64,000 nt of DNA from positions 49,428 through 113,427 of the forward strand of contig JAFVYZ010000007.1 of NCBI GenBank assembly GCA_017508425.1, written 5' to 3'. This stretch comes from Clostridia bacterium (GTDB lineage Bacteria; Bacillota; Clostridia; Oscillospirales; CAG-272). Made by a program: the position numbers and the translations under genes. The notes beneath the pieces were generated by a model. That model was not told the origin of the DNA, did not search any database, and saw nothing but the letters and a program-made list of their open reading frames with translations. Below, one piece after another: positions 1 through 64,000 of this stretch; position 1 is the first letter of the stretch, and each line of letters starts with the position of its first letter.

Positions 1-518
1 ATACGCGAAGCGACCGATTGCACGCGGCCGGCCGAGAGGCCGTTTTTCACCGATTTCCAAAGATAAGGAGAAAGCTTATAGCCCACCACGCGATCCCAAA
101 TGCGGCGCGTTTGCTGAGCGTTCACAAGATTCATATCAATGGCACGGGGCGCTTTGATGGCGGCGCGTACCACGTCGGGTGTGATCTCGTTAAAGGAGAC
201 GCGAAGCGTCTTTTCGGGGGCAAGACCGAGGGCCGTGGCAAGGTGCCAAGCAATGGCCTCGCCCTCACGGTCAGGGTCGGGCGCAAGGAACACTTTCTTT
301 GCGGACTTGGCCTCACGGCGGATCTCTTTGATGAGATCACCCTTACCGCGAATATTGATATAGTGCGCCTCAAAGCCATTTTCAATGTCCACGCTGAGCG
401 AGCTCTTGGGGAGGTCGCGCACGTGACCCTTGGAGGCGATCACCTTATAATTCGAACCAAGATACTTTTTGATGGCAGCCGCCTTGGAAGGCGACTCCAC
501 GATCACGAGATTTGCCAT
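1..518 (-). CDS. topA: DNA topoisomerase I, N-terminal part (truncated by window edge)
   Basis: Type IA topoisomerase that relaxes negative supercoils. The 172 visible residues begin [20 protein letters not shown], the hallmark start of the TOPRIM domain, followed by the acidic motif [15 protein letters not shown] and then [22 protein letters not shown], which enters the topoisomerase core. The C-terminal region with the active tyrosine and any zinc ribbons lies outside the window. The start is the ATG at 518, 6-7 bases after AAAGGA. It follows dprA on the same strand with a gap of 34 bases, in the common Firmicutes order dprA-topA. Identification is essentially certain. Confidence 0.97.
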
Positions 519-552
519 GTATATTTCCTTTCAAACAAAATACAGCTCTAAA

Positions 553-1827
553 TCAAAGGGACTTTTGATAGGTGCCGCCGGGCAGGGCGGTCACAATACC
601 GAGAATTTCAAACAGCGTCATTGCCGCGACGGCATCTCTCGGTGCCACACCGTCACCGACAAGCCGATCAATGACGAAGGGCCCATCGGGTATTTTTTCA
701 TAAATGAGGCGTTCGGTATCGCTGAGCGTATCGAGTGCATCCAGTGTCAAGGCCTTGGCTTCAGCCTCGGCTCGCTCCGTTGCTTCGGCATGCTTTTCCG
801 CCCCCCGAGCGGTGGTACCCTCGGGCTTGGCGGCCTCGCGAGGCCTTTCGGAGGGAATGCCGTGTGCACGCAGCTTTTCTTCACTAAGACCGGCATATTG
901 CATCGCCTCGGGCGGCACAGTCAAGCCCTTGGCATCGCGATAGAGAAACCGAAAATGTGCTAAAACATCCTCGGCAGAAAGTGCCATATTGGCACCGGCG
1001 CGAAGCAACAAATTGCACCCCGAGGAGCGCGGCTCATCCACGTCACCCGGCACGGCAAACAGCTCTTTTCCCTGCAGCAGCGCGTAACGCGCGGTGATGA
1101 GCGCACCGCTTTCCGTGTCACCCTCAACGACCACTACGGCCTCCGAAAGTGCACTGATAAGTCGATTACGTGTCGGGAAATTGCGTGCATGAGGGGGCGT
1201 TCCGGGTGCATATTCCGAAATCACGGCACCGAATTCGGCGATCTCCGAAAACAGGCGTGAGTGATGGCGGGGATAGACGCGATCGATGCCACACCCGATC
1301 ACCGCAACGGTGGGGGCACCGGCATCCAACGCCGCCGCGGCGGCAATGCCGTCCACGCCCGCGGCAAGGCCGCTCACCACGACCGCACCTGCGGCCGCAA
1401 GCTCAAAGGATAGTTTATACGCCACGCGCTTTCCATATTCATCCACGTTACGCGTGCCGACCACGCCAACAAAGGGCTGCCGGCCGGGGGTCGGTAACGT
1501 ACCGAGGCAATACAGCACGCACGGAGGCTCGGCGATCGCAAAAAGCGAGGCGGGATACGCGGCACTGTCGGGCGTTAAGACCGACACGCCGGCCTTATCG
1601 CAATAAGACAAAATGCGCCTTACCTCCTTGGCATGCACCCCAAAGCGGAGTGCTGAAAGCGCGCCCCTTCCAAGATCGGGCAGGACCGAGCATAGCTCAC
1701 TCTCTTGAGCCAGCAAAACATTTTCAGGGGTGTGAAAATGCGAAAGCAAGGGCTTCAAGCGGCGACTGCGTGCACCGAGTGCAAGCGAAAGAGCCACCCA
1801 CGCCTCACGCGTTGTGAAATTATCCAT
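553..1827 (-). CDS. dprA: DNA processing protein DprA/Smf
   Basis: RecA loader for incoming single-stranded DNA during natural transformation; it is also retained in many non-competent species. The protein has 424 residues, with an N-terminal SAM-like helical region, a Rossmann-like core with GTRNVDEYG (about residues 124-132) and SGLAAGVDG (about 152-160), a charged Ala/Glu-rich linker, and a C-terminal winged-helix-like domain (SDTERLIYEKI onward). The ATG at 1827 was chosen because GGAGG lies just upstream and it overlaps the end of the trmH-family gene by 8 bases, indicating translational coupling. An in-frame upstream extension would run further into that gene and is unlikely. Confidence 0.95.
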   Translation of the reverse strand: MDNFTTREAWVALSLALGARSRRLKPLLSHFHTPENVLLAQESELCSVLPDLGRGALSALRFGVHAKEVRRILSYCDKAGVSVLTPDSAAYPASLFAIAEPPCVLYCLGTLPTPGRQPFVGVVGTRNVDEYGKRVAYKLSFELAAAGAVVVSGLAAGVDGIAAAAALDAGAPTVAVIGCGIDRVYPRHHSRLFSEIAEFGAVISEYAPGTPPHARNFPTRNRLISALSEAVVVVEGDTESGALITARYALLQGKELFAVPGDVDEPRSSGCNLLLRAGANMALSAEDVLAHFRFLYRDAKGLTVPPEAMQYAGLSEEKLRAHGIPSERPREAAKPEGTTARGAEKHAEATERAEAEAKALTLDALDTLSDTERLIYEKIPDGPFVIDRLVGDGVAPRDAVAAMTLFEILGIVTALPGGTYQKSL

Positions 1828-2659
1828 GACGACCTCCGCGATACAGCTCCCACAAAAGGACCGATGCGGCAACACCGGCATTGAGGGACTCGACCCCCGA
1901 CTCCATGGGAATATAAACAGTATCGGTTGCCGCGGCGATCACAGCCTCGGAGAGCCCATGACCCTCGTTGCCGACCAAAACGGCATCGCTCGGCAACAGC
2001 GCGATCTCACCCAGGCGTGCGGCATTTTCGGTAAGCGTTGCCGCAAAAACACGCGCATAGCGTGCATGCAGTCGAACGACCTCGACAAAATCCTTGGCCA
2101 CAAAAACGGGTTGGCCGAAGAGCGTACCCATAGCTGCCCGAAGAACGCGCGGATTGTAAATGTCGGCGCAATCCGCCGAGAGCACCAGTGCCGAAGCACC
2201 AAAGGCCCGCGCCACACGAATGATGGTGCCGAGATTGCCGGGATCGCGCACGCTTTCAAGAAAAAGGATACGCGAGGGGGACTTGCAAAATGCCGACTCG
2301 CCCCACGACTTGGCATCCACCTCTTGATGCATCCTCTCAAGACGCTTCGAAAGGCAGATCACCCCCTCGGGCGATCGCTCCTCGGAAATACGGTCAAAAA
2401 GCTCATCGGGGACAAGGACGGCGCGGCACCCTTGAGGAAGTGAATACGCGGCGGCCGCCTCGACAAGCCCTTTTGCCGCACTGTCACGAAGCAAGACCGC
2501 AACCAGCGGCAGCTCCTGCAACAGTGCCTCTAAAAACAACTTTTTACCGTCAAAGCGAAAAAGCCCTTCACGCTCGCGATGCTTACGGTCGGCCAGCTTT
2601 GCCGTCAACACGATCAACGGATTTTGCCGTGACGCAATACGCTCATTTGGCAGCTGCAT
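1820..2659 (-). CDS. TrmH/SpoU-family RNA 2'-O-methyltransferase
   Basis: A 279-residue SPOUT methyltransferase that modifies rRNA or tRNA ribose 2'-OH using SAM. It has an N-terminal substrate-binding domain (residues about 1-105) and the SpoU catalytic domain with FLESVRDPGNLGTIIRVARA (motif 1), LVGNEGHGLS (motif 2) and IPMESGVESLNAGVAASVLL (motif 3, knotted SAM site). It is closest in outline to RlmB/YsgA-type enzymes, but the exact target base cannot be told from the sequence. It is first gene of a minus-strand trio with dprA and topA and overlaps dprA by 8 bases. Confidence 0.93.
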   Translation of the reverse strand: MQLPNERIASRQNPLIVLTAKLADRKHREREGLFRFDGKKLFLEALLQELPLVAVLLRDSAAKGLVEAAAAYSLPQGCRAVLVPDELFDRISEERSPEGVICLSKRLERMHQEVDAKSWGESAFCKSPSRILFLESVRDPGNLGTIIRVARAFGASALVLSADCADIYNPRVLRAAMGTLFGQPVFVAKDFVEVVRLHARYARVFAATLTENAARLGEIALLPSDAVLVGNEGHGLSEAVIAAATDTVYIPMESGVESLNAGVAASVLLWELYRGGRHG

Positions 2660-2733
2660 ACGCCCTCTCCCTCCCTTGAAAATATCAAAAAACCGTGTTT
2701 TTTAGGGGGGTCCTACGCCCCTAAAAAATAGAG

Positions 2734-2760
2734 AAAAACCCGGCGTAAACCGGGTTTTTT
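2734..2760 (-). terminator. Intrinsic terminator after rplT
   Basis: AACCCGG and CCGGGTT arms around a six-base loop, flanked by A and T tracts, so it can work in both directions. It lies immediately 3' of rplT. A second weak hairpin with TTTTTTAGGGG / CCCCTAAAAAA arms sits at about 2699-2729. Confidence 0.85.
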
Positions 2761-2761
2761 C

Positions 2762-3115
2762 TTACAGTGCGGCCTTTGCCTGTGCTGCAAGTGCGGCGAA
2801 CGCCTGCTTGTCGGACACAGCGAGGTCGGCGAGCATTTTACGGTTGAGGTCAATGCCTGCCTTCTTCAGGCCGTGCATCATGGTCGAGTAGTTCATACCG
2901 TTGACCTTTGCCTCAGCAGAGATACGCGTGATCCAAAGGCTACGGAAATCTCTCTTCTTCATCTTGCGGCCTGCAAATGCGTAGTTGCCGCTCTTCATAA
3001 CCTGCTCTTTCGCCATCTTGAAGTGCTTGGATTTTGCACCCCAGTAGCCCTTAGCAGCCTTCAAAATCTTATTTCTTCTCTTGCGCGTCATCATCGCGCC
3101 CTTCACTCTTGCCAT
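2762..3115 (-). CDS. rplT: 50S ribosomal protein L20
   Basis: Primary-binding large-subunit protein needed for early 50S assembly; in many bacteria it also represses its own operon at the mRNA leader. The 117-residue length matches the family, and the sequence [20 protein letters not shown] and the [15 protein letters not shown] segment are diagnostic. It is the last gene of infC-rpmI-rplT, 20 bases after rpmI, and is followed directly by a terminator. Confidence 0.98.
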
Positions 3116-3135
3116 TTTACGATCCTCCGATTATC

Positions 3136-3330
3136 TTATTTCTGAATGAGCTGACGCGCGGTTGCGGTCATAGCGGGGCTAAGGATTGCGGAAGAACGAA
3201 GATGTCTCTTGCGCTTTGCATCCTTGAGTCCAAGGTTGTGACGATGGTGGCAGTGGTTGATCTTTACCTTACCGGTACCGGTAACGGAAAATCTTTTGGC
3301 CGAAGCCTTATGCGTTTTGATTTTTCCCAT
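3136..3330 (-). CDS. rpmI: 50S ribosomal protein L35
   Basis: Small basic ribosomal protein of 64 residues with the family start MGKIKTHKASAKRFSVTGTG and the conserved HHRHNLGLKDAKRKRHLR stretch. It lies between infC and rplT in the conserved translation operon, with short gaps either side. Confidence 0.98.
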   Translation of the reverse strand: MGKIKTHKASAKRFSVTGTGKVKINHCHHRHNLGLKDAKRKRHLRSSAILSPAMTATARQLIQK

Positions 3331-3387
3331 TTTATTTACTCCTTTAAAACGTGATCTTATTTACGTGCGGCAGCCTGCCGCGGGGAT

Positions 3388-3921
3388 TCATTTTTTAGCG
3401 GGGGTCGCCTTTTGGGGCACCACGACCATGCTGAGGATACGACCGTCAAGCACGGGCTTCTTCTCTACGGTACCGACCTCGCTGACCGCCTGCTCAAAGC
3501 GGGTAAGCACATCGCGGCCAAGCTCCTGGTGTGCCATCTCACGGCCCTTGAAGCGAACCACCACACGTACCTTGTTACCTGCGGTAAGAAAACGAACGGC
3601 ATTGCGCGCCTTGGTCTCAAAATCGTGCGTGTCGATGCGGCAGGAAAGCTGGACCTCCTTGAGCTCCACGACCTGTTGCTTCTTCTTAGCTTCCTTCTCC
3701 TTCTTCTCGCGGTCAAAGCGATATTTGCCGTAATCCATAATGCGGCAAACGGGGGGAGTTGCCTGCGGTGCGATCAAAACAAGATCGAGGCCGCGATCGT
3801 AAGCAATTTTAAGGGCGGCGTTGCCCGTCATCATGCCGAGTGCCTCGCCGTCATCACCAATGACGCGAACTTCCTTTTCCTTGATCTCCTCATTGATCAG
3901 CAAATCTTTCGTAGCACTAAT
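3388..3921 (-). CDS. infC: Translation initiation factor IF-3 (AUU start)
   Basis: IF-3 binds the 30S subunit, prevents premature 50S joining and proofreads start codons. The N domain starts with ATKDLLINEEIKEKEVRVIG and the C domain contains DRGLDLVLIAPQATPPVCRIMDYGKYRFD and the conserved RF(K)GREMAHQELG region. No in-frame ATG, GTG or TTG sits at the expected position; instead an ATT at 3921-3919 lies 9 bases after a perfect GGAGG (3935-3931) and gives a 177-residue protein of normal length. An AUU start is the known basis of infC autoregulation in other bacteria. A longer reading from 4023 adds 34 residues unlike the family and has no ribosome site. Confidence 0.95.
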   Translation of the reverse strand: MSATKDLLINEEIKEKEVRVIGDDGEALGMMTGNAALKIAYDRGLDLVLIAPQATPPVCRIMDYGKYRFDREKKEKEAKKKQQVVELKEVQLSCRIDTHDFETKARNAVRFLTAGNKVRVVVRFKGREMAHQELGRDVLTRFEQAVSEVGTVEKKPVLDGRILSMVVVPQKATPAKK

Positions 3922-4083
3922 AAAGCAGTACCTCCATTTCCGGGGCTGGCCCGGCGAAATAAAAAATCGCGCAAAGCAAACGCCCCGCACGACAAAATGC
4001 ACCCAAAAAGGTGAACCTATCAACCGAGCGCGCTCTATGGCGGCAGGGTGAGAACGCGGACCGTTCTACTTCTTTGCCTTGGT

Positions 4084-4112
4084 ATTATACCACGGGGGCC
4101 GATGCTTGTCAA
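4084..4112 (-). promoter_or_regulatory. Sigma-A promoter of infC-rpmI-rplT
   Basis: On the minus strand there is TTGACA, exactly 17 bases, then TATAAT: a perfect consensus. It leaves a leader of about 155 bases before the infC ribosome site, long enough for the leader-based control often seen for this operon, although I could not assign a known L20 or IF-3 leader fold. Confidence 0.9.
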
Positions 4113-4607
4113 GTGCTTTTGAAAAAAAATTCAAATAAAATGAAAAAACGTCGGTGCGGCCCCGAGGAGCTCGCATCAACGCTTCTCTATTTTACAGCGG
4201 CTTCCCGCATATGACCAAAAATGCACGGCCGAAGAAACGCTTGCCCGTGTTGGTGTCATAAGATTGACACTCCGCGCAAGAGTTGACCGCCGTGCACCAC
4301 GCCCCCTTTTCGAGCGCTTTGTCATTATACCGCATTTTTTCGCATTTGTAAAGTGTTAAAAAGCGACAATTTTTGCCTTGAAATTTCGTGATTTTTCACA
4401 CATGTAGAGAAAAATCGGGACAAATATACCCTCTTTCTCGCGATTTTTTGATCATTTTGACAAATCTTACCCCCGTGCTCCGAATTTTAAAGAAAAAAGT
4501 TTACAAACCGTGACAAGGCGCACAATTGGGTGATGCGATGCCCGATCGAGCAAAAAATATGCTTATTTACATTTAAATGTAAAGATTTTCGCAAAAAATA
4601 CTGGAAA
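4113..4607. other. AT-rich intergenic region between divergent infC and lon
   Basis: About 500 bases without a supportable gene. It contains poly-A/T tracts and, near its right end, an 18-base perfect palindrome (4566-4583) listed separately. Nothing else was recognised; no CIRCE element is present. Confidence 0.6.
4566..4583. promoter_or_regulatory. Perfect 18-base palindrome upstream of lon
   Basis: TTTACATTTAAATGTAAA, fully symmetric, ends 24 bases before the -35 box of the lon promoter. The position suits an operator for a dimeric regulator; the regulator is unknown. Confidence 0.5.
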
Positions 4608-4635
4608 TTGACAAAACAATGTGATATAATATACT
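4608..4635 (+). promoter_or_regulatory. Sigma-A promoter of lon
   Basis: TTGACA (4608-4613), 16 bases, TATACT (4630-4635), about 35 bases before the lon start codon. An overlapping TATAAT at 4625 is too close to the same -35 box. Confidence 0.75.
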
Positions 4636-4669
4636 CTAAATAACTGTTTAAACCCGAAAGGATCCCCTT

Positions 4670-7072
4670 ATGTCACAATTCACACAAAGGGCCGATACGC
4701 TGACCCTGCCCGTGCTTCCCTTGGGCGGCATTACGGCCTTCCCCGCCATTCCCCTGAATTTCGAACTGACCGACGACGCCTCGATCGCCGCGGCCGATGC
4801 GGCGAATGCCACCGATGCGTTCGTTCTTTTGATTTCCCTGCAGGCCCCCGCAAACGACCCCCTGACGGCCGACCACTTTTACAAAACAGGCACGGTCGCC
4901 AAGATCAAGCAAAGCATCAAGACCGAGGTGGGCGAGATGCGTGTGGTGCTTGAGGGCTATGCCCGTGCGGAGCTTTTGGAGCTGCACCGCTTTGCCGACT
5001 ATTACACCGCTACGGTGGCTGTCAAGGCCCCCTCGGTGACCGACGTGCCCGAGCTTTACGATGAGGCCATGATGCGTGAGGCCGCCCGACTCCTGGACGG
5101 GATGAAGGCCCTGATGCCCACGGTCAGCGATGACGTGATCAAGGCCGCCAAGGCCATTCGCTCCCCCGGTGCCTTCGCCGATTTCATCGCGGCCAACGTC
5201 TTGGTACGCGGCGAGGACAAGCAGCTGATCCTTGACACCTACGACGAGACCGAGCGTCTTTCCTGCCTCCTGCCCCTGATGCAAGAGGAGACCGAGCTGC
5301 TCCGCTGCGAGATCGACATTCACCGTGAGGTGCGCGAGCGCCTGAATCAAAACCAAAAGGATTTTTACCTGCGAGAGCAGATGCGCGTCATCGAGGAGGA
5401 GCTCGGTGACGGGGCCGAAAGCGAGATCGACGAGCTGGAGGCACGCATCCGCGCCACCAAGCTCCCCGAAGAGATCGAGAAAAAGCTTTTAAAGGAGCTC
5501 TCCCGCATGGCCAAAACGCCCTTCGGCTCCTCCGAGGCCAGCGTCCTTCGCACCTATCTTGACGTGTGTCTGGACCTTCCCTGGAACGAGAAAACCGAGG
5601 ACCGCGTGGACATTGCCGCGGCACAGAAAATTCTCGATGCCGACCACGAGGGTCTTTCCAAGGTCAAGGAGCGCATTCTTGAATTTTTGGCCGTGCGCAA
5701 GCTGAACCCGGATCTTGGGAACCAGGTCCTTTGCTTGGTCGGCCCTCCAGGCGTCGGCAAGACCTCGGTAGCGCACTCCATTGCGCGTGCGATGAACCGA
5801 AAGTACGTACGCGTTTCGCTTGGCGGTGTGCGCGACGAGGCCGACATTCGCGGCCACCGCAAGACCTATCTCGGCGCGATGCCCGGCCGCATTATGGCGG
5901 CACTCACCCAGGCCGGCACCAAAAACCCCCTGATTTTGCTGGACGAGATCGACAAAATGACAAGAAACTCGCACGGGGACCCCTCCTCGGCGTTGCTGGA
6001 GGTTTTGGACGGCGAGCAAAACAAGCACTTCCGCGATCACTTCACCGAGGTGCCCTTTGACCTCTCGGAATGTCTTTTCATCGCCACCGCAAACACCCTT
6101 GAGGGTGTACCGCGGCCGCTGATTGACCGAATGGAGATCATTGAGCTCACCACCTACACTAAGAGTGAGAAAATGGCGATTGCCAAAAATCATCTGATCC
6201 CGAAGCAATTAAAGCGCCACGGGCTTGACCGTCGGCGTCTGCGTATCACCGACGAGGCCGTATCGGGCATCATCGACGATTACACGCGCGAGGCGGGTGT
6301 GCGAAATCTTGAGCGCGAGATCGGCACCATCTGCCGCAAGACGGCCAAGCGCGTGGCATCGGGCATCAAGGGGCTGACCGTCGTCACAAACGACAATCTC
6401 CCCGACCTGTTAGGCCCGCGCAAGCTTCCGCGCGAAAAAGCCGAGGGCGAGGACCTTTGCGGCGTGGTAAACGGCCTTGCCTACACCGAGGCGGGCGGCG
6501 ATCTTTTGAAGGTCGAGGCTCTCCCGTTCCCCGGCGAGGGCAAGATCGAGCTCACCGGCTCACTCGGCGACGTAATGAAGGAATCGGCCAAGATCGCCGT
6601 CAGCTTCCTGCGTGCCAACGCCGAAATCCTCGGCGTCGAGCCCGATTTTTACAAGACCAACGACATACATATCCACTTCCCCGAGGGCGCGGTTCCAAAG
6701 GATGGCCCCTCGGCCGGCGTGACGATGGTGACAGCACTGGTCAGTGCCCTCTCGGGCAAGCCCGTGCGCCACGACGTGGCTATGACGGGAGAGGTAACGC
6801 TAACGGGCAACGTATTGCCGATCGGAGGCCTGAAGGAAAAAACCATGGCTGCGGCCGCGGCCGGCGTCAAGACCGTGCTGATTCCCGAAGGAAATTTGCG
6901 CGACCTGCCGCTGCTTGACAAGGATGCCGTTGCCTCCCTTAAGATTGTACCTTGCCGTCATTTGTTTGACGTATTAAATCTTGCTCTTGTGGGCGGTATG
7001 ACCGCAAAAAAGCCCGCTGTGGGTATGCCCTGTGCCCCCTCGAACATGGCCGAGACCGCAAGACAGGCGTGA
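4670..7072 (+). CDS. lon: ATP-dependent Lon protease
   Basis: Cytoplasmic AAA+ serine protease for misfolded and regulatory proteins. In its 800 residues: LON substrate-binding domain (about 10-205), coiled-coil linker (about 210-300), AAA+ module with Walker A GPPGVGKT (358-365) and Walker B LILLDEID (421-428), and a C-terminal protease domain with the serine motif PKDGPSAG (Ser about 681) and the catalytic lysine in GGLKEK (about 719-724). All catalytic elements are present. It has its own promoter with a palindrome upstream and is followed after 9 bases by engB, the usual lon-engB pair. Confidence 0.98.
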   Translation: MSQFTQRADTLTLPVLPLGGITAFPAIPLNFELTDDASIAAADAANATDAFVLLISLQAPANDPLTADHFYKTGTVAKIKQSIKTEVGEMRVVLEGYARAELLELHRFADYYTATVAVKAPSVTDVPELYDEAMMREAARLLDGMKALMPTVSDDVIKAAKAIRSPGAFADFIAANVLVRGEDKQLILDTYDETERLSCLLPLMQEETELLRCEIDIHREVRERLNQNQKDFYLREQMRVIEEELGDGAESEIDELEARIRATKLPEEIEKKLLKELSRMAKTPFGSSEASVLRTYLDVCLDLPWNEKTEDRVDIAAAQKILDADHEGLSKVKERILEFLAVRKLNPDLGNQVLCLVGPPGVGKTSVAHSIARAMNRKYVRVSLGGVRDEADIRGHRKTYLGAMPGRIMAALTQAGTKNPLILLDEIDKMTRNSHGDPSSALLEVLDGEQNKHFRDHFTEVPFDLSECLFIATANTLEGVPRPLIDRMEIIELTTYTKSEKMAIAKNHLIPKQLKRHGLDRRRLRITDEAVSGIIDDYTREAGVRNLEREIGTICRKTAKRVASGIKGLTVVTNDNLPDLLGPRKLPREKAEGEDLCGVVNGLAYTEAGGDLLKVEALPFPGEGKIELTGSLGDVMKESAKIAVSFLRANAEILGVEPDFYKTNDIHIHFPEGAVPKDGPSAGVTMVTALVSALSGKPVRHDVAMTGEVTLTGNVLPIGGLKEKTMAAAAAGVKTVLIPEGNLRDLPLLDKDAVASLKIVPCRHLFDVLNLALVGGMTAKKPAVGMPCAPSNMAETARQA

Positions 7073-7081
7073 GGAGTTTTT

Positions 7082-7684
7082 ATGAATTTGCAAAACACCA
7101 AACTCTTTATCAGTGCAGGTGAGCTTCGCCAGTTCCCCTCGCACGACGTGCCGCAGGTCGCCCTTTCGGGGCGCTCCAACGTTGGCAAAAGCTCGCTCAT
7201 CAACACCATTTTGGGGCGCAAGTCCCTGGCGCGTGTGAGCGGCGCCCCCGGAAAGACCATTACCATCAATTTTTACGACGTGGACAAATCACTGTTTCTC
7301 GTCGATCTGCCGGGCTACGGCTTTGCCAAGCGTCCCCCGGCCGACAAGGCGAAGTGGTCGGCACTCACCGACGGCTTTTTTACCGCAAACAAAAATATCG
7401 ACCGTCTTGCGCTCGTGCTGCAGCTCATCGACCTCAAGGTAGGACCTACCGCCGACGACGTGATGATGCTGCGATATCTGAGCGAAGCAGAATTGCCCTT
7501 TGCCATCGTCGCGACCAAGGCAGATAAGCTCAACAAAACCGAACGCGAGGCGGCCCTGACCCGCCTTGCTGATCACCCCGACATTCCCACCGACACGCCC
7601 GTGATCCCCTTTTCTTCCCTGAAGGGCGAGGGAAAAAATGAGGTGTGGCGCCTCATTGCCCGTTTTACGGGGCTCAAGGTATAA
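7082..7684 (+). CDS. engB: Ribosome biogenesis GTPase YsxC/EngB
   Basis: Essential GTPase of 50S assembly, 200 residues as usual. G1 motif GRSNVGKSS near residue 36, G3 VDLPGYGFAK, G4 ATKAD and G5-like SSLKG are all visible. It lies 9 bases after lon and one base before a histidine-phosphatase gene, so it is probably cotranscribed with lon. Confidence 0.97.
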   Translation: MNLQNTKLFISAGELRQFPSHDVPQVALSGRSNVGKSSLINTILGRKSLARVSGAPGKTITINFYDVDKSLFLVDLPGYGFAKRPPADKAKWSALTDGFFTANKNIDRLALVLQLIDLKVGPTADDVMMLRYLSEAELPFAIVATKADKLNKTEREAALTRLADHPDIPTDTPVIPFSSLKGEGKNEVWRLIARFTGLKV

Positions 7685-7685
7685 C

Positions 7686-8300
7686 ATGATACGATTACTT
7701 GTGATAAGACACGGCTATACTGTAACTAATGCCGAGGGACGTTATACGGGGCAGCTGGATGCGCCCCTGACTGCCGAGGGCGAGGTGCAGGCCGAACGCC
7801 TCGGCACTTACCTTGCCGAGCACGAAGCCATCGACCGGATCTACGCGAGCGACCTCTCGCGCGCGATCCGCACCGCCGCACCCACGGCCGCACGCTTTGG
7901 ACTGGATATCATCCCGATGCCCGAGCTGCGCGAAATTGACGTGGGAGAATTTACGGGAATGACCTTCGAGTCGATCCGCGTCAACCCGGCCTATCAGGCC
8001 CTCAAGCAGGACGCGGTGACCCCCTTCCCCGGCGGCGAGTCCTTTGTGGATCTTTATCTTCGCACCGAAAAGGCGCTGGAGCGGATCTTGGCCGAGAACA
8101 CCGACGGAACCGTGATGCTCGTGACACACGCAGGAAACGTGCGATGCTTTAGCTGTATGGCGGCGGGCGACTCCTATCTCGCCTCGCGCGACCACCCTGC
8201 CATTGCCAACACCGCCCTAGATATTTATCAGGTAGAAAACGGTAAGCTGACCCAGATAGCACACGAGGTAAAAGAGCATTTAGAGGTCCCGACACCTTAA
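7686..8300 (+). CDS. Histidine phosphatase family protein (phosphoglycerate mutase-like)
   Basis: A 204-residue branch-1 histidine phosphatase. The phosphohistidine site is LLVIRHGYTVTN at the N-terminus, with the second-half histidine in VMLVTHAGNV, and the SDLSRAIRTA arginine typical of the fold. Such proteins include CobC, GpmB and broad phosphatases; the substrate cannot be inferred. The start ATG at 7686 follows the engB stop by one base and directly precedes MIRLLVIRHG. It is followed by a paralogue. Confidence 0.9.
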   Translation: MIRLLVIRHGYTVTNAEGRYTGQLDAPLTAEGEVQAERLGTYLAEHEAIDRIYASDLSRAIRTAAPTAARFGLDIIPMPELREIDVGEFTGMTFESIRVNPAYQALKQDAVTPFPGGESFVDLYLRTEKALERILAENTDGTVMLVTHAGNVRCFSCMAAGDSYLASRDHPAIANTALDIYQVENGKLTQIAHEVKEHLEVPTP

Positions 8301-8316
8301 AAAATCAAGGATGATC

Positions 8317-8940
8317 ATGACACGAATTATTTTAGTGCGCCACGGGCGCAGTATGGCAAATTTGGAAGATACCTTCCGCGGTGTGACCGAAACACCGCTT
8401 TCTCCCCTCGGCCATCAACAGGCCGAGGCAGTAGCCGATTACCTGACGGCACATGAAAAAATCGATCGGATCTACGCCAGTCCCCTCTCGCGTGCGGTGG
8501 ACACCGTTATGCCCACGGCCAAGCGACTTGGGCTCCACGTCACCCCCGACAGGGGACTGATCGAGGTTGACGGAGGCCTTTGGGAGGGCTTGCCCTTTGC
8601 AGGGCTGACCGAGCTCTATCCCGAAGAATTTGATCGATGGTGCAACGACCCGCGCAACGCCTGCCCCACGGGGGGCGAGAGCCTGCGTGATCTCTACGCA
8701 CGCGTGCTTGATTGCATCAAACGGCTGGCGTCGGAAAACGACGGCAAAACGCTGCTCATCGGCTCCCACATGACGCCGGTGCGCGCCCTGCTTATCGAGG
8801 CCCTTTTCGGGACCGTCGAGAAGTACACACGCGAGGTTAAGGTGCCCAATGCCTCGATCCACATTCTCCGTTTTGAAAACGGAACGCTGACCCCCGAAAA
8901 AATTTCGATCACCGAGCACCTCGGTGAGGACTTATTATAA
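8317..8940 (+). CDS. Histidine phosphatase family protein, second copy
   Basis: A 207-residue paralogue of the preceding gene, with IILVRHGRSMAN as phosphohistidine motif, SPLSRAVDT and a second catalytic histidine in LLIGSHMTPVRAL. The ATG at 8317 is preferred over one six bases earlier because AAGG then lies six bases upstream. The two adjacent phosphatases look like an old tandem duplication, since sequence identity is only moderate. Substrate unknown. Confidence 0.9.
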   Translation: MTRIILVRHGRSMANLEDTFRGVTETPLSPLGHQQAEAVADYLTAHEKIDRIYASPLSRAVDTVMPTAKRLGLHVTPDRGLIEVDGGLWEGLPFAGLTELYPEEFDRWCNDPRNACPTGGESLRDLYARVLDCIKRLASENDGKTLLIGSHMTPVRALLIEALFGTVEKYTREVKVPNASIHILRFENGTLTPEKISITEHLGEDLL

Positions 8941-8959
8941 ATCCCGAAAGGAACCCGTT

Positions 8960-10258
8960 ATGATCTTACATTCTCACCTTGACACAAACGAGCAAGGCCA
9001 CCTGACGATCGGCGGCATGGATACCGTCGAGCTTGCAAGGGAATTCGGCACCCCCGCCTATGTAATGGACGAGTCCGTCGTTCGCGCGAATTTCCGCACG
9101 TATCTGACCGCCGCGCGCACCCATTTTGGGGAAAATGCGCTCCCGGCCTTTGCCTCGAAGGCCCTTTGCTTTACCGAGATCTACCGCATCGCGGCCGAGG
9201 AGGGACTTGGCATCGACTGCGTGTCGGGCGGTGAGCTTTATACCGCAAAGCGCGCAGGCTTCCCTGCCGAGCGCATCTATTTCCACGGCAACAACAAGAC
9301 CGATGCCGATTTAAGACAGGCCCTTGACATGGGCGTCGGCACGATCGTAGTCGATAACACGGATGAATTAAAGGCCCTCGATGCCATCGCGCAGGAGCTT
9401 GGCCGAGTGCAACGCATTCTTTTGCGCATCACCCCCGGCATCGATCCCCACACCCACCGCGCGATCTCCACGGGCAACGTGGATTCGAAGTTCGGAAACG
9501 CGATTGTCACAGGCGGAGCCATGACGATCACCAAGATGGCCCTTTCCCTGCCCGGTGTGCACCTTGCGGGCTTCCACTGTCACGTGGGCTCGCAGATCTT
9601 TGAGATCTCCCCCTTCCGTGATGCCGCCGACATTATGGTTCGTTATCTCGCGGACGTGAAGCGCGAAACCGGCTTTGTCACCGAGGAATTAAACCTCGGC
9701 GGCGGTCTTGGTGTACGCTATACCGAGCACGACGCACACGTGGATTATGCCAAGTCGATTGCCGACATTGCTACCGTGGTGCGCGAAAAGGTACGCGCCG
9801 CCGACATTAAGATGCCCCGCGTGATCCTCGAGCCCGGTCGCTCGCTTGTGGCGGCAGCCGGCATTACCCTTTATACCGTAGGCAGTGTCAAGGAGATCCC
9901 CGGCTTTAAAAATTACATTTCGGTTGACGGCGGCATGCCCGACAATCCGCGCTACGCGCTCTATCAGTCGGAGTACACCGCGCTCATCGCCAACCGCGCC
10001 GCCGAGCCTGCCGATTACCGCGCCACAGTCGCGGGCCGTTGCTGTGAATCGGGCGACCTCATCGGCGAGGATATGCCCATTCAGCACGCACAGCGCGGCG
10101 ATATTCTGGCCGTCCTCTCGACGGGCGCTTACAACTACTCGATGGCCTCAAACTACAACCGCCTGCCCCGTCCGCCCGTTGTGATGATCAAGGAGGGTGC
10201 TGCACGCGTGGTGGTGCGCCGCGAGAGCTTTGAGGACCTTGTGAGAAACGACCTGTAA
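8960..10258 (+). CDS. lysA: Diaminopimelate decarboxylase
   Basis: PLP enzyme that converts meso-diaminopimelate to L-lysine, the last step of lysine synthesis. A fold-III alanine-racemase-like barrel carries the PLP lysine in AFASKALC (Lys67), HCHVGSQ near 204, LEPGRSLVA, and the catalytic cysteine motif CESGD near 361. Its 432 residues match the family. The ATG at 8960 follows AAAGGAA with good spacing; a longer in-frame reading is not needed. It sits in the lon-engB run by position only, with no obvious functional link. Confidence 0.96.
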   Translation: MILHSHLDTNEQGHLTIGGMDTVELAREFGTPAYVMDESVVRANFRTYLTAARTHFGENALPAFASKALCFTEIYRIAAEEGLGIDCVSGGELYTAKRAGFPAERIYFHGNNKTDADLRQALDMGVGTIVVDNTDELKALDAIAQELGRVQRILLRITPGIDPHTHRAISTGNVDSKFGNAIVTGGAMTITKMALSLPGVHLAGFHCHVGSQIFEISPFRDAADIMVRYLADVKRETGFVTEELNLGGGLGVRYTEHDAHVDYAKSIADIATVVREKVRAADIKMPRVILEPGRSLVAAAGITLYTVGSVKEIPGFKNYISVDGGMPDNPRYALYQSEYTALIANRAAEPADYRATVAGRCCESGDLIGEDMPIQHAQRGDILAVLSTGAYNYSMASNYNRLPRPPVVMIKEGAARVVVRRESFEDLVRNDL

Positions 10259-10278
10259 CCTACTTTTAAGGAGTTATT

Positions 10279-10974
10279 ATGTTTCGTTATATGTTGGGCG
10301 GAGGCGATTTGCCCTCATACGTGATCGGTATATTGCTCTCCCTGCCCATTGTTTTCTTATCCCTCTCGGTGCACGAAACAGCGCACGGTTACGCCGCGTA
10401 CCGCCTTGGGGACCCGACGGCAAGAAACCTCGGGCGTCTGACGCTGAATCCCTTAAAGCACCTCGACCCCGTGGGCTTTGTGTGTATGCTCCTCGCGGGC
10501 TTCGGCTGGGCCAACCCCGTGCCGATCAATTCACGCTATTTCAGGAAACCGCGCCGCGACATTGCGATCGTCGGCGTAGCAGGGCCCTTATCAAACCTCC
10601 TGCTGGCGGTGGTGTTCTTACTGCTCCTGCGCTTTGTAGGCTTCGGATGGCTCGCGACTCTCACGTTTGAGACCGAGCTTCAATTCAACCTTGCGTACTT
10701 CACGGTGCTCTTTCTTTACTACGGCGTGTACATGAACGTCACACTCGCGGTGTTCAATCTCCTGCCCGTGCCGCCGCTTGACGGCTCGCGCATCTTTTAC
10801 GTCTTTTTACCTCCGCGCCTTTACTATAAGGTGATGCAGCACGAGCGCACGATCACCCTGGTAGTACTGGCATTGCTTCTGCTCGGCCCCCTTTCCTCGC
10901 TGATCAATCTCATCTCCTCCCTCATCATCAAGGGGCTGTTTACCCTGGTGGGGATGCCGGGATTTCTGATCTGA
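10279..10974 (+). CDS. Site-2 protease family (M50) membrane metalloprotease
   Basis: Multi-pass membrane zinc protease of the YwhC/Rip type, 231 residues. The zinc motif is HETAH (residues 32-36) inside the first hydrophobic helix, and the third ligand is the aspartate of [12 protein letters not shown]. Five or so hydrophobic segments are visible and there is no PDZ domain, so this is the compact subgroup. It directly precedes scpA, as in many Firmicutes. The natural substrate is unknown. Confidence 0.92.
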
Positions 10975-11004
10975 CGAGTCCCATTTCAACAAAGGAGCTT
11001 CCGT

Positions 11005-11790
11005 ATGGAAAATATGACCTACAAGCTAACGGATTTCGAGGGGCCCCTCGACCTTTTGCTGGCTTTGATCGAAAAAAACAAAATGAATATCCTTGATATT
11101 CAGATCTCGCTCATTTGCGACCAATACCTTGAGTTTTTGGCCGAGGCCGAGGCGATGGATATGGATATTGCCACCGACTTCCTCAACATGGCAAGCCAAT
11201 TGATGGTGTGGAAAAGCGAAATGCTGATTCCCCACGAGGAGGAGGGCGAGAAGCCGCCGCGCTTCGAGCTTTCCGACATTCTTATACGGCACCAGCACGC
11301 CAAGGAGGCGGCACCCAAGCTCCATCCCCTGTATGCCTATTTCAGCAACCGCTTTGTCAAGGATACCGACGAGATCTCGCCCGACCGCACCTTTGTCGCG
11401 GACCAGGACGTGGAGAGCTTGCTTTCGGCGGTGCGGCGCATCAACGCCTACCGCGACTCGATCGAGCGCGTCAAGACCGCGTTCGTACCCATGACGAGCA
11501 AGCCGATCGTGCCTGTGGAGGGCAAGATCGTGATCATTCTCGACACCCTCACGACAAGGGGCACCGCCACCCTGCGCGAGCTACTGATCGACGCCCCCTC
11601 GATTGCCGACCTGATCGCCTCATTCATGGGCATTCTTGAGCTGATGAAGGTACGAAAGATCATCATGGAGGATAGCGAGGATGAGGGCAACTCGGTCCAC
11701 GGCGAGGGCACACGCTTCTTCCTCAACCCCGATGCACCCACCGATGAAAAGATCGACATTGATGCCGACTTTGCGACACCTGCGAAATAA
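11005..11790 (+). CDS. scpA: Segregation and condensation protein A
   Basis: Kleisin subunit of the SMC-ScpAB condensin. The start YKLTDFEGPLDLLLALIEKNKM is the family signature; the N-terminal helices bind the SMC neck and the C-terminal winged helix binds the SMC cap, with ScpB on the middle segment. The 261 residues are typical. It is followed 14 bases later by scpB. Confidence 0.97.
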   Translation: MENMTYKLTDFEGPLDLLLALIEKNKMNILDIQISLICDQYLEFLAEAEAMDMDIATDFLNMASQLMVWKSEMLIPHEEEGEKPPRFELSDILIRHQHAKEAAPKLHPLYAYFSNRFVKDTDEISPDRTFVADQDVESLLSAVRRINAYRDSIERVKTAFVPMTSKPIVPVEGKIVIILDTLTTRGTATLRELLIDAPSIADLIASFMGILELMKVRKIIMEDSEDEGNSVHGEGTRFFLNPDAPTDEKIDIDADFATPAK

Positions 11791-11804
11791 AAGGAGAGTA
11801 CGTT

Positions 11805-12449
11805 ATGTCCCAACAAGAACTGAATTTAGAGCCGATCAAAAATCTTGAGGCCTGCATTGAGGCCGTTGTATTTGCCGCGGGGTACCCTGTGCCCTATCAA
11901 AAGCTGGCCGAGGTCACGGGTCTCGGCGTGCGCGAGGTCAAGCGTCTTGCCGAGCGCATTGCCAAGCGCTACGAGGACGAGGCGCACGGCATTATGATGC
12001 TTTGCTTTAAGGATACCTGTCAGCTTTGCACCAAGGAGCAATACGGCGCTTACATCCGCGAGGCCCTCGGGGTCCGTCGCGGTGGCAACCTGTCGAACTC
12101 CTCAATGGAGGTTCTCGCCGTTGTCGCTTACAACCAGCCCGTGACGCGCGCCTTTATCGACGCGGTACGCGGTGTCGACAGCAACTATGCCGTCAATTCC
12201 TTAATTGACAAGGAGCTCATTGCCTCCATGGGCCGTCTGGATGCACCGGGTCGCCCCGTGCTTTACGGCACGACCGACAAGTTCCTGCGCGTGTTCGGTA
12301 TGTCCACGCTGGATGACCTGCCGAAGACCGAGATCGCCCTGCCCGTGGCCAAGCCCGGTGAGCAGCTTTCGATCGCCGCGGAGGAAATGAACGGCGAGAG
12401 CACAGCCGAAAACGCCGACGGTGTCATCGCCGAGCAGGATGCCAAATAA
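11805..12449 (+). CDS. scpB: Segregation and condensation protein B
   Basis: Dimeric winged-helix partner of ScpA in the SMC complex. ACIEAVVFAAGYPVPYQKLAEV at the start and VLAVVAYNQPVTRAFIDAVRGV in the second winged helix are characteristic. It has 214 residues with a short acidic, poorly conserved tail. Cotranscription with scpA is likely. Confidence 0.97.
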   Translation: MSQQELNLEPIKNLEACIEAVVFAAGYPVPYQKLAEVTGLGVREVKRLAERIAKRYEDEAHGIMMLCFKDTCQLCTKEQYGAYIREALGVRRGGNLSNSSMEVLAVVAYNQPVTRAFIDAVRGVDSNYAVNSLIDKELIASMGRLDAPGRPVLYGTTDKFLRVFGMSTLDDLPKTEIALPVAKPGEQLSIAAEEMNGESTAENADGVIAEQDAK

Positions 12450-12481
12450 ATATCGATTAAGACAAAAAGGGGGGTGAAGGT

Positions 12482-13039
12482 ATGCCGACTGCCGTGACCG
12501 TGATGCTTGCGGTCCTCCTTTTCTTGCTGCTTTTGCCCATTCTCCCCGTGCATCTCACGATCAAATATCGCGAGGACCTGTCGATCAAGGCCCATTTGCT
12601 TTGCTTTTCGTTTACACTGTATCCCAAAGCCAAAAAGCCGATGCAGGATACCCTCGCTCTCATTCGCGCCATTTTGGCGGTGCTTTACCGAAAAATGGGC
12701 AAGCGTCTGCGCCTGAGGGCCGCGCGTGTCCACATCCGCGTCGCCACAGGGGACGCCGCGACCACGGCGATGCTGTACGGAGCGGTGTGCGCGACCCTGT
12801 CTTACCTTCTCGCGTTTTTGGACCGCTTTACGCGCCTGAAGACCACCGAGGAGAGCACCGTCGTTGTAGCTGACTACCTTGCACAAGCGCCAAGCGCCGA
12901 CGTAAAGCTCGTATTGTCAATGCGCGTATGGGCAGCGATCGTGCTACTGGCACGGTCTTTGCACGATATGAAGCAACGAAAACAAAAAACCAAGGATAGA
13001 AGGCCCCGTGGGGCAAGAAAGGAGCCAAGCCATGGCTGA
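12482..13039 (+). CDS. DUF2953 domain protein (sporulation-associated, YtfI-like)
   Basis: A 185-residue protein with one strongly hydrophobic N-terminal segment (VMLAVLLFLLLLPILPVHLTI) and a region resembling DUF2953, found beside ytfJ in endospore formers. Its function is not known. It ends eight bases inside the following gerW-like gene, consistent with coupling. The C-terminus is very basic (KQRKQKTKDRRPRGARKE). Confidence 0.75.
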   Translation: MPTAVTVMLAVLLFLLLLPILPVHLTIKYREDLSIKAHLLCFSFTLYPKAKKPMQDTLALIRAILAVLYRKMGKRLRLRAARVHIRVATGDAATTAMLYGAVCATLSYLLAFLDRFTRLKTTEESTVVVADYLAQAPSADVKLVLSMRVWAAIVLLARSLHDMKQRKQKTKDRRPRGARKEPSHG

Positions 13040-13508
13040 AAATGAAAACAAGATGCAAGATATGATCCGCACGTCGCTGGAAAACATCCGCGCGATGGTC
13101 GATGCCAACACCGTTGTCGGCACGCCGATCGAGACACCCGCGGGCACCACGATCATCCCCATCTCCAAAATTTCGGTCGGTTACGCCTCGGGCGGTACCG
13201 ACTCCTCCTCGAAAAAGGAGGGCGGCGCCAAGGCCCTGTTTGCAGGTGGCGGCGGTACCGGTCTTTCGGTCCAGCCCGTTTGCTTTATCGCCGTTGACGC
13301 TACGGGAGACGTGGAGGTCCTGCCTCTTGCCGCCGGCAAAGAGTGCGACACGGTTGAGCTGATCGCCGGTCTGATCGAGCGAACCCCCGATATTCTTTCG
13401 CACATCAAGGGCTTTTTCTCCAAAAAGAAGAAAAAGGCCGACGCCACCGACGACGTGGCTCAAAAGGCGGCCGAGGTCGTTTCCAAAATCACCGGTGAAG
13501 AAGAATAA
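13032..13508 (+). CDS. ytfJ: GerW/YtfJ family sporulation protein
   Basis: A 158-residue member of the GerW family, in Bacillus a forespore protein needed for normal germination. MIRTSLENIRAMVDANTVVG, ETPAGTTIIPISKISVGYASGG and the glycine-rich core before LSVQPVCFIAVD are the conserved parts. The ATG at 13032 lies seven bases after GGAG. The usual partner DUF2953 is immediately upstream, overlapping by eight bases. Confidence 0.93.
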   Translation: MAENENKMQDMIRTSLENIRAMVDANTVVGTPIETPAGTTIIPISKISVGYASGGTDSSSKKEGGAKALFAGGGGTGLSVQPVCFIAVDATGDVEVLPLAAGKECDTVELIAGLIERTPDILSHIKGFFSKKKKKADATDDVAQKAAEVVSKITGEEE

Positions 13509-13564
13509 GGCATATTAAAAATGCCCCCTCCATATAGTCAAATAGAACCTTATGGAGGTGGACT

Positions 13565-14728
13565 ATGCCCCGTATTTTACGATTTTTGACCCTTTTGGCG
13601 GCCTTGCTGCTTCTTTGTCCCCTACCGACCCTTGCGTTCGGTACGGCAGGAGAGCCCCAAAGCACGTCCCTGCCCCCACCCGTCAAGCAAGCCCCTGCTG
13701 TCAGTGCCGCCGCGGCGGTACTGTACGACCCCGTCAGCGGCAATTTCCTATACCTGAAAAATGCCGATGAACGGCGCGCGATGGCCAGCACCACCAAAAT
13801 TATGACCGCGTTGGTCGTGCTTTCGCACTGCCGCCTCGAGGACACGGTAAAAGTGCCGCGCGAGGCAGTGGGCATTGAGGGATCGTCGGTCTATCTCTTT
13901 GAAAATGAGGAGATCACGGTAAAGGCCCTGCTTTACGCGCTTCTCCTTAATTCCGCCAACGATGCGGCGACCGCCCTTGCCATCCATACGGCAGGCAGCA
14001 CCGCGGCCTTTGCCACTTTGATGAACGAGCAAGCGGCGGCCTTGGGCCTCAAGGACACGCATTTTACAAACCCCCACGGCCTTACCGATGCGGCGCATTA
14101 CACCACGGCCAAGGAGTTGGCCCTGATCACGGCCGAGGCCCTGAAAAACGCCACCTTTGCCGAGATCGTGGCCACCAAACGCTACGAGGTCCCGCAAAAC
14201 GGCACCGAAGCAACGCGGCTTTTTCTCAACCACAATCGGCTGCTTCGTACCTACGAGGGGGCTGTGGGTGTCAAAACGGGCTTTACCAAAAAAAGCGGAC
14301 GCTGCCTTGTCAGCGCCGCAACGCGAAACGCCCTCACCCTCATTGCCGTAACGCTTGACGCACCGAGTGATTGGCAGGATCACCGCGCCCTTTTGGACTT
14401 TGGATTTTCGGAATACGAGGGCTTTTGTCCCTCGCCGTCGCCCTTCACGCTCCCCGTGGTGGGCGGTGTCAAAAATGAGGTCACGCTTTGCCCCGTGGGG
14501 CACATTGCCCTCACGCTCCCGAAGGCGCACGCCGAGATCCAAGCGACCCTTGAGGCACCGCGCTTTTTGTTTGCCGGCTTCGAGGGGGGCAAGCAGGTCG
14601 GGCGGCTTGTGTACCGCATGGACGGCAAGGTGATCGCCACCCTGCCGCTTGAAACCGCCTTCGGCGTTGAGAAAACCGAGATACACCGCTCGTTTTTTGA
14701 AAAATTAAAGAATTTGTTGATACACTAA
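13565..14728 (+). CDS. D-alanyl-D-alanine carboxypeptidase (S11, DacF/DacB type)
   Basis: Exported penicillin-binding protein that trims peptidoglycan side chains. After a signal peptide (residues 1-25) come the three active-site motifs: STTK (Ser75-Lys78), SAN in LLNSANDAAT, and KTG in VGVKTGFTKKSGR. A C-terminal PBP5-like beta domain follows and the end (SFFEKLKNLLIH) is weakly amphipathic, as in membrane-attached members. Location between ytfJ and rluB matches the dacB/dacF neighbourhood of spore formers, so a cortex role is plausible but not shown. Confidence 0.93.
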   Translation: MPRILRFLTLLAALLLLCPLPTLAFGTAGEPQSTSLPPPVKQAPAVSAAAAVLYDPVSGNFLYLKNADERRAMASTTKIMTALVVLSHCRLEDTVKVPREAVGIEGSSVYLFENEEITVKALLYALLLNSANDAATALAIHTAGSTAAFATLMNEQAAALGLKDTHFTNPHGLTDAAHYTTAKELALITAEALKNATFAEIVATKRYEVPQNGTEATRLFLNHNRLLRTYEGAVGVKTGFTKKSGRCLVSAATRNALTLIAVTLDAPSDWQDHRALLDFGFSEYEGFCPSPSPFTLPVVGGVKNEVTLCPVGHIALTLPKAHAEIQATLEAPRFLFAGFEGGKQVGRLVYRMDGKVIATLPLETAFGVEKTEIHRSFFEKLKNLLIH

Positions 14729-14739
14729 AGGAGTTCCGT

Positions 14740-15474
14740 ATGGAACAAAAAATGCGATTGCAAAAATATTTTACCGATTGCGGCGTGCTTTCGCGCCGTG
14801 CAGCGGAAAAAGAGATCGCGGCAGGACGCGTTCTTGTCAACGGCACCGTGGCAACGGTGGGGCAAGTGATCGACCCTGTCACCGATACAGTGACCTGGAG
14901 GGGCAAGCGCGTGATGCCCACCGCCACGGAGCATCATTACATTTTATTAAATAAGCCGCGCGGCTTTGTCACCACCCTCTCGGATGAAAAGGGGCGCGGG
15001 ACTGTGGCGGACCTGGTGGCAAGGGTGGGTGCACGCGTGTATCCCGTAGGGCGACTGGATATGGACTCCGACGGACTCCTGCTCCTCACCGACGACGGGG
15101 TGCTGACGCACGCCCTGACGCACCCGCGCCATGAGATCCCCAAGCACTACCGCGTAACAGTCAAGGGTGCTGTCGGCACGGACACGCTCGTACGGTTGAA
15201 CGAGTCCTTTTTGCTCGATGGCTACAAAACCCTGCCCGCAAAGGTGGCGTCCCTTGGCACCGAGGGCGGCAATACCCTGCTTTCGTTTGAGCTTTTTGAG
15301 GGACGGAACCGTCAAATACGCCGTATGTGCGAGGAGGTCGGGTTGAAAATTTTACGCCTGTCGCGTATCGCGATCGGCGATCTCGCCTTGGGCAGCCTCA
15401 AGGAGGGCACCTACCGACACCTGACCGAGGAGGAGGTCGCCTATCTTTACCGAACGATCAAAAAGGCACCGTGA
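14740..15474 (+). CDS. rluB: Pseudouridine synthase RsuA/RluB family
   Basis: It converts a specific uridine in rRNA to pseudouridine. An N-terminal S4 RNA-binding domain (MRLQKYFTDCGVLSRRAAEKEIAAGRVLVNG) precedes the catalytic domain with GRLDMDSDGLLLLTDDG, where the aspartate of the GRLD motif is catalytic, and ELFEGRNRQIRRMCE. Its 244 residues fit RluB of Gram-positives (23S target); RsuA-like 16S specificity cannot be excluded. It ends the scpA-to-rluB run, and the terminator stem begins inside its last codons. Confidence 0.93.
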   Translation: MEQKMRLQKYFTDCGVLSRRAAEKEIAAGRVLVNGTVATVGQVIDPVTDTVTWRGKRVMPTATEHHYILLNKPRGFVTTLSDEKGRGTVADLVARVGARVYPVGRLDMDSDGLLLLTDDGVLTHALTHPRHEIPKHYRVTVKGAVGTDTLVRLNESFLLDGYKTLPAKVASLGTEGGNTLLSFELFEGRNRQIRRMCEEVGLKILRLSRIAIGDLALGSLKEGTYRHLTEEEVAYLYRTIKKAP

Positions 15475-15494
15475 CGCATCACGGTGCCTTTTTT
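15465..15494 (+). terminator. Intrinsic terminator after rluB
   Basis: A 10-base-pair stem GGCACCGTGA/TCACGGTGCC with a CGCA loop followed by six T. The left arm overlaps the rluB stop codon region. Confidence 0.93.
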
Positions 15495-15522
15495 GCACCA
15501 TTTTGTCGCATCGCGTCGGTGT

Positions 15523-15619
15523 TTGGTAAAAACTGGTAAATTTAACCAAAGGACGCTCTCGATTTTTGGTGCTTATTTTTTGTTGGAAATACTTGTATTA
15601 TTTGGTAAAATATGGTAAT
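15523..15619 (+). promoter_or_regulatory. spo0A promoter region with phased TGGTAA repeats
   Basis: Four TGGTAA motifs occur as two pairs at 15524 and 15534, then 15603 and 15613, each pair exactly 10 bases apart. A sigma-A-like promoter, TTGGAA (15583-15588), 17 bases, TAAAAT (15606-15611), overlaps the second pair. The repeats look like a helical-face operator; the binding protein is unknown. No clear 0A box (TGTCGAA) was seen, only TTGTCGC at about 15513. Confidence 0.6.
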
Positions 15620-15663
15620 ATAGGGATGTACCAAAAATCACTTGAATTCGGAGGTTTTCAACA

Positions 15664-16437
15664 ATGGAATACAACACAAAAATACTGATTGCCGATGAAA
15701 ATGCCGTCGAACGACAAATGCTGCGCGAATCCTTGAACCGCGCCGGATGGCGTTTCATCGACGAGGCCTCAAACGGCGAGGAGGCCCTCGCCAAGCTTAC
15801 GAGAAATCACTACGATGCGGCGTTGGTGGATATGATGCTCACACGGCTTGACGGCATTGGGGTTCTGCGCAGCTACAAAGCAAGTGCCAAGGGGGCCTCC
15901 CCCGTCTTTTTGGTGGTATCCCCCGTCGCCGGTCAAACCATGATCGCTGAAGCTGTGGCGGCGGGTGCGGATCTGTGCCTAATGAAGCCCTTTGATCCCC
16001 AAAGCCTTTGCAGCCACCTCGCGCGACTGCTTGAGTCGCACGGCAAGAGCGGCGCTCCCGCCGGCAGCAATACCGAGACCATCCCCGATATTGAGACGCA
16101 GGTGACAAAGATCATACATCAAATCGGCGTGCCCGCACATATCAAGGGCTACCAGTATCTTCGCACCGCCATACTCCTCACCATTCAAGATAGTGACATC
16201 ATCAACTCGGTAACCAAGGTGCTCTACCCCAGTGTGGCAAAAAAGTACCAAACCACCACCTCACGCGTGGAAAGAGCCATCCGCCACGCGATCGAAGTGG
16301 CGTGGGATCGCGGCGACGTGGATACGCTCAATAGCTACTTTGGCTACACCATTCAAAACAACAGAGGTAAGCCCACCAATTCGGAATTTATTGCCATGAT
16401 CGCGGATAATCTCAGGCTCAAATATAAGCTGAACTGA
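15664..16437 (+). CDS. spo0A: Sporulation master regulator Spo0A
   Basis: Response regulator that commits the cell to sporulation. Receiver domain 1-125 with acidic pair Asp11-Glu12, phospho-acceptor Asp56 (LVDMML), switch Ser86 and Lys108. The DNA-binding domain from about 150 has the family-specific segments [40 protein letters not shown] and [14 protein letters not shown]. Its 257 residues are normal. GGAGG lies eight bases upstream of the ATG. In many Clostridia spoIVB precedes spo0A; here rluB does. It is the key evidence that the organism forms spores. Confidence 0.98.
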
Positions 16438-16443
16438 AACAGC

Positions 16444-16473
16444 AAAAAACACCGCCCATGGGCGGTGTTTTTT
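16444..16473. terminator. Bidirectional terminator between spo0A and a small HTH gene
   Basis: A 30-base perfect palindrome made of A6, CACCGCCC, its complement and T6. It serves spo0A on the plus strand and the convergent HTH gene on the minus strand. Confidence 0.93.
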
Positions 16474-16672
16474 AATCGGGAATGTATTCCATAATATCTT
16501 CGATTTTACAATCAAGCACGGCACAGAGCTTGTTAAGCGTTTTGGTTTCCATATTGTCGTTTGCCTTGAGACGCCGTACGGTTTTGCTGTCAATGCCGCA
16601 TTTTTCGCGTAGTTGATAGGTGGAAATACCCCTCTCGCGCATCGTTTCCCATAGCTTATCAAATAAAATCAT
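16472..16672 (-). CDS. Small XRE-family HTH regulator
   Basis: A 66-residue protein that is almost entirely a Cro/CI-type helix-turn-helix: LWETMRERGISTYQLREKCG, recognition helix region SKTVRRLKAND, then the closing helices of the domain ending DIMEYIPD. The ATG at 16672 is favoured because GGGGG lies eight bases upstream; another ATG is two codons earlier. It is divergent from the 81-residue orphan at 16771, with G4-rich inverted repeats between, so it probably regulates itself and that gene. Confidence 0.85.
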   Translation of the reverse strand: MILFDKLWETMRERGISTYQLREKCGIDSKTVRRLKANDNMETKTLNKLCAVLDCKIEDIMEYIPD

Positions 16673-16690
16673 TTGCATCACCCCCATATC

Positions 16691-16746
16691 TTGACATTTT
16701 CTATTATGGGGGTTATAATCTAAATTATTAAGGGGATATAATCCCC
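16691..16746 (+). promoter_or_regulatory. Promoter and operator of the 16771 gene
   Basis: TTGACA (16691-16696), 17 bases, TATAAT (16714-16719) gives a consensus promoter. The -10 is embedded in TGGGGGTTATAATC, and just downstream GGGGATATAATCCCC (16732-16746) is a near-perfect palindrome of the same type. A further run of five G lies in the ribosome site of the divergent HTH gene. This pattern suggests a GGGG/CCCC-reading repressor. Confidence 0.75.
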
Positions 16747-16770
16747 ATAACGGAAATTTGGAGGTTCAAA

Positions 16771-17016
16771 ATGGAATTATACAAGGACATACTCTGCACG
16801 CTTTTGCAAAATACTGCCGTTGAGGTGCGCTTCCCCGACCTCTCTCTGCCCTGTGATTTTTTCGGCACCGTTTGTTACCGCACACTTAAAAAGATCAAAG
16901 CAGTCATTGAGGACAACACGCTTGATGATCCCGCGTGCTTTGAGCGGATCGAAAAAATCATGGAGATTTTCGAAGAGCTCGACAGCAAAATCCCAACCAG
17001 ACACGATTTTGGATAA
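16771..17016 (+). CDS. Hypothetical protein of 81 residues
   Basis: I do not recognise this family. The protein begins MELYKDILCTLLQNTAVEVR and is acidic, mostly helical by eye, with two cysteines in LPCDFFGTVCYRTLKK and no signal peptide or membrane segment. It has a consensus promoter, a good ribosome site (GGAGG, six bases) and a terminator, so it is a genuine gene. Divergence from an HTH regulator with shared operators suggests a two-gene regulated module; a toxin-antitoxin or phage-type role would be speculation. Confidence 0.7.
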   Translation: MELYKDILCTLLQNTAVEVRFPDLSLPCDFFGTVCYRTLKKIKAVIEDNTLDDPACFERIEKIMEIFEELDSKIPTRHDFG

Positions 17017-17070
17017 ACAAAAACGCCCTCCCCTACAAGATGCGCGCGAACAAGGCACCAAACAAAAGCT

Positions 17071-17108
17071 CCCGAACGGTACATGCTTTTATGACCGTTC
17101 GGGAATTT
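17071..17108. terminator. Bidirectional terminator
   Basis: A 10-base-pair stem CCCGAACGGT/ACCGTTCGGG with a 13-base loop and T-rich tails on both strands, between the 81-residue gene and the convergent HTH gene. Confidence 0.85.
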
Positions 17109-17118
17109 TTATTTGGTG

Positions 17119-17436
17119 CTATTTTATCAGATTTTCGGCTAATTTTTCAAGCAGCTGTTGGTTTTCGGCAGATAAGCGGGTGTATTTTTCCATAAAACCG
17201 ATTACCTCCCAATCAGCGCGGCTGCCGCGCAAAATATAATCTGCACTGACGTTCAAGGCATTGCAAAGCTTTACTAAATTTTCGGGGCGGATCGCTTTTT
17301 TGCCAAGCTCGACGTTCGAGATCATTTGAATGGATACCTCCATGCGCTCGGCGAGCTCCTCTTGCGTGAGCCCCAGCTCCTTGCGGCGGGCGTTGATCCG
17401 CAAACCGATTTCTTTTAATAATTTCTCGTCACCCAT
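17119..17436 (-). CDS. XRE-family HTH regulator
   Basis: A 105-residue repressor-like protein. The N-terminal HTH (IGLRINARRKELGLTQEELA, then MEVSIQMISNVELGKKAIRPENLVKLCNAL split over the two helices) is canonical, and the C-terminal helix (FMEKYTRLSAENQQLLEKLAE) is likely for dimerisation. The ATG at 17436 has GGAGGG four to five bases upstream. It is divergent from the membrane protein gene at 17576; ATGGGTG motifs lie at its own start and around the divergent promoter. Confidence 0.9.
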   Translation of the reverse strand: MGDEKLLKEIGLRINARRKELGLTQEELAERMEVSIQMISNVELGKKAIRPENLVKLCNALNVSADYILRGSRADWEVIGFMEKYTRLSAENQQLLEKLAENLIK

Positions 17437-17477
17437 AGTACCCTCCAAAATCATCTATTAAAATAATTATATATCTT

Positions 17478-17534
17478 ATGGGTGATATTTTTAATCACTT
17501 ATGGATTGACAAATTTAATCTATGGGTGTATAAT
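17478..17534 (+). promoter_or_regulatory. Promoter and operators of the membrane-protein gene
   Basis: TTGACA (17506-17511), 17 bases, TATAAT (17529-17534). ATGGGTG occurs at 17478-17484 and again in the spacer at 17522-17528, with a GTGAT/ATCAC inverted repeat at 17482-17498. These are candidate sites for the divergent HTH repressor. Confidence 0.75.
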
Positions 17535-17575
17535 AATGTTGATTGAAAACCAAAAACACTAAAGGAGATTATATT

Positions 17576-19069
17576 ATGGAAGATCTGGGTTGGAAAATCT
17601 GGGGGGGCGTTTCGTTTTTAATCAGCTTAATTGTATTTACTTTTATTCTTGAATTAAATGCGTTTTTGGTAGTTTTAATTTGGTTTACTATGTTCATTGG
17701 AGGACTTGGAGTAGTTGCAGGAATCCAATCGATTGGCGAAAAAAAGCATCTATACGAGCCACGCGATATAGAAGACGAGAACTGTCTTGACTCGGAAACA
17801 TCCGAGAAAATAAAAAATGCTATTTTTACATTTGAATTTAGCCCCAAAACCGTCGATTTACTTTTGAAAAATCTCAACTCCTCAAGCAACAATTTTGTTA
17901 TATTGCTCTCCAATCATATTAAAGAGATAGAAACATCTGCTGTAAAAAACACAAAATTAATAGAATGCTTAAAGCAAATTAAGGATATCGCTAAATCAAA
18001 ACAGCAAGAAAAGAAACAACTGCTTGACAGAGAAAAAGCATTGTGTGACCGGATGAAACTTAAAAACCGGCAAATAGATGCTGCCAACGTTTTCATATGG
18101 CGAAAACCGTATAGAGAGCTTAAGTTGTTGCACGCGGAGCTCAAATCTATAAAAGAAACGCTCTGGGAAATGAATCAGATTCCTTCTTCTTTGGTTGATA
18201 AAACCATTATGTATTTCGTTGGTAATACCTCGGAAGGATATATGGAGATTGAAAAAACACAATGGGCAAAAAAAATATACTCCGCTTGTCAAAAGAAGCA
18301 CTTAACTAAAATAAAAACAACGGAGGAAAAAGAATTATATAAGTTGATTTGCGAAAACTTGAATGTGCCCAAACGCTATCAAACATACAATTTGCTTCAA
18401 CTTGGCAAAAGCTTAAATGATGCTAAAGAAAGACCAACCTATTGGAAAAAAGATAGGGAACGCTACGAAGCCGAAAAAAGTAATGCTTTGATTGTTGGAA
18501 GAAGCAAATATCTCTCCAAAATTCATCAAAGATTAAAAGAAATCGCATCTCAGCAAAAGGTATTAGACACTGCTAACGACCTAGCAAAGTTACAATCAAA
18601 AACCAGAGCAGTAAAATTAAACGAATACACTTGGGGAGGGGTAGCAAACGGTTTAGCCGGTGGCGCAGCAGGACTCGCAACAGCAAGCGATATTAGAAAT
18701 CAAAACGCAAAAGCGGAACAGAATGCTGCCGAAACAAGAGCGCGCGGAATTCAATCAATGCTCGAAATAGCAGAGTTTTCCGCATCGCTTGGTACAGAAG
18801 GCACCAAATTACAAAATATCATCAAAAACTTTGCCGATAAAATTTGTGATATAGATAAAAGTGCCACATATTTTGAACACTTAAAATGTCAGGTAACAAA
18901 GCACAGCATGACAAAGGGTGGAGCTTTAAATTTAACTGTAGAAATCAACTTGGCAAAAGATTCAAAAGTAAACGGGTTACCAGTAATAATAGACGGTTCC
19001 TTGCTGATTGAAGTCTTGGAATCCGACAAAAAAAATCGGCGAAGCGTATTTGTGCGCACCGGGATTTGA
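17576..19069 (+). CDS. Membrane-anchored coiled-coil protein of unknown function, probably frameshifted
   Basis: No family recognised. The 497 residues start with two membrane helices (GGVSFLISLIVFTFILEL; FLVVLIWFTMFIGGLGVVAG), then a long charged helical region (about 60-360), a glycine-zipper-like GGVANGLAGGAAGLATA, and a beta-rich C-terminus. The reading frame ends at 19069 shortly after an A8 run (19028-19035). Removing one A would join it to a frame running to 19211 that continues sensibly with KKIGEAYLCAPGFD and ends YTFVIKPNKIWIIEK, giving about 544 residues. Base composition is far more AT-rich than its neighbours, which suggests transfer. The ATG at 17576 follows AAAGGAG. Confidence 0.7.
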   Translation: MEDLGWKIWGGVSFLISLIVFTFILELNAFLVVLIWFTMFIGGLGVVAGIQSIGEKKHLYEPRDIEDENCLDSETSEKIKNAIFTFEFSPKTVDLLLKNLNSSSNNFVILLSNHIKEIETSAVKNTKLIECLKQIKDIAKSKQQEKKQLLDREKALCDRMKLKNRQIDAANVFIWRKPYRELKLLHAELKSIKETLWEMNQIPSSLVDKTIMYFVGNTSEGYMEIEKTQWAKKIYSACQKKHLTKIKTTEEKELYKLICENLNVPKRYQTYNLLQLGKSLNDAKERPTYWKKDRERYEAEKSNALIVGRSKYLSKIHQRLKEIASQQKVLDTANDLAKLQSKTRAVKLNEYTWGGVANGLAGGAAGLATASDIRNQNAKAEQNAAETRARGIQSMLEIAEFSASLGTEGTKLQNIIKNFADKICDIDKSATYFEHLKCQVTKHSMTKGGALNLTVEINLAKDSKVNGLPVIIDGSLLIEVLESDKKNRRSVFVRTGI

Positions 19070-19262
19070 TGTTATCGATATGAACAAGGTTGGATTTAAT
19101 TGTAAAACCGTATACACAACTACTGCAATACCGCTTACGGCTAATTTCACGGCTGATGGAAACTACACCTTTGTTATTAAGCCAAACAAAATATGGATAA
19201 TCGAAAAATAACGATGATAAACTCTCTCTACATTTTTCGGCAGGAGTAAAACCACTTAAAAA

Positions 19263-19296
19263 ATCCACCGCAAGATTTCTTGCGGTGGATCTTTTT
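19263..19296. terminator. Terminator between the membrane protein and SleB-like gene
   Basis: A 13-base-pair stem ATCCACCGCAAGA/TCTTGCGGTGGAT with a two-base loop and T-rich tail, 50 bases after the extended frame ending at 19211. It is convergent and can serve both genes. Confidence 0.85.
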
Positions 19297-19300
19297 GCGA

Positions 19301-20122
19301 TCAATAGTAAAACGCGTGGTTGCCGATCTTGCCGAAGGGGGCGCGGTTTTTGCTGGCCCAGCTATTGGGGGCTTTGGTGGGATTGACAAAGTAGAGGATT
19401 CCCGTGCTGACGGTATAGCCCTCAAGGCAGATCTTGGCGGCGATGATACTTTCCTCGGTGGGTGTCCCGTAGATCGTGCCGTTTGCGGCAGGGGTAAACT
19501 GCACACCGTGCTTTTTATCGAAAATTACCCCATAAATGGTGTTCGGAAAGGCACTGTGCGCCACGCGGTTGAGGATGACGTTGCCGACGGCAATTTTGCC
19601 CTGTAGGGGCTCGCCCTTTGCCTCGGCGCTGATGATGCGCGAGAGCCACAGGACCTCGTCGCTCCGATAATAGCTACTGCCCGAGGCAATGCCGCCGCGA
19701 CCGCGCGTGACCGCAAAGCCGTGCAGGGTATTGCTCCATTTTATCCCCGCGCCATACGCGCGGTAAAGCTGCAGGATCGGCGCGTACATCGTGCCGTCTT
19801 TCATCAAAATGGGCTGATCGTAATAAAGATATCTACCGTTGGCAACGATATAGCGATTCCCGTCGGTGCAGGTGAGTGTGAGCGCATTTGACCTGACGGT
19901 CAACGTGCGCGTAGCGGCGTCGTATGTAACCGATGCTGACGGGTCTAAATCGGTGGAAAATTTGCGAATACCCACATACGTAGTGTTGTTTTTTACCAAA
20001 ACGCTCCCCGAAAACGGCGCGCCGTCCACGGTGACGCTCACGGAAGCGGAAGCCGACACTGCTTGCGGCATCAAGGAAAACAGCGAGAGCGCAATGAGAA
20101 GGGCTGCTGTGAATTTCTTCAA
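19301..20122 (-). CDS. SleB-type cell wall hydrolase with copper-amine-oxidase-like N-domain
   Basis: Exported hydrolase of the spore cortex lytic (SleB/CwlJ, Hydrolase_2) family. It has a signal peptide (MKKFTAALLIALSLFSLMPQ), a Cu_amine_oxidN1-like repeat domain (VTVDGAPFSGSVLVKNNTTYVGIR, about 25-135), then the catalytic domain with the conserved glutamate in SRIISAEAKGEP, GNVILNRV, and TGILYFVNP ending WASKNRAPFGKIGNHAFY. The TTG at 20122 is preferred: AAAGGA lies seven bases upstream and a clean signal peptide results. An ATG eight codons earlier has no ribosome site. Confidence 0.88.
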   Translation of the reverse strand: MKKFTAALLIALSLFSLMPQAVSASASVSVTVDGAPFSGSVLVKNNTTYVGIRKFSTDLDPSASVTYDAATRTLTVRSNALTLTCTDGNRYIVANGRYLYYDQPILMKDGTMYAPILQLYRAYGAGIKWSNTLHGFAVTRGRGGIASGSSYYRSDEVLWLSRIISAEAKGEPLQGKIAVGNVILNRVAHSAFPNTIYGVIFDKKHGVQFTPAANGTIYGTPTEESIIAAKICLEGYTVSTGILYFVNPTKAPNSWASKNRAPFGKIGNHAFYY

Positions 20123-20188
20123 AAATACGTCCTTTCTTGTCTGCATGCTGACGGGTGAGATTGTAAAATCGCGACAATTTACACTTAT

Positions 20189-20217
20189 ATTATATCATTT
20201 GGCAGGCAAAGAAGCAA
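20189..20217 (-). promoter_or_regulatory. Promoter of the SleB-like gene
   Basis: On the minus strand TTGCTT, 17 bases, TATAAT, about 65 bases before the start codon. A vegetative-type promoter would be unusual for a forespore-made SleB and hints at a more general wall role. Confidence 0.55.
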
Positions 20218-20290
20218 GGCACAATATCTGGTAACAGGGGGGAAGGTTTTTCGTGTGTCGTGGATCGCGGGCCGTCGGGGCGCCGTAACG

Positions 20291-20344
20291 GTTTGCGAAA
20301 CAAAGCTTGACGTGCTCGGCATAACCGAGGACAGCGGCCCCTAC
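20291..20344 (-). repeat. Dispersed repeat copy related to 62602-62654
   Basis: This 54-base stretch is nearly the reverse complement of 62602-62654: both carry TGACGTGCTCGGCAT and CCGAGGACAGCG, with only a few differences. It is a single isolated member of the repeat family that fills the last kilobase of the window, here between the SleB-like gene and the terminator of the phosphatase. Confidence 0.8.
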
Positions 20345-20388
20345 AGCAAACAAGAGCCAAATCCGTGCGGATTTGGCTCTTGTTTGCT
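20345..20388. terminator. Long hairpin terminator
   Basis: A perfect 20-base-pair stem (20345-20364 with 20369-20388) and a GTGC loop, directly 3' of the CpsB-like gene on the minus strand. It lacks a strong T run, so termination efficiency is uncertain. Confidence 0.65.
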
Positions 20389-20395
20389 ATGCGGT

Positions 20396-21112
20396 TTACG
20401 GTATGGCCACGTCAAGCGACTCGGCGGCAGAAAGCGGTATGGCGTCCTTCAGCAGCGCGGCACTACGGGCAAAGACCTCATCGGCGAGAGGCCCGAGCTT
20501 ATGCTTGGCATAGACAAAGCGGCGGTACGTGCCGATCTTTGCCTCGTGCAGGTCGGACCCGAGCGCCACGATCCTTCCCTCTCGCGCAAGGTCAAGATAC
20601 ACTCTTCCGCTCTTGAAAAAGCCAAAAGCATCGGCATTGATCTGCGCTTTGATGCCCTTTTCAAGCAGCTCCTTCACGGCCTCAACATCGTAGCGGTCGA
20701 TGTGTGCAAGGACCGGCTCCAGTCCCCTTTTCCGTACGCCGAGAACGGTATCAAGCAGCAGGTCGCTCCATCGGCCGATGGGCATTTCCAGCAGGATGAC
20801 GTTCGTGCCCGCAACAGCAAGCTTTTCAAGGCTCTCCATTTTATGTAACCCCTCGCACACCAGCACCTCGGCGGCAGGATACACAGTCGGCAGGTCCTCC
20901 AGGGGCAATTTTCTTTTCATCGCCTCAAGTGCTCCGTCACGCCCTGCGAGAAACGAGCCGATGCTATCCTCATTCGGGTAAAAATGAGGGGTGGCTACCA
21001 CGGCCCTTGTGCCGTAATTTTTGATCAACTTCAGCTGCTCGTGCGCCATGGCGGAGCTATGGCATCCGTGATCACAACGTGGCAGGATGTGTGCATGAAA
21101 ATCAATGGTCAT
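20396..21112 (-). CDS. CpsB/YwqE-like PHP-fold protein-tyrosine phosphatase
   Basis: Metal-dependent phosphatase of the polymerase and histidinol phosphatase fold, like CpsB/CapC/YwqE, which reset bacterial tyrosine kinases in capsule synthesis. The start MTIDFHAHILPRCDHGC holds the first metal ligands; ATPHFYPNE, GTNVILLEMP, LAHIDRY and ALGSDLHE supply further ligands. Its 238 residues match the family. No kinase or capsule gene is nearby, so the substrate is open. The ATG at 21112 follows GGAGGGGG. Confidence 0.85.
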   Translation of the reverse strand: MTIDFHAHILPRCDHGCHSSAMAHEQLKLIKNYGTRAVVATPHFYPNEDSIGSFLAGRDGALEAMKRKLPLEDLPTVYPAAEVLVCEGLHKMESLEKLAVAGTNVILLEMPIGRWSDLLLDTVLGVRKRGLEPVLAHIDRYDVEAVKELLEKGIKAQINADAFGFFKSGRVYLDLAREGRIVALGSDLHEAKIGTYRRFVYAKHKLGPLADEVFARSAALLKDAIPLSAAESLDVAIP

Positions 21113-21146
21113 AAGATTTTCCCCCTCCTTTTTTATTCCTGTTTTT

Positions 21147-21175
21147 ATTGTAACACAAGGAACGTGTGATGTCAA
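21147..21175 (-). promoter_or_regulatory. Promoter of the CpsB-like gene
   Basis: TTGACA, 17 bases, TACAAT on the minus strand, about 35 bases before the start. Confidence 0.85.
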
Positions 21176-21275
21176 CGAAAACTCCATCCTTAATCTTTGA
21201 TAATTTTTAAAAAAATGTAGAAATCACCGTTAAAATATGTTATAATTGATTTATCTATGATAAGGAGGGGCTTTT

Positions 21276-23576
21276 ATGACAAATCAAGAAAAGCGTCTCA
21301 CATTTCGGAAACCCGAAAACACCTACCGACCGAGCTATTATTTTGATCTCCCCCTACCCCACGCCGAAAACACCGAGTCCTATATTTTGGATACCGTGTC
21401 GGCTTGCCTTTCGGCAGGTTGCGGGCTCCTGATCCCCCGTTTGCCCGATGAGGCAATCCTTAAGGAGCAAGGCGATCTGGAGGCGGTGCGCGATATGTAC
21501 CGCATCCTGTTGTCCTCGGCCAAGGAACACGGGCTGCGCGTGGCCTTTTCACTGGACTTTTCCTTTGAAAAATGGGTGATCCGTCATTCGGATGAGCAGG
21601 ATGTCGGCGGCATTGGTGCCCGACTGCTCGAATGTAAAGAATACATTTGCCGAAGCAACGAGGCCCTTGACCGCAAGCTGCACGAGGGCGAGCTGCTCTC
21701 GCTTGTGGCCTACTCCGAGGCCTACGGTGAGGTCATTGATCTACGCCCCTTCATTACGGACGGCCGCCTCAAATGGACGGTACCGCTCGGCAATTGGGTC
21801 GTGCGCGAGTACCTTTGCGTGAAAGAGCCGAGCTGCGAACGCGCCAATTACTTATCGAGTGAGGCCTCCTCGTGCTATATTGAACGGGTGTTTGATCTAT
21901 TTCGTGACGTGCTGACCCCCTATCTCGGCACGACCCTCACAATGCTGGTCTATCGCGGCATCGGCTTTCACGGCAAAAACCGCCGTGACTGGGATGCCTC
22001 CTTTAACGACCTGTTTGAGAAAAAATTCGGTCTGGATGCCGCCCCACTTTATCCCGCACTCTTTGGCTACGCCGGCAAGGATACCCTGCACCACAAGGCC
22101 ATGCTCATGACCGTGCGCGCTTCGATGCTAAGACACGGCATCATTGAATCGATCGAGCGCTTTGCAAAAAGCCTTGGCCTGTCAACCTTCGGGCCCCTCA
22201 CCGAGCCCAAGCTCACCGCCTGCTCCTTTGTGTCGGGCGACGCGATGCTTTGTAACCGTTATTCTCCCTGTGCCCTGCTTGACAAGGCCTATCTTTACGG
22301 CACCAACTCGATCAAGATTGCAGCCGGTGCGGCCTACAACTTTGACGTGCCCGTGGTCAACGGCGAGCTCTTCCGCGGCTACAACAAGAAGGATGGTACC
22401 GCACTCCTGAAGGATGCGATGAGTGCCTTTGCACGCGGTGTCAACAACGCCGCCTTCCATTTGCCCGAAAGCCTTGGAAAAAACAGTGAATTTTGCGACT
22501 TTGCCGCGCGTGTGCAATCGATGCTTCGCGGCGGCCGACACGTCGCGGACATTGCCCTGCTTTACCCGATCTACGACCTGCACGGAAAGGTGACCCTTTA
22601 CGATTCGCCCCCGCTTGGGTACGAATATCCCGAGACCTCCACCGACTCGGATTATATGACCCTCATCAACGCCGTCAGCTTTTACGCCGGGCACGACCTC
22701 ACGGTCCTGCACCCGATGGCGATCAACCAACGGTGCCATACCGAGGACGGAGTTTTGTATCTTGACAACCAAGAAAACCGCGAATCCTTCCGCATTGTGA
22801 TACTCCCCTCGGCCAGCATCATCAGCCTTAAAAACCTGCGCATGTTGCAAAAGTTTTACAACGAGGGCGGCAAGCTCCTCGCGACGGGCGTGCTCCCCAC
22901 CATCGCATTTGAATACGACGCCGAGGGCAAAAACGATGCCGAGGTGTGCCGTATTACACGTGAGATCTTTGGCGAGGATGCCACCAACAAGCGCGTCCTG
23001 CGCCGTTACTGCTACAACCAAAACGACCGGGGAGGCGAGGCGATATTCCTTTACTTCAACGCCACGGCCGTGGACGGCACACATATGACCAAAAGCTCGG
23101 TCGTAAACCGCGCTCTCCACTCCTTTAAGATCCCCTTTGATGTATATTTGCCCGGCATGGCACGCTTTGAGGGCACGGGGGCACTAAACTCCATTTACCC
23201 CGAATTTCACAACGTCGGTCTTGACCGCAGCTTCCCCGACGGAGGAATGTTCCAACACATTCACAAAAGCCACGAGTACGGGGACGTTTATTACTTTGCC
23301 AACGGCACGGATGTGGATTACAACCACCACCTTTTGCTACGCGGCGCGCACGACGTGGATGAATGGAACCCTCACACCGGCGAGATCCGCCCGCGAAAAG
23401 AAAAATTCATTTCCTACCTTGGTGAGATCTACACGGACCTGCGTCTAACGCTCCCGGCACACACCTCGACCCTGTTTGTCACGGTCCCTATAGCGCCTCC
23501 CCGGGGCGAGATCCCCGTGATCACCTCGATCGACGCGCTTGAAAGCGACCACGCGGCGATCACATCGGAATTTTAA
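21276..23576 (+). CDS. Glycoside hydrolase-like protein (GH106-like architecture)
   Basis: A large 766-residue cytoplasmic protein without signal peptide. The first half looks like a TIM-barrel glycosidase and the second half has a Rossmann/amidotransferase-like segment (RFRIVILPSASIISLKNLRM-type, then FYNEGGKLLATGVLPTIAF) and a beta-rich end, an order seen in GH106 alpha-L-rhamnosidase-like and GH42-like enzymes. HVADIALLYPIYDLHG and SDYMTLINAVSFYAGHDLTV fit the GH106-like group best. Catalytic residues could not be assigned, so substrate is unproven. It leads a four-gene operon with two GH20 enzymes and a PHP protein. TATAAT at 21241 is its likely -10, with no good -35. Confidence 0.6.
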   Translation: MTNQEKRLTFRKPENTYRPSYYFDLPLPHAENTESYILDTVSACLSAGCGLLIPRLPDEAILKEQGDLEAVRDMYRILLSSAKEHGLRVAFSLDFSFEKWVIRHSDEQDVGGIGARLLECKEYICRSNEALDRKLHEGELLSLVAYSEAYGEVIDLRPFITDGRLKWTVPLGNWVVREYLCVKEPSCERANYLSSEASSCYIERVFDLFRDVLTPYLGTTLTMLVYRGIGFHGKNRRDWDASFNDLFEKKFGLDAAPLYPALFGYAGKDTLHHKAMLMTVRASMLRHGIIESIERFAKSLGLSTFGPLTEPKLTACSFVSGDAMLCNRYSPCALLDKAYLYGTNSIKIAAGAAYNFDVPVVNGELFRGYNKKDGTALLKDAMSAFARGVNNAAFHLPESLGKNSEFCDFAARVQSMLRGGRHVADIALLYPIYDLHGKVTLYDSPPLGYEYPETSTDSDYMTLINAVSFYAGHDLTVLHPMAINQRCHTEDGVLYLDNQENRESFRIVILPSASIISLKNLRMLQKFYNEGGKLLATGVLPTIAFEYDAEGKNDAEVCRITREIFGEDATNKRVLRRYCYNQNDRGGEAIFLYFNATAVDGTHMTKSSVVNRALHSFKIPFDVYLPGMARFEGTGALNSIYPEFHNVGLDRSFPDGGMFQHIHKSHEYGDVYYFANGTDVDYNHHLLLRGAHDVDEWNPHTGEIRPRKEKFISYLGEIYTDLRLTLPAHTSTLFVTVPIAPPRGEIPVITSIDALESDHAAITSEF

Positions 23577-23621
23577 AAAATATAAAATAACGGTCATCCG
23601 ACTGAAAGAAAGGAACCTACT

Positions 23622-25235
23622 ATGAAAAAACGTTTTGGCGTGATGCTCGATATGTCGAGAAACGCGGTGATGAAGCCCGAGGAGCTTAAAAAATTCGCCG
23701 CCACCATCAAAAAGCTCGGCTACAACATGATCCAGCTCTACACCGAGGATACCTACGAGGTACCGGGTGAGCCCTACTTTGGGTATCTTCGCGGTAAGTA
23801 CTCCCAGGCTGAGCTGAGGGATATGGTCGCCTACTGCGACTCGATCGGCGTGGAGCTCATCCCCGCAGTTCAGGCGCTCGCGCATCTCAATCAGATCTTC
23901 TACTGGAAGCCCTATGCCGCCATCAACGATACCGCCGACATCCTGCTGGTGGGCGCTGAGCGCACCTATGAGCTCATTGAAAACATGTTCAAGAGCATCA
24001 AGGAGTGCTTTACCTCGAATATCGTCAACATCGGTATGGATGAGGCGCACATGGTCGGCCTTGGCAAATACCTTGACAAAAACGGCTTTGAAAACCGCTT
24101 CTCGATCATTCGCCGCCACCTTGACCGCGTGCTAGAGCTGGCGAAAAAATATGACCTGAAGCCCATTATGTGGTCGGATATGTTCTTCCGCCTCGGGAAC
24201 GAGGGTACCTATTACACCACCGATCGCTCGGTCATTACCGACGAGATCGTGGCCGCCTGCCCCGACGGAGTGGAGCAGGTTTACTGGGATTACTACACCC
24301 AAACCAAGGATCGTTATGACGCGATGCTTGATATGCACGCCAAGTTCCCCGGCAAGACCTGGTTTGGCGGTGGCGCTTGGACATGGTCGGGGTATGCCGC
24401 AAACAACGCCTTCTCCATCAAAACAATGTCGCTTGCCGCTGCCTCCTGCAAGGAGCACGGCGTGGACAACGTGATGATGACGATGTGGGGCGACAACGGC
24501 AAGCTTTGCTCCTTCTACGCCGTGCTCCCCTCCCTTTACGCCATCCGCCGCATCTACGACGGCGTTGAGGATATGGACCTGATCAAAAAGGAATTTAACG
24601 AGATCACGGGTGAGGATTATGATGCGATGATGCTCTTTGACATCCCCGTGGACTTTGGCCCGCGCGAGAAGGATCACGCCTATCACCACACGTTCCTGCT
24701 CTACAACGACCCCTTCCTTGGCTCGGTCGATCCCTGCATCAAAAAGAGCTTCAAGGCCGATTACGAGGCCGTAGCTGACAAGCTCGAGGCCGCCGCCAAG
24801 ACCAGCAAATACGCTTACCTTTACGAAAACTACGCGACGCTTTGCCGCGCCCTCGCCCTCAAGCACGACCTTGGTGTTCGCACCCGTGCCGCCTACAAGT
24901 CGGGCGATCGCGAGGCGCTTGCCGCTGTTGCCGAGGATTACGCCGCGACCGCCAAGGCAGTTGAGGCGTTTGAAAAGGCCTTCCGCACCCTTTGGATGAC
25001 TGAAAACAAGCCCAACGGCATTGAGATCTCCGACATCCGTCTTGGCGGCCTCTTGCTGCGCCTCGCGAACTGCCGCGACCGTCTGCTTGCGTATCTTGCC
25101 GGCGACATGGATACGATCGACGAGCTTGAGGAGGACCTGCTCCCCTACCGTGGCAAGGGCTACGTCTCCGACGAATTCGATATGCCGAGAATCCCGCGCT
25201 GGCACATGGTCGCCTCACCCAACAGATTTATGTAA
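23622..25235 (+). CDS. GH20-family beta-N-acetylhexosaminidase-like enzyme, copy 1
   Basis: A 537-residue GH20-type barrel protein without signal peptide, so acting inside the cell on imported glycans. RFGVMLDMSRN opens the barrel, QLYTEDTYEVPG and FGYLRGKYS follow, and the catalytic Asp-Glu pair of GH20 substrate-assisted catalysis is in NIGMDEAHM (Asp140-Glu141). WSDMFFRLG and the tryptophan-rich GGGAWTWSGY form the sugar pocket. The C-terminal third is helical. It is a close paralogue of the next gene. Preference for GlcNAc, GalNAc or other N-acetyl sugars is unknown. Confidence 0.8.
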   Translation: MKKRFGVMLDMSRNAVMKPEELKKFAATIKKLGYNMIQLYTEDTYEVPGEPYFGYLRGKYSQAELRDMVAYCDSIGVELIPAVQALAHLNQIFYWKPYAAINDTADILLVGAERTYELIENMFKSIKECFTSNIVNIGMDEAHMVGLGKYLDKNGFENRFSIIRRHLDRVLELAKKYDLKPIMWSDMFFRLGNEGTYYTTDRSVITDEIVAACPDGVEQVYWDYYTQTKDRYDAMLDMHAKFPGKTWFGGGAWTWSGYAANNAFSIKTMSLAAASCKEHGVDNVMMTMWGDNGKLCSFYAVLPSLYAIRRIYDGVEDMDLIKKEFNEITGEDYDAMMLFDIPVDFGPREKDHAYHHTFLLYNDPFLGSVDPCIKKSFKADYEAVADKLEAAAKTSKYAYLYENYATLCRALALKHDLGVRTRAAYKSGDREALAAVAEDYAATAKAVEAFEKAFRTLWMTENKPNGIEISDIRLGGLLLRLANCRDRLLAYLAGDMDTIDELEEDLLPYRGKGYVSDEFDMPRIPRWHMVASPNRFM

Positions 25236-25253
25236 TAAAAAAGGAGCACTATT

Positions 25254-26867
25254 ATGCAAAAACGTTTTGGCGTAATGCTCGATATGTCGAGAAACGGCGT
25301 TATGACGGCCGACGAGGTGAAAAAATACGCGGCAACCATCAAAAAGCTGGGCTACAATATGATCCAGCTCTACACCGAGGATACCTACGAGGTGCCGGGT
25401 GAGCCCTACTTTGGGTATCTTCGCGGTAGATATTCGCAAAAGGAATTGAAGGACATTGTAGCCTACTGCGACTCCATTGGCGTTGAGGTCATTCCCTGCA
25501 TTCAGGTGCTGGCGCACCTCAATCAGATCTTTATGTGGAAAAACTATGTCGCGATCAATGACACCGACGATATCTTGATGGTTGGCGACGAGCGCACCTA
25601 CGAGCTCATTGAAAACATGTTCAAGAGTGTCAAGGAGTGCTTCACCTCCGACGTGATCAATATCGGCATGGACGAGGCGCACATGCTGGGGCTTGGCAAA
25701 TATCTTGACAAGAACGGCTTTGAAAACCGCTTCGACATCATCCGCCGCCATCTTGAGCGAGTCCTCGCGCTGGCGAAGAAATACGGACTTAAGCCCATTA
25801 TGTGGTCGGATATGTTCTTCCGCCTTGCCAACCACGGCAAATATTTCACCACCGACCGCACCGTCATTACCGACGAGATCGTGGCCTCCCGCCCCGAGGG
25901 TGTGGATCTTGTGTACTGGGATTATTACAGCGAAACCAAGGAGTTCTACGACGCGATGCTCGAGATGCACGCGCGCTTCCCCGGTGAAACCTGGTTTGCA
26001 GGTGGGGCGAGAACCTGGGTGGGCTTTGCCTCGAACAACGCCTTTTCCCTCAAGACCATGTCGCTGGCAATGGAGGCCTGCCGTGAGCGCGGCGTTCAAA
26101 ACGTGATGATGACGCTGTGGGCAAACAACGGCAGACTTGCCTCCTATTACGCGGTGCTGCCTACACTCTACGCTGTACGCAGAATGTATGACGGCATGAC
26201 CGATATGGAAACGATCAAAAAAGAGTTTAAAGGCATAACGGGCGAGGATTTCGACGATATGATGCTCCTTGACCTGCCGATCGACTTTGGCAAAATCCAG
26301 CGCGACGGCACGCACCACCACACGTATCTGCTTTACAGCGACCCCTTCCTTGGCATGCTTGACCCCTGCGTGAAAAAAAGCTACAAAGCGGAGTACGAGG
26401 CAATGGCGGAAAAGCTTGCCGCCGCGGCAGAAAAGAGCCCGTCGTACACGTACGTGTTCAAGAGCTGCGAGGCTCTCGCACGCGCCCTTGCACAAAAGCA
26501 CGACCTTGGCGTGCGCACCCGCGCCGCTTACAAGTCGGGGGACCGTGCGGCCATCTCGGCATTGGTGGAGGAATATAACACCGTCATTGGTAAGGTGCAG
26601 GAATTTGCCAATGCTTTCCGCACCCTGTGGTTTACCGAAAACAAGCCCCACGGGTACGACGTTTCCGACATTCGCTTCGGCGCGCTCCTTTATCGCCTTG
26701 CCGCTTGTCGCGATCGCCTTGCGGCTTATATCGATGGCAAACAGACCTCGATTCCCGAGCTGGAGGAGGAGCTGCTCCCCTACATCGGTCACGGCTTTAC
26801 CTCCGATCAGCTGGATATGCCCATTCCGCTTTACTGGCGCGATTACGTCACGCCCAACGTACTGTAA
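25254..26867 (+). CDS. GH20-family beta-N-acetylhexosaminidase-like enzyme, copy 2
   Basis: Same length (537) and collinear with the preceding gene, differing throughout but with long identical blocks such as KKLGYNMIQLYTEDTYEVPG. The catalytic pair is retained (NIGMDEAHML, Asp140-Glu141). Differences cluster around the pocket: GGARTWVGF replaces GGAWTWSGY and MWKNYVA replaces YWKPYAA, which suggests a shift in sugar specificity after tandem duplication. No signal peptide. It is 18 bases after copy 1 and 18 bases before the PHP gene. Confidence 0.8.
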   Translation: MQKRFGVMLDMSRNGVMTADEVKKYAATIKKLGYNMIQLYTEDTYEVPGEPYFGYLRGRYSQKELKDIVAYCDSIGVEVIPCIQVLAHLNQIFMWKNYVAINDTDDILMVGDERTYELIENMFKSVKECFTSDVINIGMDEAHMLGLGKYLDKNGFENRFDIIRRHLERVLALAKKYGLKPIMWSDMFFRLANHGKYFTTDRTVITDEIVASRPEGVDLVYWDYYSETKEFYDAMLEMHARFPGETWFAGGARTWVGFASNNAFSLKTMSLAMEACRERGVQNVMMTLWANNGRLASYYAVLPTLYAVRRMYDGMTDMETIKKEFKGITGEDFDDMMLLDLPIDFGKIQRDGTHHHTYLLYSDPFLGMLDPCVKKSYKAEYEAMAEKLAAAAEKSPSYTYVFKSCEALARALAQKHDLGVRTRAAYKSGDRAAISALVEEYNTVIGKVQEFANAFRTLWFTENKPHGYDVSDIRFGALLYRLAACRDRLAAYIDGKQTSIPELEEELLPYIGHGFTSDQLDMPIPLYWRDYVTPNVL

Positions 26868-26885
26868 CCCCAAAAGGAGACCGTT

Positions 26886-27710
26886 ATGGCATTTGCCGAT
26901 TTTCACACCCACACCATATTCTCCGACGGCTTTGGCACGGTTGAGGAAATGGTGGAAAGTGCAAGGGCCAAGGGGATGCTCGCGCTGGGTATTTCCGACC
27001 ACAGCATGACCCCCTTTGACCTCAGGTACTGCATGCGCCCCGAAACGAATATTGAAGCTTACGAGCCGATGGTACGCGAAGCGCAAAAGCGCACGCGCGA
27101 ACTTCATAATTTCCCCGTTTTTCTCGGCATTGAGTGGGATTTCGGCTCTGACATTGACCGAGAACGCTACGACTACACCATTGGATCGGTGCATTACATC
27201 ATCCGCAAAAACGGCGAGATTTTCCCCGTGGACAGCCAGCCCGAAAAGGTGTTTGGCGGCATTGAGCACGTGTTTGGCGGCAACCGCCTCGATTTTGCCA
27301 AGGCGTATTTTGAGCACGTCGTCGAGCACGCCGAGAAAAACAAGCCGACCTTTATGGGACACTTTGATCTTTTAACCAAGCACGGGACCGTTGATGAGGA
27401 CGACGAGGCATACCTCGCCGTAGCACGCGAGGCGCTTGCCGAGACGATCAAGCACGTGCCCCTCATCGAGGTCAACATGGGCGCTGTCATCAGAGGTCTT
27501 CGCTCGGTGCCCTATCCGAACCCGAAATTCCTGCCATTGATACACGAGCTTGGCGGCAGGATCATTCTCTCCTCGGATGCGCACGCCCCCGACAAGATCG
27601 CGTTTCAGTTCCCCGAAATGCTAAAGCTTTTGCAAGGCGCGGGCTTTACGCACGTATCGCGCCTGACGGAAAAAGGCATTGTCGAGGATGAGATCAACAT
27701 ACTGCTTTAA
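26886..27710 (+). CDS. PHP-domain histidinol-phosphatase family protein (HisJ-like)
   Basis: A 274-residue HisJ/HisK-type phosphoesterase. Metal ligands are visible in FADFHTHTIFSDG, LGISDHS, FLGIEWDF, SVHYI, MGHFDLLTKHG and LSSDAHAP. The family includes histidinol-phosphate phosphatase, but no histidine gene is nearby and the operon is glycosidic, so a sugar-phosphate or other phosphomonoester substrate is equally possible. It ends the operon and is followed by a terminator. Confidence 0.85.
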   Translation: MAFADFHTHTIFSDGFGTVEEMVESARAKGMLALGISDHSMTPFDLRYCMRPETNIEAYEPMVREAQKRTRELHNFPVFLGIEWDFGSDIDRERYDYTIGSVHYIIRKNGEIFPVDSQPEKVFGGIEHVFGGNRLDFAKAYFEHVVEHAEKNKPTFMGHFDLLTKHGTVDEDDEAYLAVAREALAETIKHVPLIEVNMGAVIRGLRSVPYPNPKFLPLIHELGGRIILSSDAHAPDKIAFQFPEMLKLLQGAGFTHVSRLTEKGIVEDEINILL

Positions 27711-27836
27711 ATAAAAACATCCTCCATTAGCGTGATACTCTTAACGGAGAATTCGGAAAACACCATTCAGTGCGAGCATCGCATTTGACCGGTCAAAAGC
27801 ACATTGGGCTAAGGCAAAACCCATATTACAAACAGA

Positions 27837-27880
27837 AAGAGAGAACCAATCGGTGTGCAGCCGAAATGTTCTCTCTTTTT
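27837..27880 (+). terminator. Intrinsic terminator of the glycosidase operon
   Basis: AAAGAGAGAAC/GTTCTCTCTTT arms around a loop of about 22 bases, followed by T5, about 125 bases after the PHP stop codon. Confidence 0.75.
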
Positions 27881-27890
27881 CTGTTCGTTT

Positions 27891-28122
27891 GATGAAATCG
27901 TGGTTATACCACGATGAGATCTTCGCTTTGCTCAGATGAAATCCAAGGACAAGTCCTTGGATGAAATCAAATCCGCCCGAGCTTGTCTCGCTGCGGCTCG
28001 GTCACGCTCGCGTTCTGACAACGCACCGCGTTGTCATTCATTGCGCTTGCGTCATTCGGCGTGTCCGCCCGCCGAATAGCAAATTCCATCCACCATGGGT
28101 GGATTTCACCCGTCGAAGACGG
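27891..28122. repeat. Chain of short palindromes with GATGAAATC spacers
   Basis: Non-coding stretch built from successive hairpins: 27899-27913, 27941-27962 (ATCCAAGGAC/GTCCTTGGAT), 28017-28035 (GACAACGC/GCGTTGTC), 28054-28077 (ATTCGGC/GCCGAAT), 28088-28104 (ATCCACC/GGTGGAT) and 28110-28122 (CCGTC/GACGG). GATGAAATC occurs three times (27891, 27935, 27960), each before a different palindrome. It behaves like a mosaic palindromic repeat rather than a single transposon: no terminal repeats or transposase were seen. Confidence 0.75.
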
Positions 28123-28170
28123 ATTTGACAGCGTTCTCCATGAAGGATAACACGCATATGGGGGATGTTT

Positions 28171-28362
28171 TTATTTATTGTACAGTGCGTCTTCATCCAC
28201 GAGAATGGGGCCGATTTCGACTTCAAACTCCTTTACGCAAGTTTGCGCCAAAAATTCGAGTTGTGCGTTTAGCGACCGCTTATTGTACCTTGCTACCTGC
28301 GTAATTTTATAAAGGAGTTCGGGCTCAAACCGGATTCCGGTTTGTATTTTGTTTGTAGCCAT
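28171..28362 (-). CDS. Arc/CopG-like ribbon-helix-helix protein
   Basis: A 63-residue DNA-binding protein. MATNKIQTGIRFEPELLYKI forms the beta-ribbon and first helix, and NKRSLNAQLEFLAQTCVKEF the second, as in Arc. The ATG at 28362 follows GAGGTG with good spacing; the longer in-frame reading upstream has no ribosome site. It is divergent from an AbrB-like gene, and GTGYTATCA half-sites lie at its start codon and in the shared promoter region, so autoregulation is likely. Confidence 0.85.
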   Translation of the reverse strand: MATNKIQTGIRFEPELLYKITQVARYNKRSLNAQLEFLAQTCVKEFEVEIGPILVDEDALYNK

Positions 28363-28449
28363 TGATAACACCTCGCAAGCATTTTGATAATAGTGTGCTA
28401 TCATTATACCCCAAAAAACCTTGACTTTACACAAACAAAGTGTTATCAT
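28363..28449 (+). promoter_or_regulatory. Divergent promoter region with GTGYTATCA half-sites
   Basis: Plus-strand promoter TTGACT (28421-28426), 17 bases, TATCAT (28444-28449). The motif GTG(T/C)TATCA occurs at 28363-28371 (minus), 28395-28403 (with an inverted TGATA at 28385) and 28440-28448, the last over the -10 box. TATAAT at 28403-28408 on the minus strand is the likely -10 of the RHH gene. Confidence 0.65.
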
Positions 28450-28482
28450 ATAAGCAAATCTCACGGAGGGTATCACTGAAAA

Positions 28483-28719
28483 ATGTCACACGAAACCGAA
28501 AAAACGCTCGACAATCTCGGCAGAGTCATTTTGCCCGTAAAATACAGAAATCAATTGGGGCTTAAGCCGGGAGACAAGGTACTGATCTCCCTGAAAAACG
28601 ATGCCATTTCGATCACCCCTTCTACGGACACCTGCGCACTTTGCGGAAAAGCTCTGGTAAGTAAGTGTGAGCTTCGCCTGTGTAAATATTGCATTCAAGC
28701 CGTGAAAAATCACAAATAA
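28483..28719 (+). CDS. AbrB/SpoVT-type DNA-binding protein with zinc ribbon
   Basis: A 78-residue transition-state-type regulator. LDNLGRVILPVKYRNQLGLK and the KVLISLKNDAISI strand form the AbrB swapped-hairpin fold, and the tail carries two CxxC pairs (CALCG, CKYC) suggesting a small zinc site. The form is common in Clostridia. The gene is divergent from the RHH protein and ends at a terminator shared with the convergent khpA. Confidence 0.9.
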   Translation: MSHETEKTLDNLGRVILPVKYRNQLGLKPGDKVLISLKNDAISITPSTDTCALCGKALVSKCELRLCKYCIQAVKNHK

Positions 28720-28756
28720 GGAAAGCACCGACCCACGGTCGGTGCTTTCCTTTTAG
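28720..28756. terminator. Bidirectional terminator
   Basis: A 13-base-pair stem GGAAAGCACCGAC/GTCGGTGCTTTCC with a five-base loop, followed by T4. It lies between the convergent AbrB-like and KH-domain genes. Confidence 0.88.
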
Positions 28757-28992
28757 TCTTTGATATCAACAGTCACTTTTTTGCCACAGCTGCCTGCCGC
28801 CGCTTTCATCACGGAACGGATGGCCTTTGCGATGCGACCGTGACGGCCGATAACCATGCCCATGTCGTCGGCATGTACGCTCAAAGTCAGCGTTACTTCG
28901 TTGTTTTCTTCCTGCTCAAGTACCACAACGTCATCGGGATGATCGACGATGGCCGTTGCAATCTCAACGAGGATCTCTTTGAGGCTCAACAT
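28753..28992 (-). CDS. khpA: KH-domain RNA-binding protein KhpA/YlqC
   Basis: A 79-residue single-KH protein; the GMVIGRHGRIAKAIRSVMKA stretch contains the GxxG loop. KhpA partners KhpB in RNA binding linked to cell division in other Firmicutes. The ATG at 28992 follows GCGGAG by six bases; a longer in-frame start would overlap rpsP. It is the last gene of ylxM-ffh-rpsP-khpA; the rimM-trmD-rplS genes that often follow are not here. Confidence 0.92.
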   Translation of the reverse strand: MLSLKEILVEIATAIVDHPDDVVVLEQEENNEVTLTLSVHADDMGMVIGRHGRIAKAIRSVMKAAAGSCGKKVTVDIKD

Positions 28993-29006
28993 AAAGCGCT
29001 CCGCAA

Positions 29007-29243
29007 TCAACCGATCACGCCGGCCTTGGTGAGAAGTACCTTTACGGTCTCAGTGGGCTGTGCGCCATTGCCAAGCCACTTCTTTGCAGCCTCAGCATTT
29101 ACAGCAAGCTCCTTGGACTTGGGATTGTAGTGACCGATCTCCTCGATAAAGCGGCCGTCACGGGGTGAGCGCTGATCGGCAACAACGATACGGTATGCGG
29201 GGCTGTGCGTCTTACCCGTACGGGTGAGTCTGATTTTAACCAT
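29007..29243 (-). CDS. rpsP: 30S ribosomal protein S16
   Basis: A 78-residue ribosomal protein starting [20 protein letters not shown] with [21 protein letters not shown], both diagnostic. It lies between ffh and khpA as in B. subtilis. Confidence 0.98.
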
Positions 29244-29300
29244 GGTAAAAATCTCCTTTGTTTTTGTTTTTATTTTTAATAATTATTTATAAAAAATCCG

Positions 29301-30635
29301 TCAAAACGGAAGTTTCATCTTTCCAAAAAGTCCGCGCTTGCCACCGGGGGAGGTCAGCTGCTTCATCATCTTGCGCACACCGTCAAACTGCTTTAAAAGC
29401 TTGTTGACGTCCTCAACCGTTGTGCCGCTGCCCTTGGCAATGCGCATTTTGCGCGAGGCGTTGATGACCTCGGGGCGCTCGCGCTCTTTTTTGGTCATGG
29501 ACTTGATGATCGCCTCGGTCCTTGCCAGCTGCTTTTCATCGATCTTGGCGTCCTTAAGAGCCCCCGGCTTTACACCCGGGATCATACCCATCAGGCTCTC
29601 AATGTTGCCCATTTTTTTGATCTGCGCGAACTGGTCGAGATAATCGTCAAGCGTAAAGGTGGCGGCACGGATCTTTTTTTCAAGCTCGGCCGCTTGCTTT
29701 TGGTCAAAGGCCTGCTCCGCCTTCTCGATCAGGGAAAGCACGTCGCCCATACCGAGGATTCGGCTGGCCATACGGTCGGGATAGAAGGGCTCGATCGCAT
29801 CGAGCTTTTCGCCCACACCGATGAACTTGATGGGCTTGCCTGTTACGTGACGTACCGACAGCGCGGCACCGCCACGGGTATCGCCGTCGAGCTTAGTGAG
29901 AATGACACCCGTGACGTCGAGCTGCTCGTTGAAGTGCTCGGCCACCGTCACGGCATCCTGACCGATCATAGCATCGATCGTGAGGAGGATCTCGGTCGGA
30001 TCTACCGCACGACGGATATCCTCGAGCTCACGCATCAGGGTCTGGTCGATATGCAAACGGCCTGCCGTATCGATAAACACCATATCGTAGCCGTTTTTGG
30101 CGGCCAGCTTCAAGGCATCCTTGGCGATCTTGACGGGCTTCTCCTTATCCCCCGGTGCATAAACGGGAATATCCAGCTTTTCACCAAGGATCTCAAGCTG
30201 CTTGATGGCCGCGGGACGGTACACATCACACGCGACAAGAAGCGGCTTTTTGCCCTGCTTTTTATACATACCGGCAAGCTTACCTGCGTGTGTGGTCTTA
30301 CCCGCACCCTGAAGGCCCACCATCATCACGACTGTGGGGGGCTTCGGAGAAATGGTCAGCTTCGCCTGCGAGGTGCCCATTAATTTAATCAGCTCCTCAT
30401 TGACGATCTTCACGATCTGTTGAGCCGGCAGCAGCGACTCCATCACCTCGGTGCCGACGGCACGCTCGGAGACCATTTTAATGAAGTCCTTTACCACCTT
30501 AAAGTTTACGTCAGCTTCAAGGAGCGCAAGCTTGATCTCACGCATACCCGCTTTTACGTCCGCCTCGGTCAGTTTTCCTTTGTTGCGAAAAAATTTAAAG
30601 GCGTTGTTCAATTTTTCGGTCAAGCTTTGAAACAT
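29301..30635 (-). CDS. ffh: Signal recognition particle protein Ffh/SRP54
   Basis: GTPase that targets nascent membrane and secreted proteins to FtsY. NG domain with G1 GLQGAGKTTHAGKLA, DTAGRLHID (G3) and TKLDGDTRGG (G4), then the methionine-rich M domain (LDDYLDQFAQIKKMGNIESL, GMIPGV, IKSMTKKERERPEVINASRK) that binds SRP RNA. The 444-residue length is normal. The start ATG at 30635 (MFQSLTEKLN) was chosen because GGAAT-type upstream reading through 30689 is not conserved. It is 23 bases after ylxM. Confidence 0.98.
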   Translation of the reverse strand: MFQSLTEKLNNAFKFFRNKGKLTEADVKAGMREIKLALLEADVNFKVVKDFIKMVSERAVGTEVMESLLPAQQIVKIVNEELIKLMGTSQAKLTISPKPPTVVMMVGLQGAGKTTHAGKLAGMYKKQGKKPLLVACDVYRPAAIKQLEILGEKLDIPVYAPGDKEKPVKIAKDALKLAAKNGYDMVFIDTAGRLHIDQTLMRELEDIRRAVDPTEILLTIDAMIGQDAVTVAEHFNEQLDVTGVILTKLDGDTRGGAALSVRHVTGKPIKFIGVGEKLDAIEPFYPDRMASRILGMGDVLSLIEKAEQAFDQKQAAELEKKIRAATFTLDDYLDQFAQIKKMGNIESLMGMIPGVKPGALKDAKIDEKQLARTEAIIKSMTKKERERPEVINASRKMRIAKGSGTTVEDVNKLLKQFDGVRKMMKQLTSPGGKRGLFGKMKLPF

Positions 30636-30658
30636 TGGAATACCGCCCTTCTCTTTTT

Positions 30659-31003
30659 TTAGAGTGTATATGCTTCCCCTGTCGCGCAAGCGGCGATCAG
30701 TGCATCGGCCGCAGACGCCATTTCAGGGTGACCCGACGCAAGCTCTTTGAGCCTTTGTCCTGCCTCACGCATCCTGCCTTCGCGCTCCACCAAATGCAGT
30801 TTGCTTTCAAAAAAGTAAAGCTCTCGCTCGGCTTTTTTAAGGCTGTCGCGTACCCCCTGACGGGAGATGCCCACGTCCTCGGCGATCTCGCCAAGGGACA
30901 GGTCCTGATTGTAATAAAGATCAAGCAAGCGCTGTTGACGGTCACTGAGCAGCTCGGCGTACACGTCGATCAGCTCCGCCAGCTGCAGGTTTTTTTCAAA
31001 CAT
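30659..31003 (-). CDS. ylxM: YlxM sigma-like HTH protein
   Basis: A 114-residue protein with a sigma-region-4-like HTH (LLDLYYNQDLSLGEIAEDVG, then ISRQGVRDSLKKAERELYFFE). YlxM proteins accompany ffh and are thought to influence SRP assembly or expression. The ATG at 31003 directly follows GGTGAG. Consensus promoter just upstream. Confidence 0.93.
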   Translation of the reverse strand: MFEKNLQLAELIDVYAELLSDRQQRLLDLYYNQDLSLGEIAEDVGISRQGVRDSLKKAERELYFFESKLHLVEREGRMREAGQRLKELASGHPEMASAADALIAACATGEAYTL

Positions 31004-31012
31004 ATTCTCACC

Positions 31013-31063
31013 TGTAAAGCAAATTACTTTACAGAGTATATCATAAGTGTCGCCGCTTGTCAA
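31013..31063 (-). promoter_or_regulatory. Promoter and palindrome of ylxM-ffh-rpsP-khpA
   Basis: TTGACA (31063-31058), 17 bases, TATACT (31040-31035) on the minus strand. A TGTAAAG/CTTTACA inverted repeat with a seven-base centre (31013-31033) overlaps the expected transcription start and could be an operator or a 5' hairpin. Confidence 0.8.
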
Positions 31064-31081
31064 GTGTTTTTTTATATTTTT

Positions 31082-31282
31082 TTAAAATAATACGCCGCGA
31101 TCAAACCCCAAAGCCGTAAGCATTTCCCCACAATCCTTTGCCCCCGTAACGTATATGAGATCCTCTACGGTAATGGCATTGGCGCAGTCCGAGCAAACGG
31201 CGCGTGCGCCAAAAGAAAATGCAACCTCGCCAAAGGCCACGGTGCCGCCGCACAAATGGCAAAATTTTTTTCGATTTTTCAA
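31082..31282 (-). CDS. Small putative zinc-binding protein
   Basis: A 66-residue protein with two CxxC knuckles (FCHLCGG and VCSDCAN), suggesting one zinc site; family not recognised. The proposed TTG start at 31282 has GGGGG eight bases upstream. An ATG with a closer run of G opens another frame (62 codons) with no recognisable features. No promoter was identified on this strand, so expression is uncertain. Confidence 0.5.
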   Translation of the reverse strand: MKNRKKFCHLCGGTVAFGEVAFSFGARAVCSDCANAITVEDLIYVTGAKDCGEMLTALGFDRGVLF

Positions 31283-31302
31283 ATTTCATACCCCCTTTTT
31301 CC

Positions 31303-31332
31303 TTGACATCACGTCATCCTTTCTTTTATAAT
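31303..31332 (+). promoter_or_regulatory. Promoter of the ABC-F gene
   Basis: TTGACA (31303-31308), 18 bases, TATAAT (31327-31332), leaving a 5' leader of about 125 bases before the start codon. Confidence 0.82.
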
Positions 31333-31465
31333 AGTATTTAAGACAAGAAATGTGGAGTACCGTACGCGTCTTGGCAATAAAGGTGTAGATACGACCACGT
31401 TTTTTTGCTACTATAAGTATAACGGATATGGCGACCCTTGTCGTTACCCGTGGAAAGGAGCCCCC

Positions 31466-33415
31466 ATGACGGTTTTGAGCGTGTCCGATCTCTCGCTCGC
31501 ATTTGGTGTTCACACCGTACTTGACGGTGTTTCTTTTTCCCTGAACGAGACCGACAAGCTTGGCGTTATCGGCGTCAACGGGTGCGGAAAATCGACTCTT
31601 TTTAAGCTCATTACGGGGGAGCTTACCCCCGATCAAGGCAACGTGTTTATCGGGGGTGGCAAAACGGTTGGGATCCTCAAGCAGGACGATGCCTTTGAGG
31701 CCGATGCCTCAGCGGGCGACACGCCGCTTCTTCAAATGATCGCCGCCTTCCCCGAGCTGCTCGCCGCCGAAAGGCGCCTCGCGGAGCTGGAGTTTGACCT
31801 TCACGCACGCGAAAGCGAGGCCGGGACCGATGCGTACGCCGCCCTTGCCACCGCCTTTACCGCGGCGCAGGAAAAATTCATTGAGGACGGCGGCCCTCAA
31901 TTCCGCGCACGTGCCGCCTCGGTCTTGAAGCGCATGGGCTTTTCGGAATGCGAAATGAATCAATCGCTCTCGACCCTCTCGGGCGGTCAGCGTACACGCC
32001 TGGCGCTGGCACGTCAGCTGGCACGCGAGCCCGATATTTTGCTGCTCGACGAGCCGACCAACCACTTGGATATTGAAACCCTCTATTGGCTTGAAAGCTT
32101 CCTCGCGCAATACAAAAAATGCGTGCTTGTCATCTCGCACGACCGTTACTTTCTTGACCGTGTGACCACCAAAACGCTCGTACTGGAATACGGACGCGCC
32201 ACACTCTATTCGGGCGGCTATACCAAGAGCGCCGAGCAACGAAGGATCGACCGCGAGATCGCCGAGCGACATTATAAAAATCAACAAAAAGAAATTGCAC
32301 GCCAAGAGGCGTATATTGCACAGCAGCGGCAGTGGAATCGCGAGCGCAACATCATCGCGGCCGAATCGCGCTTAAAGCAGCTGGCAAAAATGGAAAAGCT
32401 CGAAAAGCCCAAAAACGCCCCCAAGGCGATCCGTATGAGCTTTGGCGAGGCAAGAGAAAGCGGCAACGAGGTACTTTCGGTACGCGGGCTTTCAATGGCC
32501 TTTGGCGAAAAAAAGCTCTTCGAGGGCATTGGCTTTCTCTTGAAGAAAAACGACCGTTTGTTCATTACGGGCCCGAACGGATGCGGAAAATCCACACTCC
32601 TGAAGATCCTGCTCGGAAAATTGCACCCGACGGCCGGGCGCGTGGAGCCGGGATACAACGTGGAGATCGGCTACTACGATCAGGAAAACCAAAACCTCAC
32701 CCCCGAAAACACGGTGCTTGAGGAATTGTGGTCGGCGTATCCGCACTTGACCGAAACCGAGATCCGAAGCACGCTTGCACTGTTTTGCTTCATCGGCGAG
32801 GACGTTTTTCGCACCGTATCGGTCCTGTCGGGCGGTGAGCGTGCGCGCTTGACGCTTTCAAAGCTGATCCTATCCCGCGTGAATCTACTGGTGCTTGACG
32901 AACCGACCAACCACCTCGACATCGACTCTCGAGAGGCTCTCGAAACGGCCCTCGATGCATTTGACGGAACGGTGCTGGCCGTATCGCACGACCGCTATTT
33001 TATGGACAAGCTCGCCACGCGCGTGATTGCACTCAAGCCCGGAACGGGAGACGGAGACCTGCTCGACTACCACGTATCAAGCAAGGGGCGCGGATATAGC
33101 GAATTCCTTGAGTTTAAGGAGGCCCGCTTAGCACGTGCCGAGGGGACCGCCACAGCACCGAATGCATCGCCTCAAAGTGCTGCCAAGACCGAATATCTTG
33201 CGCGAAAGCAAAATGCCGCCGACGAGCGGCGCGAGCGCGCACGCATCGGACGCCTGAAGGCCGAGGCCGAAAAGCTGGAGGAGGAGCTGGTCCTGATCGA
33301 CCAAGAGCTCTACGGCTCTGCCGCCAGCAACTACGAGAGAGCCGCCGAGCTGGACGCACGCAAGACCGAGGCCGAGGAAAGACTGCTTGAGATCTACGAA
33401 GAGATCGGTGTATAA
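31466..33415 (+). CDS. ABC-F family ATPase (ribosome-associated)
   Basis: Soluble protein of 649 residues with two ABC domains and no membrane segment. Domain 1: Walker A GVNGCGKST, signature LSGGQRTRLALA, Walker B ILLLDEPTNHLD. Domain 2: GPNGCGKST, LSGGERARLTLS, LLVLDEPTNHLD. Between them is the charged linker that reaches the ribosomal P/E sites (ERHYKNQQKEIARQEAYIAQ), and a coiled-coil C-terminus follows. The family covers translation factors (EttA, YdiF, Uup) and antibiotic ribosome protection; the class cannot be fixed by eye. GGAG precedes the ATG by seven bases; upstream in-frame codons are leader. Confidence 0.93.
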   Translation: MTVLSVSDLSLAFGVHTVLDGVSFSLNETDKLGVIGVNGCGKSTLFKLITGELTPDQGNVFIGGGKTVGILKQDDAFEADASAGDTPLLQMIAAFPELLAAERRLAELEFDLHARESEAGTDAYAALATAFTAAQEKFIEDGGPQFRARAASVLKRMGFSECEMNQSLSTLSGGQRTRLALARQLAREPDILLLDEPTNHLDIETLYWLESFLAQYKKCVLVISHDRYFLDRVTTKTLVLEYGRATLYSGGYTKSAEQRRIDREIAERHYKNQQKEIARQEAYIAQQRQWNRERNIIAAESRLKQLAKMEKLEKPKNAPKAIRMSFGEARESGNEVLSVRGLSMAFGEKKLFEGIGFLLKKNDRLFITGPNGCGKSTLLKILLGKLHPTAGRVEPGYNVEIGYYDQENQNLTPENTVLEELWSAYPHLTETEIRSTLALFCFIGEDVFRTVSVLSGGERARLTLSKLILSRVNLLVLDEPTNHLDIDSREALETALDAFDGTVLAVSHDRYFMDKLATRVIALKPGTGDGDLLDYHVSSKGRGYSEFLEFKEARLARAEGTATAPNASPQSAAKTEYLARKQNAADERRERARIGRLKAEAEKLEEELVLIDQELYGSAASNYERAAELDARKTEAEERLLEIYEEIGV

Positions 33416-33443
33416 TAACCAAACATCAATAAGGAGTACTATT

Positions 33444-34466
33444 ATGAATCAAAGCACGATGAAATGGTGTGTGATCGGTGCGGGAGGCATTGCCGACCGT
33501 CGCACGATCCCCGCACTTCTCACCGACCCGAAAAATGACCTTGTCGCCGTGATGGATAAAAGCCCCGTTGCCGCTAAGGCCACGGGCGAAAAATACGGCG
33601 TTCCCTACTTCACCGACGAGCGCGAAATGCTTGAGGCGATCAACGCCGATGCCGTGTACGTCAGCACCCCTGTGTTTTGTCACTACGATCAGGCTATGCT
33701 CGCGCTTTCCTTTGGCAAGCACGTCTTCCTCGAGAAGCCGGTTTGCATTGACGGCAAAAAGAGCCGTGAGCTGCTTGAGGCCTTTAAGGCCGCCGGCAAG
33801 CAGCTTTCGATCGGCTACATGATGAAATATCACAGCCTGCACGAAAAGGCCAAGGCCCTCATCGCCGAGGGTGGCATTGGCACCGTCAATAGCGTGCGTG
33901 CCCAATTCACCTGCTGGTACCCCGATATCGCAGGCGCCTGGCGTCAGAACAAGGCCCTGGGTGGCGGCGGTGCGATCATGGACCTGGGCGTGCATTGCCT
34001 GGAGCTCATTGAGGACATTCTCGGCGAGCCGATCGCCGAGGCCAAGGCCTTTTACAGCACCCGTACCTTCTCGTATGAGGTAGAGGACGGTGCGGTGATC
34101 GTGCTTCGCACCAAGAGTGGGATCCTCGGGCACGTGGACTGCAACTTCAACATTCCCGACAAGGCCAGCGAGAGCAAGCTTGAGCTTTACGGAAGTGAGG
34201 GCTACATCATTTGCCGCGGGACCCTTGCCCAAGAGGATGGCGGCGTGCTCTCCCACCTTTACTGCCCGCAGGGCGATTATGAGGCGGCACAAAACCGCAC
34301 CACCGACAAGCCCGTGGAATATACGGGCGACAGCAGTAACAATATGTACCGCCGTCAGCTCGCGGCGTTCGCCGAAATCGTCAAGAGCGGCAAGCCCGAT
34401 TACACCCTTGCCGAGCGCGCCGTGCGCGTACAGGAGCTCGTGGACGAGATCTATCAAAACAACTGA
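33444..34466 (+). CDS. Gfo/Idh/MocA family oxidoreductase
   Basis: NAD(P)-dependent sugar or inositol dehydrogenase-like protein, 340 residues. Rossmann motif CVIGAGGIADRRTIPAL at the start, EKP motif in VFLEKPVCID, and the catalytic-type GGGAIMDLGVHCLELI segment in the C-terminal domain. The substrate is not predictable. The ATG at 33444 follows AAGGAG; it stands alone between ABC-F and a terminator, 28 bases after the ABC-F stop. Confidence 0.92.
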   Translation: MNQSTMKWCVIGAGGIADRRTIPALLTDPKNDLVAVMDKSPVAAKATGEKYGVPYFTDEREMLEAINADAVYVSTPVFCHYDQAMLALSFGKHVFLEKPVCIDGKKSRELLEAFKAAGKQLSIGYMMKYHSLHEKAKALIAEGGIGTVNSVRAQFTCWYPDIAGAWRQNKALGGGGAIMDLGVHCLELIEDILGEPIAEAKAFYSTRTFSYEVEDGAVIVLRTKSGILGHVDCNFNIPDKASESKLELYGSEGYIICRGTLAQEDGGVLSHLYCPQGDYEAAQNRTTDKPVEYTGDSSNNMYRRQLAAFAEIVKSGKPDYTLAERAVRVQELVDEIYQNN

Positions 34467-34480
34467 TCGAAGAAAAAAAT

Positions 34481-34509
34481 CCCTTGCGGAGCATTCCGCA
34501 AGGGATTTT
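34481..34509. terminator. Bidirectional terminator
   Basis: A 10-base-pair stem CCCTTGCGGA/TCCGCAAGGG with GCAT loop, then A plus T5 on the plus strand and T-rich on the minus strand. It separates the oxidoreductase from the convergent glycerol-phosphate operon. Confidence 0.9.
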
Positions 34510-34517
34510 TGTTTGTT

Positions 34518-34865
34518 TTAGTCAATGTTCTTAGTGGCAACAACCTCAGTGCCGTAGATATCCGAAAGGATCACCGTGCCCGAAGCCACGGGAGCATCCA
34601 CCTTTGCGGCGCGGATCTTTTCCATCACCTCAAAGATCTTTTCCTTCGGAATGGGGGCGGCGGTCTTGACGCTCACCATCGTATCCACACGGTTCGCAAC
34701 GCGTACGATCGAGGTCACGGTACGCACGGGGTGCGTGCACTCGTCAATGGCATACTGCTTGCCCTTCGGGCAGGCGTTGCCCGTAACGATCAAATTTTCA
34801 CCCTCACCCTCAACGGACAAACGGCAGCCGCGCGGGCAAATGATACAAACCAGTTCTCTTTTCAT
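34518..34865 (-). CDS. DUF1667 protein of the glycerol-3-phosphate oxidation operon
   Basis: A 115-residue DUF1667 protein with cysteines in LVCIICPRGCRLSV and NACPKG, probably a metal or cluster site, and a C-terminal beta-rich part. In Clostridia it is encoded with the two FAD proteins upstream and presumably passes electrons from glycerol-3-phosphate oxidation. The ATG at 34865 shares its A with the stop codon of the preceding gene (TGATG), so the two are coupled. Confidence 0.9.
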   Translation of the reverse strand: MKRELVCIICPRGCRLSVEGEGENLIVTGNACPKGKQYAIDECTHPVRTVTSIVRVANRVDTMVSVKTAAPIPKEKIFEVMEKIRAAKVDAPVASGTVILSDIYGTEVVATKNID

Positions 34866-36112
34866 CACAGCACCTCCAACGAAACGGTGATCGGCTCCAT
34901 AGCCGCTGCAAGCTTCTCGCTCTTCACCGTGATCTTTTCCATCTCACCGGGTGCCGCCTTCAGACGCTGGGCGGTGGCGAGCACCACGTCACCCGATTTA
35001 ACGGTAAAGCGCACGCGGCCGAAGGGCTCGGTCACGCGCAGGAACAGCGACACGTCCTTGCCGCTCTCGGTATGTACGCGCTGAGGCAGTACGTAACGAA
35101 CACCGTTGCCGGGCTTAGTTTCCACAGTCTTGCCCGTGGTGGCACCGTTCTTGACGAAGTTGGCGGCACCGATGCCGGCGATCTCGGCCTCATCGGACAC
35201 GTAGTCCACAAGGTCGTGTACCTGCAAAACGTTACCGCAGGCGAAAATACCGGGGGTCGCAGTCTCGCGGTTTTCATCCACCACGGCACCCGAGGTGATG
35301 GGATCGATCGGGATCCCGGCGCCTCTCGTGAGCTCGTTCTCGGGAATGAGGCCGCAAGAAAGCAACAGCGTGTCGCAGGGGATGTAACGCTTGGTTTCCT
35401 CGATCACACGGCGGTTGGCGTCAACCTGTGCAATGGTCACGCCCTCAAGACGCTCCTTACCGTGGATTTCAGCAACCGTGGTCGAGAGGTAAAGCGGAAT
35501 GCCGAAGTCCTCAAGACACTGCACAATGTTACGGGTAAGGCCGCCCGAATAGGGCATAAGCTCACACACGGCCTCCACCTTAGCACCCTCAAAGGTCATA
35601 CGGCGTGCCATGATAAGACCAATGTCACCGGAACCGAGGATCACGACCTTCTTACCGACCATGTAACCCTCACAGTTGATGAGCTTTTGTGCAGTACCGG
35701 CACTGTACACGCCCGCCGGACGCGTACCGCTGATGTTGAGTGCACCGCGGCTACGCTCGCGGCAACCCATGGCAAGCACCACAGCGCCCGCCTCGATCTT
35801 CAAAATACCCTCTTTGTTTTGCGCGGTGACCACACGGTCTGCGTTAACGCCCGTAACCGTGGTCTCGCAGTACACCTTAATGCCGCGCTTTTCCACCTCA
35901 AGGCGGTAAGCGTCCGCATACTCGGGACCGGTGAGCTCACGGCCGAGCTTATGAAGGCCGAAGCCGTTGTGAATGCACTGGCGAAGAATACCGCCGACAG
36001 CCGGCTCGCGGTCCAAAACGACCACGTCGGTGACACCTTTATCGTATGCAGCGATCGCGGCGGCAAGGCCTGCGGGGCCGCCGCCAACGACAACAATATC
36101 ATGCTTTTCCAT
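34865..36112 (-). CDS. FAD/NAD(P)-dependent oxidoreductase of the glpA operon
   Basis: A 415-residue pyridine nucleotide-disulphide-type flavoprotein. The FAD site is IVVVGGGPAGLAAAIAAYDKG, a second dinucleotide site is VVILGSGDIGLIMARRM, and the second FAD motif is TPGIFACGNVLQVHDLVDYV. The cysteine in GGILRQCIHNGFG is positioned as in this clostridial subgroup. Together with the GlpA-like protein and DUF1667 it probably forms the electron-transfer part of an anaerobic glycerol-3-phosphate dehydrogenase. Spacing to glpA is 13 bases. Confidence 0.92.
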   Translation of the reverse strand: MEKHDIVVVGGGPAGLAAAIAAYDKGVTDVVVLDREPAVGGILRQCIHNGFGLHKLGRELTGPEYADAYRLEVEKRGIKVYCETTVTGVNADRVVTAQNKEGILKIEAGAVVLAMGCRERSRGALNISGTRPAGVYSAGTAQKLINCEGYMVGKKVVILGSGDIGLIMARRMTFEGAKVEAVCELMPYSGGLTRNIVQCLEDFGIPLYLSTTVAEIHGKERLEGVTIAQVDANRRVIEETKRYIPCDTLLLSCGLIPENELTRGAGIPIDPITSGAVVDENRETATPGIFACGNVLQVHDLVDYVSDEAEIAGIGAANFVKNGATTGKTVETKPGNGVRYVLPQRVHTESGKDVSLFLRVTEPFGRVRFTVKSGDVVLATAQRLKAAPGEMEKITVKSEKLAAAMEPITVSLEVL

Positions 36113-36125
36113 ACCGTTGGCCTCC

Positions 36126-37559
36126 TTACAGTTTACCGATGATGGGAGTGGATGCTCCGCCGTTTTTGGTGACCGTTTCCATAGCTACGCCACGCTCCTC
36201 GGCAATGAGGCGCATCACGTAAGGCATGCAAAAGCCGCCCTGGCAACGCCCCATACCCGAACGGGTACGGCGCTTGACACCGTCAATGTCGCGTGCGGGG
36301 GGATTTTGGCGGATCGCCTGACGGATCTCACCCTCGGACACCGTTTCGCAACGGCAAACGATCTTACCGTATGCGGGATTTTCTTTAATGAACGCGTCCT
36401 TTTCCTCATCGCTCATCTCGCGGAAGGCGTGGGGGTTTTCGCGCGTTGCACACCAATCGGCACGGGGGGCAAGGGCAAGGCCTGCCTCACGAAGCAATTC
36501 AATGGTATAATCGGCGATCGACACACAGCAGGTAAGGCCGGGGGAGTCGATGGCCGCAACGTGTACCATATTCTTTACCCCATTTGCAGGGCAAATGATA
36601 AAGTCACCGCTCTTTTCGGAGGCACGAACGCCCGAGAAGGAGGTGATGACCTGACGGAAATTCACACTCGGCACGCTCTTTGCGGCAAGACGTGCGACTG
36701 CATCAAGCCCGGCGGGCGTAGTCTCGGTCGAGGAGGGACCCTCCACCATCACGGCCGTAGGACCGGTCAGGAGGTTGCCGTCCACCGTGGGGCTGACAAG
36801 AATACCCTTGCCATCCTTGCTCGGCACCTGGAAGATGGTGTGCGATACGCGGCTGCCCTCGTTTTTATCGAGCAGCATATACTCGCCCGCACGCGGAATG
36901 ATCTTAAAGAAGTCGTCACCCACCATAGCGGCAACGCGGTCGGCATAGCCGCCTGCGCAGTTCACCACGTATTTACCCGTGACGCTCTCACCACTCTTAG
37001 CGGTTACGGTAAAGAGCTCGCCGTCCTTCTTGATGCTCTCTACGGCAAAATTGACCTTGAGGTCAGCGCCGTTATCCATGGCGTTGCCAATGGCGGCTAC
37101 CGTCATTTCATAGGGGCAAACAATGCCGGCATTGGTAACATTCAGCACCAGGCTTGCCGCAGGCGAGAGGGCGGGCTCAAGCGCTCTTGCCTCATCACCC
37201 GTCAAAATCTCAAGCCCGGGGATACCGTTCTCAAGTCCGCGCTCGTACAGCTCTCTTACGGTCGCCTCCTCTTCGGGGGTGCCGAACGCGCAAACAAACG
37301 AGCCGTTCTTACGGTAAGGAGCGTGGATCTCATCGGCCACCTTATAAAGCTTTTCAACACCCTCGGCATTGAGCTTGGCCTTCAGAGTCCCGGGTTCGGG
37401 GTCGTAACCACCGTGCACAATGCCGCTGTTGGCCTTGCTTGCACCCATAGCCACGTCGTTTTCTTTTTCAAGCAAGCAAATTTTCAAATCGTATTTGGAA
37501 AGTTGTCTTGCCAGCATACCGCCGATGACACCTGCACCGACGATGAGTACGTCATACAT
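36126..37559 (-). CDS. glpA: Anaerobic glycerol-3-phosphate dehydrogenase-like FAD protein
   Basis: It oxidises sn-glycerol-3-phosphate to dihydroxyacetone phosphate. A DAO-type FAD domain opens with MYDVLIVGAGVIGGMLARQL, NSGIVHGGYDPEPGTLKA follows, and the C-terminus has a BFD-like [2Fe-2S] domain with CRCETVSEGEIRQAI and MGRCQGGFC cysteines. The 477 residues match the short clostridial form. Second gene of the glpP operon. Confidence 0.92.
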   Translation of the reverse strand: MYDVLIVGAGVIGGMLARQLSKYDLKICLLEKENDVAMGASKANSGIVHGGYDPEPGTLKAKLNAEGVEKLYKVADEIHAPYRKNGSFVCAFGTPEEEATVRELYERGLENGIPGLEILTGDEARALEPALSPAASLVLNVTNAGIVCPYEMTVAAIGNAMDNGADLKVNFAVESIKKDGELFTVTAKSGESVTGKYVVNCAGGYADRVAAMVGDDFFKIIPRAGEYMLLDKNEGSRVSHTIFQVPSKDGKGILVSPTVDGNLLTGPTAVMVEGPSSTETTPAGLDAVARLAAKSVPSVNFRQVITSFSGVRASEKSGDFIICPANGVKNMVHVAAIDSPGLTCCVSIADYTIELLREAGLALAPRADWCATRENPHAFREMSDEEKDAFIKENPAYGKIVCRCETVSEGEIRQAIRQNPPARDIDGVKRRTRSGMGRCQGGFCMPYVMRLIAEERGVAMETVTKNGGASTPIIGKL

Positions 37560-37585
37560 ACTACTGCCTCCTATATTTGTTAAAA

Positions 37586-38149
37586 TTAATCAATATACCA
37601 AAGAGCGCGTTTGCCCGTGGATACGGCCAGTGCGCCGCATTCCAGTGCCGCGAGGACCTCTTTTTTGGTCTCGATCAAACCGCCTGCGATCACGGGGATC
37701 TTACCGCCCGAAAAGCGCGAGATCGCCTTGCCGATGACGCCGGGCATGATCTCAGCGAAATCACACACGCTGTTCTCGAGATTTTCGCTGATGCTCTCCA
37801 TCCCTTGCGAATCCAGCGCGAAAAAGCGTTGTACTGCAATCAGCCCGCACTCCTTGGCATGACGCAAAAGCTGCGTACGTGTACTGATAATGCCGTCCAC
37901 GCCAAGTGATGCCAAATACTCAACACCCATACGGTCCTTGCCGATGCCGTCGGCAAGATCAATGTGAACAAGAATGCATTTTCCTGCTCCGTGTGCGGAC
38001 CTCACGCGTTCAGACACGCCCAACACGTTTGTTTTAAGGCAAAAGATCACCTCGGCAGGTGAATCGATCGCTGCCGCAAAATCGCGCTCATGTACCGCGG
38101 CAATAATAGGATTCAATTCACGACGGGAAAGCAGTTCTTGCGCGTTCAT
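37586..38149 (-). CDS. glpP: Glycerol-3-phosphate responsive antiterminator GlpP
   Basis: A 187-residue RNA-binding antiterminator that, with glycerol-3-phosphate, lets polymerase pass leader terminators of glp operons. Family segments are NPIIAAVHERDFAAAIDSP, VIFCLKTNVLG, KCILVHIDLADGIGKD, GVDGIISTRTQLLRHAKECG and IPVIAGGLIETKKEV. It is the first gene of its operon and is itself preceded by a leader terminator, so it probably controls its own transcript. Confidence 0.96.
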   Translation of the reverse strand: MNAQELLSRRELNPIIAAVHERDFAAAIDSPAEVIFCLKTNVLGVSERVRSAHGAGKCILVHIDLADGIGKDRMGVEYLASLGVDGIISTRTQLLRHAKECGLIAVQRFFALDSQGMESISENLENSVCDFAEIMPGVIGKAISRFSGGKIPVIAGGLIETKKEVLAALECGALAVSTGKRALWYID

Positions 38150-38182
38150 ATCTTATCCTCCGTTTTGCGATTTAAAGGGTAC

Positions 38183-38229
38183 AAAAAAAGATGCAAGGAA
38201 TACACCTCTCCCGGTGTATCTTTGCATCT
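38183..38229 (-). terminator. Leader terminator of the glpP operon (GlpP target candidate)
   Basis: On the minus strand an imperfect stem (38228-38213 with 38206-38190, loop of six) closed by GATGCAA/TTGCATC is followed by T7. It sits between the promoter and the glpP start codon, the position of the GlpP-controlled attenuator in B. subtilis glpD. Confidence 0.88.
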
Positions 38230-38250
38230 CCAAATCTCCGCAACATGTAC

Positions 38251-38279
38251 ATTATATAACAATATACCCCGCTTGTCAA
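38251..38279 (-). promoter_or_regulatory. Promoter of the glpP operon
   Basis: TTGACA, 17 bases, TATAAT on the minus strand; perfect consensus. The start of transcription is expected about 15 bases before the leader terminator stem. Confidence 0.9.
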
Positions 38280-38297
38280 GCGTTTTTTTGAAAATAA

Positions 38298-38327
38298 ACG
38301 AAAAGCGGAGCTGAGCCCCGCTTTTCC
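38298..38327 (-). terminator. Terminator of the PHP-domain gene
   Basis: AAAAGCGG/CCGCTTTT arms (38301-38308, 38318-38325) with a T-rich tail on the minus strand, right after the stop codon. Confidence 0.75.
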
Positions 38328-39218
38328 TCATATTTTAATGATCCGGCTCCACGCCATACGCCCCTCACTGTCGGTAACCGAAGCGCGCACGTATTTTTCT
38401 TCGGGCTTGCGCTCGTAGGTGGCGTGCGTAATGCCCTCGCCAAAGATCGTGCGACCGCGCGAGGCCACGCTATTACTGTGGAAGCATACCTTTGAAGCCG
38501 GCGAGCAATCCAGGAAAAAGGTATCACCCTCACGGCGCAAATGGATCTCGGGACCGGTCGAGGCGTAATAGCGCCCCTCGGTAAAGGCTTTTTTAAGAGC
38601 CGACGGCGCAACGCTGTCACACTCCACCATCACAAAGGCCGTGGGGTCAATGCCCGTGGCAACGGTATGGTCATTATGGTGAAAATCATCCGAGGCAAGA
38701 AGCGGAAAATAAAGCCCGTTTGTCGCATAAAGATCCACCAAAAGCGAGGCGTCATCGCGCGCGGTATTGCGCGATACGGTATTAAAAATCTCCACCCCGT
38801 CAAGCCCCTTTAGGGCCTTAACGCTTTCGGTGGTGTTCAGCGACCAGGCCGGGTGCGCCAGCACGGCCAGGCCGTTTGCAGCGTGAATTTCATCAATGAG
38901 GTGCTGTGCCGTAACGTGGCCAAAATCCCTTGCACGGTCAAGGTCGGGCGCGCGGTCGGCAAACAGGCAAAGAATGTGCCAGACCCCTGCCCCCGCATCG
39001 CAAACACCGACGTGGTACTCGGCACCCGCAAGGATCGGCAAGCCGCAAAGGCAATCATCCTCGCTGTACACCCAATGATCGGTCAGGGCAATGGCGTCGT
39101 ACCCCGCCTTACGGTATAGGGTCGCCACCTCCTCGGGCGAGAAGCGTCCGTCCGTACGTGTGGTGTGCTGGTGAAGTCCAAGCTTCACCCTCGTTTTCCC
39201 AAATAGATCCCTGTACAT
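38328..39218 (-). CDS. PHP-domain phosphoesterase (CehA/PHP-like)
   Basis: A 296-residue protein starting MYRDLFGKTRVKLGLHQHTT, where HQHTTRTDGR holds the first metal ligands; ALTDHWVYSEDD, VLAHPAWS, EIFNTVSR and LLASDDFHHND are the later ligands of a PHP trinuclear site. The C-terminal 100 residues are beta-rich (YYASTGPEIHLRREGDTFFL) as in the CehA-type group. Substrate unknown. The start at 39218 has GGCGG upstream; longer in-frame reading has no support. It is divergent from typA. Confidence 0.85.
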   Translation of the reverse strand: MYRDLFGKTRVKLGLHQHTTRTDGRFSPEEVATLYRKAGYDAIALTDHWVYSEDDCLCGLPILAGAEYHVGVCDAGAGVWHILCLFADRAPDLDRARDFGHVTAQHLIDEIHAANGLAVLAHPAWSLNTTESVKALKGLDGVEIFNTVSRNTARDDASLLVDLYATNGLYFPLLASDDFHHNDHTVATGIDPTAFVMVECDSVAPSALKKAFTEGRYYASTGPEIHLRREGDTFFLDCSPASKVCFHSNSVASRGRTIFGEGITHATYERKPEEKYVRASVTDSEGRMAWSRIIKI

Positions 39219-39324
39219 TGCGTGTCCGCCTTTCAAAATCAACATTTCCTTTCTCATTATAAAGCCCTGCACCCGAAAAGTCAAGGCGAAGCGACAGGAT
39301 TTTTCACAAATCGCATCAACCCCC

Positions 39325-39353
39325 TTGGCAAATTGATTTTTTTGTGATATAAT
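39325..39353 (+). promoter_or_regulatory. Promoter of typA
   Basis: TTGGCA, 17 bases, TATAAT, about 38 bases before the start codon. Confidence 0.85.
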
Positions 39354-39390
39354 AAAGTGTTTTTCAGATGACCAAAGGAGAGGTAACAGT

Positions 39391-41229
39391 ATGATTCGTG
39401 AAGATTTGCGCAACATTGCGATCATTGCCCACGTTGACCACGGCAAGACCACGCTGGTGGACCAAATGCTCAAGCAGGGCGGCATTTATCGTGAAAATCA
39501 GGAGACCGTGACCCGCGTAATGGACTCGGGCGACATCGAAAAGGAGCGCGGCATTACCATTCTTGCCAAGAATACGGCCGTGCACTACAAGGACGTCAAG
39601 ATCAACATCGTGGATACCCCCGGGCACGCCGATTTCGGCGGCGAGGTGGAGCGCGTGCTCAAGATGGTCAACGGCGTTATTCTCTTGGTAGATGCGGCCG
39701 AGGGCCCCATGCCCCAGACCCGTTTCGTGCTGCAAAGAGCGCTTGAGCTGAATCACCGCGTGATCGTGGTCATCAACAAGATCGACAAGCCCGACGCACG
39801 CCTTGGCGAGGTGGAGGACGAGGTGCTTGAGCTCCTCATCGATCTCAACGCCTCCGACGAGCAGCTGGACAGCCCGATTCTTTATTGCTCGGGACGTGCC
39901 GGCACGGCATCGCGCGAGCCCGATGCTATGGGCGAGGATCTGACCCCTCTTTTCGATACCATTCTCGACTATATCCCCGCACCTGAGGGCGATGATGAGG
40001 GCGGCCTTCAGCTGCTTGTTTCCTCCATCGACTACAACGATTACGTCGGCCGCATCGGCATTGGTCGCATTGAACGCGGCATGATCCGTCAAAATCAGGA
40101 TGCGCTCATTTGCAACTACCACTCCGGCGAAACGCCGAAGCGCACCAAGATCGTATCGATCTACCAAATCGACGGTCTTGTACGCGTACCCGTTGAAACG
40201 GCACGCATGGGCGATATCGTGTGCTTCTCGGGCGCGGCATCGATCACCATCGGCGATACCATTACCGCCACGACCGATCCCACCCCTTTGGAGTTTGTCA
40301 AGGTGAGCGAGCCGACAATGGAAATGACCTTCTCGGTCAACTCCAGCCCCCTTGCCGGCAAGGAGGGCAAATTCGTGACCTCGCGCCAGCTGCGTGAGCG
40401 CTTGTACCGCGAAACGATGCGCGACGTGTCGTTGCGCGTGGCCGACGGCGACACCACCGACGAGTTTAAGGTGGCAGGCCGCGGTGAGATGCACCTTTCC
40501 ATTCTCATTGAAAACATGCGCCGCGAGGGCTACGAGCTCTGCTGCTCCAATCCCCGTGTGCTCTTTAAGGAAATTGACGGTGTCAAGTGCGAGCCGATGG
40601 AAAAGGTGACGCTTGACGTGCCGCTTGAATACGTGGGCCCCGTTGTCGAAAAGCTCGGTCAGCGCAAGGGCGATCTTCTGGAGATGCACCCCATTGGCGA
40701 CCGTACGCGCATTGAGTACCTCATTCCCTCGCGTTGCCTCATTGGCTATCGTTCGGAATTTCTTACCGCCACGCACGGCGAGGGCGTGATCAACACCCTG
40801 TTTGACAGCTATCAGCCCTACCGCGGTGAGATTCCGATGCGCTTTACCGGTGCGCTTGTCGCCTCGTGCGACGGTGAGACCACCCGTTACGGTCTTTTCC
40901 ACACCCAGGAGCGCGGCAATTTGTTTGTCGGTCCGCAAACCAAGGTCTATGAGGGCATGATCGTCGGCATGAACCCCAAAAACGACGATATTGCCGTCAA
41001 CCCCTGTGCCGAAAAGAAGCTCACGGCCATCCGTTCTGCCGGTGCCGATGAAAAGCTGCTTTTGACGCCCCCCGTTATCTTCAGCCTTGAAGAGGCGATC
41101 GAGTTCATCACCGACGATGAGCTGATCGAGGTGACGCCGAAATCGATCCGCTTGCGCAAGAAGATCCTGAATACCGAGCTGCGCATGAAGGAAACGATGC
41201 GTTTGCGCCGCGCCATGCAAAAGGCTTAA
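39391..41229 (+). CDS. typA: Translational GTPase TypA/BipA
   Basis: Ribosome-binding GTPase needed for 50S maturation and growth at low temperature or under stress. 612 residues. G1 AHVDHGKTT, effector region [17 protein letters not shown]3 DTPGHADF and G4 NKIDK are intact; EF-G-like domains III and V and the BipA-specific C-terminal domain follow ([17 protein letters not shown]). Monocistronic with its own promoter and terminator. Confidence 0.98.
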
Positions 41230-41237
41230 CTTATGCT

Positions 41238-41270
41238 AAGGACTGCCCCAACGGGCAGTCCTTTTCTTTT
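41238..41270 (+). terminator. Intrinsic terminator of typA
   Basis: AAGGACTGCCC/GGGCAGTCCTT stem with a CAAC loop, followed by a T-rich tail. Confidence 0.92.
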
Positions 41271-41331
41271 GCACATAAACCCTTCCCCACGCATATAATG
41301 CTATGAAATCATTACCGTAAGGGGGTATTTT

Positions 41332-41805
41332 ATGGAAAGAGGAGCACGCATACCGCAAAACAATTCCTTTGCAAGAGATATCTACCGCGCCTTTACCGCC
41401 GAGCTTGGCGCGATGACCGCATACGTACAAGGAGCGGTAACGCTGGCACAGCATTTGCCGTCCGTGACGCGTTTGTTTGACGAGATCGCGCGGGTGGAGA
41501 TCTCACATTACGAGCAGTTGGGGCAGCTTTTACTGCATCTTGGCATCGCCCCCGCCCTTAACGTGCGCCTGAGAAATGAGGCTGTTTATTTAGAGGATCA
41601 CTCAACCGTCGCCGCGTCCCTACTTGCCGCGCAAATGATAAAAGAAAAGATCCGCGAGGAACAAAGCGCCGCACGAGAATATCGTCGCTTAGCGGCGATC
41701 GCCCCCTCGGATGCCATAAAGGATATGCTTGAAGCGATCGCCGCCGAGGAGGAGGAGCATGCCATCGCGCTTGACGGTATGCGAAAACGCTTTGAAAACT
41801 CATAA
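41332..41805 (+). CDS. Ferritin-like diiron domain protein
   Basis: A 157-residue four-helix protein. Iron ligands are suggested by ELGAMTAY in helix 1, EISHYEQLG (ExxH) in helix 2 and EEEEHAIAL (ExxH) near the end, as in rubrerythrin-like and spore-coat CotJC-like ferritin-fold proteins. It lacks the rubredoxin tail of classic rubrerythrin. A role in oxygen or peroxide defence is plausible. AAGGGGG lies upstream of the ATG. It is a single gene between typA and ldh. Confidence 0.75.
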   Translation: MERGARIPQNNSFARDIYRAFTAELGAMTAYVQGAVTLAQHLPSVTRLFDEIARVEISHYEQLGQLLLHLGIAPALNVRLRNEAVYLEDHSTVAASLLAAQMIKEKIREEQSAAREYRRLAAIAPSDAIKDMLEAIAAEEEEHAIALDGMRKRFENS

Positions 41806-41888
41806 AAATCAGCACCGTTTCCGTGTTTTTGAATAAAAAATTGCACTTTTCTCCAAACTAACACCAACAGTTGGTAGGAGGAAATTCT

Positions 41889-42830
41889 ATGACGGATATT
41901 CGGAAATGCGGCATTATCGGTGTTGGAAACGTGGGGGCCAGCACCGCCTTTTCCTTGATGAAAAGCGGTCTTTTTCGTGAAATGGTCTTGATTGATATCA
42001 ATCAAGAGCGCGCCAAGGGAGAGGCGGCGGATCTCAACCACGGCTTACCCTTTTTGGCCCCGATGGAGATCTATGCAGGTGATTACCGAGATCTTCGGGA
42101 TGCGGGCATCGTCATCATTACCGCAGGCGCGGCGCAGGGCCCCGGCGAGACACGGCTTGACCTTGTGAAAGCCAACGCCCGTATTTTCAACACCATTGTG
42201 ACTGAAATTTGCAAATACAATACCGAATGCATCCTCTTGGTGGTCACCAATCCCGTAGATGTGCTTACTGAAGTGACAAGACGCATCTCGGGCTTTTCCC
42301 CCTCACGAGTCATCGGATCGGGAACGGTCCTTGACACCGCGCGCTTAAAATACCTGCTTGGCAAACGCATGGGCGTGGATAGCCGAAACGTACACGCCTT
42401 CATCATCGGCGAGCACGGGGACAGCGAATTGCCCGTTTACAGCAGTGCCAACATCTCGGGCATTGATCTTGACAGCTTTTGCGAAAATGGCAACGGCTCC
42501 TTCCGGGAGCACGAGCTTGACGACCTCTTTGTTTTGGTACGTGATGCCGCATACGAGATCATTCGTGCCAAGGGGGCCACCTACTACGCCATTGCTGAGG
42601 CCGTGCGCCGCATTGTCACCGCCATTGTGCGCGATGAAAATGCCATCTTGCCCGTAACGGTAAGGGCCAAAGGCCACTACGGCCTCGGGGAGATCTCGAT
42701 CAGCTTGCCTGCGGTGGTCGGGCGCGCGGGAATCCTGCGTGTACTGGATATGCCCTTGTCCGAAAAGGAGCAGACCTTGCTGAAACGGTCGGCCCTTGAA
42801 ATTGAAAACGCACTAAAAAGCATTGAATAA
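41889..42830 (+). CDS. ldh: L-lactate dehydrogenase
   Basis: It reduces pyruvate to L-lactate, regenerating NAD+ in fermentation. Rossmann motif GIIGVGNVGASTAFSL, NAD-contact VLIDIN, substrate Arg region GPGETRLDLVKAN, VTNPVDVLTEVT, and catalytic histidine in IIGEHGDSELPVYS. The 313 residues match. The start at 41889 follows AGGAGG by six bases. EHGDSE with an S after D and the Gln-type specificity loop (AAQGPGETR) favour lactate over malate. Monocistronic with terminator. Confidence 0.93.
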   Translation: MTDIRKCGIIGVGNVGASTAFSLMKSGLFREMVLIDINQERAKGEAADLNHGLPFLAPMEIYAGDYRDLRDAGIVIITAGAAQGPGETRLDLVKANARIFNTIVTEICKYNTECILLVVTNPVDVLTEVTRRISGFSPSRVIGSGTVLDTARLKYLLGKRMGVDSRNVHAFIIGEHGDSELPVYSSANISGIDLDSFCENGNGSFREHELDDLFVLVRDAAYEIIRAKGATYYAIAEAVRRIVTAIVRDENAILPVTVRAKGHYGLGEISISLPAVVGRAGILRVLDMPLSEKEQTLLKRSALEIENALKSIE

Positions 42831-42834
42831 AGGC

Positions 42835-42873
42835 AAAAAGGGCGGCTCCCACTATGGGAACCGCCCTTTTTAC
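42835..42873 (+). terminator. Terminator of ldh
   Basis: AAAAGGGCGGCTCCC/GGGAACCGCCCTTTT stem around ACTAT, followed by T's. It also faces the convergent HTH-ATPase gene. Confidence 0.9.
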
Positions 42874-42894
42874 CAAAATAATACACACCGTTTC

Positions 42895-43902
42895 TTATTT
42901 TCCCGCACGGCGGATCGCCGCCGTCACACGGTCGTTTGCATTTTTCACCTTCAAATAAAGATCGGGACGCCCGCGTGCAATGACGCCGAAAAGCTCATGC
43001 GCAAAATCGGGGGCAAGCTCCTCCACGCCCGAAAAATCAAGCTCTGCCACGGCAAAGCCCGCGAGAATTTCGCCTAAGCGACGCGCCTCGGAGCGCGACA
43101 CGGGATCGCTGCCGCCAAAAATGCGCGAGAGCGGCACTTCGGTGCGCACAAAGCCCTCCTCGGGGTCAATGTAACGTGCCATGACCTCGCCAAGATCCTT
43201 TGCGGTATCATTGGCAAGTGCCATTTGCACGGCAGTACCGCGAAAGCGGTCGCTCACCTCCTCGGCATCCTCACGGTTCAGGGTAAAGAGCTCCATATCC
43301 GAGCGAATGGCAAAATGGTCCATCAGGCGCGAGGTGAAGAAGATCCCCTGCCCTGCATGGCGCTCGGGCAACGACGTGTAGCCGCCCGCAAAGAGGAGCG
43401 ATGCCGCCTCGCCCGTGGTGATCGTCTCGCCCGTTTCCTCACGCTGCTGCTGTTGGATACGGCGGAAGATGCCCACGCCGTTATCCAGCACGCCGACAAT
43501 GGTAGAAAGCCTGCTGCGGTTGACCACCACAACGATCGCCGAGGCACGTGCGTGCTCAAGGGCATTGTTGAGCATAGCGGTAACGGCATAACGCCAGATC
43601 TTTTGCACATTGAGTGGCAGCTCCTCCAAAAGAGGTGCGACGTCGCGGTTGTAAATACGGTCCTCAGAGCTCTCCTTTGAGGTGTCGATCGTGAAGCGCG
43701 TGGTGCGATACAGCACGCGGTAAGGCATAGAGCCGCCAACGCGCTCGAGCTCGCCCGTATCCTGCAGGCGATTGATATAATTATAAACGGTAGAACGAGA
43801 GAGCGAAAACGCCTCCATGGTTTTATCTACAAAATCGGGATCTTCCTCATAAATGCGTTGCAGTAAGAATTTTTCGGCCAAGAGCCGTTCGCTTTTCTTC
43901 AT
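42895..43902 (-). CDS. HTH-GHKL ATPase-DUF4325 fusion regulator
   Basis: A 335-residue single-chain regulator of unusual make-up. N-terminal winged HTH (about 8-60: FVDKTMEAFSLSRSTVYNYI), a GHKL/histidine-kinase-like ATPase (about 95-235) with N box MLNNALEHA, G1 box VLDNGVG (138-144) and glycine loop AGQGIFFTSRL (183-193), then a STAS-like DUF4325 domain (about 260-330: LGEILAGFAVAELDFSGVEELAPDF). There is no phospho-accepting histidine domain or membrane part. ATPase plus STAS-like pairing resembles an anti-sigma/anti-anti-sigma switch in one chain. The function is not known to me. ATG at 43902 after GGAGG. Confidence 0.82.
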   Translation of the reverse strand: MKKSERLLAEKFLLQRIYEEDPDFVDKTMEAFSLSRSTVYNYINRLQDTGELERVGGSMPYRVLYRTTRFTIDTSKESSEDRIYNRDVAPLLEELPLNVQKIWRYAVTAMLNNALEHARASAIVVVVNRSRLSTIVGVLDNGVGIFRRIQQQQREETGETITTGEAASLLFAGGYTSLPERHAGQGIFFTSRLMDHFAIRSDMELFTLNREDAEEVSDRFRGTAVQMALANDTAKDLGEVMARYIDPEEGFVRTEVPLSRIFGGSDPVSRSEARRLGEILAGFAVAELDFSGVEELAPDFAHELFGVIARGRPDLYLKVKNANDRVTAAIRRAGK

Positions 43903-43935
43903 AGGGTGCCTCCACCGAAGTATTTTTACAACCTC

Positions 43936-43964
43936 AGTATATCGCAAATATTCCATTTTGTCAA
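43936..43964 (-). promoter_or_regulatory. Promoter of the HTH-ATPase gene
   Basis: TTGACA, 17 bases, TATACT on the minus strand, about 35 bases before the start codon. Confidence 0.85.
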
Positions 43965-44135
43965 TATAATTTTCCAATTTTTAAAGCCGAATTTATAATT
44001 TTTTCACTTATTTACCAAAATTATTTTAAAAAGAAGTGCCGCGCCGACCAAACCCCGAATAAAGTATAACTGCCACGGCGGCACGCACACCTTGCACTCA
44101 AACAAAACAAATACATATTAAATAAAATACGGGGG
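43965..44135. other. AT-rich spacer between divergent transcription units
   Basis: No gene seen. A GTGCCGC/GCGGCAC hairpin spans about 44036-44083; otherwise AT-rich tracts up to the promoter of the leucine-rich protein operon. Confidence 0.5.
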
Positions 44136-44164
44136 TTTACAAGACCGAAATATTGTGATATACT
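44136..44164 (+). promoter_or_regulatory. Promoter of the leader-peptide-LRR operon
   Basis: TTTACA (44136-44141), 17 bases, TATACT (44159-44164). The predicted start at about 44171 coincides with the first strand of the closing stem of the structured leader. Confidence 0.75.
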
Positions 44165-44169
44165 GGATG

Positions 44170-44380
44170 TGTCACACAAATTCAATATGCAGTATGGGCG
44201 TTTTTTCAATGGGGAAATTATGCCTTTTTTGCGCATGCTTAAAACAGCTTTTGCATAGGTAAAAATGCACTCTCACCCTGTTTTAGTAGTGCGCTTTTAA
44301 GCCATACTGTACAGAATTTGTGTGACAACAATTGGAGTTTGCGTTTTTCGGTGCGGCAACTCCGGTTGTCGCACTTTTTT
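44170..44380 (+). promoter_or_regulatory. Structured attenuator/riboswitch-like leader
   Basis: Nested perfect stems: P1 TGTCACACAAATTC (44170-44183) with 44314-44327; P2 CAGTATGG (44190-44197) with 44302-44309; P3 TAAAACAG (44240-44247) with 44278-44285; P4 TGCAT (44252-44256) with 44265-44269. Directly after P1, 44328-44342 can pair with 44356-44369, and the P1 3' strand GTGTGACAA (44320-44328) can pair with TTGTCGCAC (44366-44374). Both would break the terminator at 44351-44380. This is the layout of a transcription-attenuating leader. I recognise no known riboswitch or T-box sequence. A short inverted-repeat element is the main alternative, but no target-site duplication is seen. Confidence 0.72.
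44351..44380 (+). terminator. Leader terminator upstream of the peptide gene
   Basis: GTGCGGCAAC/GTTGTCGCAC stem (one G-U pair), TCCG loop, followed by T6. It lies inside the 5' leader, 37 bases before the start codon of the small peptide gene. Confidence 0.9.
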
Positions 44381-44416
44381 ATTTGGCGAAAAACAAAGCA
44401 TGGAAAGGAGAAAAAA

Positions 44417-44575
44417 ATGAGACTCAAATTACCTTACGAACGCCCCAATACCAGTGTGGTTCTCATCAACATCACCGACATCATCACCGCCAGCAGTGGC
44501 ACCAATACACCGCCGCCCCCCACCCCCGAAACCGATTGGGAGGACGACAACGTCATCGACGATGGCTGGATCTAA
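44417..44575 (+). CDS. Small peptide (52 residues) ahead of the LRR protein
   Basis: Starts MRLKLPYERPNTSVVLINIT, then DIITASSG, a proline-rich TNTPPPPTPET and an acidic tail EDDNVIDDGWI. AAAGGAG lies seven bases before the ATG and only 17 bases separate it from the next gene, so it is translated and cotranscribed. No signal peptide, no cysteines. I recall peptides of this general form (YEKPxxEVV...DIITTSG) in gut Clostridia, but no function. A RiPP precursor is not supported because no modifying enzyme is nearby. Confidence 0.7.
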   Translation: MRLKLPYERPNTSVVLINITDIITASSGTNTPPPPTPETDWEDDNVIDDGWI

Positions 44576-44592
44576 CAAAAAAGGAGTACATT

Positions 44593-47500
44593 ATGAAAAC
44601 ACGTTCGTTTAAAAAGCTGATAGTCACCGTCTTGCTGATGTGTGTGGTTGTGAGCACAGTGCTTGTCACCGCGTACGCTGTAAGCAACACCACCAAAGCA
44701 ACCGACGTCAAAATGGAGATCGTTGCCAACAACGTCTCCTACTCCGACTCGCTCTACATCCTTTATGCGATCAGCCATGAGGGCTTTGACCGAGCCGAGC
44801 ACGAAATCAAGATGCTCTTCTGGGACGAGGCGCGCGATAGCTACGCCCTCGGCACGGAGGATTACTCGGTCAGCAACAGCGGCAAGACCAAGGTAAAGGG
44901 CAAGGAATGCCTTGTGTTTTACACCCACGGTATCGCCGCCAAGGAAATGACCGATAGCATCTATGCACGCGCTTGTGTTGTCATTGACGGTGCGGAGTAC
45001 TACACCGACGTAATGAAGTTCAGCGTGCTGGAGTACGTTTATGCCGCCAAGCAACAGGGCAACATTGGCAACGGCCAGCTCAAGCTCTTTACCTCGATGC
45101 TGGAGTACGGCACGGCCGCGCAAAACAGCTTTGGCCACAATACCAATCGCCCCGCAAACGGTACTTACTATAAGATCAGCGTTGTCAACGGCAAGCTGCC
45201 CGACGGCTTTACCGAGGGGCTGTATCTGGCCAACCAAAAGCCGGTCCTCACCGCAAACGAGCCGGCACAGGGCCTGCGCTTCTCCCACTGGATCGATGAA
45301 AACGGCATCATCGTCAGCTTTGACCGCGAGTTTGAGATCACCGTTGGCGGCAAGGCCAAGACCTACACCGCCATTTACAAGGACGTCTCCAACGTGGTTG
45401 CCCAGCTGATGCTGAAGGCCGAGATCCCCTATAACGGTGACCTTGAGGACGTGGACCTCCCCACTGCCGTGACCTTTGAGGTGGGCGGCAATACGGTAAC
45501 GCTGGACGTCACCTGGGACACGAGCCACTTTGCGCTCTCCACCATCGGCCTGCAACGCATTTATGGCCAGCTGGTGGATCTCACGGCTTACACCACCTAC
45601 GGCATTGAGCCCGGCAGCATCGTGCTGGAGGTCACCACCCTGCCCTATGCCTACGAGCTTGACCCCAACAACGGCGAGTACGTGATCACGGGCTACTACG
45701 GCACCGACGAGCGCATCACCCTGCCCTCCACCTATAGGAACACCTACATCACGCGCATTGCCACCAGAGCCTTTAACAGCGTAATAACTCTGCGCGAGGT
45801 CGTGATCCCCGACACGATCCAAAAGATCGACAACGGCGCCTTCTTCTACTGCGATAATATCGAAAAAATGACCGTGCCCTTCGTGGGTGAGAGCGCTACC
45901 TCCTCCAACTCCTGGTTCGGCTGGATCTTCGGTGCTACGCAGTACGATGCACAGCACGGCATGTTGCCCCTGCGCTTGAAGGCGGTGACCCTTGCCGACG
46001 GCGCAACCAAGGTGCCGAATTATGCATTCTATAAGTGCACGCAAATCGAAACCTTTAATATCCCCAACGAAGTGACAGAACTGGGTATCTATGCATTTGG
46101 TTACTGCACTCAGCTGACCGAATTTACGCTTCCAAATAATTTGAAACGTTTTAATTCATCCTTCGCAGATACAAACATTACCAAAATATACACCAACAAC
46201 ATAGATTTGCTTTACTCCCTTAGCGGTAATACGTCCGGTGCTTGGGATTCTCCGTTTGGCTACGGCGCAGATCTTTACTGCAACGGAAAGCTTGTCACAG
46301 AGCTCATAATCCCCAGCGGTGTCACCAATCCTGGACGTTTTTTGAAGCATTGCACAAGTATCAAAAAAATCGTTATCCCCGCTTCTGTCACCGAGTTCAG
46401 CCAAAATGCATTCACCGGAATGACAGCTCTTGAAGAAGTGATTTTTGAGGATCCCAGCAGCATCACGGACGTTTTTGGACTTTTCGGCGGATGCACAAGT
46501 TTGAAGAGTGTCGATTTGTCCGGCTTCACCAACCTGAAAACGCTGGGCGGCGGCATCTTCAGCGGTTGCATCTCCCTTACTGACGTCAAGCTGCCCACCG
46601 GCTTGACCGCCTTGGGCAATTCTGCATTCTCGCAGACCGCCATCAGGGAGATCTCCCTGCCCGAGGGCATTCAAAAGATACCGTATGATTGCTTCTGCGA
46701 GTGCACACAGCTGGAAAGCATCACCATCCCCAACGGCGTGGTGGAGATCGGTGAACGTGCATTTTATGGCTGCTCCTCCCTGCGTCGGGTCACCATGCCC
46801 GCCGCGCTGGTCTCCATTGGCAGAGATGCTTTCCGCGATTGCACCAAGCTGTCCGTCATCGACCTGCCCGAGCGCCTGTACGACATCGGATCCTATGCAT
46901 TCTATGGCTGCTCCAACCTTGCCAAGCTGATCATCCGCTCCGACAGACTCACCTCCATCGGCGGCAGCGCATTCTCCTATTGTACCAAACTGGTTGAAGT
47001 TTACAACCTTTCCTCCCTGACCTTCACCGCCGGCAGCACCGACCACGGTTCCGTAGCGCAATACGCCAAGGTGGTCCACACCTCTCTTGAGGAAGCTACA
47101 CGGGTAGCCGTGGATGCCAACGGCTTTATCATCTACACCGACGAGGTCGAGAACCTGATCCTCGGCTACGCGGGCAACGAAACCGAGATCGTGATCACCG
47201 CCCCCGGCAACGGCAAGCCCACCCGCATTGCGGAAAGGGCATTCTATGATAACGATAATCTGACCAAGGTGACGATTCCCGCAGGCATCACCGAGATCGG
47301 TACTAATGCATTCTATAGTTGCCCCAACCTTACAAGCGTCACCATCGGCAGCAGCGTAGAATCTATCGGTGAACAGGCTTTCGGGTATTGCAGCAAGCTC
47401 GTCGAGGTCATCAACCGATCCTCCCTCCAGATTGAAAAGGGCAGCTATTCCAACGGATACGTTGCTTATTACGCAATCGAGGTGCATAACGGAGAGAGCA

Positions 47501-48390
47501 AGCTGAGCAAGGTAGGCGACTATCTCTTCTATACCTACAACGGTGTTTATTATTTAGTGGCATATATCGGCAATGATACGGCAATCACCCTGCCCGAGAG
47601 CTACAACGGTAAGAGCTACGTGATCAATCAGTATGCGTTCTTTGATTGCGACAACCTCACAAGCGTCACCATCGGCAACGGTGTTAAGAACGTTGGTGCG
47701 TACGCCTTCAAACACTGTTCAAAGCTGCAAAGCATCATAATTAACAGCAAGGAGGTCGTCTTTGCCCAAACCGCGTTCGAAGATTGCAACGCCGCACTCT
47801 TCACCGAGGATGACTATGGCACCTACGTGGGCACGGTGGATAATCCTTACGCCATTTTGATTTCGGTAAAGAGCCAAAACCTCACCACCTACGTGATCCA
47901 CGAGGGCACACAGTTTATCGCCCGCGGTGTCTTTAGGTATTGTGATAACATGACGAGCGTCACCATTCCCGATAGCGTGACCACCATCGGCAATGATGCG
48001 TTCAAAAGCTGCTCCAACCTCACAAGCGTCACCATCGGTAATGGGGTCACTACCATCGGTGAGTGTGCGTTCTCTGGTTGCACGAGCCTTACAAGCGTCA
48101 CCATCGGCAGTGGCGTAGAGATCATCGGTGAGCAGGCATTCTACAGCTGCATCAAACTCACAAGCATCGTTATCCCCGACAGCGTGACCACCATCGGCAG
48201 CTATGCGTTCTGCTACTGCTCCAACCTCACAAGCGTCACCTTTGAGAACGCCGAGGGCTGGTACGTAACGCAAACGGCAGGCGCCACCGACGGAACCAAC
48301 CTGACCCTTGACGACACCGCGCAAAACGCCAAGTATTTGCGCAGCACTTACTACTTGTATTACTGGTACCGCAATGACGTAACGGCATAA
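44593..48390 (+). CDS. BspA-type leucine-rich repeat secreted protein
   Basis: A 1265-residue exported protein. Signal peptide MKTRSFKKLIVTVLLMCVVV to about residue 30, a leading domain of about 170 residues, an InlB_B-like beta region (GLRFSHWIDENGIIVSFDRE, about 235-260), a bacterial linker domain to about 350, then many BspA/TpLRR (LRR_5) repeats of the form LTSVTIGNGVTTIGEYAFSGC to the end. No LPXTG, GW or membrane anchor at the C-terminus, so it is secreted or attached another way. Such proteins bind host or bacterial surfaces. The ATG at 44593 follows AAGGAG; in-frame codons upstream overlap the peptide gene in another reading and are not coding. Near-identical repeat DNA at 47930-48250 suggests recent repeat expansion. 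Confidence 0.9.
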   Translation: MKTRSFKKLIVTVLLMCVVVSTVLVTAYAVSNTTKATDVKMEIVANNVSYSDSLYILYAISHEGFDRAEHEIKMLFWDEARDSYALGTEDYSVSNSGKTKVKGKECLVFYTHGIAAKEMTDSIYARACVVIDGAEYYTDVMKFSVLEYVYAAKQQGNIGNGQLKLFTSMLEYGTAAQNSFGHNTNRPANGTYYKISVVNGKLPDGFTEGLYLANQKPVLTANEPAQGLRFSHWIDENGIIVSFDREFEITVGGKAKTYTAIYKDVSNVVAQLMLKAEIPYNGDLEDVDLPTAVTFEVGGNTVTLDVTWDTSHFALSTIGLQRIYGQLVDLTAYTTYGIEPGSIVLEVTTLPYAYELDPNNGEYVITGYYGTDERITLPSTYRNTYITRIATRAFNSVITLREVVIPDTIQKIDNGAFFYCDNIEKMTVPFVGESATSSNSWFGWIFGATQYDAQHGMLPLRLKAVTLADGATKVPNYAFYKCTQIETFNIPNEVTELGIYAFGYCTQLTEFTLPNNLKRFNSSFADTNITKIYTNNIDLLYSLSGNTSGAWDSPFGYGADLYCNGKLVTELIIPSGVTNPGRFLKHCTSIKKIVIPASVTEFSQNAFTGMTALEEVIFEDPSSITDVFGLFGGCTSLKSVDLSGFTNLKTLGGGIFSGCISLTDVKLPTGLTALGNSAFSQTAIREISLPEGIQKIPYDCFCECTQLESITIPNGVVEIGERAFYGCSSLRRVTMPAALVSIGRDAFRDCTKLSVIDLPERLYDIGSYAFYGCSNLAKLIIRSDRLTSIGGSAFSYCTKLVEVYNLSSLTFTAGSTDHGSVAQYAKVVHTSLEEATRVAVDANGFIIYTDEVENLILGYAGNETEIVITAPGNGKPTRIAERAFYDNDNLTKVTIPAGITEIGTNAFYSCPNLTSVTIGSSVESIGEQAFGYCSKLVEVINRSSLQIEKGSYSNGYVAYYAIEVHNGESKLSKVGDYLFYTYNGVYYLVAYIGNDTAITLPESYNGKSYVINQYAFFDCDNLTSVTIGNGVKNVGAYAFKHCSKLQSIIINSKEVVFAQTAFEDCNAALFTEDDYGTYVGTVDNPYAILISVKSQNLTTYVIHEGTQFIARGVFRYCDNMTSVTIPDSVTTIGNDAFKSCSNLTSVTIGNGVTTIGECAFSGCTSLTSVTIGSGVEIIGEQAFYSCIKLTSIVIPDSVTTIGSYAFCYCSNLTSVTFENAEGWYVTQTAGATDGTNLTLDDTAQNAKYLRSTYYLYYWYRNDVTA

Positions 48391-48420
48391 GCGCTACATA
48401 GCAATTTCAAAATTCCCCCA

Positions 48421-48450
48421 ACCGGGCGAGGATTTCCTCGCCCGGTTTTT
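48421..48450. terminator. Bidirectional terminator
   Basis: ACCGGGCGAGGA/TCCTCGCCCGGT stem with a two-base loop and T5, between the LRR gene and the convergent transporter. Confidence 0.92.
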
Positions 48451-48453
48451 GCA

Positions 48454-49416
48454 TTACACCACCGTCCTTTGGGCGGCACGCAACAGCAACCGATGAAAAG
48501 GCAACAAGGCGAGGGTCGTGAAGACGTTAAAGAGCGTGTGGATGAGCGCGACGTCCCCCTCGCTGACAAATGCCGCCCCCGAAAGAAGCCCAAGGGCGCG
48601 GAGTCCGAAGAAGACGGGGAGCAGGAGTGCGGTGCCCGCCACGTTAAAATAAAGGTGCACGAAGGCCGCGCGCCGCGCGTTTCGATCGCTCCCCACGCTT
48701 GACACCAAGGCCGTGACGCAGGTGCCCACGTTTTGCCCCATCACGACCCCGACGGCAAGCGAAAGCCTCACCGCCCCCGTGGCGCAAAGCGCCTGCAGGA
48801 TCCCCACCGAGGCCGACGAGGATTGCAAAATGGCAGTGAGCACGGCGCCCGCGAAAATACCTGCTATGGGATTTTCAAATAAGGTAAGCAGGCTTGCAAA
48901 TTGCGGATTTTCTGCCAAGGGCTGCACCGCGTCGCTCATAGCCTCCATGCCCGCAAACAAAATGCCAAACCCTGCAAGACCACTGCCGAGATGCTGTAGC
49001 TTTTCCTGCTTGCCGAACAAAAGAAGTGCCACACCCACCGTTGCCAAAAGGGGCGAGAGCGATTGCGGCTTTAAAAGCAGGAGCAAGGGTGCACCTCCCG
49101 AAATGCCCGAGAGTGACAGGATCCATGCCGTCACGGTCGTACCGAGGTTTGCGCCCATAATAACGCCCACGGCGTGGGGGAGCTGCATCAGCCCCGCATT
49201 GACAAAGCCCACCACCATCACTGTGGTGGCACTGGAGGACTGAATTGCCGCCGTCACAAGCGCGCCAAGGATCACTCCGCGCAGGGGCGTGCAGCAAGCA
49301 CGCGCGAGAAACGCCGAGAGTCGCTCGCCCGAAAGGCTCTTTAAGCTCTTGCTCATAACGATCATACCGTAAAGAAAAAACGAAATTCCGCCAAGGAACT
49401 GTAAGACCGCACGCAC
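48454..49416 (-). CDS. Na+/phosphate cotransporter family protein (NptA-like)
   Basis: Integral membrane sodium:phosphate symporter family (PNaS), 320 residues, about eight hydrophobic segments. The inverted duplication is visible in two QSSS motifs, AAIQSSSATTVMVVGFVNAG and TAILQSSSASVGILQALCA, and in GANLGTTVTAW and GQNVGTCVTAL. The usual C-terminal PhoU-like domain is missing, so this is the short form. The start is taken as GTG at 49416 (MRAVLQFLGGISFFLYG), about nine bases after a run of six G; the longer reading upstream passes through repeat sequence. Confidence 0.85.
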   Translation of the reverse strand: MRAVLQFLGGISFFLYGMIVMSKSLKSLSGERLSAFLARACCTPLRGVILGALVTAAIQSSSATTVMVVGFVNAGLMQLPHAVGVIMGANLGTTVTAWILSLSGISGGAPLLLLLKPQSLSPLLATVGVALLLFGKQEKLQHLGSGLAGFGILFAGMEAMSDAVQPLAENPQFASLLTLFENPIAGIFAGAVLTAILQSSSASVGILQALCATGAVRLSLAVGVVMGQNVGTCVTALVSSVGSDRNARRAAFVHLYFNVAGTALLLPVFFGLRALGLLSGAAFVSEGDVALIHTLFNVFTTLALLPFHRLLLRAAQRTVV

Positions 49417-49700
49417 CGCGCACTCACCCCCCTCGCATTTGCTATATTTATATAGTATGTACGGGAAAATGCGCCACCGCGGCGGTAAATTGCGGAAGAA
49501 TTTGATGTAAGAGCTGCTTGCAAGCTGCCCGCAGGAGCACTTCGCAAAACACCGTGATCTCGTGCCCCGAGCGAGCGTTTCGCGAGCAAAAGAAACGTAA
49601 AGCGTTTTCTTTGTGCAACCGCTATGCGGTTGCACGTGCCCCCTACAAGGGACATTTTGCACTCGCACGCTCCCTACCCCATTAACACTGTTATGACAAA
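49417..49700. repeat. Palindrome-rich intergenic stretch
   Basis: No gene seen. Hairpins include AAAGAAACG/CGTTTTCTTT (49589-49612) and the perfect GTGCAACCGC/GCGGTTGCAC (49613-49635, loop TAT). It ends with CCCCCTACAAGGG, echoing the short G/C-rich units of the repeat block near 62.4 kb. The style recalls the palindrome chain at 27891-28122 but the units differ. Confidence 0.55.
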
Positions 49701-49703
49701 GAA

Positions 49704-49731
49704 AAGAGGGGCACCATAAAAGTGCCCCTCC
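49704..49731 (-). terminator. Terminator of the SASP gene
   Basis: GAGGGGCAC/GTGCCCCTC stem (49706-49714, 49722-49730) with T-rich tail on the minus strand, about 20 bases after the stop codon. Confidence 0.88.
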
Positions 49732-49750
49732 GAAAGTCATGCTTTACTGA

Positions 49751-49939
49751 TTACTTCTGCTGTGCACCCATGCCCTGCTCGTAGGACTCGATCATCTTCT
49801 TGACCATTTGGCCACCGATCGAGCCGGCCTGGCGTGCGGTGAGGTCGCCGTTGTAACCCTGGTTCAGGTTTACGCCGACTTCGTTTGCGGCTTGCATCTT
49901 GAATTGCTCAAGTGCCTTCTTTGCCTGCTTGTTAGCCAT
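49751..49939 (-). CDS. sasP: Alpha/beta-type small acid-soluble spore protein
   Basis: A 62-residue DNA-coating spore protein. EQFKMQAANEVGVNL includes the region cut by the GPR germination protease, and YNGDLTARQAGSIGGQMVKKMI is the conserved DNA-binding half. It protects spore DNA and supplies amino acids on germination. GGAG lies seven bases upstream of the ATG; I could not identify a clear sigma-G promoter. Confidence 0.96.
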   Translation of the reverse strand: MANKQAKKALEQFKMQAANEVGVNLNQGYNGDLTARQAGSIGGQMVKKMIESYEQGMGAQQK

Positions 49940-50246
49940 TTTTTGCTCCTTCGTCGCGCGGGCCCATCATCTCGCGGCATCCTCTGTCGCAAGCGACACC
50001 CGCTTGACTTTTCAATCTATTTTCAAGAGCGCTTGCCCGCCGTCGAAGCTCATGGCCTTTTGCCCTCGCATTGCGACGGCGGACCGATGATTTCCGATGT
50101 GCGTTTTCACGCTCCGAGATATATTGTGCGCCGACTCCAAAAACTTATGATTGGCAATTTTTATCGCAAATTTGCGAAAGAAAATCGGCCGTTTTACGCG
50201 TTTCATCAAGGCATCCCCCGATTCCATTATATAATTTTATTCTTTT
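49940..50246. other. Intergenic region between divergent sasP and tdk
   Basis: About 300 bases without a supportable gene; GC-rich near sasP and AT-rich near tdk. Nothing beyond the possible tdk promoter was recognised. Confidence 0.5.
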
Positions 50247-50275
50247 TTATAAAATCTCTTTATTTTTCATATAAT
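50247..50275 (+). promoter_or_regulatory. Possible promoter of the nucleic-acid scavenging operon
   Basis: A good -10 TATAAT (50270-50275) lies 42 bases before the tdk start; the best -35 at 17 bases is the poor TTATAA (50247-50252). A weak -35 would fit activator control, but this is inference. Confidence 0.35.
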
Positions 50276-50317
50276 ATATGTTAAAATATAATTATCTTTA
50301 ATATGACGAGGTGGATT

Positions 50318-50905
50318 ATGGCGAAATTATATTTTAAATACGGCGCGATGGGCTCGTCAAAAACAGCCCAGGTGCTGATCACCAAATTCAATTATGAGGA
50401 GCGCGGCATGCGCGTGTGGCTCATCAAGCCCGCGCTTGACAACCGCGACGGCGCGGCAATTCTGCGCTCGCGCATCGGACTTCAGGCCACGTGCGATGCG
50501 ATCAGTGCCGATGAGGATCTTTACGCGCGTTTTTGCGAGGATCACAAGGATAAGGACGTCATCCTTGCGGACGAATGCCAGTTCTTTCCCGAGCACCAGG
50601 TCGATGCCCTGCGGCGCATTGTGGATGAAAAAGACATCCCCGTGCTTTGCTTTGGCCTTCGTACCGACTTCCTTTGCCACCTGTTCGGCGGCAGCCGACG
50701 CCTGTTTGAGCTGGCCGACTCGATCACTGAGATCAAAACCATTTGCTCCTGTGGCAGCAAGGCTACGGTCAACGCACGCATTGATAAAAACGGCAAGATC
50801 GTTACCGAGGGCAGTCAGGTGATGCTGGGGGGCAACGACTCCTACGTTGCCATGTGCCACCGCTGCTGGAGCCACCAAATTGAAACACAAAAAAGTGAGG
50901 TATAA
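50318..50905 (+). CDS. tdk: Thymidine kinase
   Basis: It phosphorylates thymidine and deoxyuridine, salvaging DNA breakdown products. A 195-residue type II kinase: P-loop GAMGSSKTAQ, Walker B-like ILADECQFF with the catalytic Glu, lasso region, and zinc ligands CSCGSKA and CHRC. The ATG at 50318 follows GAGG by seven bases. It is first gene of a tight array that runs to the endonuclease at 62136; deoC starts 3 bases later. Confidence 0.95.
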   Translation: MAKLYFKYGAMGSSKTAQVLITKFNYEERGMRVWLIKPALDNRDGAAILRSRIGLQATCDAISADEDLYARFCEDHKDKDVILADECQFFPEHQVDALRRIVDEKDIPVLCFGLRTDFLCHLFGGSRRLFELADSITEIKTICSCGSKATVNARIDKNGKIVTEGSQVMLGGNDSYVAMCHRCWSHQIETQKSEV

Positions 50906-50908
50906 ATC

Positions 50909-51574
50909 ATGAAGCTTGCCGACATTCTCTCAAAATGCGACCACACTCTGCTTGCCCAGGCGGCAACGCTTGATGACATCAAGGCCGTTTGCGACGACGG
51001 CATGCGCTTTGGCACCGCCTCGGTGTGCATTCCTGCCTCCTTTGTGGCAGACGCACGCGCATACGTGGGCGATAAACTGAAAATTTGTACCGTGATCGGA
51101 TTTCCGAACGGCTACTCGACCACCAAGACCAAGGTCTTTGAATGCCGCGACGCCATTGAGAACGGCGCGGACGAGATCGATACCGTCATCAACATCGGCC
51201 ACCTCAAGGACGGGCGCTACGACGAGATCCTCGCAGAGCTTGTAGCCTTAAAGGAGGTGTGTGGTGACAAGATCCTCAAGGTGATCATTGAGACCTGCTT
51301 GTTGACCGAGGCGGAAAAAATCAAAATGTGTGAGCTGGTGACCCTGTCGGGTGCCGATTATATCAAGACCTCGACGGGCTTTTCCACGGCCGGGGCCACC
51401 CGTGAGGACGTGGCTTTGTTTGCAAAGCACGTGGGCAAAAACGTCAGGATCAAGGCAGCGGGCGGCATTTCCTCGCTTGCCGATGCCGAGGATTTCATCG
51501 CGCTCGGTGCCGACCGTCTTGGCACCAGCCGTATTGTAAAAATTGCGAAAAACGAAGCAGGCTCGGGCTACTGA
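50909..51574 (+). CDS. deoC: Deoxyribose-phosphate aldolase
   Basis: It splits 2-deoxyribose-5-phosphate to acetaldehyde and glyceraldehyde-3-phosphate, the entry of DNA sugar into glycolysis. 221 residues; the Schiff-base lysine is in [11 protein letters not shown], and a second conserved lysine in [19 protein letters not shown] and [10 protein letters not shown] are further family marks. Second gene of the operon. Confidence 0.97.
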
Positions 51575-51595
51575 GCCGCCGAAAGGAGATTTATT

Positions 51596-52315
51596 ATGAG
51601 CAATCAACACACCCCTCACATCAAAGCAACCTCCGCGGATTTCGCCGAAACGGTATTGATGCCGGGCGATCCTCTGCGCTCCAAATTCGTGGCCGAAAAC
51701 TTCCTTGAAAACGCACGACTTGTTAACAACGTACGCGGAATTCAAGGATATACGGGCACCTATCGCGGTGTACCGGTATCGGTCATGGCCAGCGGCATGG
51801 GTATGCCCTCGATCGGCATTTACTCCTATGAGCTTTACCACTTTTTCGGCGTTGAAAGCATCATCCGCATTGGCTCGGCCGGCGGCCTTGCCGACGACAT
51901 CCAGCTGCGCGACGTCATCATCGGCATGGGCGCCTGCACCAACTCGGCGTTCCAGGACCAGTATAAGCTCAATGGCAATTACGCGCCGATCGCCAGCTTT
52001 GAGCTGCTCAGCCGTGCCGTGAAGGAGGCCGAGGCGCTCGGTGTACGCTACAAGGTAGGCAACCTCCTTTCCTCCGATATTTTCTATCACGCCGACCCCG
52101 AATTCAACCAAGGCTGGTACAAAATGGGCGTGCTTGGTGTCGAAATGGAGGCCGCCGCTCTTTATATGAATGCGGCCGCTGCCGGCAAAAAGGCGCTGGC
52201 CATCTGCACGGTATCCGATCACATTCTGCGCGGTGAGGCGCTCGATGCCGACCAGCGCCAGAACACCTTTACCGACATGATGAAGATCGCCCTTGGCGTA
52301 GCCACATCGGTGTAA
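51596..52315 (+). CDS. deoD: Purine-nucleoside phosphorylase, DeoD type
   Basis: Hexameric phosphorylase that converts purine (deoxy)nucleosides to base and (deoxy)ribose-1-phosphate. 239 residues. MPGDPLRSKFVAENFL phosphate site, SGMGMPSIGIYSYEL, RIGSAGGL, VEMEAAALY and the catalytic aspartate in CTVSDHI are all present. It supplies the sugar phosphate used by DeoB and DeoC. Confidence 0.97.
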   Translation: MSNQHTPHIKATSADFAETVLMPGDPLRSKFVAENFLENARLVNNVRGIQGYTGTYRGVPVSVMASGMGMPSIGIYSYELYHFFGVESIIRIGSAGGLADDIQLRDVIIGMGACTNSAFQDQYKLNGNYAPIASFELLSRAVKEAEALGVRYKVGNLLSSDIFYHADPEFNQGWYKMGVLGVEMEAAALYMNAAAAGKKALAICTVSDHILRGEALDADQRQNTFTDMMKIALGVATSV

Positions 52316-52319
52316 TGCC

Positions 52320-53447
52320 ATGAAACGCGTTTTTTTCATCGTTCTTGATTCGTTTGGTATTGGTGCCGCGCCCGATGCCGCCGATTTTGGCGACGTGGGT
52401 GCCAACACCCTTGCGGGTGTGGCCGCCACGGGCAAGCTCACTCTGCCAAATCTCACGGCCATGGGCCTTGGCAACATTGACGGTGTCAGCGCCCTGCCCC
52501 GTGTTACCACTCCCACGGCAAGTGTGGCACGGCTTCGCGAAAAAAGCAACGGAAAGGATACCACCACGGGGCACTGGGAGCTGATGGGTCTGGTGTCCGA
52601 AGCACCCATGCCAACCTACCCCGAGGGCTTTCCACCTGAGGTAACAGAAGCCTTTGAGGCCAAGACGGGCTACGGTATTCTTTGCAATCTGCCCTACTCG
52701 GGCACCGACGTCATCCGCGATTACGGCGAGGAGCACCTCAAAACCGGCAAGCTGATCGTTTACACCTCGGCGGACAGCGTCTTTCAAATTGCGGCGCACG
52801 AATCCCTTGTGCCCCCCGAAAAGCTCTACGACATTTGCCGCACGGCACGTGCGCTCCTTGTGGGCAAGCACGCCGTAGGACGTGTCATCGCACGCCCCTT
52901 TGTGGGTGAAGCCGGGAGCTTTACCCGTACCGCCAACCGGCGCGACTTCTCGCTGGAGCCCCCCACCGACACCGTCCTTGACCGCCTCAAGGCACAAGGC
53001 TATGACACGATCGGCGTGGGCAAGATCGGCGACATTTTTGCCATGAAGGGCATCAGCGACACACACCCCACCCACGGAAACGATGAAGGCATGGCTGTCG
53101 CCGCCTCCATGCTCGAACGCGATTTCAACGGTCTTTGCTTTATCAATCTGGTCGATTTCGACATGGTGTACGGTCACCGTCAGGATGCCGTGGGCTATGC
53201 CGAGGCCTTGTCACGCTTTGACGCATGGCTGGGCGGCTTTACCGCCGCGCTCGGTGAGGAGGATGCCCTGATCATCACCGCCGACCACGGCTGTGACCCC
53301 ACCGACGACAGCACCGACCACACACGCGAATACGTGCCGTTTTTGGTATACGGCAAGGCGCTTGCGCCCAAAAATCTCGGCACGGTCTATGGTTTTGATG
53401 CCGCAGGAAAAACCGTTTTGCATCTTCTCGGTGCGAAAGGAGAATGA
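52320..53447 (+). CDS. deoB: Phosphopentomutase
   Basis: It interconverts (deoxy)ribose-1- and -5-phosphate, linking the phosphorylases with DeoC. 375 residues of the alkaline-phosphatase superfamily: KRVFFIVLDSFGIGAAPDA, KDTTTGHWELMG with the phosphorylated threonine, NLVDFDMVYGHR and ITADHGCDPT metal ligands. Four bases after deoD. Confidence 0.97.
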   Translation: MKRVFFIVLDSFGIGAAPDAADFGDVGANTLAGVAATGKLTLPNLTAMGLGNIDGVSALPRVTTPTASVARLREKSNGKDTTTGHWELMGLVSEAPMPTYPEGFPPEVTEAFEAKTGYGILCNLPYSGTDVIRDYGEEHLKTGKLIVYTSADSVFQIAAHESLVPPEKLYDICRTARALLVGKHAVGRVIARPFVGEAGSFTRTANRRDFSLEPPTDTVLDRLKAQGYDTIGVGKIGDIFAMKGISDTHPTHGNDEGMAVAASMLERDFNGLCFINLVDFDMVYGHRQDAVGYAEALSRFDAWLGGFTAALGEEDALIITADHGCDPTDDSTDHTREYVPFLVYGKALAPKNLGTVYGFDAAGKTVLHLLGAKGE

Positions 53448-53448
53448 T

Positions 53449-53850
53449 ATGAACAACACCGCCGACAAGCTCGTTAAGGCGGCCCTGGAGGCCAGAGCCG
53501 CCTCCTACTGCCCCTATTCTCATTTTGCTGTAGGCGCGGCACTGCTTTGTGCCGACGGCACGATCTACTCGGGCGCCAACATTGAGGTTTCCTCCCACTC
53601 CCCTACGGTTTGTGCCGAGCGTGTGGCATTTTTCCGCGCCGTACACGAGGGCAAACGCAAATTCACCGCCATTGCCGTGGTGGGCGGCGGCGAAGGTCAA
53701 GAGATCGACTTTCTTTGCCCCCCGTGCGGTGTGTGCCGTCAGGTGATGAGCGAGTTTTGCAACGAGGATTTTGAAATCATCCTGTTTGACGGTAAAAAAT
53801 CCGAGATCCACACCTTAGGGGAGCTTTTGCCCCTGCGCTTCGGGCTTTGA
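53449..53850 (+). CDS. cdd: Cytidine deaminase
   Basis: It deaminates cytidine and deoxycytidine to uridine and deoxyuridine, preparing them for the pyrimidine phosphorylase. 133 residues; zinc site SPTVCAERVAFF and CPPCGVCRQVM. YCPYSHFAVGAALL is the substrate loop. The ATG at 53449 is one base after the deoB stop. Confidence 0.96.
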   Translation: MNNTADKLVKAALEARAASYCPYSHFAVGAALLCADGTIYSGANIEVSSHSPTVCAERVAFFRAVHEGKRKFTAIAVVGGGEGQEIDFLCPPCGVCRQVMSEFCNEDFEIILFDGKKSEIHTLGELLPLRFGL

Positions 53851-53860
53851 GGTGATATTT

Positions 53861-55174
53861 ATGAGAATGTATGATCTCATTGAAAAAAAGAAACGCGGCG
53901 AGGCGCTCTCGCGCGAGGAAATTTTTGAGATGATCACCCTTTACACCAAGGGTGAGATTCCCGACTATCAAATGTCGGCCTTTTTGATGGCCGTGTATTT
54001 TCGCGGCATGACCAAAGAGGAAACCGCCCTGCTTACCGAGGCCATGGAGCACTCGGGCGACACGGTGGATCTTTCCCTTTTCGGCACGCGCAGTGTCGAT
54101 AAGCACTCCACGGGCGGTGTGGGCGACAAGACCACCCCCGTGGTGGCGCCGATCGTGGCCGCCGCCGGCGGCGTGGTCGCCAAAATGAGCGGCCGAGGTC
54201 TTGGGCACACGGGCGGTACGGTGGATAAGCTCGAATCCTTCCCCGGCTACCGCACGGCCCTTTCCCCTGCCGAATTTACCGCGCAGGCCGAGCAATGCGG
54301 CCTTGTGGTGATCGGCCAAAGCGCGGACTTAGCACCTGCCGACAAAAAGCTCTATGCGCTTCGCGACGTGACGGCTACCGTCAACTCGATCCCTTTGATC
54401 GCTTCCTCTATTATGAGCAAAAAGCTCGCAGCCGGCACGCGCTCGATCGTGCTTGACGTCAAGTGCGGAAACGGTGCGTTTATGCGCACCCCCGAGGAGG
54501 CGAAGACACTGGCCCGTGCTATGGTTGAGATCGGCACAGCCAACGGCCGAAGGACCGCCGCTGTGATCACCAACATGAATCGCCCTCTCGGCCATGCCAT
54601 CGGCAATTCCCTTGAAATTTGCGAGGCCATGGACGTACTGCGCGGCAAGGGCCCCGAGGACCTGACCGAGGTATGCCTTACGCTCGCCTCGCTGATGATC
54701 TCGCTCTCCTGCAATAAGGAGCTTGCCGAGGCACGCAGGACCGCCGAGGATATGCTTGAAAGTGGCAAGGCCCTCTCCAAATTTGAAGAATGGATCGCGG
54801 CCCAAGGGGGCGACGCGCGCTACGTGCGCGATCCCTCGCTCTTTGGCCGTGCTACCCACACCCGTGACGTTTTGGCCGAGCAGGACGGATTTATCCTTTC
54901 GACCAACGCCGAGGCCCTTGGAACCGCCGCCCTGATCCTGGGTGCCGGACGTGCGACCAAGGAGGATACCATTGACCCCCGTGCCGGCATTATCCTGCAC
55001 AAAAAGCCGGGGGATGCGATCCAAAAGGGCGACGTGATCGCCACGCTTTATACCGAGCGTGAATCCGCCCTTGACACCGCCGAAAAAGCGGTGACCGCGG
55101 CCGTGGTGCAAACCGACAAGGCACCCGACCCGGAGCAACTGATTTTTGACGTTATCACGGAGGCCACGCTATGA
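53861..55174 (+). CDS. pdp: Pyrimidine-nucleoside phosphorylase
   Basis: It cleaves uridine, thymidine and deoxyuridine to base and sugar-1-phosphate. 437 residues: KKKRGEALSREEIFEMI, phosphate site DKHSTGGVGDKTTPVVAPIV, GHTGGTVDKLESFPG, and the C-terminal barrel-sandwich domain (AGIILHKKPGDAIQKGDVIA). The ATG at 53861 follows GAGGTG by six bases; a GTG three codons earlier is possible. Overlaps udk by four bases. Confidence 0.96.
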   Translation: MRMYDLIEKKKRGEALSREEIFEMITLYTKGEIPDYQMSAFLMAVYFRGMTKEETALLTEAMEHSGDTVDLSLFGTRSVDKHSTGGVGDKTTPVVAPIVAAAGGVVAKMSGRGLGHTGGTVDKLESFPGYRTALSPAEFTAQAEQCGLVVIGQSADLAPADKKLYALRDVTATVNSIPLIASSIMSKKLAAGTRSIVLDVKCGNGAFMRTPEEAKTLARAMVEIGTANGRRTAAVITNMNRPLGHAIGNSLEICEAMDVLRGKGPEDLTEVCLTLASLMISLSCNKELAEARRTAEDMLESGKALSKFEEWIAAQGGDARYVRDPSLFGRATHTRDVLAEQDGFILSTNAEALGTAALILGAGRATKEDTIDPRAGIILHKKPGDAIQKGDVIATLYTERESALDTAEKAVTAAVVQTDKAPDPEQLIFDVITEATL

Positions 55175-55791
55175 AAAAGCCCCTCATCATTGGCATTGCA
55201 GGCGGGTCTGGAAGCGGGAAAACCACGCTTGCCGAGCGTATTGCCGCGCATTTCGGCGATGCAGTGGCGACGCTGCGCCACGATGATTACTACAAAGAGC
55301 AAAAGGGCCTGTCGCTGGAGGCTCGCGCGGCGATCAACTACGATCACCCCGATGCCTTTGACACCGATCTTTTGATCAAGCACCTGGACGCCCTTTGCGC
55401 GGGCTGCGCCATCGACGCGCCCATGTACGACTATACGGTGCACGACCGCAGCGACCGCGTACGCCGCGTGGAGCCACGCGACGTGGTCCTCCTTGAGGGC
55501 ATCCTCATCCTTGAAAACAAGGCCCTGCGAGAGCGGCTCGACATCAAGCTGTTTGTCGATACCGACGCGGACGTGCGCATTTTGCGCCGCATCGTGCGCG
55601 ACGTGAAGGGGCGCGGCCGAAGCCTGGACTCGGTCATCGGCCAGTATCTTGCTACCGTAAAGCCCATGCACGAGGCCTTTGTCGAGCCCTCGAAAAAGCA
55701 CGCCGACCTCATTGTCCCCGAGGGCGGCAAAAACGCCGTCGCATTTGAGCTGATCATTGCGCGACTTGAGGCCCTGCTTGAGAACAAATAA
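55171..55791 (+). CDS. udk: Uridine kinase
   Basis: Salvages uridine and cytidine to the monophosphates. P-loop IGIAGGSGSGKTTLAERI, DDYYKEQ substrate segment, NYDHPDAFDTDLL, EGILILE and the RIVRDVKGRGRSLDSVI lid. 206 residues. ATGA overlap with the end of pdp. Confidence 0.96.
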   Translation: MKKPLIIGIAGGSGSGKTTLAERIAAHFGDAVATLRHDDYYKEQKGLSLEARAAINYDHPDAFDTDLLIKHLDALCAGCAIDAPMYDYTVHDRSDRVRRVEPRDVVLLEGILILENKALRERLDIKLFVDTDADVRILRRIVRDVKGRGRSLDSVIGQYLATVKPMHEAFVEPSKKHADLIVPEGGKNAVAFELIIARLEALLENK

Positions 55792-55808
55792 ACCCGAAAG
55801 GACAACCT

Positions 55809-56744
55809 ATGTTTGAATCCATCCTTGAACTCATCAAGCAATACGATACCATCATCATTCACCGTCACAAAAATCCCGACGGCGATGCCCTCGGTGCGCA
55901 AACCGGCTTAAAGCTCTTGCTTCAGGCCGCGTTCCCGCAAAAAAAGGTGCTTGCAGTCGGCGATATGACCCCCCGTTACGCCTTTATTTGTCCCGAGATG
56001 GATGAGGTTGCGGACGCGGAATATCAAAACGCCCTGGCCTTTGTGCTTGACACCTCGGCCAAGGCACTGATCTCGGACGATCGCTACCTTATGGCGAAGG
56101 CGACCGCGCGCATCGACCACCACATTTTTGTTGAAAAAATTGCCGACGTGGAGGTGACCGACACCTCGTTTGAGAGCTGCTGCGGCATGATCGCGGCCTT
56201 CGCCCTTGAATGCGGCCTTACCCCCACCCCTGCCGCCGCCAAGGCGCTTTATACGGGAATGATCACCGATTCCGGGCGCTTCCGCTACGATTCGACCACC
56301 TCAAAGACCTTCCGCCTTGCAGCCTTTTTGATGGAGCAACGCTTTGAAACGGCCGACATTTACCGCAACCTTTATGCGGATGATCTTTTTCACATTCAGC
56401 TGCGCGCCAAATACACCCTGCGCATCAACACCACGCCCCACCGCGTGGCCTATATCTACACGACCAAGGAGGAGGCGGCGACGTTTGGCGCCGACGTCTT
56501 TACCCTCTCGCGCGGTATGGTCAACGTGATGAGCGAGATCCGCGGCATTGACACCTGGGTCAACTTTACCGAGACCGACGAAGGCGTGCTTTGTGAGATC
56601 CGCTCGAACCGCCATAACATCAACCCCATTGCCGTAAAATACGGCGGCGGAGGGCACCAAAAGGCCAGCGGCGCAACCCTGAAAAGCCGTGATGAGGCCA
56701 TGGCCCTGCTGGCCGATCTGAATTCCCTTTCGAAGGAGCAATAA
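55809..56744 (+). CDS. nrnA: DHH-DHHA1 phosphoesterase, NrnA-like (copy 1)
   Basis: Bifunctional oligoribonuclease/pAp phosphatase type: it degrades 2-5 nt oligoribonucleotides and removes 3'-phosphate from pAp. 311 residues: RHKNPDGDALGAQTGL, LDTSAK, the DHH motif in RIDHHIFVEK, ITDSGRFRYDST, and the DHHA1 glycine motif GGGGHQKASGAT. It is followed with no gap by a paralogue. Confidence 0.92.
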   Translation: MFESILELIKQYDTIIIHRHKNPDGDALGAQTGLKLLLQAAFPQKKVLAVGDMTPRYAFICPEMDEVADAEYQNALAFVLDTSAKALISDDRYLMAKATARIDHHIFVEKIADVEVTDTSFESCCGMIAAFALECGLTPTPAAAKALYTGMITDSGRFRYDSTTSKTFRLAAFLMEQRFETADIYRNLYADDLFHIQLRAKYTLRINTTPHRVAYIYTTKEEAATFGADVFTLSRGMVNVMSEIRGIDTWVNFTETDEGVLCEIRSNRHNINPIAVKYGGGGHQKASGATLKSRDEAMALLADLNSLSKEQ

Positions 56745-57725
56745 ATGAATTTTGAAGCTATGAAGGCTATTTTAGATAAGATCAAGGCCTATGATAAGAT
56801 CGTGATTTTCCGCCACTTCCGCCCCGACGGTGACGCCGTGGGCTCGACGCGTGGCCTTGGTGGCATTTTGCGCCTCTCGTACCCTGAAAAGGACGTACGC
56901 TTTTGCAACGATGATTTCTCGGACTACATCTCCTTTCTCGGGGATGAGACCGAGCAGCCCTCGGATGAGTTCCTTGGCGAGGCCCTCGGGATCGTCATCG
57001 ACACCGCAACGCCGGCACGCATTTCCTCCAAAAAATACCTGCTTTGCCGCGAGCTTGTGAAGATCGATCACCACATTCCGATTGAAAATTACGGAGATCT
57101 TCATTGGGTCGAGGAGGAGCGCTCCTCGGCATCCGAAATGATCGCCGCCTTCTACGACACCTTCCGCGATGAGTTGAAAATGGACGTGGAGACCGCTACC
57201 TGCATTTATACGGGTATGGTGACCGACTCGGGCCGTTTCCGCTTCCGTTCGGTATCGGGCGACACGATGCGCCTGGCCGGAATGCTGCTGGACAAGGGCA
57301 TTGATCTCGACCGTCTCTACGCTCAGCTTTATATGCGCGATTTCGAGAGCTTTAAATTCCAATCCTTTGTCTATGCCAATATGCGCATCACCGAAAACGG
57401 TGTGGCGTACGTGCATATTACGAACGCCGTCCGAGAACGATTTGGGCTTTCGTACGAGGAAGCCAGCAACTGCGTCTCGTATATGGATGCCATTAAGGGA
57501 TCGCTCATTTGGATCGGCTTTATTGATGCCGCGGGCGGCGAAATTCGCGTGCGCCTGCGCTCACGCTTCGTTACGATCAACGACTTAGCCGAGGAATACA
57601 GCGGCGGCGGCCACGCGTGTGCGGCCGGTGCCACGGTCCACAGCACCAAGGAGCTGCAGGAGCTGGTGGACAAGGCGGACAAGCGTCTGAAGGAATACAA
57701 AGAAAACAACGAGGGTTGGTTATGA
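56745..57725 (+). CDS. DHH-DHHA1 phosphoesterase, NrnA-like (copy 2)
   Basis: A 326-residue paralogue of the preceding gene: FRHFRPDGDAVGSTRGLGGI, IDTATPAR, KIDHHIPIENY, VTDSGRFRFRS and YSGGGHACAAGAT retain every metal and RNA-binding motif. The pair has clearly diverged in sequence, so it is an older duplication or a split of tasks between oligonucleotide length classes or pAp. Start codon directly follows the stop of copy 1. Confidence 0.9.
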   Translation: MNFEAMKAILDKIKAYDKIVIFRHFRPDGDAVGSTRGLGGILRLSYPEKDVRFCNDDFSDYISFLGDETEQPSDEFLGEALGIVIDTATPARISSKKYLLCRELVKIDHHIPIENYGDLHWVEEERSSASEMIAAFYDTFRDELKMDVETATCIYTGMVTDSGRFRFRSVSGDTMRLAGMLLDKGIDLDRLYAQLYMRDFESFKFQSFVYANMRITENGVAYVHITNAVRERFGLSYEEASNCVSYMDAIKGSLIWIGFIDAAGGEIRVRLRSRFVTINDLAEEYSGGGHACAAGATVHSTKELQELVDKADKRLKEYKENNEGWL

Positions 57726-58444
57726 GAATTTTAATTACCAACGATGACGGCGTCGCATCCCCCGCGCTTCCCCAGCTCATCCGCTGGGCCAAAAAGCACG
57801 GTGAGGTCACTGCCGTAGCACCGAAGGTGGAGCAAAGCGGCAAAAGCCACGCCATTGACTTTACCTCCGCCATTGAAATTAAAAAGGTAGATCTCGCCGA
57901 GGACGTAGAGGCCTGGGCGGTCGCATCCACCCCGGCCGATTGCGTGCGCTTCGGCGTCGCGGGGCTCGGCGGAGGGTACGATATGCTCCTGTCGGGCATC
58001 AACCGCGGCTACAACCTCGGTGCCGATATTGTTTATTCGGGCACCGTCGGAGCCATTTTTGAGGGCGCGCGCGAGGATATTATGGGCATTGCCCTCTCGG
58101 CCGAGTTCTCGGTGTTTGAAACGGCGCACGAGTACCTTGATATGATTTTTGATTTTATGAAAGCCGGACACCTTGAAAAATACCATTGCCTTTACAACGT
58201 CAACATTCCCCCCGAGGTGAAGGGCATTCGTATCACCCGTCAGGGCGGCATTTATTACACCGACCGCTTCGTGCCCTGCGGCGGCGATATGTACCGTGTG
58301 GACGGAGAGATCGCGCCCGACGCGTGCGAGGACCTTGACGTCGATATCGCGGCCGTCAACGCCGGGTATATTTCGATCACCCCCTTGGCGGCCACGCGCA
58401 CCGATCTTACGGCCTTTGAGGAGCTAAAGCACCTCAATGGATAA
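57722..58444 (+). CDS. surE: 5'/3'-nucleotidase SurE
   Basis: It removes phosphate from nucleoside monophosphates (5' and 3'), yielding nucleosides for the phosphorylases. 240 residues: MRILITNDDGVASPAL holds the metal-binding Asp-Asp, AVAPKVEQSGKSHAI, STPADCVRFG, and LLSGINRGYNLGADIVYSGT. ATGA overlap (57722-57725) with the previous gene and eight-base overlap with the next. Confidence 0.95.
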   Translation: MRILITNDDGVASPALPQLIRWAKKHGEVTAVAPKVEQSGKSHAIDFTSAIEIKKVDLAEDVEAWAVASTPADCVRFGVAGLGGGYDMLLSGINRGYNLGADIVYSGTVGAIFEGAREDIMGIALSAEFSVFETAHEYLDMIFDFMKAGHLEKYHCLYNVNIPPEVKGIRITRQGGIYYTDRFVPCGGDMYRVDGEIAPDACEDLDVDIAAVNAGYISITPLAATRTDLTAFEELKHLNG

Positions 58445-59816
58445 GATGTTTTTTGCAAAAAAGAAGCCGATCGGCGCGGCATTCCTTGCATTTTTGCTTG
58501 CCTTCACGCTCTTTTTTGGCGGTTGCCTTGAAAATGCCGCCCCTCCCGTCACTCCGGACGGGGAGATCACGGGGCTGGGTTCGCTTTCGATCGTAAACGG
58601 CGAAAGCGTGACCCTGAGGGTAGGCGAAACTCTACAGCTGACGACCGACCTGCCCGAGGCCTACCAAAGCAAAGCCGTATGGACCATTTGGGATGATACG
58701 GGTAAGCCGATCACCCTTGGTGCTGACGGGACCGTGACGGCCGTGGCCGAGGGTGAGGCCACGGTGCTGGTCTCCTGCATTGCCTTTACCGACACCATCA
58801 CCGTACGGGTCGTGGGTGCCGACGCGGGCGGCGGCACGGGCGGCGGTACGGCAGGCGGTGGCACAGGCGGCGCAGGTGACAATACCGATGATACCACAAC
58901 CGGAGGCACCACAGGCGACACCACGGGCGGTATAACCACCGAGGTTATTGATTTTTACGGCGACTACGTGCCGGCGGCAAGCCATGCCGAGGCACTTGCG
59001 CGCTCGGCGCGCGGCGAGCTTTCGGGCTTACCCCTGGTACCCGACCAAGCCCCGACCCTCTCCAATTTTCGCCCCGCAACCGATTACGGAGCCCTCATTC
59101 GCAACAACGCCTGCCATTATCCCGACGCCAACACCTACGTGGTGACGGATGCTTGGGGGCGCGAGGTGTTCCGCGTGTATCGCGGCGGCGGTTACATTAC
59201 CTTGGAGGAGGTGGCGGCCTACGTCTTTGCCTTTGGCGACGTACCGGCCAACTACACCTCCAGTAAAAGCACGCGGCCCACAAGCAGTATTTGGGGCGAG
59301 TATTTGCGTCTCAATCACACCAAATTCAGCGGCAACACCTCGCAGTACCCCTATGAGCCCGTGCTCCCACGCATCAGTGGCTGTGGCGGCGACCTACAAT
59401 ATTATGAGATCGATATTGGCACCACGGGCACCGATTGCGACCCCACATACACCGCGGCGCTCTACAACAACGGCAAAAGCATCACGCGCGGTGCCGCGCG
59501 CATTGTTTACGCGCGCTATGACCGAAACGGAAACAGCATCATCGACGTGGATGAAAAATTTGTGTTTTATACCTATAACCATTACAACGACTTTCAGGAA
59601 TACCTCAACTACTACGGCGGTTGGGGCGTGATGTTTGGCAACATCACGGGTGGGGGCAAGATCTCGAGCAAGACCGACTACAACCCCACGCCCTACGTAC
59701 CCACCGTGCGCGGGGATATTATGGACTATCAAGAAAATATGGACGCGGCATCCGTCGAGACCTGCGCCGCCGTGTTCTTCTTTGACAAACGGTTTTGGGC
59801 GCACGGCGTCGCGTAA
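58437..59816 (+). CDS. Lipoprotein with Ig-like domain and barnase-like ribonuclease domain
   Basis: 459 residues. Signal peptide with lipobox LFFGGC (lipidated Cys30), a BIG2-like domain (about 45-126), a Gly/Thr-rich linker (129-168), and from about 215 a barnase-family fold. LEEVAAYVFAFGDVPANYTS matches the barnase start DGVADYLQTYHKLPDNYITK in pattern; EIDI (Glu324) corresponds to catalytic Glu73, Arg351 and Arg355 keep the spacing of Arg83 and Arg87, and NHYNDF (His382) corresponds to His102. An extracellular guanyl-preferring RNase anchored to the membrane is the best reading. No barstar-like inhibitor gene is nearby. Translationally overlapped with surE. Confidence 0.75.
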   Translation: MDKMFFAKKKPIGAAFLAFLLAFTLFFGGCLENAAPPVTPDGEITGLGSLSIVNGESVTLRVGETLQLTTDLPEAYQSKAVWTIWDDTGKPITLGADGTVTAVAEGEATVLVSCIAFTDTITVRVVGADAGGGTGGGTAGGGTGGAGDNTDDTTTGGTTGDTTGGITTEVIDFYGDYVPAASHAEALARSARGELSGLPLVPDQAPTLSNFRPATDYGALIRNNACHYPDANTYVVTDAWGREVFRVYRGGGYITLEEVAAYVFAFGDVPANYTSSKSTRPTSSIWGEYLRLNHTKFSGNTSQYPYEPVLPRISGCGGDLQYYEIDIGTTGTDCDPTYTAALYNNGKSITRGAARIVYARYDRNGNSIIDVDEKFVFYTYNHYNDFQEYLNYYGGWGVMFGNITGGGKISSKTDYNPTPYVPTVRGDIMDYQENMDAASVETCAAVFFFDKRFWAHGVA

Positions 59817-59862
59817 TTTCACATACGATATCATTTTTAAAAAAACATAAAGGAGTCTAATC

Positions 59863-62136
59863 ATGAAACAAATGAAGAGATCACTTGCCCTGTTGCTGGT
59901 GCTGCTCGTACTGCTCCAGGCCTTTGCGGTTTGCATTGGTGCCGCCGTCAGTACACCGAGCTTTAAAAACACCGGCAGACGTCACGTGGCGGCCACGGCC
60001 CTGAGTGCGAGCGCGGTCAGCTACTACGCCAATTACAGCTACACCACACTTGCGGCGCAAAGTGCTTCCACGCTGCTGAACACCCTGCGCACGCTGATGA
60101 CGAGCACGCACACGAGCACCTCGACCTACGAAAACTGCCGTGATCTTGCGATGTACACCGACACCGACAACACGGGTAAGATCAGCCTGCTTTACACCTC
60201 GTACAACACCGACTACGAAAACGGATACATCAACAAGGTTTCAAACGGCTGGAACCGTGAGCACGTATGGCCCCAAAGCATCGGCGGCTTTGCCACCAGC
60301 GGTGCGGGTGCGGACCTGCACCACATCCGTCCCTCGGACTCCTTAATCAACAGCAAGCGCGGCAATGACAAATACGGCGAAGTGAACGGCGGCACGGCCG
60401 TATCCGGCACGGGCCCCTCCAACGGTGTGCTGGGTGGCTATTCGAGCGGCAGCTATTTTGAGCCCCTGGATAACGTCAAGGGTGACGTTGCCCGAATTTG
60501 TCTGTACATTTACGTGCGCTACGGCAGCGAGCTGTCAGGCTGCAGCTCGGTCACCAATGCCTTCCAAAGCGTGGAGGTCCTGCTCGACTGGTGCGCGAGC
60601 GACCCCGTGGACGAATGGGAAATGGGCCGCAACGACGTGGTGGCCTCAGTCCAGGGCAACCGCAACGTCTTTATTGATTACCCCGAATACGCCTGGCTGA
60701 TCTTTGGTGAGGAGGTGCCCGAAAACCTCGCAACCCCCACGGGCAGCAGTGGCATCACGCCTCCCCCCTCCTCGGGTGGCAGCGGTTCCACTACTCCCTC
60801 GACTCCCCCCTCCACCCCCACCACTCCCGTTTACAACAAGGTGACCTCGCTGAAAACGGGCGATGAGATCATCATCACCGCCCCTGCCTACAACAAGGCA
60901 CTCTCGATGCAAAAGGTGGCTACCCACTACAATAAGGGCGTGAATTACACCGAAACCGATTTTTCGGGCATTACCAACGACGAGATCTTTGTGGTCACGG
61001 CAAACGCCGACGACACCTATACCTTTACCTCGAAATCGGGCAAGGTTCTGGCCATGAGCACCGAGTATAATTCCCTCAACGACGCCGGCACCAACAAGAC
61101 CTGGAGCCTGGAGCAAAAGTCGGGCACCACGGACGTCTTTTATTTGAAGAACGTAGGCCGTGGCACTTATCTTGAATGGTACGACAGCAAGGACAACTGG
61201 AGCACCTACAACCCCAACTCGCTCTCGAATTTGTTTGAGCTCTCGTTTTATCTGGTACCGCCCCCACACGAGCATCAATTTGTAAACGGCTCGTGCGAAT
61301 GCGGTGCTACGGATCCCAATTACGTGCCGCCCGGCAACTCTGGTGGAACCGACACGCCTAGTAACCCCGGTGGAACGGTGACACCCCCTGCAACCGGTTC
61401 CGACAAGGTCGCAAACTTTGAGTTTGGTGACAATGGCTCGGGGCAGACCGACGGTACCAAGCTTACCGCTGATAAATCCTACACCGATGGCTCCTACACC
61501 CTCACGCTGACCGGCCCCACCAACGTATATGGCGGTGCCCGTGACGAGGCCGGTGGCTCCTGCCTCAAGATGGGTACCTCAAGCAACGCAGGCAGCTTTA
61601 ACTTCACCGTAGGCGCCGACATTGCCAAGGTAGTCATTCGCGCCGGTGCATACAAGGAGTATGCGGATAATAATAAGCTGATCGTAAACGGTACGACCTA
61701 CACCCTGCCGAGCGGCAACGGTGAATATATGGAGATCGAGATCAATACCGGCACCAACAAGACCGTTACCGTAGCCACTACGGGCAGCAAGCCCCGTGCT
61801 GAAATTGACTCCATTGCATTTTATTTGGCAACTACCTCTCACGAGCATCAATTTGTAAACGGCTCGTGCTCGTGCGGTGCGACGGACCCCAATTACGTGC
61901 CGCCCAGCACGCCCTCTAATCCGAGCACTCCCGGCGGTAACACCAACACCGACGTCAATCAGGGCGGCTCCAACGCCCCCACCACAGGCGGTGATCAGGG
62001 CACCTCGACCCTGCCCCAGGAAAAGGACAACACCGTGCTTATTATAATCGTTATTGTGGTTTGCGTTCTGGTATTGGGCGCCTCCGCAGTCGCCTTTGTG
62101 ATCGTCTATAAAAAGACAAAGAGCAAGGTAGAATAA
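59863..62136 (+). CDS. Membrane-anchored secreted endonuclease I
   Basis: 757 residues. Signal peptide (1-27), endonuclease I/NucM-type nuclease domain (about 55-290) with WNREHVWPQS (130-139), DLHHIRPSD (151-159) and the INSKRGN loop; a Ser/Thr/Pro linker (295-322); a beta domain (about 325-465); a motif HEHQFVNGSC.CGATDPNYVPP twice (about 468 and 660); between them a beta-sandwich-like domain (about 514-655); and a C-terminal membrane helix NTVLIIIVIVVCVLVLGASA with a basic tail. It should cut extracellular DNA and RNA at the cell surface. Last gene of the operon, 46 bases after the barnase-like gene. Confidence 0.88.
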   Translation: MKQMKRSLALLLVLLVLLQAFAVCIGAAVSTPSFKNTGRRHVAATALSASAVSYYANYSYTTLAAQSASTLLNTLRTLMTSTHTSTSTYENCRDLAMYTDTDNTGKISLLYTSYNTDYENGYINKVSNGWNREHVWPQSIGGFATSGAGADLHHIRPSDSLINSKRGNDKYGEVNGGTAVSGTGPSNGVLGGYSSGSYFEPLDNVKGDVARICLYIYVRYGSELSGCSSVTNAFQSVEVLLDWCASDPVDEWEMGRNDVVASVQGNRNVFIDYPEYAWLIFGEEVPENLATPTGSSGITPPPSSGGSGSTTPSTPPSTPTTPVYNKVTSLKTGDEIIITAPAYNKALSMQKVATHYNKGVNYTETDFSGITNDEIFVVTANADDTYTFTSKSGKVLAMSTEYNSLNDAGTNKTWSLEQKSGTTDVFYLKNVGRGTYLEWYDSKDNWSTYNPNSLSNLFELSFYLVPPPHEHQFVNGSCECGATDPNYVPPGNSGGTDTPSNPGGTVTPPATGSDKVANFEFGDNGSGQTDGTKLTADKSYTDGSYTLTLTGPTNVYGGARDEAGGSCLKMGTSSNAGSFNFTVGADIAKVVIRAGAYKEYADNNKLIVNGTTYTLPSGNGEYMEIEINTGTNKTVTVATTGSKPRAEIDSIAFYLATTSHEHQFVNGSCSCGATDPNYVPPSTPSNPSTPGGNTNTDVNQGGSNAPTTGGDQGTSTLPQEKDNTVLIIIVIVVCVLVLGASAVAFVIVYKKTKSKVE

Positions 62137-62150
62137 GCATTTTTAAGCAA

Positions 62151-62186
62151 AAGAACGCTTCGGCAAAAGCCGAAGCGTTCTTTTTT
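62151..62186 (+). terminator. Terminator of the nucleic-acid scavenging operon
   Basis: A perfect 14-base-pair stem AAGAACGCTTCGGC/GCCGAAGCGTTCTT with AAAA loop and T6, just after the endonuclease gene. Confidence 0.95.
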
Positions 62187-62189
62187 ATG

Positions 62190-62875
62190 CAGCCGGGTTT
62201 ATCGAGAGGCCTTTTGACGGCGTGTTTGCACAAGCATTTTTTCGCCCTCGGCCTCTTGCCTCGGTCGAGATCCTTCGGCTCGCCTCTCTTGGCTCACTCA
62301 GGATGACAGCATGAGGCGATTTATGTGCGCCACCCTTTGTAGGGGAGGGGTTCCCCCTCCCGTTTGATGCACGCGCCGTTCGGGAGAGGGGACCCCTCGC
62401 CTACAAGGGTTTGTGCGAACAAACGGGTTGTCGGGGCGCCAACCCCTACAAGAGTGAGCGCGAACAAGGCGCAATGGATGCGCCATGCCCGTAGGGGCGA
62501 TTCACGAATCGCCCGAAAATAGCCGAATGTCAAAACGGGCGCTTCGTGAAGCGCCCCTACTGATAGGGTTCGAACAATGCGCAATATGTACCGCCAACTC
62601 CGTAGGGGGCGCTGTCCTCGGCTATGCCGAGCACGTCAAGTTTGCTACGCAAACATTGCGGCGCCTCGACGCCCCGGAATTTGCAATACGCCAAAACGGG
62701 CGATTCGTGAATCGCCCCTACCGAAAACGCAAAACAATGCGCAATATGTACCGCCAACTCCGTAGGGACAGGCGTCCTCGACTGTCCGCAATTCGCGATG
62801 CGCAAAAAATAAACGTACAATGTCACCGCCGCACCGGTAGGGGCGTTCATTGAACGCCCGTAATTCGCGATGCGT
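62190..62875. repeat. Block of dispersed GTAGGGGCG-type repeats
   Basis: Non-coding. Units of the form GTAGGGGCG-(NTTC(A/G)NGAAN)-CGCCC recur in both orientations at about 62491-62514, 62535-62560, 62697-62721 and 62840-62863. A 34-base sequence is identical at 62574-62607 and 62734-62767. GCGATGCG-type joins separate units. One unit (62602-62654) has a reverse-complement copy at 20291-20344. Short open frames here are by-products of the repeats. Confidence 0.8.
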
Positions 62876-63185
62876 TAAAATAGGCGCACCCGGGCTCCTT
62901 GGTGCAAAGGGAGCTGTCGCGAAGCGACTGAGGGATTGTTGGTTTTATAAAGCAAAAGATGAAACAACCCCTCCGCCATTGCTGTGCCATGCCACCTCCC
63001 CTTACACAGGGGAGGCGAAAGATCGCGCGAACATACCGCCGAAGGCGCTTTGTTGCGCCTTCGGTGATCCTCACGTCGGGCTTTGTTGCCCTCCTCAGGA
63101 TGACAGGATGGGATGGTGAGGGGGCGGGGGTGTGCGAACACGCGGGAGGGGGGACCCCTCCCCTACAAGTTCAATTATTCATAAT
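62876..63185. repeat. Second composite repeat segment
   Basis: A distinct repeat-like stretch: GTGCAAAGGGAGCTGTCGCG with GCGACTGAGGGATTGTTGG on the left and CCCCTCCGCCATTGC, CACCTCCCCTTACACAGGGG on the right, suggesting an inverted pair around 62910-63015. Then CCGAAGGCGC/GCGCCTTCGG (about 63041-63063), and another GGGACCCCTCCCCTACAAG unit at about 63152. The style is common in Oscillospiraceae genomes (recall, not checked). No gene supported. Confidence 0.65.
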
Positions 63186-63253
63186 AAAACAAAGAAAAGG
63201 GGGCGCACCGAGGTGCGCCCCCAAGGGGATTCATGATAAATCATTAAATGTAA

Positions 63254-64000
63254 TTATGCCCAGAACTCAATGGTATTGATTTCTGCGCGAGGCTTGCTGC
63301 CCGCAGTAGCTACGGTAATGGTCTTCGTCGTAGTGGTATCGATCTCGATAGCCATGTACGCACCGGAGGCGTGAGGAACCGTATAGGTCGTGCCATTTAC
63401 AACAACCGTGCTGTTATCGGAGTAGGTCTTATATGCACCGGCATAAATCACAACCTTCTTAACACCATCACCAACCGTAAAGGTGAAGCCGCCCGTGGCC
63501 TTGCTTGCACCAATCTTCAGAATAGCGTTGCCCGCTTCATCGCGTGCATTGCCATAAACCTTAGTAAGACCGGTAATTGTCAAGGTGTAGGCACCCTCTG
63601 TGTAGCTCTTGCTACCGGTGATTTCAGTGCCATCATTCTGGCCGGAGCCGTTCGTACCAAACTCAAAGCTCGCAACCTTGTTGAGCTCAGCAGGAGTCTG
63701 GCTACCGCCTTCGCCGCCTTCGCCACCTTCGCCGCCTTCACCGCCGGCAGGAGGAGTCTGGCTACCGCCTTCGCCGCCTGCGGGAGGAGTCTGGCTACCG
63801 CCTTCGCCACCTTCGCCGCCTTCGGGAGCTTCAGGAGCCTCAGGAGCAAAGCCGATAACGCAGAATGCTACGGGGAACTGAGAAACGCCGAGGTTTGTAT
63901 CAGTAATGTAGGAAGTGTTGGAGGTGCTCAGGTTGCTGTTCGAGTTGTAAGTACCAAGGTAGTACTTGTTGGAGCCAACCGTAATCACAAACGTACCAAT
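63254..64000 (-). CDS. Secreted protein C-terminal part sharing a domain with the endonuclease (truncated by window edge)
   Basis: The frame is open to the window edge, so the N-terminus is missing; 248 residues are visible. First a beta segment (FVITVGSNKYYLGTYNSNSN to about VAFCVIGF), then a low-complexity Gly/Glu/Pro linker with repeated GGEGGSQTPPA units, then a domain closely similar to endonuclease residues about 514-655 (KVASFEFGTNGSGQNDGTEI; VYGNARDEAGN; GSKPRAEINTIEFWA), ending at the stop without membrane anchor. It is likely extracellular; the shared domain and position suggest another surface nuclease or binding protein, but the catalytic part is not in view. Confidence 0.75.
   Translation of the reverse strand: MGTFVITVGSNKYYLGTYNSNSNLSTSNTSYITDTNLGVSQFPVAFCVIGFAPEAPEAPEGGEGGEGGSQTPPAGGEGGSQTPPAGGEGGEGGEGGEGGSQTPAELNKVASFEFGTNGSGQNDGTEITGSKSYTEGAYTLTITGLTKVYGNARDEAGNAILKIGASKATGGFTFTVGDGVKKVVIYAGAYKTYSDNSTVVVNGTTYTVPHASGAYMAIEIDTTTTKTITVATAGSKPRAEINTIEFWA

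Follow-up and report, generated by a model that had tools for sequence, protein, structure and literature searches.

A probable new family of transcription-attenuating leader RNAs, with a promoter at fixed distance, in Clostridia

Results

What is the tightly structured stretch that precedes a surface-protein gene at positions 44136 to 44416 of a 64-kb piece of Clostridia DNA (the window, i.e., all 64,000 nucleotides analysed)? A preliminary description, made from the letters alone, took it for a candidate new attenuator or riboswitch-like leader that should be switched off when its closing stem, P1, is closed. We find its observation sound as a whole: promoter, P1, nested stems, intrinsic terminator and an overlapping antiterminator can all be verified letter by letter (all on the + strand).

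The sigma-A-type promoter (44136-44164) has the -35 box TTTACA at 44136-44141, a 17-nt spacer that ends in the TGA of an extended -10, and the -10 box TATACT at 44159-44164. It would place the transcript start near 44171, at the 5' strand of P1, where the start had been predicted. P1 joins 44170-44183 to 44314-44327 by 14 perfect pairs. Nested within it, as described, are further perfect stems: P2 (44190-44197/44302-44309), whose part of the leader is highly variable across the family introduced below; the two stems of P3 (44231-44235/44290-44294 and 44240-44247/44278-44285, the 5' strands lying in 44231-44247 and the 3' strands of P3 and P2 together in 44278-44309); and the P4 hairpin (44252-44269, stem 44252-44256/44265-44269). 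The P4 region carries the motif GGUAAAAAYGC (44258-44268), conserved in both subtypes of the family. Downstream of P1 lies the terminator (44351-44380), with a stem of 10 pairs, one of them G-U (44351-44360/44365-44374), a loop at 44361-44364 and a T-run at 44375-44380. The antiterminator, previously drawn as 44328-44342 with 44356-44369, is verified as 44328-44339 with 44358-44369 (12 pairs, two G-U), its 3' strand inside the terminator. What had been overlooked is a long-range pseudoknot: AAAAATGCACTCTC at 44261-44274 can form 12 of 14 pairs with GAGTTTGCGTTTTT at 44335-44348, and the latter strand overlaps the 5' strand of the antiterminator.

Both genes named as regulated are present. The terminator sits just upstream of the Shine-Dalgarno (SD) sequence (44405-44410) and ATG of the first open reading frame (ORF, 44417-44575, +), which encodes a 52-aa acidic peptide; a Pfam search assigns this peptide to no family, and weak matches (E 0.002-0.003) occur in two of 38 relatives. 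The second ORF (44593-48390, +) encodes a 1265-aa BspA-type leucine-rich-repeat protein (Pfam LRR_5, E 1.1e-153) with a hydrophobic N terminus. On the other side, the divergent neighbour (42895-43902, - strand) combines a DUF4325 STAS-like domain with a sub-cut-off HATPase-like match and is possibly a regulator.

The leader fold beats all 200 dinucleotide shuffles (z -6.1), and none of 2000 mononucleotide shuffles of the region contains a 14-bp inverted repeat. P1 by itself is not unique, however: its 14-mer is one of 13 in the 64 kb that are followed, 60-250 nt further on, by a perfect inverted partner. An Rfam 15 scan of the window, one of the checks proposed along with a covariance search, returns no match at or above gathering score, in line with the statement that no riboswitch core or T-box was recognised; the best sub-threshold match to the leader is Aar (E 0.93, 20.2 of 60 bits). 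In 20 loci with copies of the leader, the element itself is likewise unmatched (three tRNAs and one Gut-1 RNA are found outside it), and neither these loci nor the window has a T-box match. The Gut-1 match (L014:1836-1915, - strand, 51.8 bits against a gathering score of 50) lies just downstream of the gene behind one copy and looks like a repeat of short palindromic units, not a part of the leader.

The next question is how far the leader is distributed. A search with its DNA gives matches in 29 of 59 genomes, its own included, nearly all within one 70-base stretch (44315-44385); the match in one genome (G020) is unrelated and only 26 bases long. From 49 of 52 aligned entries (one wrong-strand match and two second cores were left out) we built a covariance model, R1, of this 3' module only. 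With it, homologous modules are found in 91 of 146 genomes of the bacterial family (E<=1e-3) and, at E<=1e-4, in 85 of 245 genomes from the order and 77 of 291 from the class, the own genome counted each time; a single genome may hold as many as 17 copies. A sample taken across the phylum gives a match in the own genome alone (1 of 398); we read this as a sample dominated by other classes, a reading that the 21 rows listed, with five order members and nine class members without match, do not prove. A pattern scan of named genomes gives at least 118 stretches, 117 from Clostridia-classed records and one unclassified among the matches listed, and the record titles give ruminant or rabbit gut samples as the source of many.

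The own genome has four copies. The fourth (G000:C8:55151-55221) keeps the 3' module and lacks P1 (7 of 14 pairs), which we read as a degenerate or different variant. Tandem pairs of leaders stand before one gene at L162:6459-6828, L150:482-716 and L144:4161-4650 (- strand); each copy of the first has its own promoter-like sequence, and the downstream copy of the last seems reduced. The window's leader has no match among 72,556 plasmid records. The copy of locus L014 has three matches among phage records; all three records are labelled as phage, unverified and unannotated, and come from human faeces. The module also occurs on three IMG/VR contigs, which look alike where read. On the two contigs for which ORFs were called, a small membrane-protein ORF follows the copy, and the main neighbouring ORFs point in the opposite direction; from their sequences we take these neighbours to be phage structural genes, and the membrane-protein ORF appears to be placed like an accessory phage gene. 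Two of the IMG/VR copies (L248:5270-5790 and L250) have the P1 variant GCCACATAG/CTATGTGGC, in which pairing is kept.

Because R1 contains neither the 5' strand of P1 nor the loop strand, both can be tested independently of the search. R1 yields 224 distinct matches, nine of them with too little upstream sequence; of the remaining 215, 20 have no register for the 3' strand of P1 (leaving 195) and seven more no 5' candidate (leaving 188). At least 13 of 14 P1 pairs form in 146 of these 188 elements, compared with 103 of 970 in a control with swapped strands. Altogether 47 of the 215 fall below 11 pairs, i.e., the 20 and the seven just mentioned and 20 that score 6-10. The 168 elements with at least 11 pairs reduce to 155 non-redundant copies at less than 92% likeness, the set used hereafter. 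Among these copies, selected as they are for P1 pairing, column 4 of P1 is C-G in 106, G-C in 29 and U-A in 17, and column 6 is A-U in 90 and C-G in 64; the 14-bp closing stem of the window thus shows compensatory changes across the family. In 130 of the 155, the end of the -10 box lies exactly 5 nt upstream of the P1 register, and this fixed distance makes the promoter part of the unit; an alignment of 97 of the 155 promoters shows the T and the G of the extended -10 conserved at 94% and 93%. By length the copies divide into 115 long (type A) and 40 short (type B), with different inner stems. Outside the bacterial family, 40 class-level copies were taken, 36 with an exact core and four read by eye. 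In a looser, unanchored P1 test, the best P1-like helix of the 36 has a mean score of 35.9 against 25.7 for swapped strands, and reaches at least 25 in 34 of 36 against 104 of 173; L289 and L312 are the copies with a low P1 score.

We turn to the pairings that compete downstream of P1. In 153 of the 155 copies the stretch after P1 finds its best upstream partner in a strand that holds an A-run and always has the same orientation; the typical loop strand reads GGUAAAAAYGCAAAYUCC. The pseudoknot helix scores 30.5 in real copies, 27.4 when strands are swapped between copies and 17.8 when shuffled. Its core is near-invariant and hardly variable, so the support for the pseudoknot rests on complementarity, on the extension of the helix and on two compensated cores. 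In each subtype the extension of eight positions outscores every one of 2000 permutations, although its lead is modest (6.76 real against 6.59 swapped pairs of 8 in one subtype, 5.28 against 4.84 in the other); at its position +2, the mostly A-U pairs of one subtype give way to mostly U-A or U-G pairs in the other. The compensated cores, in which a near-invariant G-C becomes A-U, are those of L194 and L297. Among the other GUGUUUUU-type cores, L278 and L311 have only G-U at that pair, and L312 has two such cores, one with the strand AAAAAUGC upstream and the other without a partner by pattern search. The loop strand also pairs locally, in P4, again with two-sided changes.

We also scored the helices in combination, on 60 type-A copies (that of the window and 59 picked at random among those 107, out of 115, that stay within limits of length and P1); the shuffles ignore kinship, i.e., related copies are not independent. 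For P1, pseudoknot and terminator together, 97.2% of the cells are paired (90.1% when shuffled), 20 pairs have two-sided changes (10.1) and covariation is 0.307 (0.161, and at most 0.094 when the strands are slid by 1-3 columns); none of 500 shuffles is as high on any of the three measures. For P1, P4 and antiterminator, 93.9% of the cells are paired (85.7%), 19 pairs have two-sided changes (10.1), and the covariation of 0.296 (0.134 shuffled, at most 0.096 slid) is reached by none of 500 shuffles. From 39 of the 40 type-B copies (L214 left out), RNAalifold arrives by itself at P1, the local hairpin and the terminator, with two-sided changes in 18 of 33 pairs. The antiterminator, which is kept in the family, scores 24.7 real, 21.6 swapped and 15.2 shuffled, a modest gain of real over swapped, and the terminator stem, which covaries, scores 24.2 real and 18.6 swapped. 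Mean predicted energies are -14.9 kcal/mol for the terminator, -9.3 for the antiterminator and -16.9 for the pseudoknot duplex, compared with which the window's own pseudoknot, with its two mismatches, is below the usual strength at -10.9. The terminator is predicted to be the stronger of the two hairpins in 151 of 155 copies, and antitermination must therefore be kinetic or assisted.

The family tells against one part of the preliminary description. There, P1 was the gate: closed, it would free the terminator, and open, its 3' strand (44320-44328) would pair with 44366-44374 and antiterminate. These nine pairs do exist in the window. As a family feature they fail: a pairing as strong as that of the window is found in only two of 155 copies, its own included (family mean 14.5, against 13.8 swapped and 11.4 shuffled), and it is thus not the conserved gate. 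The idea of an off switch is right in outline, with the pseudoknot and not the opening of P1 as the conserved gate. The claim of a new structured attenuator leader gains support from the missing Rfam match and from compensatory changes in P1 and the other helices; two features of an attenuator, conserved structure and mutually exclusive terminator and antiterminator, are found as sequence and covariation.

Which genes follow the leader? Downstream of the T-run, 140 of 155 copies have, within about 160 nt, a start codon with an SD-like sequence before it; in 97 of these the start lies 10-29 nt after the T-run. The 128 of 140 first ORFs of at least 45 aa fall into 76 BLAST clusters with no evident shared pathway, and Pfam finds 73 families among them, LRR_5 being the commonest (12 of 128); as a class, these targets are not amino-acid genes. 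Proteins directed outward are enriched: among the 93 first proteins that reach 100 aa, 26 have a lipobox-like N terminus (28 of 688 other ORFs, about sevenfold, Fisher p 4e-12) and 54 a signal-like one (122 of 688, Fisher p 1e-15), where the background is the other ORFs in loci from L069 on and the ORF, lipobox and signal calls come from our own simple scripts. The second largest cluster (16 proteins) consists mainly of a small Cys-rich protein. A small Cys-rich protein with a core like ITGVELTPGEPTVCLGNGEQGFECCCDECDYYLLCFPEFD recurs as the first ORF in several genomes (L014, L006, L020, L069, L211 and others). CxxC is moderately enriched (32 of 93 first proteins, 113 of 688 in the background), and CC.[DE][DE]C occurs in 13 of 47 short first ORFs. 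Such Cys motifs suggest that metal or thiol sensing may be involved.

Discussion

In our reading the region represents one member of a new family of cis-acting leader RNAs that attenuate transcription and come with a promoter at fixed distance, and formation of the pseudoknot would turn transcription off; we give this reading a probability of about 0.7. At the level of sequence comparison, the evidence shows the promoter register, P1, pseudoknot, local hairpin, antiterminator and terminator together with their overlaps. The mechanism can be pictured as follows. RNA polymerase would start at the first strand of P1, and the leader would fold such that P1 and the inner stems display the conserved loop strand, to which GGAGUUUGCGUUUUU, directly 3' of P1, is complementary. 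When these two pair across P1, the antiterminator strand CAAUCGGAGU would be occupied and the terminator would fold (OFF). When the loop strand is held off by the local hairpin or by a bound partner, CAAUCGGAGU could instead pair with ACUUCGGUUG in the terminator (ON). ACUUCGGUUG is common to antiterminator and terminator, GGAGU is common to antiterminator and pseudoknot, and pseudoknot and terminator are adjacent and mutually compatible; because of this sharing of strands and this compatibility, termination with the pseudoknot and antitermination without it is the simplest scheme. The direction of the switch, its co-transcriptional timing and one common signal (a metabolite, a protein or an RNA) for all copies are inferred.

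The same anatomy could work with the opposite sign. If the loop contacts only UGCGUUUUU (8 pairs, in the loop of the antiterminator), the contact would be compatible with the antiterminator, and such kissing would stabilise it and reverse the logic to ON. The best conserved part, the core AAAAAYGC::GCGUUUUU, does lie outside the antiterminator stem. The pairing, however, reaches toward GGAG in both subtypes, by the extension that exceeds all permutations, and of the 115 type-A copies, 107 pair the last C of AAAYUCC in the pseudoknot and only 13 in the local hairpin; we thus hold the reversed sign to be unlikely. The nature of the signal is a separate matter. Many riboswitches are pseudoknot leaders whose terminator overlaps, and a strict small-molecule riboswitch with its ligand pocket at the junction of P1 and pseudoknot, which is compatible with the pseudoknot-OFF reading, is a serious possibility on which we would still not bet: conserved unpaired letters (AATA after P1, GGU before AAAAA) speak for it, whereas few conserved letters are common to both subtypes once the competing helices are set aside and the many clusters of first proteins have no evident common pathway. 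In Firmicutes, leaders are the targets of known protein antiterminators such as LoaP-type NusG paralogues and ANTAR proteins, and one of these two kinds might act on this leader as well. A second NusG-domain match, however, is present in one of 14 element-rich and three of 14 element-free genomes, and an ANTAR protein in five of 14 and 11 of 14, respectively. Since their co-occurrence does not track the element in these 28 genomes, both are disfavoured as a common partner, and we regard a role of either as improbable.

The remaining alternatives are disfavoured by the comparisons. The preliminary description set a mobile repeat (MITE) against its own reading, and several copies per genome before unrelated genes, the tandems of L144, L150 and L162 and the phage-labelled contigs would fit a recently mobile repeat with a chance terminator. 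Yet copies within one genome are at most 77% alike over the whole element, and their mean inner likeness of 57% (G167, 36 pairs) and 64% (G174, 15 pairs) compares with 57% and 58% for the upstream flanks (three of 20 stretches, L256, L258 and L264, were unrecognised by the script); this low likeness, together with the compensatory changes seen in the family, makes a MITE very improbable. Even less credence goes to phase variation by inversion of the promoter or leader, for which P1 would supply the inverted repeats. Inverted repeats do enclose a stretch of 100-190 bp before surface-protein genes, but the A-run strand keeps one orientation in all but two copies, the -10 box stands outside the repeats at fixed distance, and P1 sequences vary among copies. 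A leader-peptide attenuator, for which a 23-codon ATG frame at 44187-44258 could be cited, is just as hard to believe: that frame has no SD-like sequence before it, and SD-preceded frames of at least eight codons are less common in the real leaders (13 of 155) than in shuffled ones (28 of 155). With no sign of a conserved frame, the statement that no leader ORF was recognised stands.

How does the family compare with known systems? Like the transcription-terminating fluoride/crcB and ZTP/pfl riboswitches (crcB and pfl are treated in PMC2864571), it has a 5' leader, a pseudoknot and a terminator that overlaps conserved structure. What sets it apart is that its promoter stands in a fixed register, that it has no known ligand, that few letters are conserved beyond the competing helices and that its targets, enriched in secreted proteins, are very diverse. 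With T-box leaders it shares several stems, a choice between antiterminator and terminator and several copies per genome; it differs in having no Rfam match and in targets that, where examined, are not amino-acid genes as a class. In LoaP/RfaH-type and ANTAR antitermination, too, leader elements steer termination, and the difference lies in the regulators, whose distribution over the 28 genomes, for LoaP-type and ANTAR proteins, does not follow that of the element. We found no description of the family among the papers listed by our literature searches, though a fragment may already be catalogued in supplementary motif lists. One set that could hold such a fragment is that of structured-RNA candidates from the human microbiome (PMC8040213), an automated set of 3161 with 230 predicted terminator-like palindromes; in its main text, the words 'promoter', 'pseudoknot' and 'lipoprotein' do not occur.

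A wider picture may be drawn, as a speculation that is more likely wrong than right by a good distance. In a system that spans the gut Clostridia, one common signal would set the expression of up to about 17 secreted, surface and accessory loci per genome through portable cassettes of promoter and attenuator. Since loop strand and complement are the same from copy to copy, terminated leaders may also pair in trans with other nascent leaders, which would make a self-referencing network that extends to phage-labelled contigs.

Conclusions

A structured RNA without an Rfam match is present in 77 of 291 sampled genomes of the class, with as many as 17 copies each. The leader family is a compact test case for pseudoknot-gated termination. 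The genes that it marks, about sevenfold richer in lipobox-like proteins, are part of the display of these bacteria toward host and neighbours, and identifying the signal would open a first handle on the control of surface proteins in uncultured gut bacteria.
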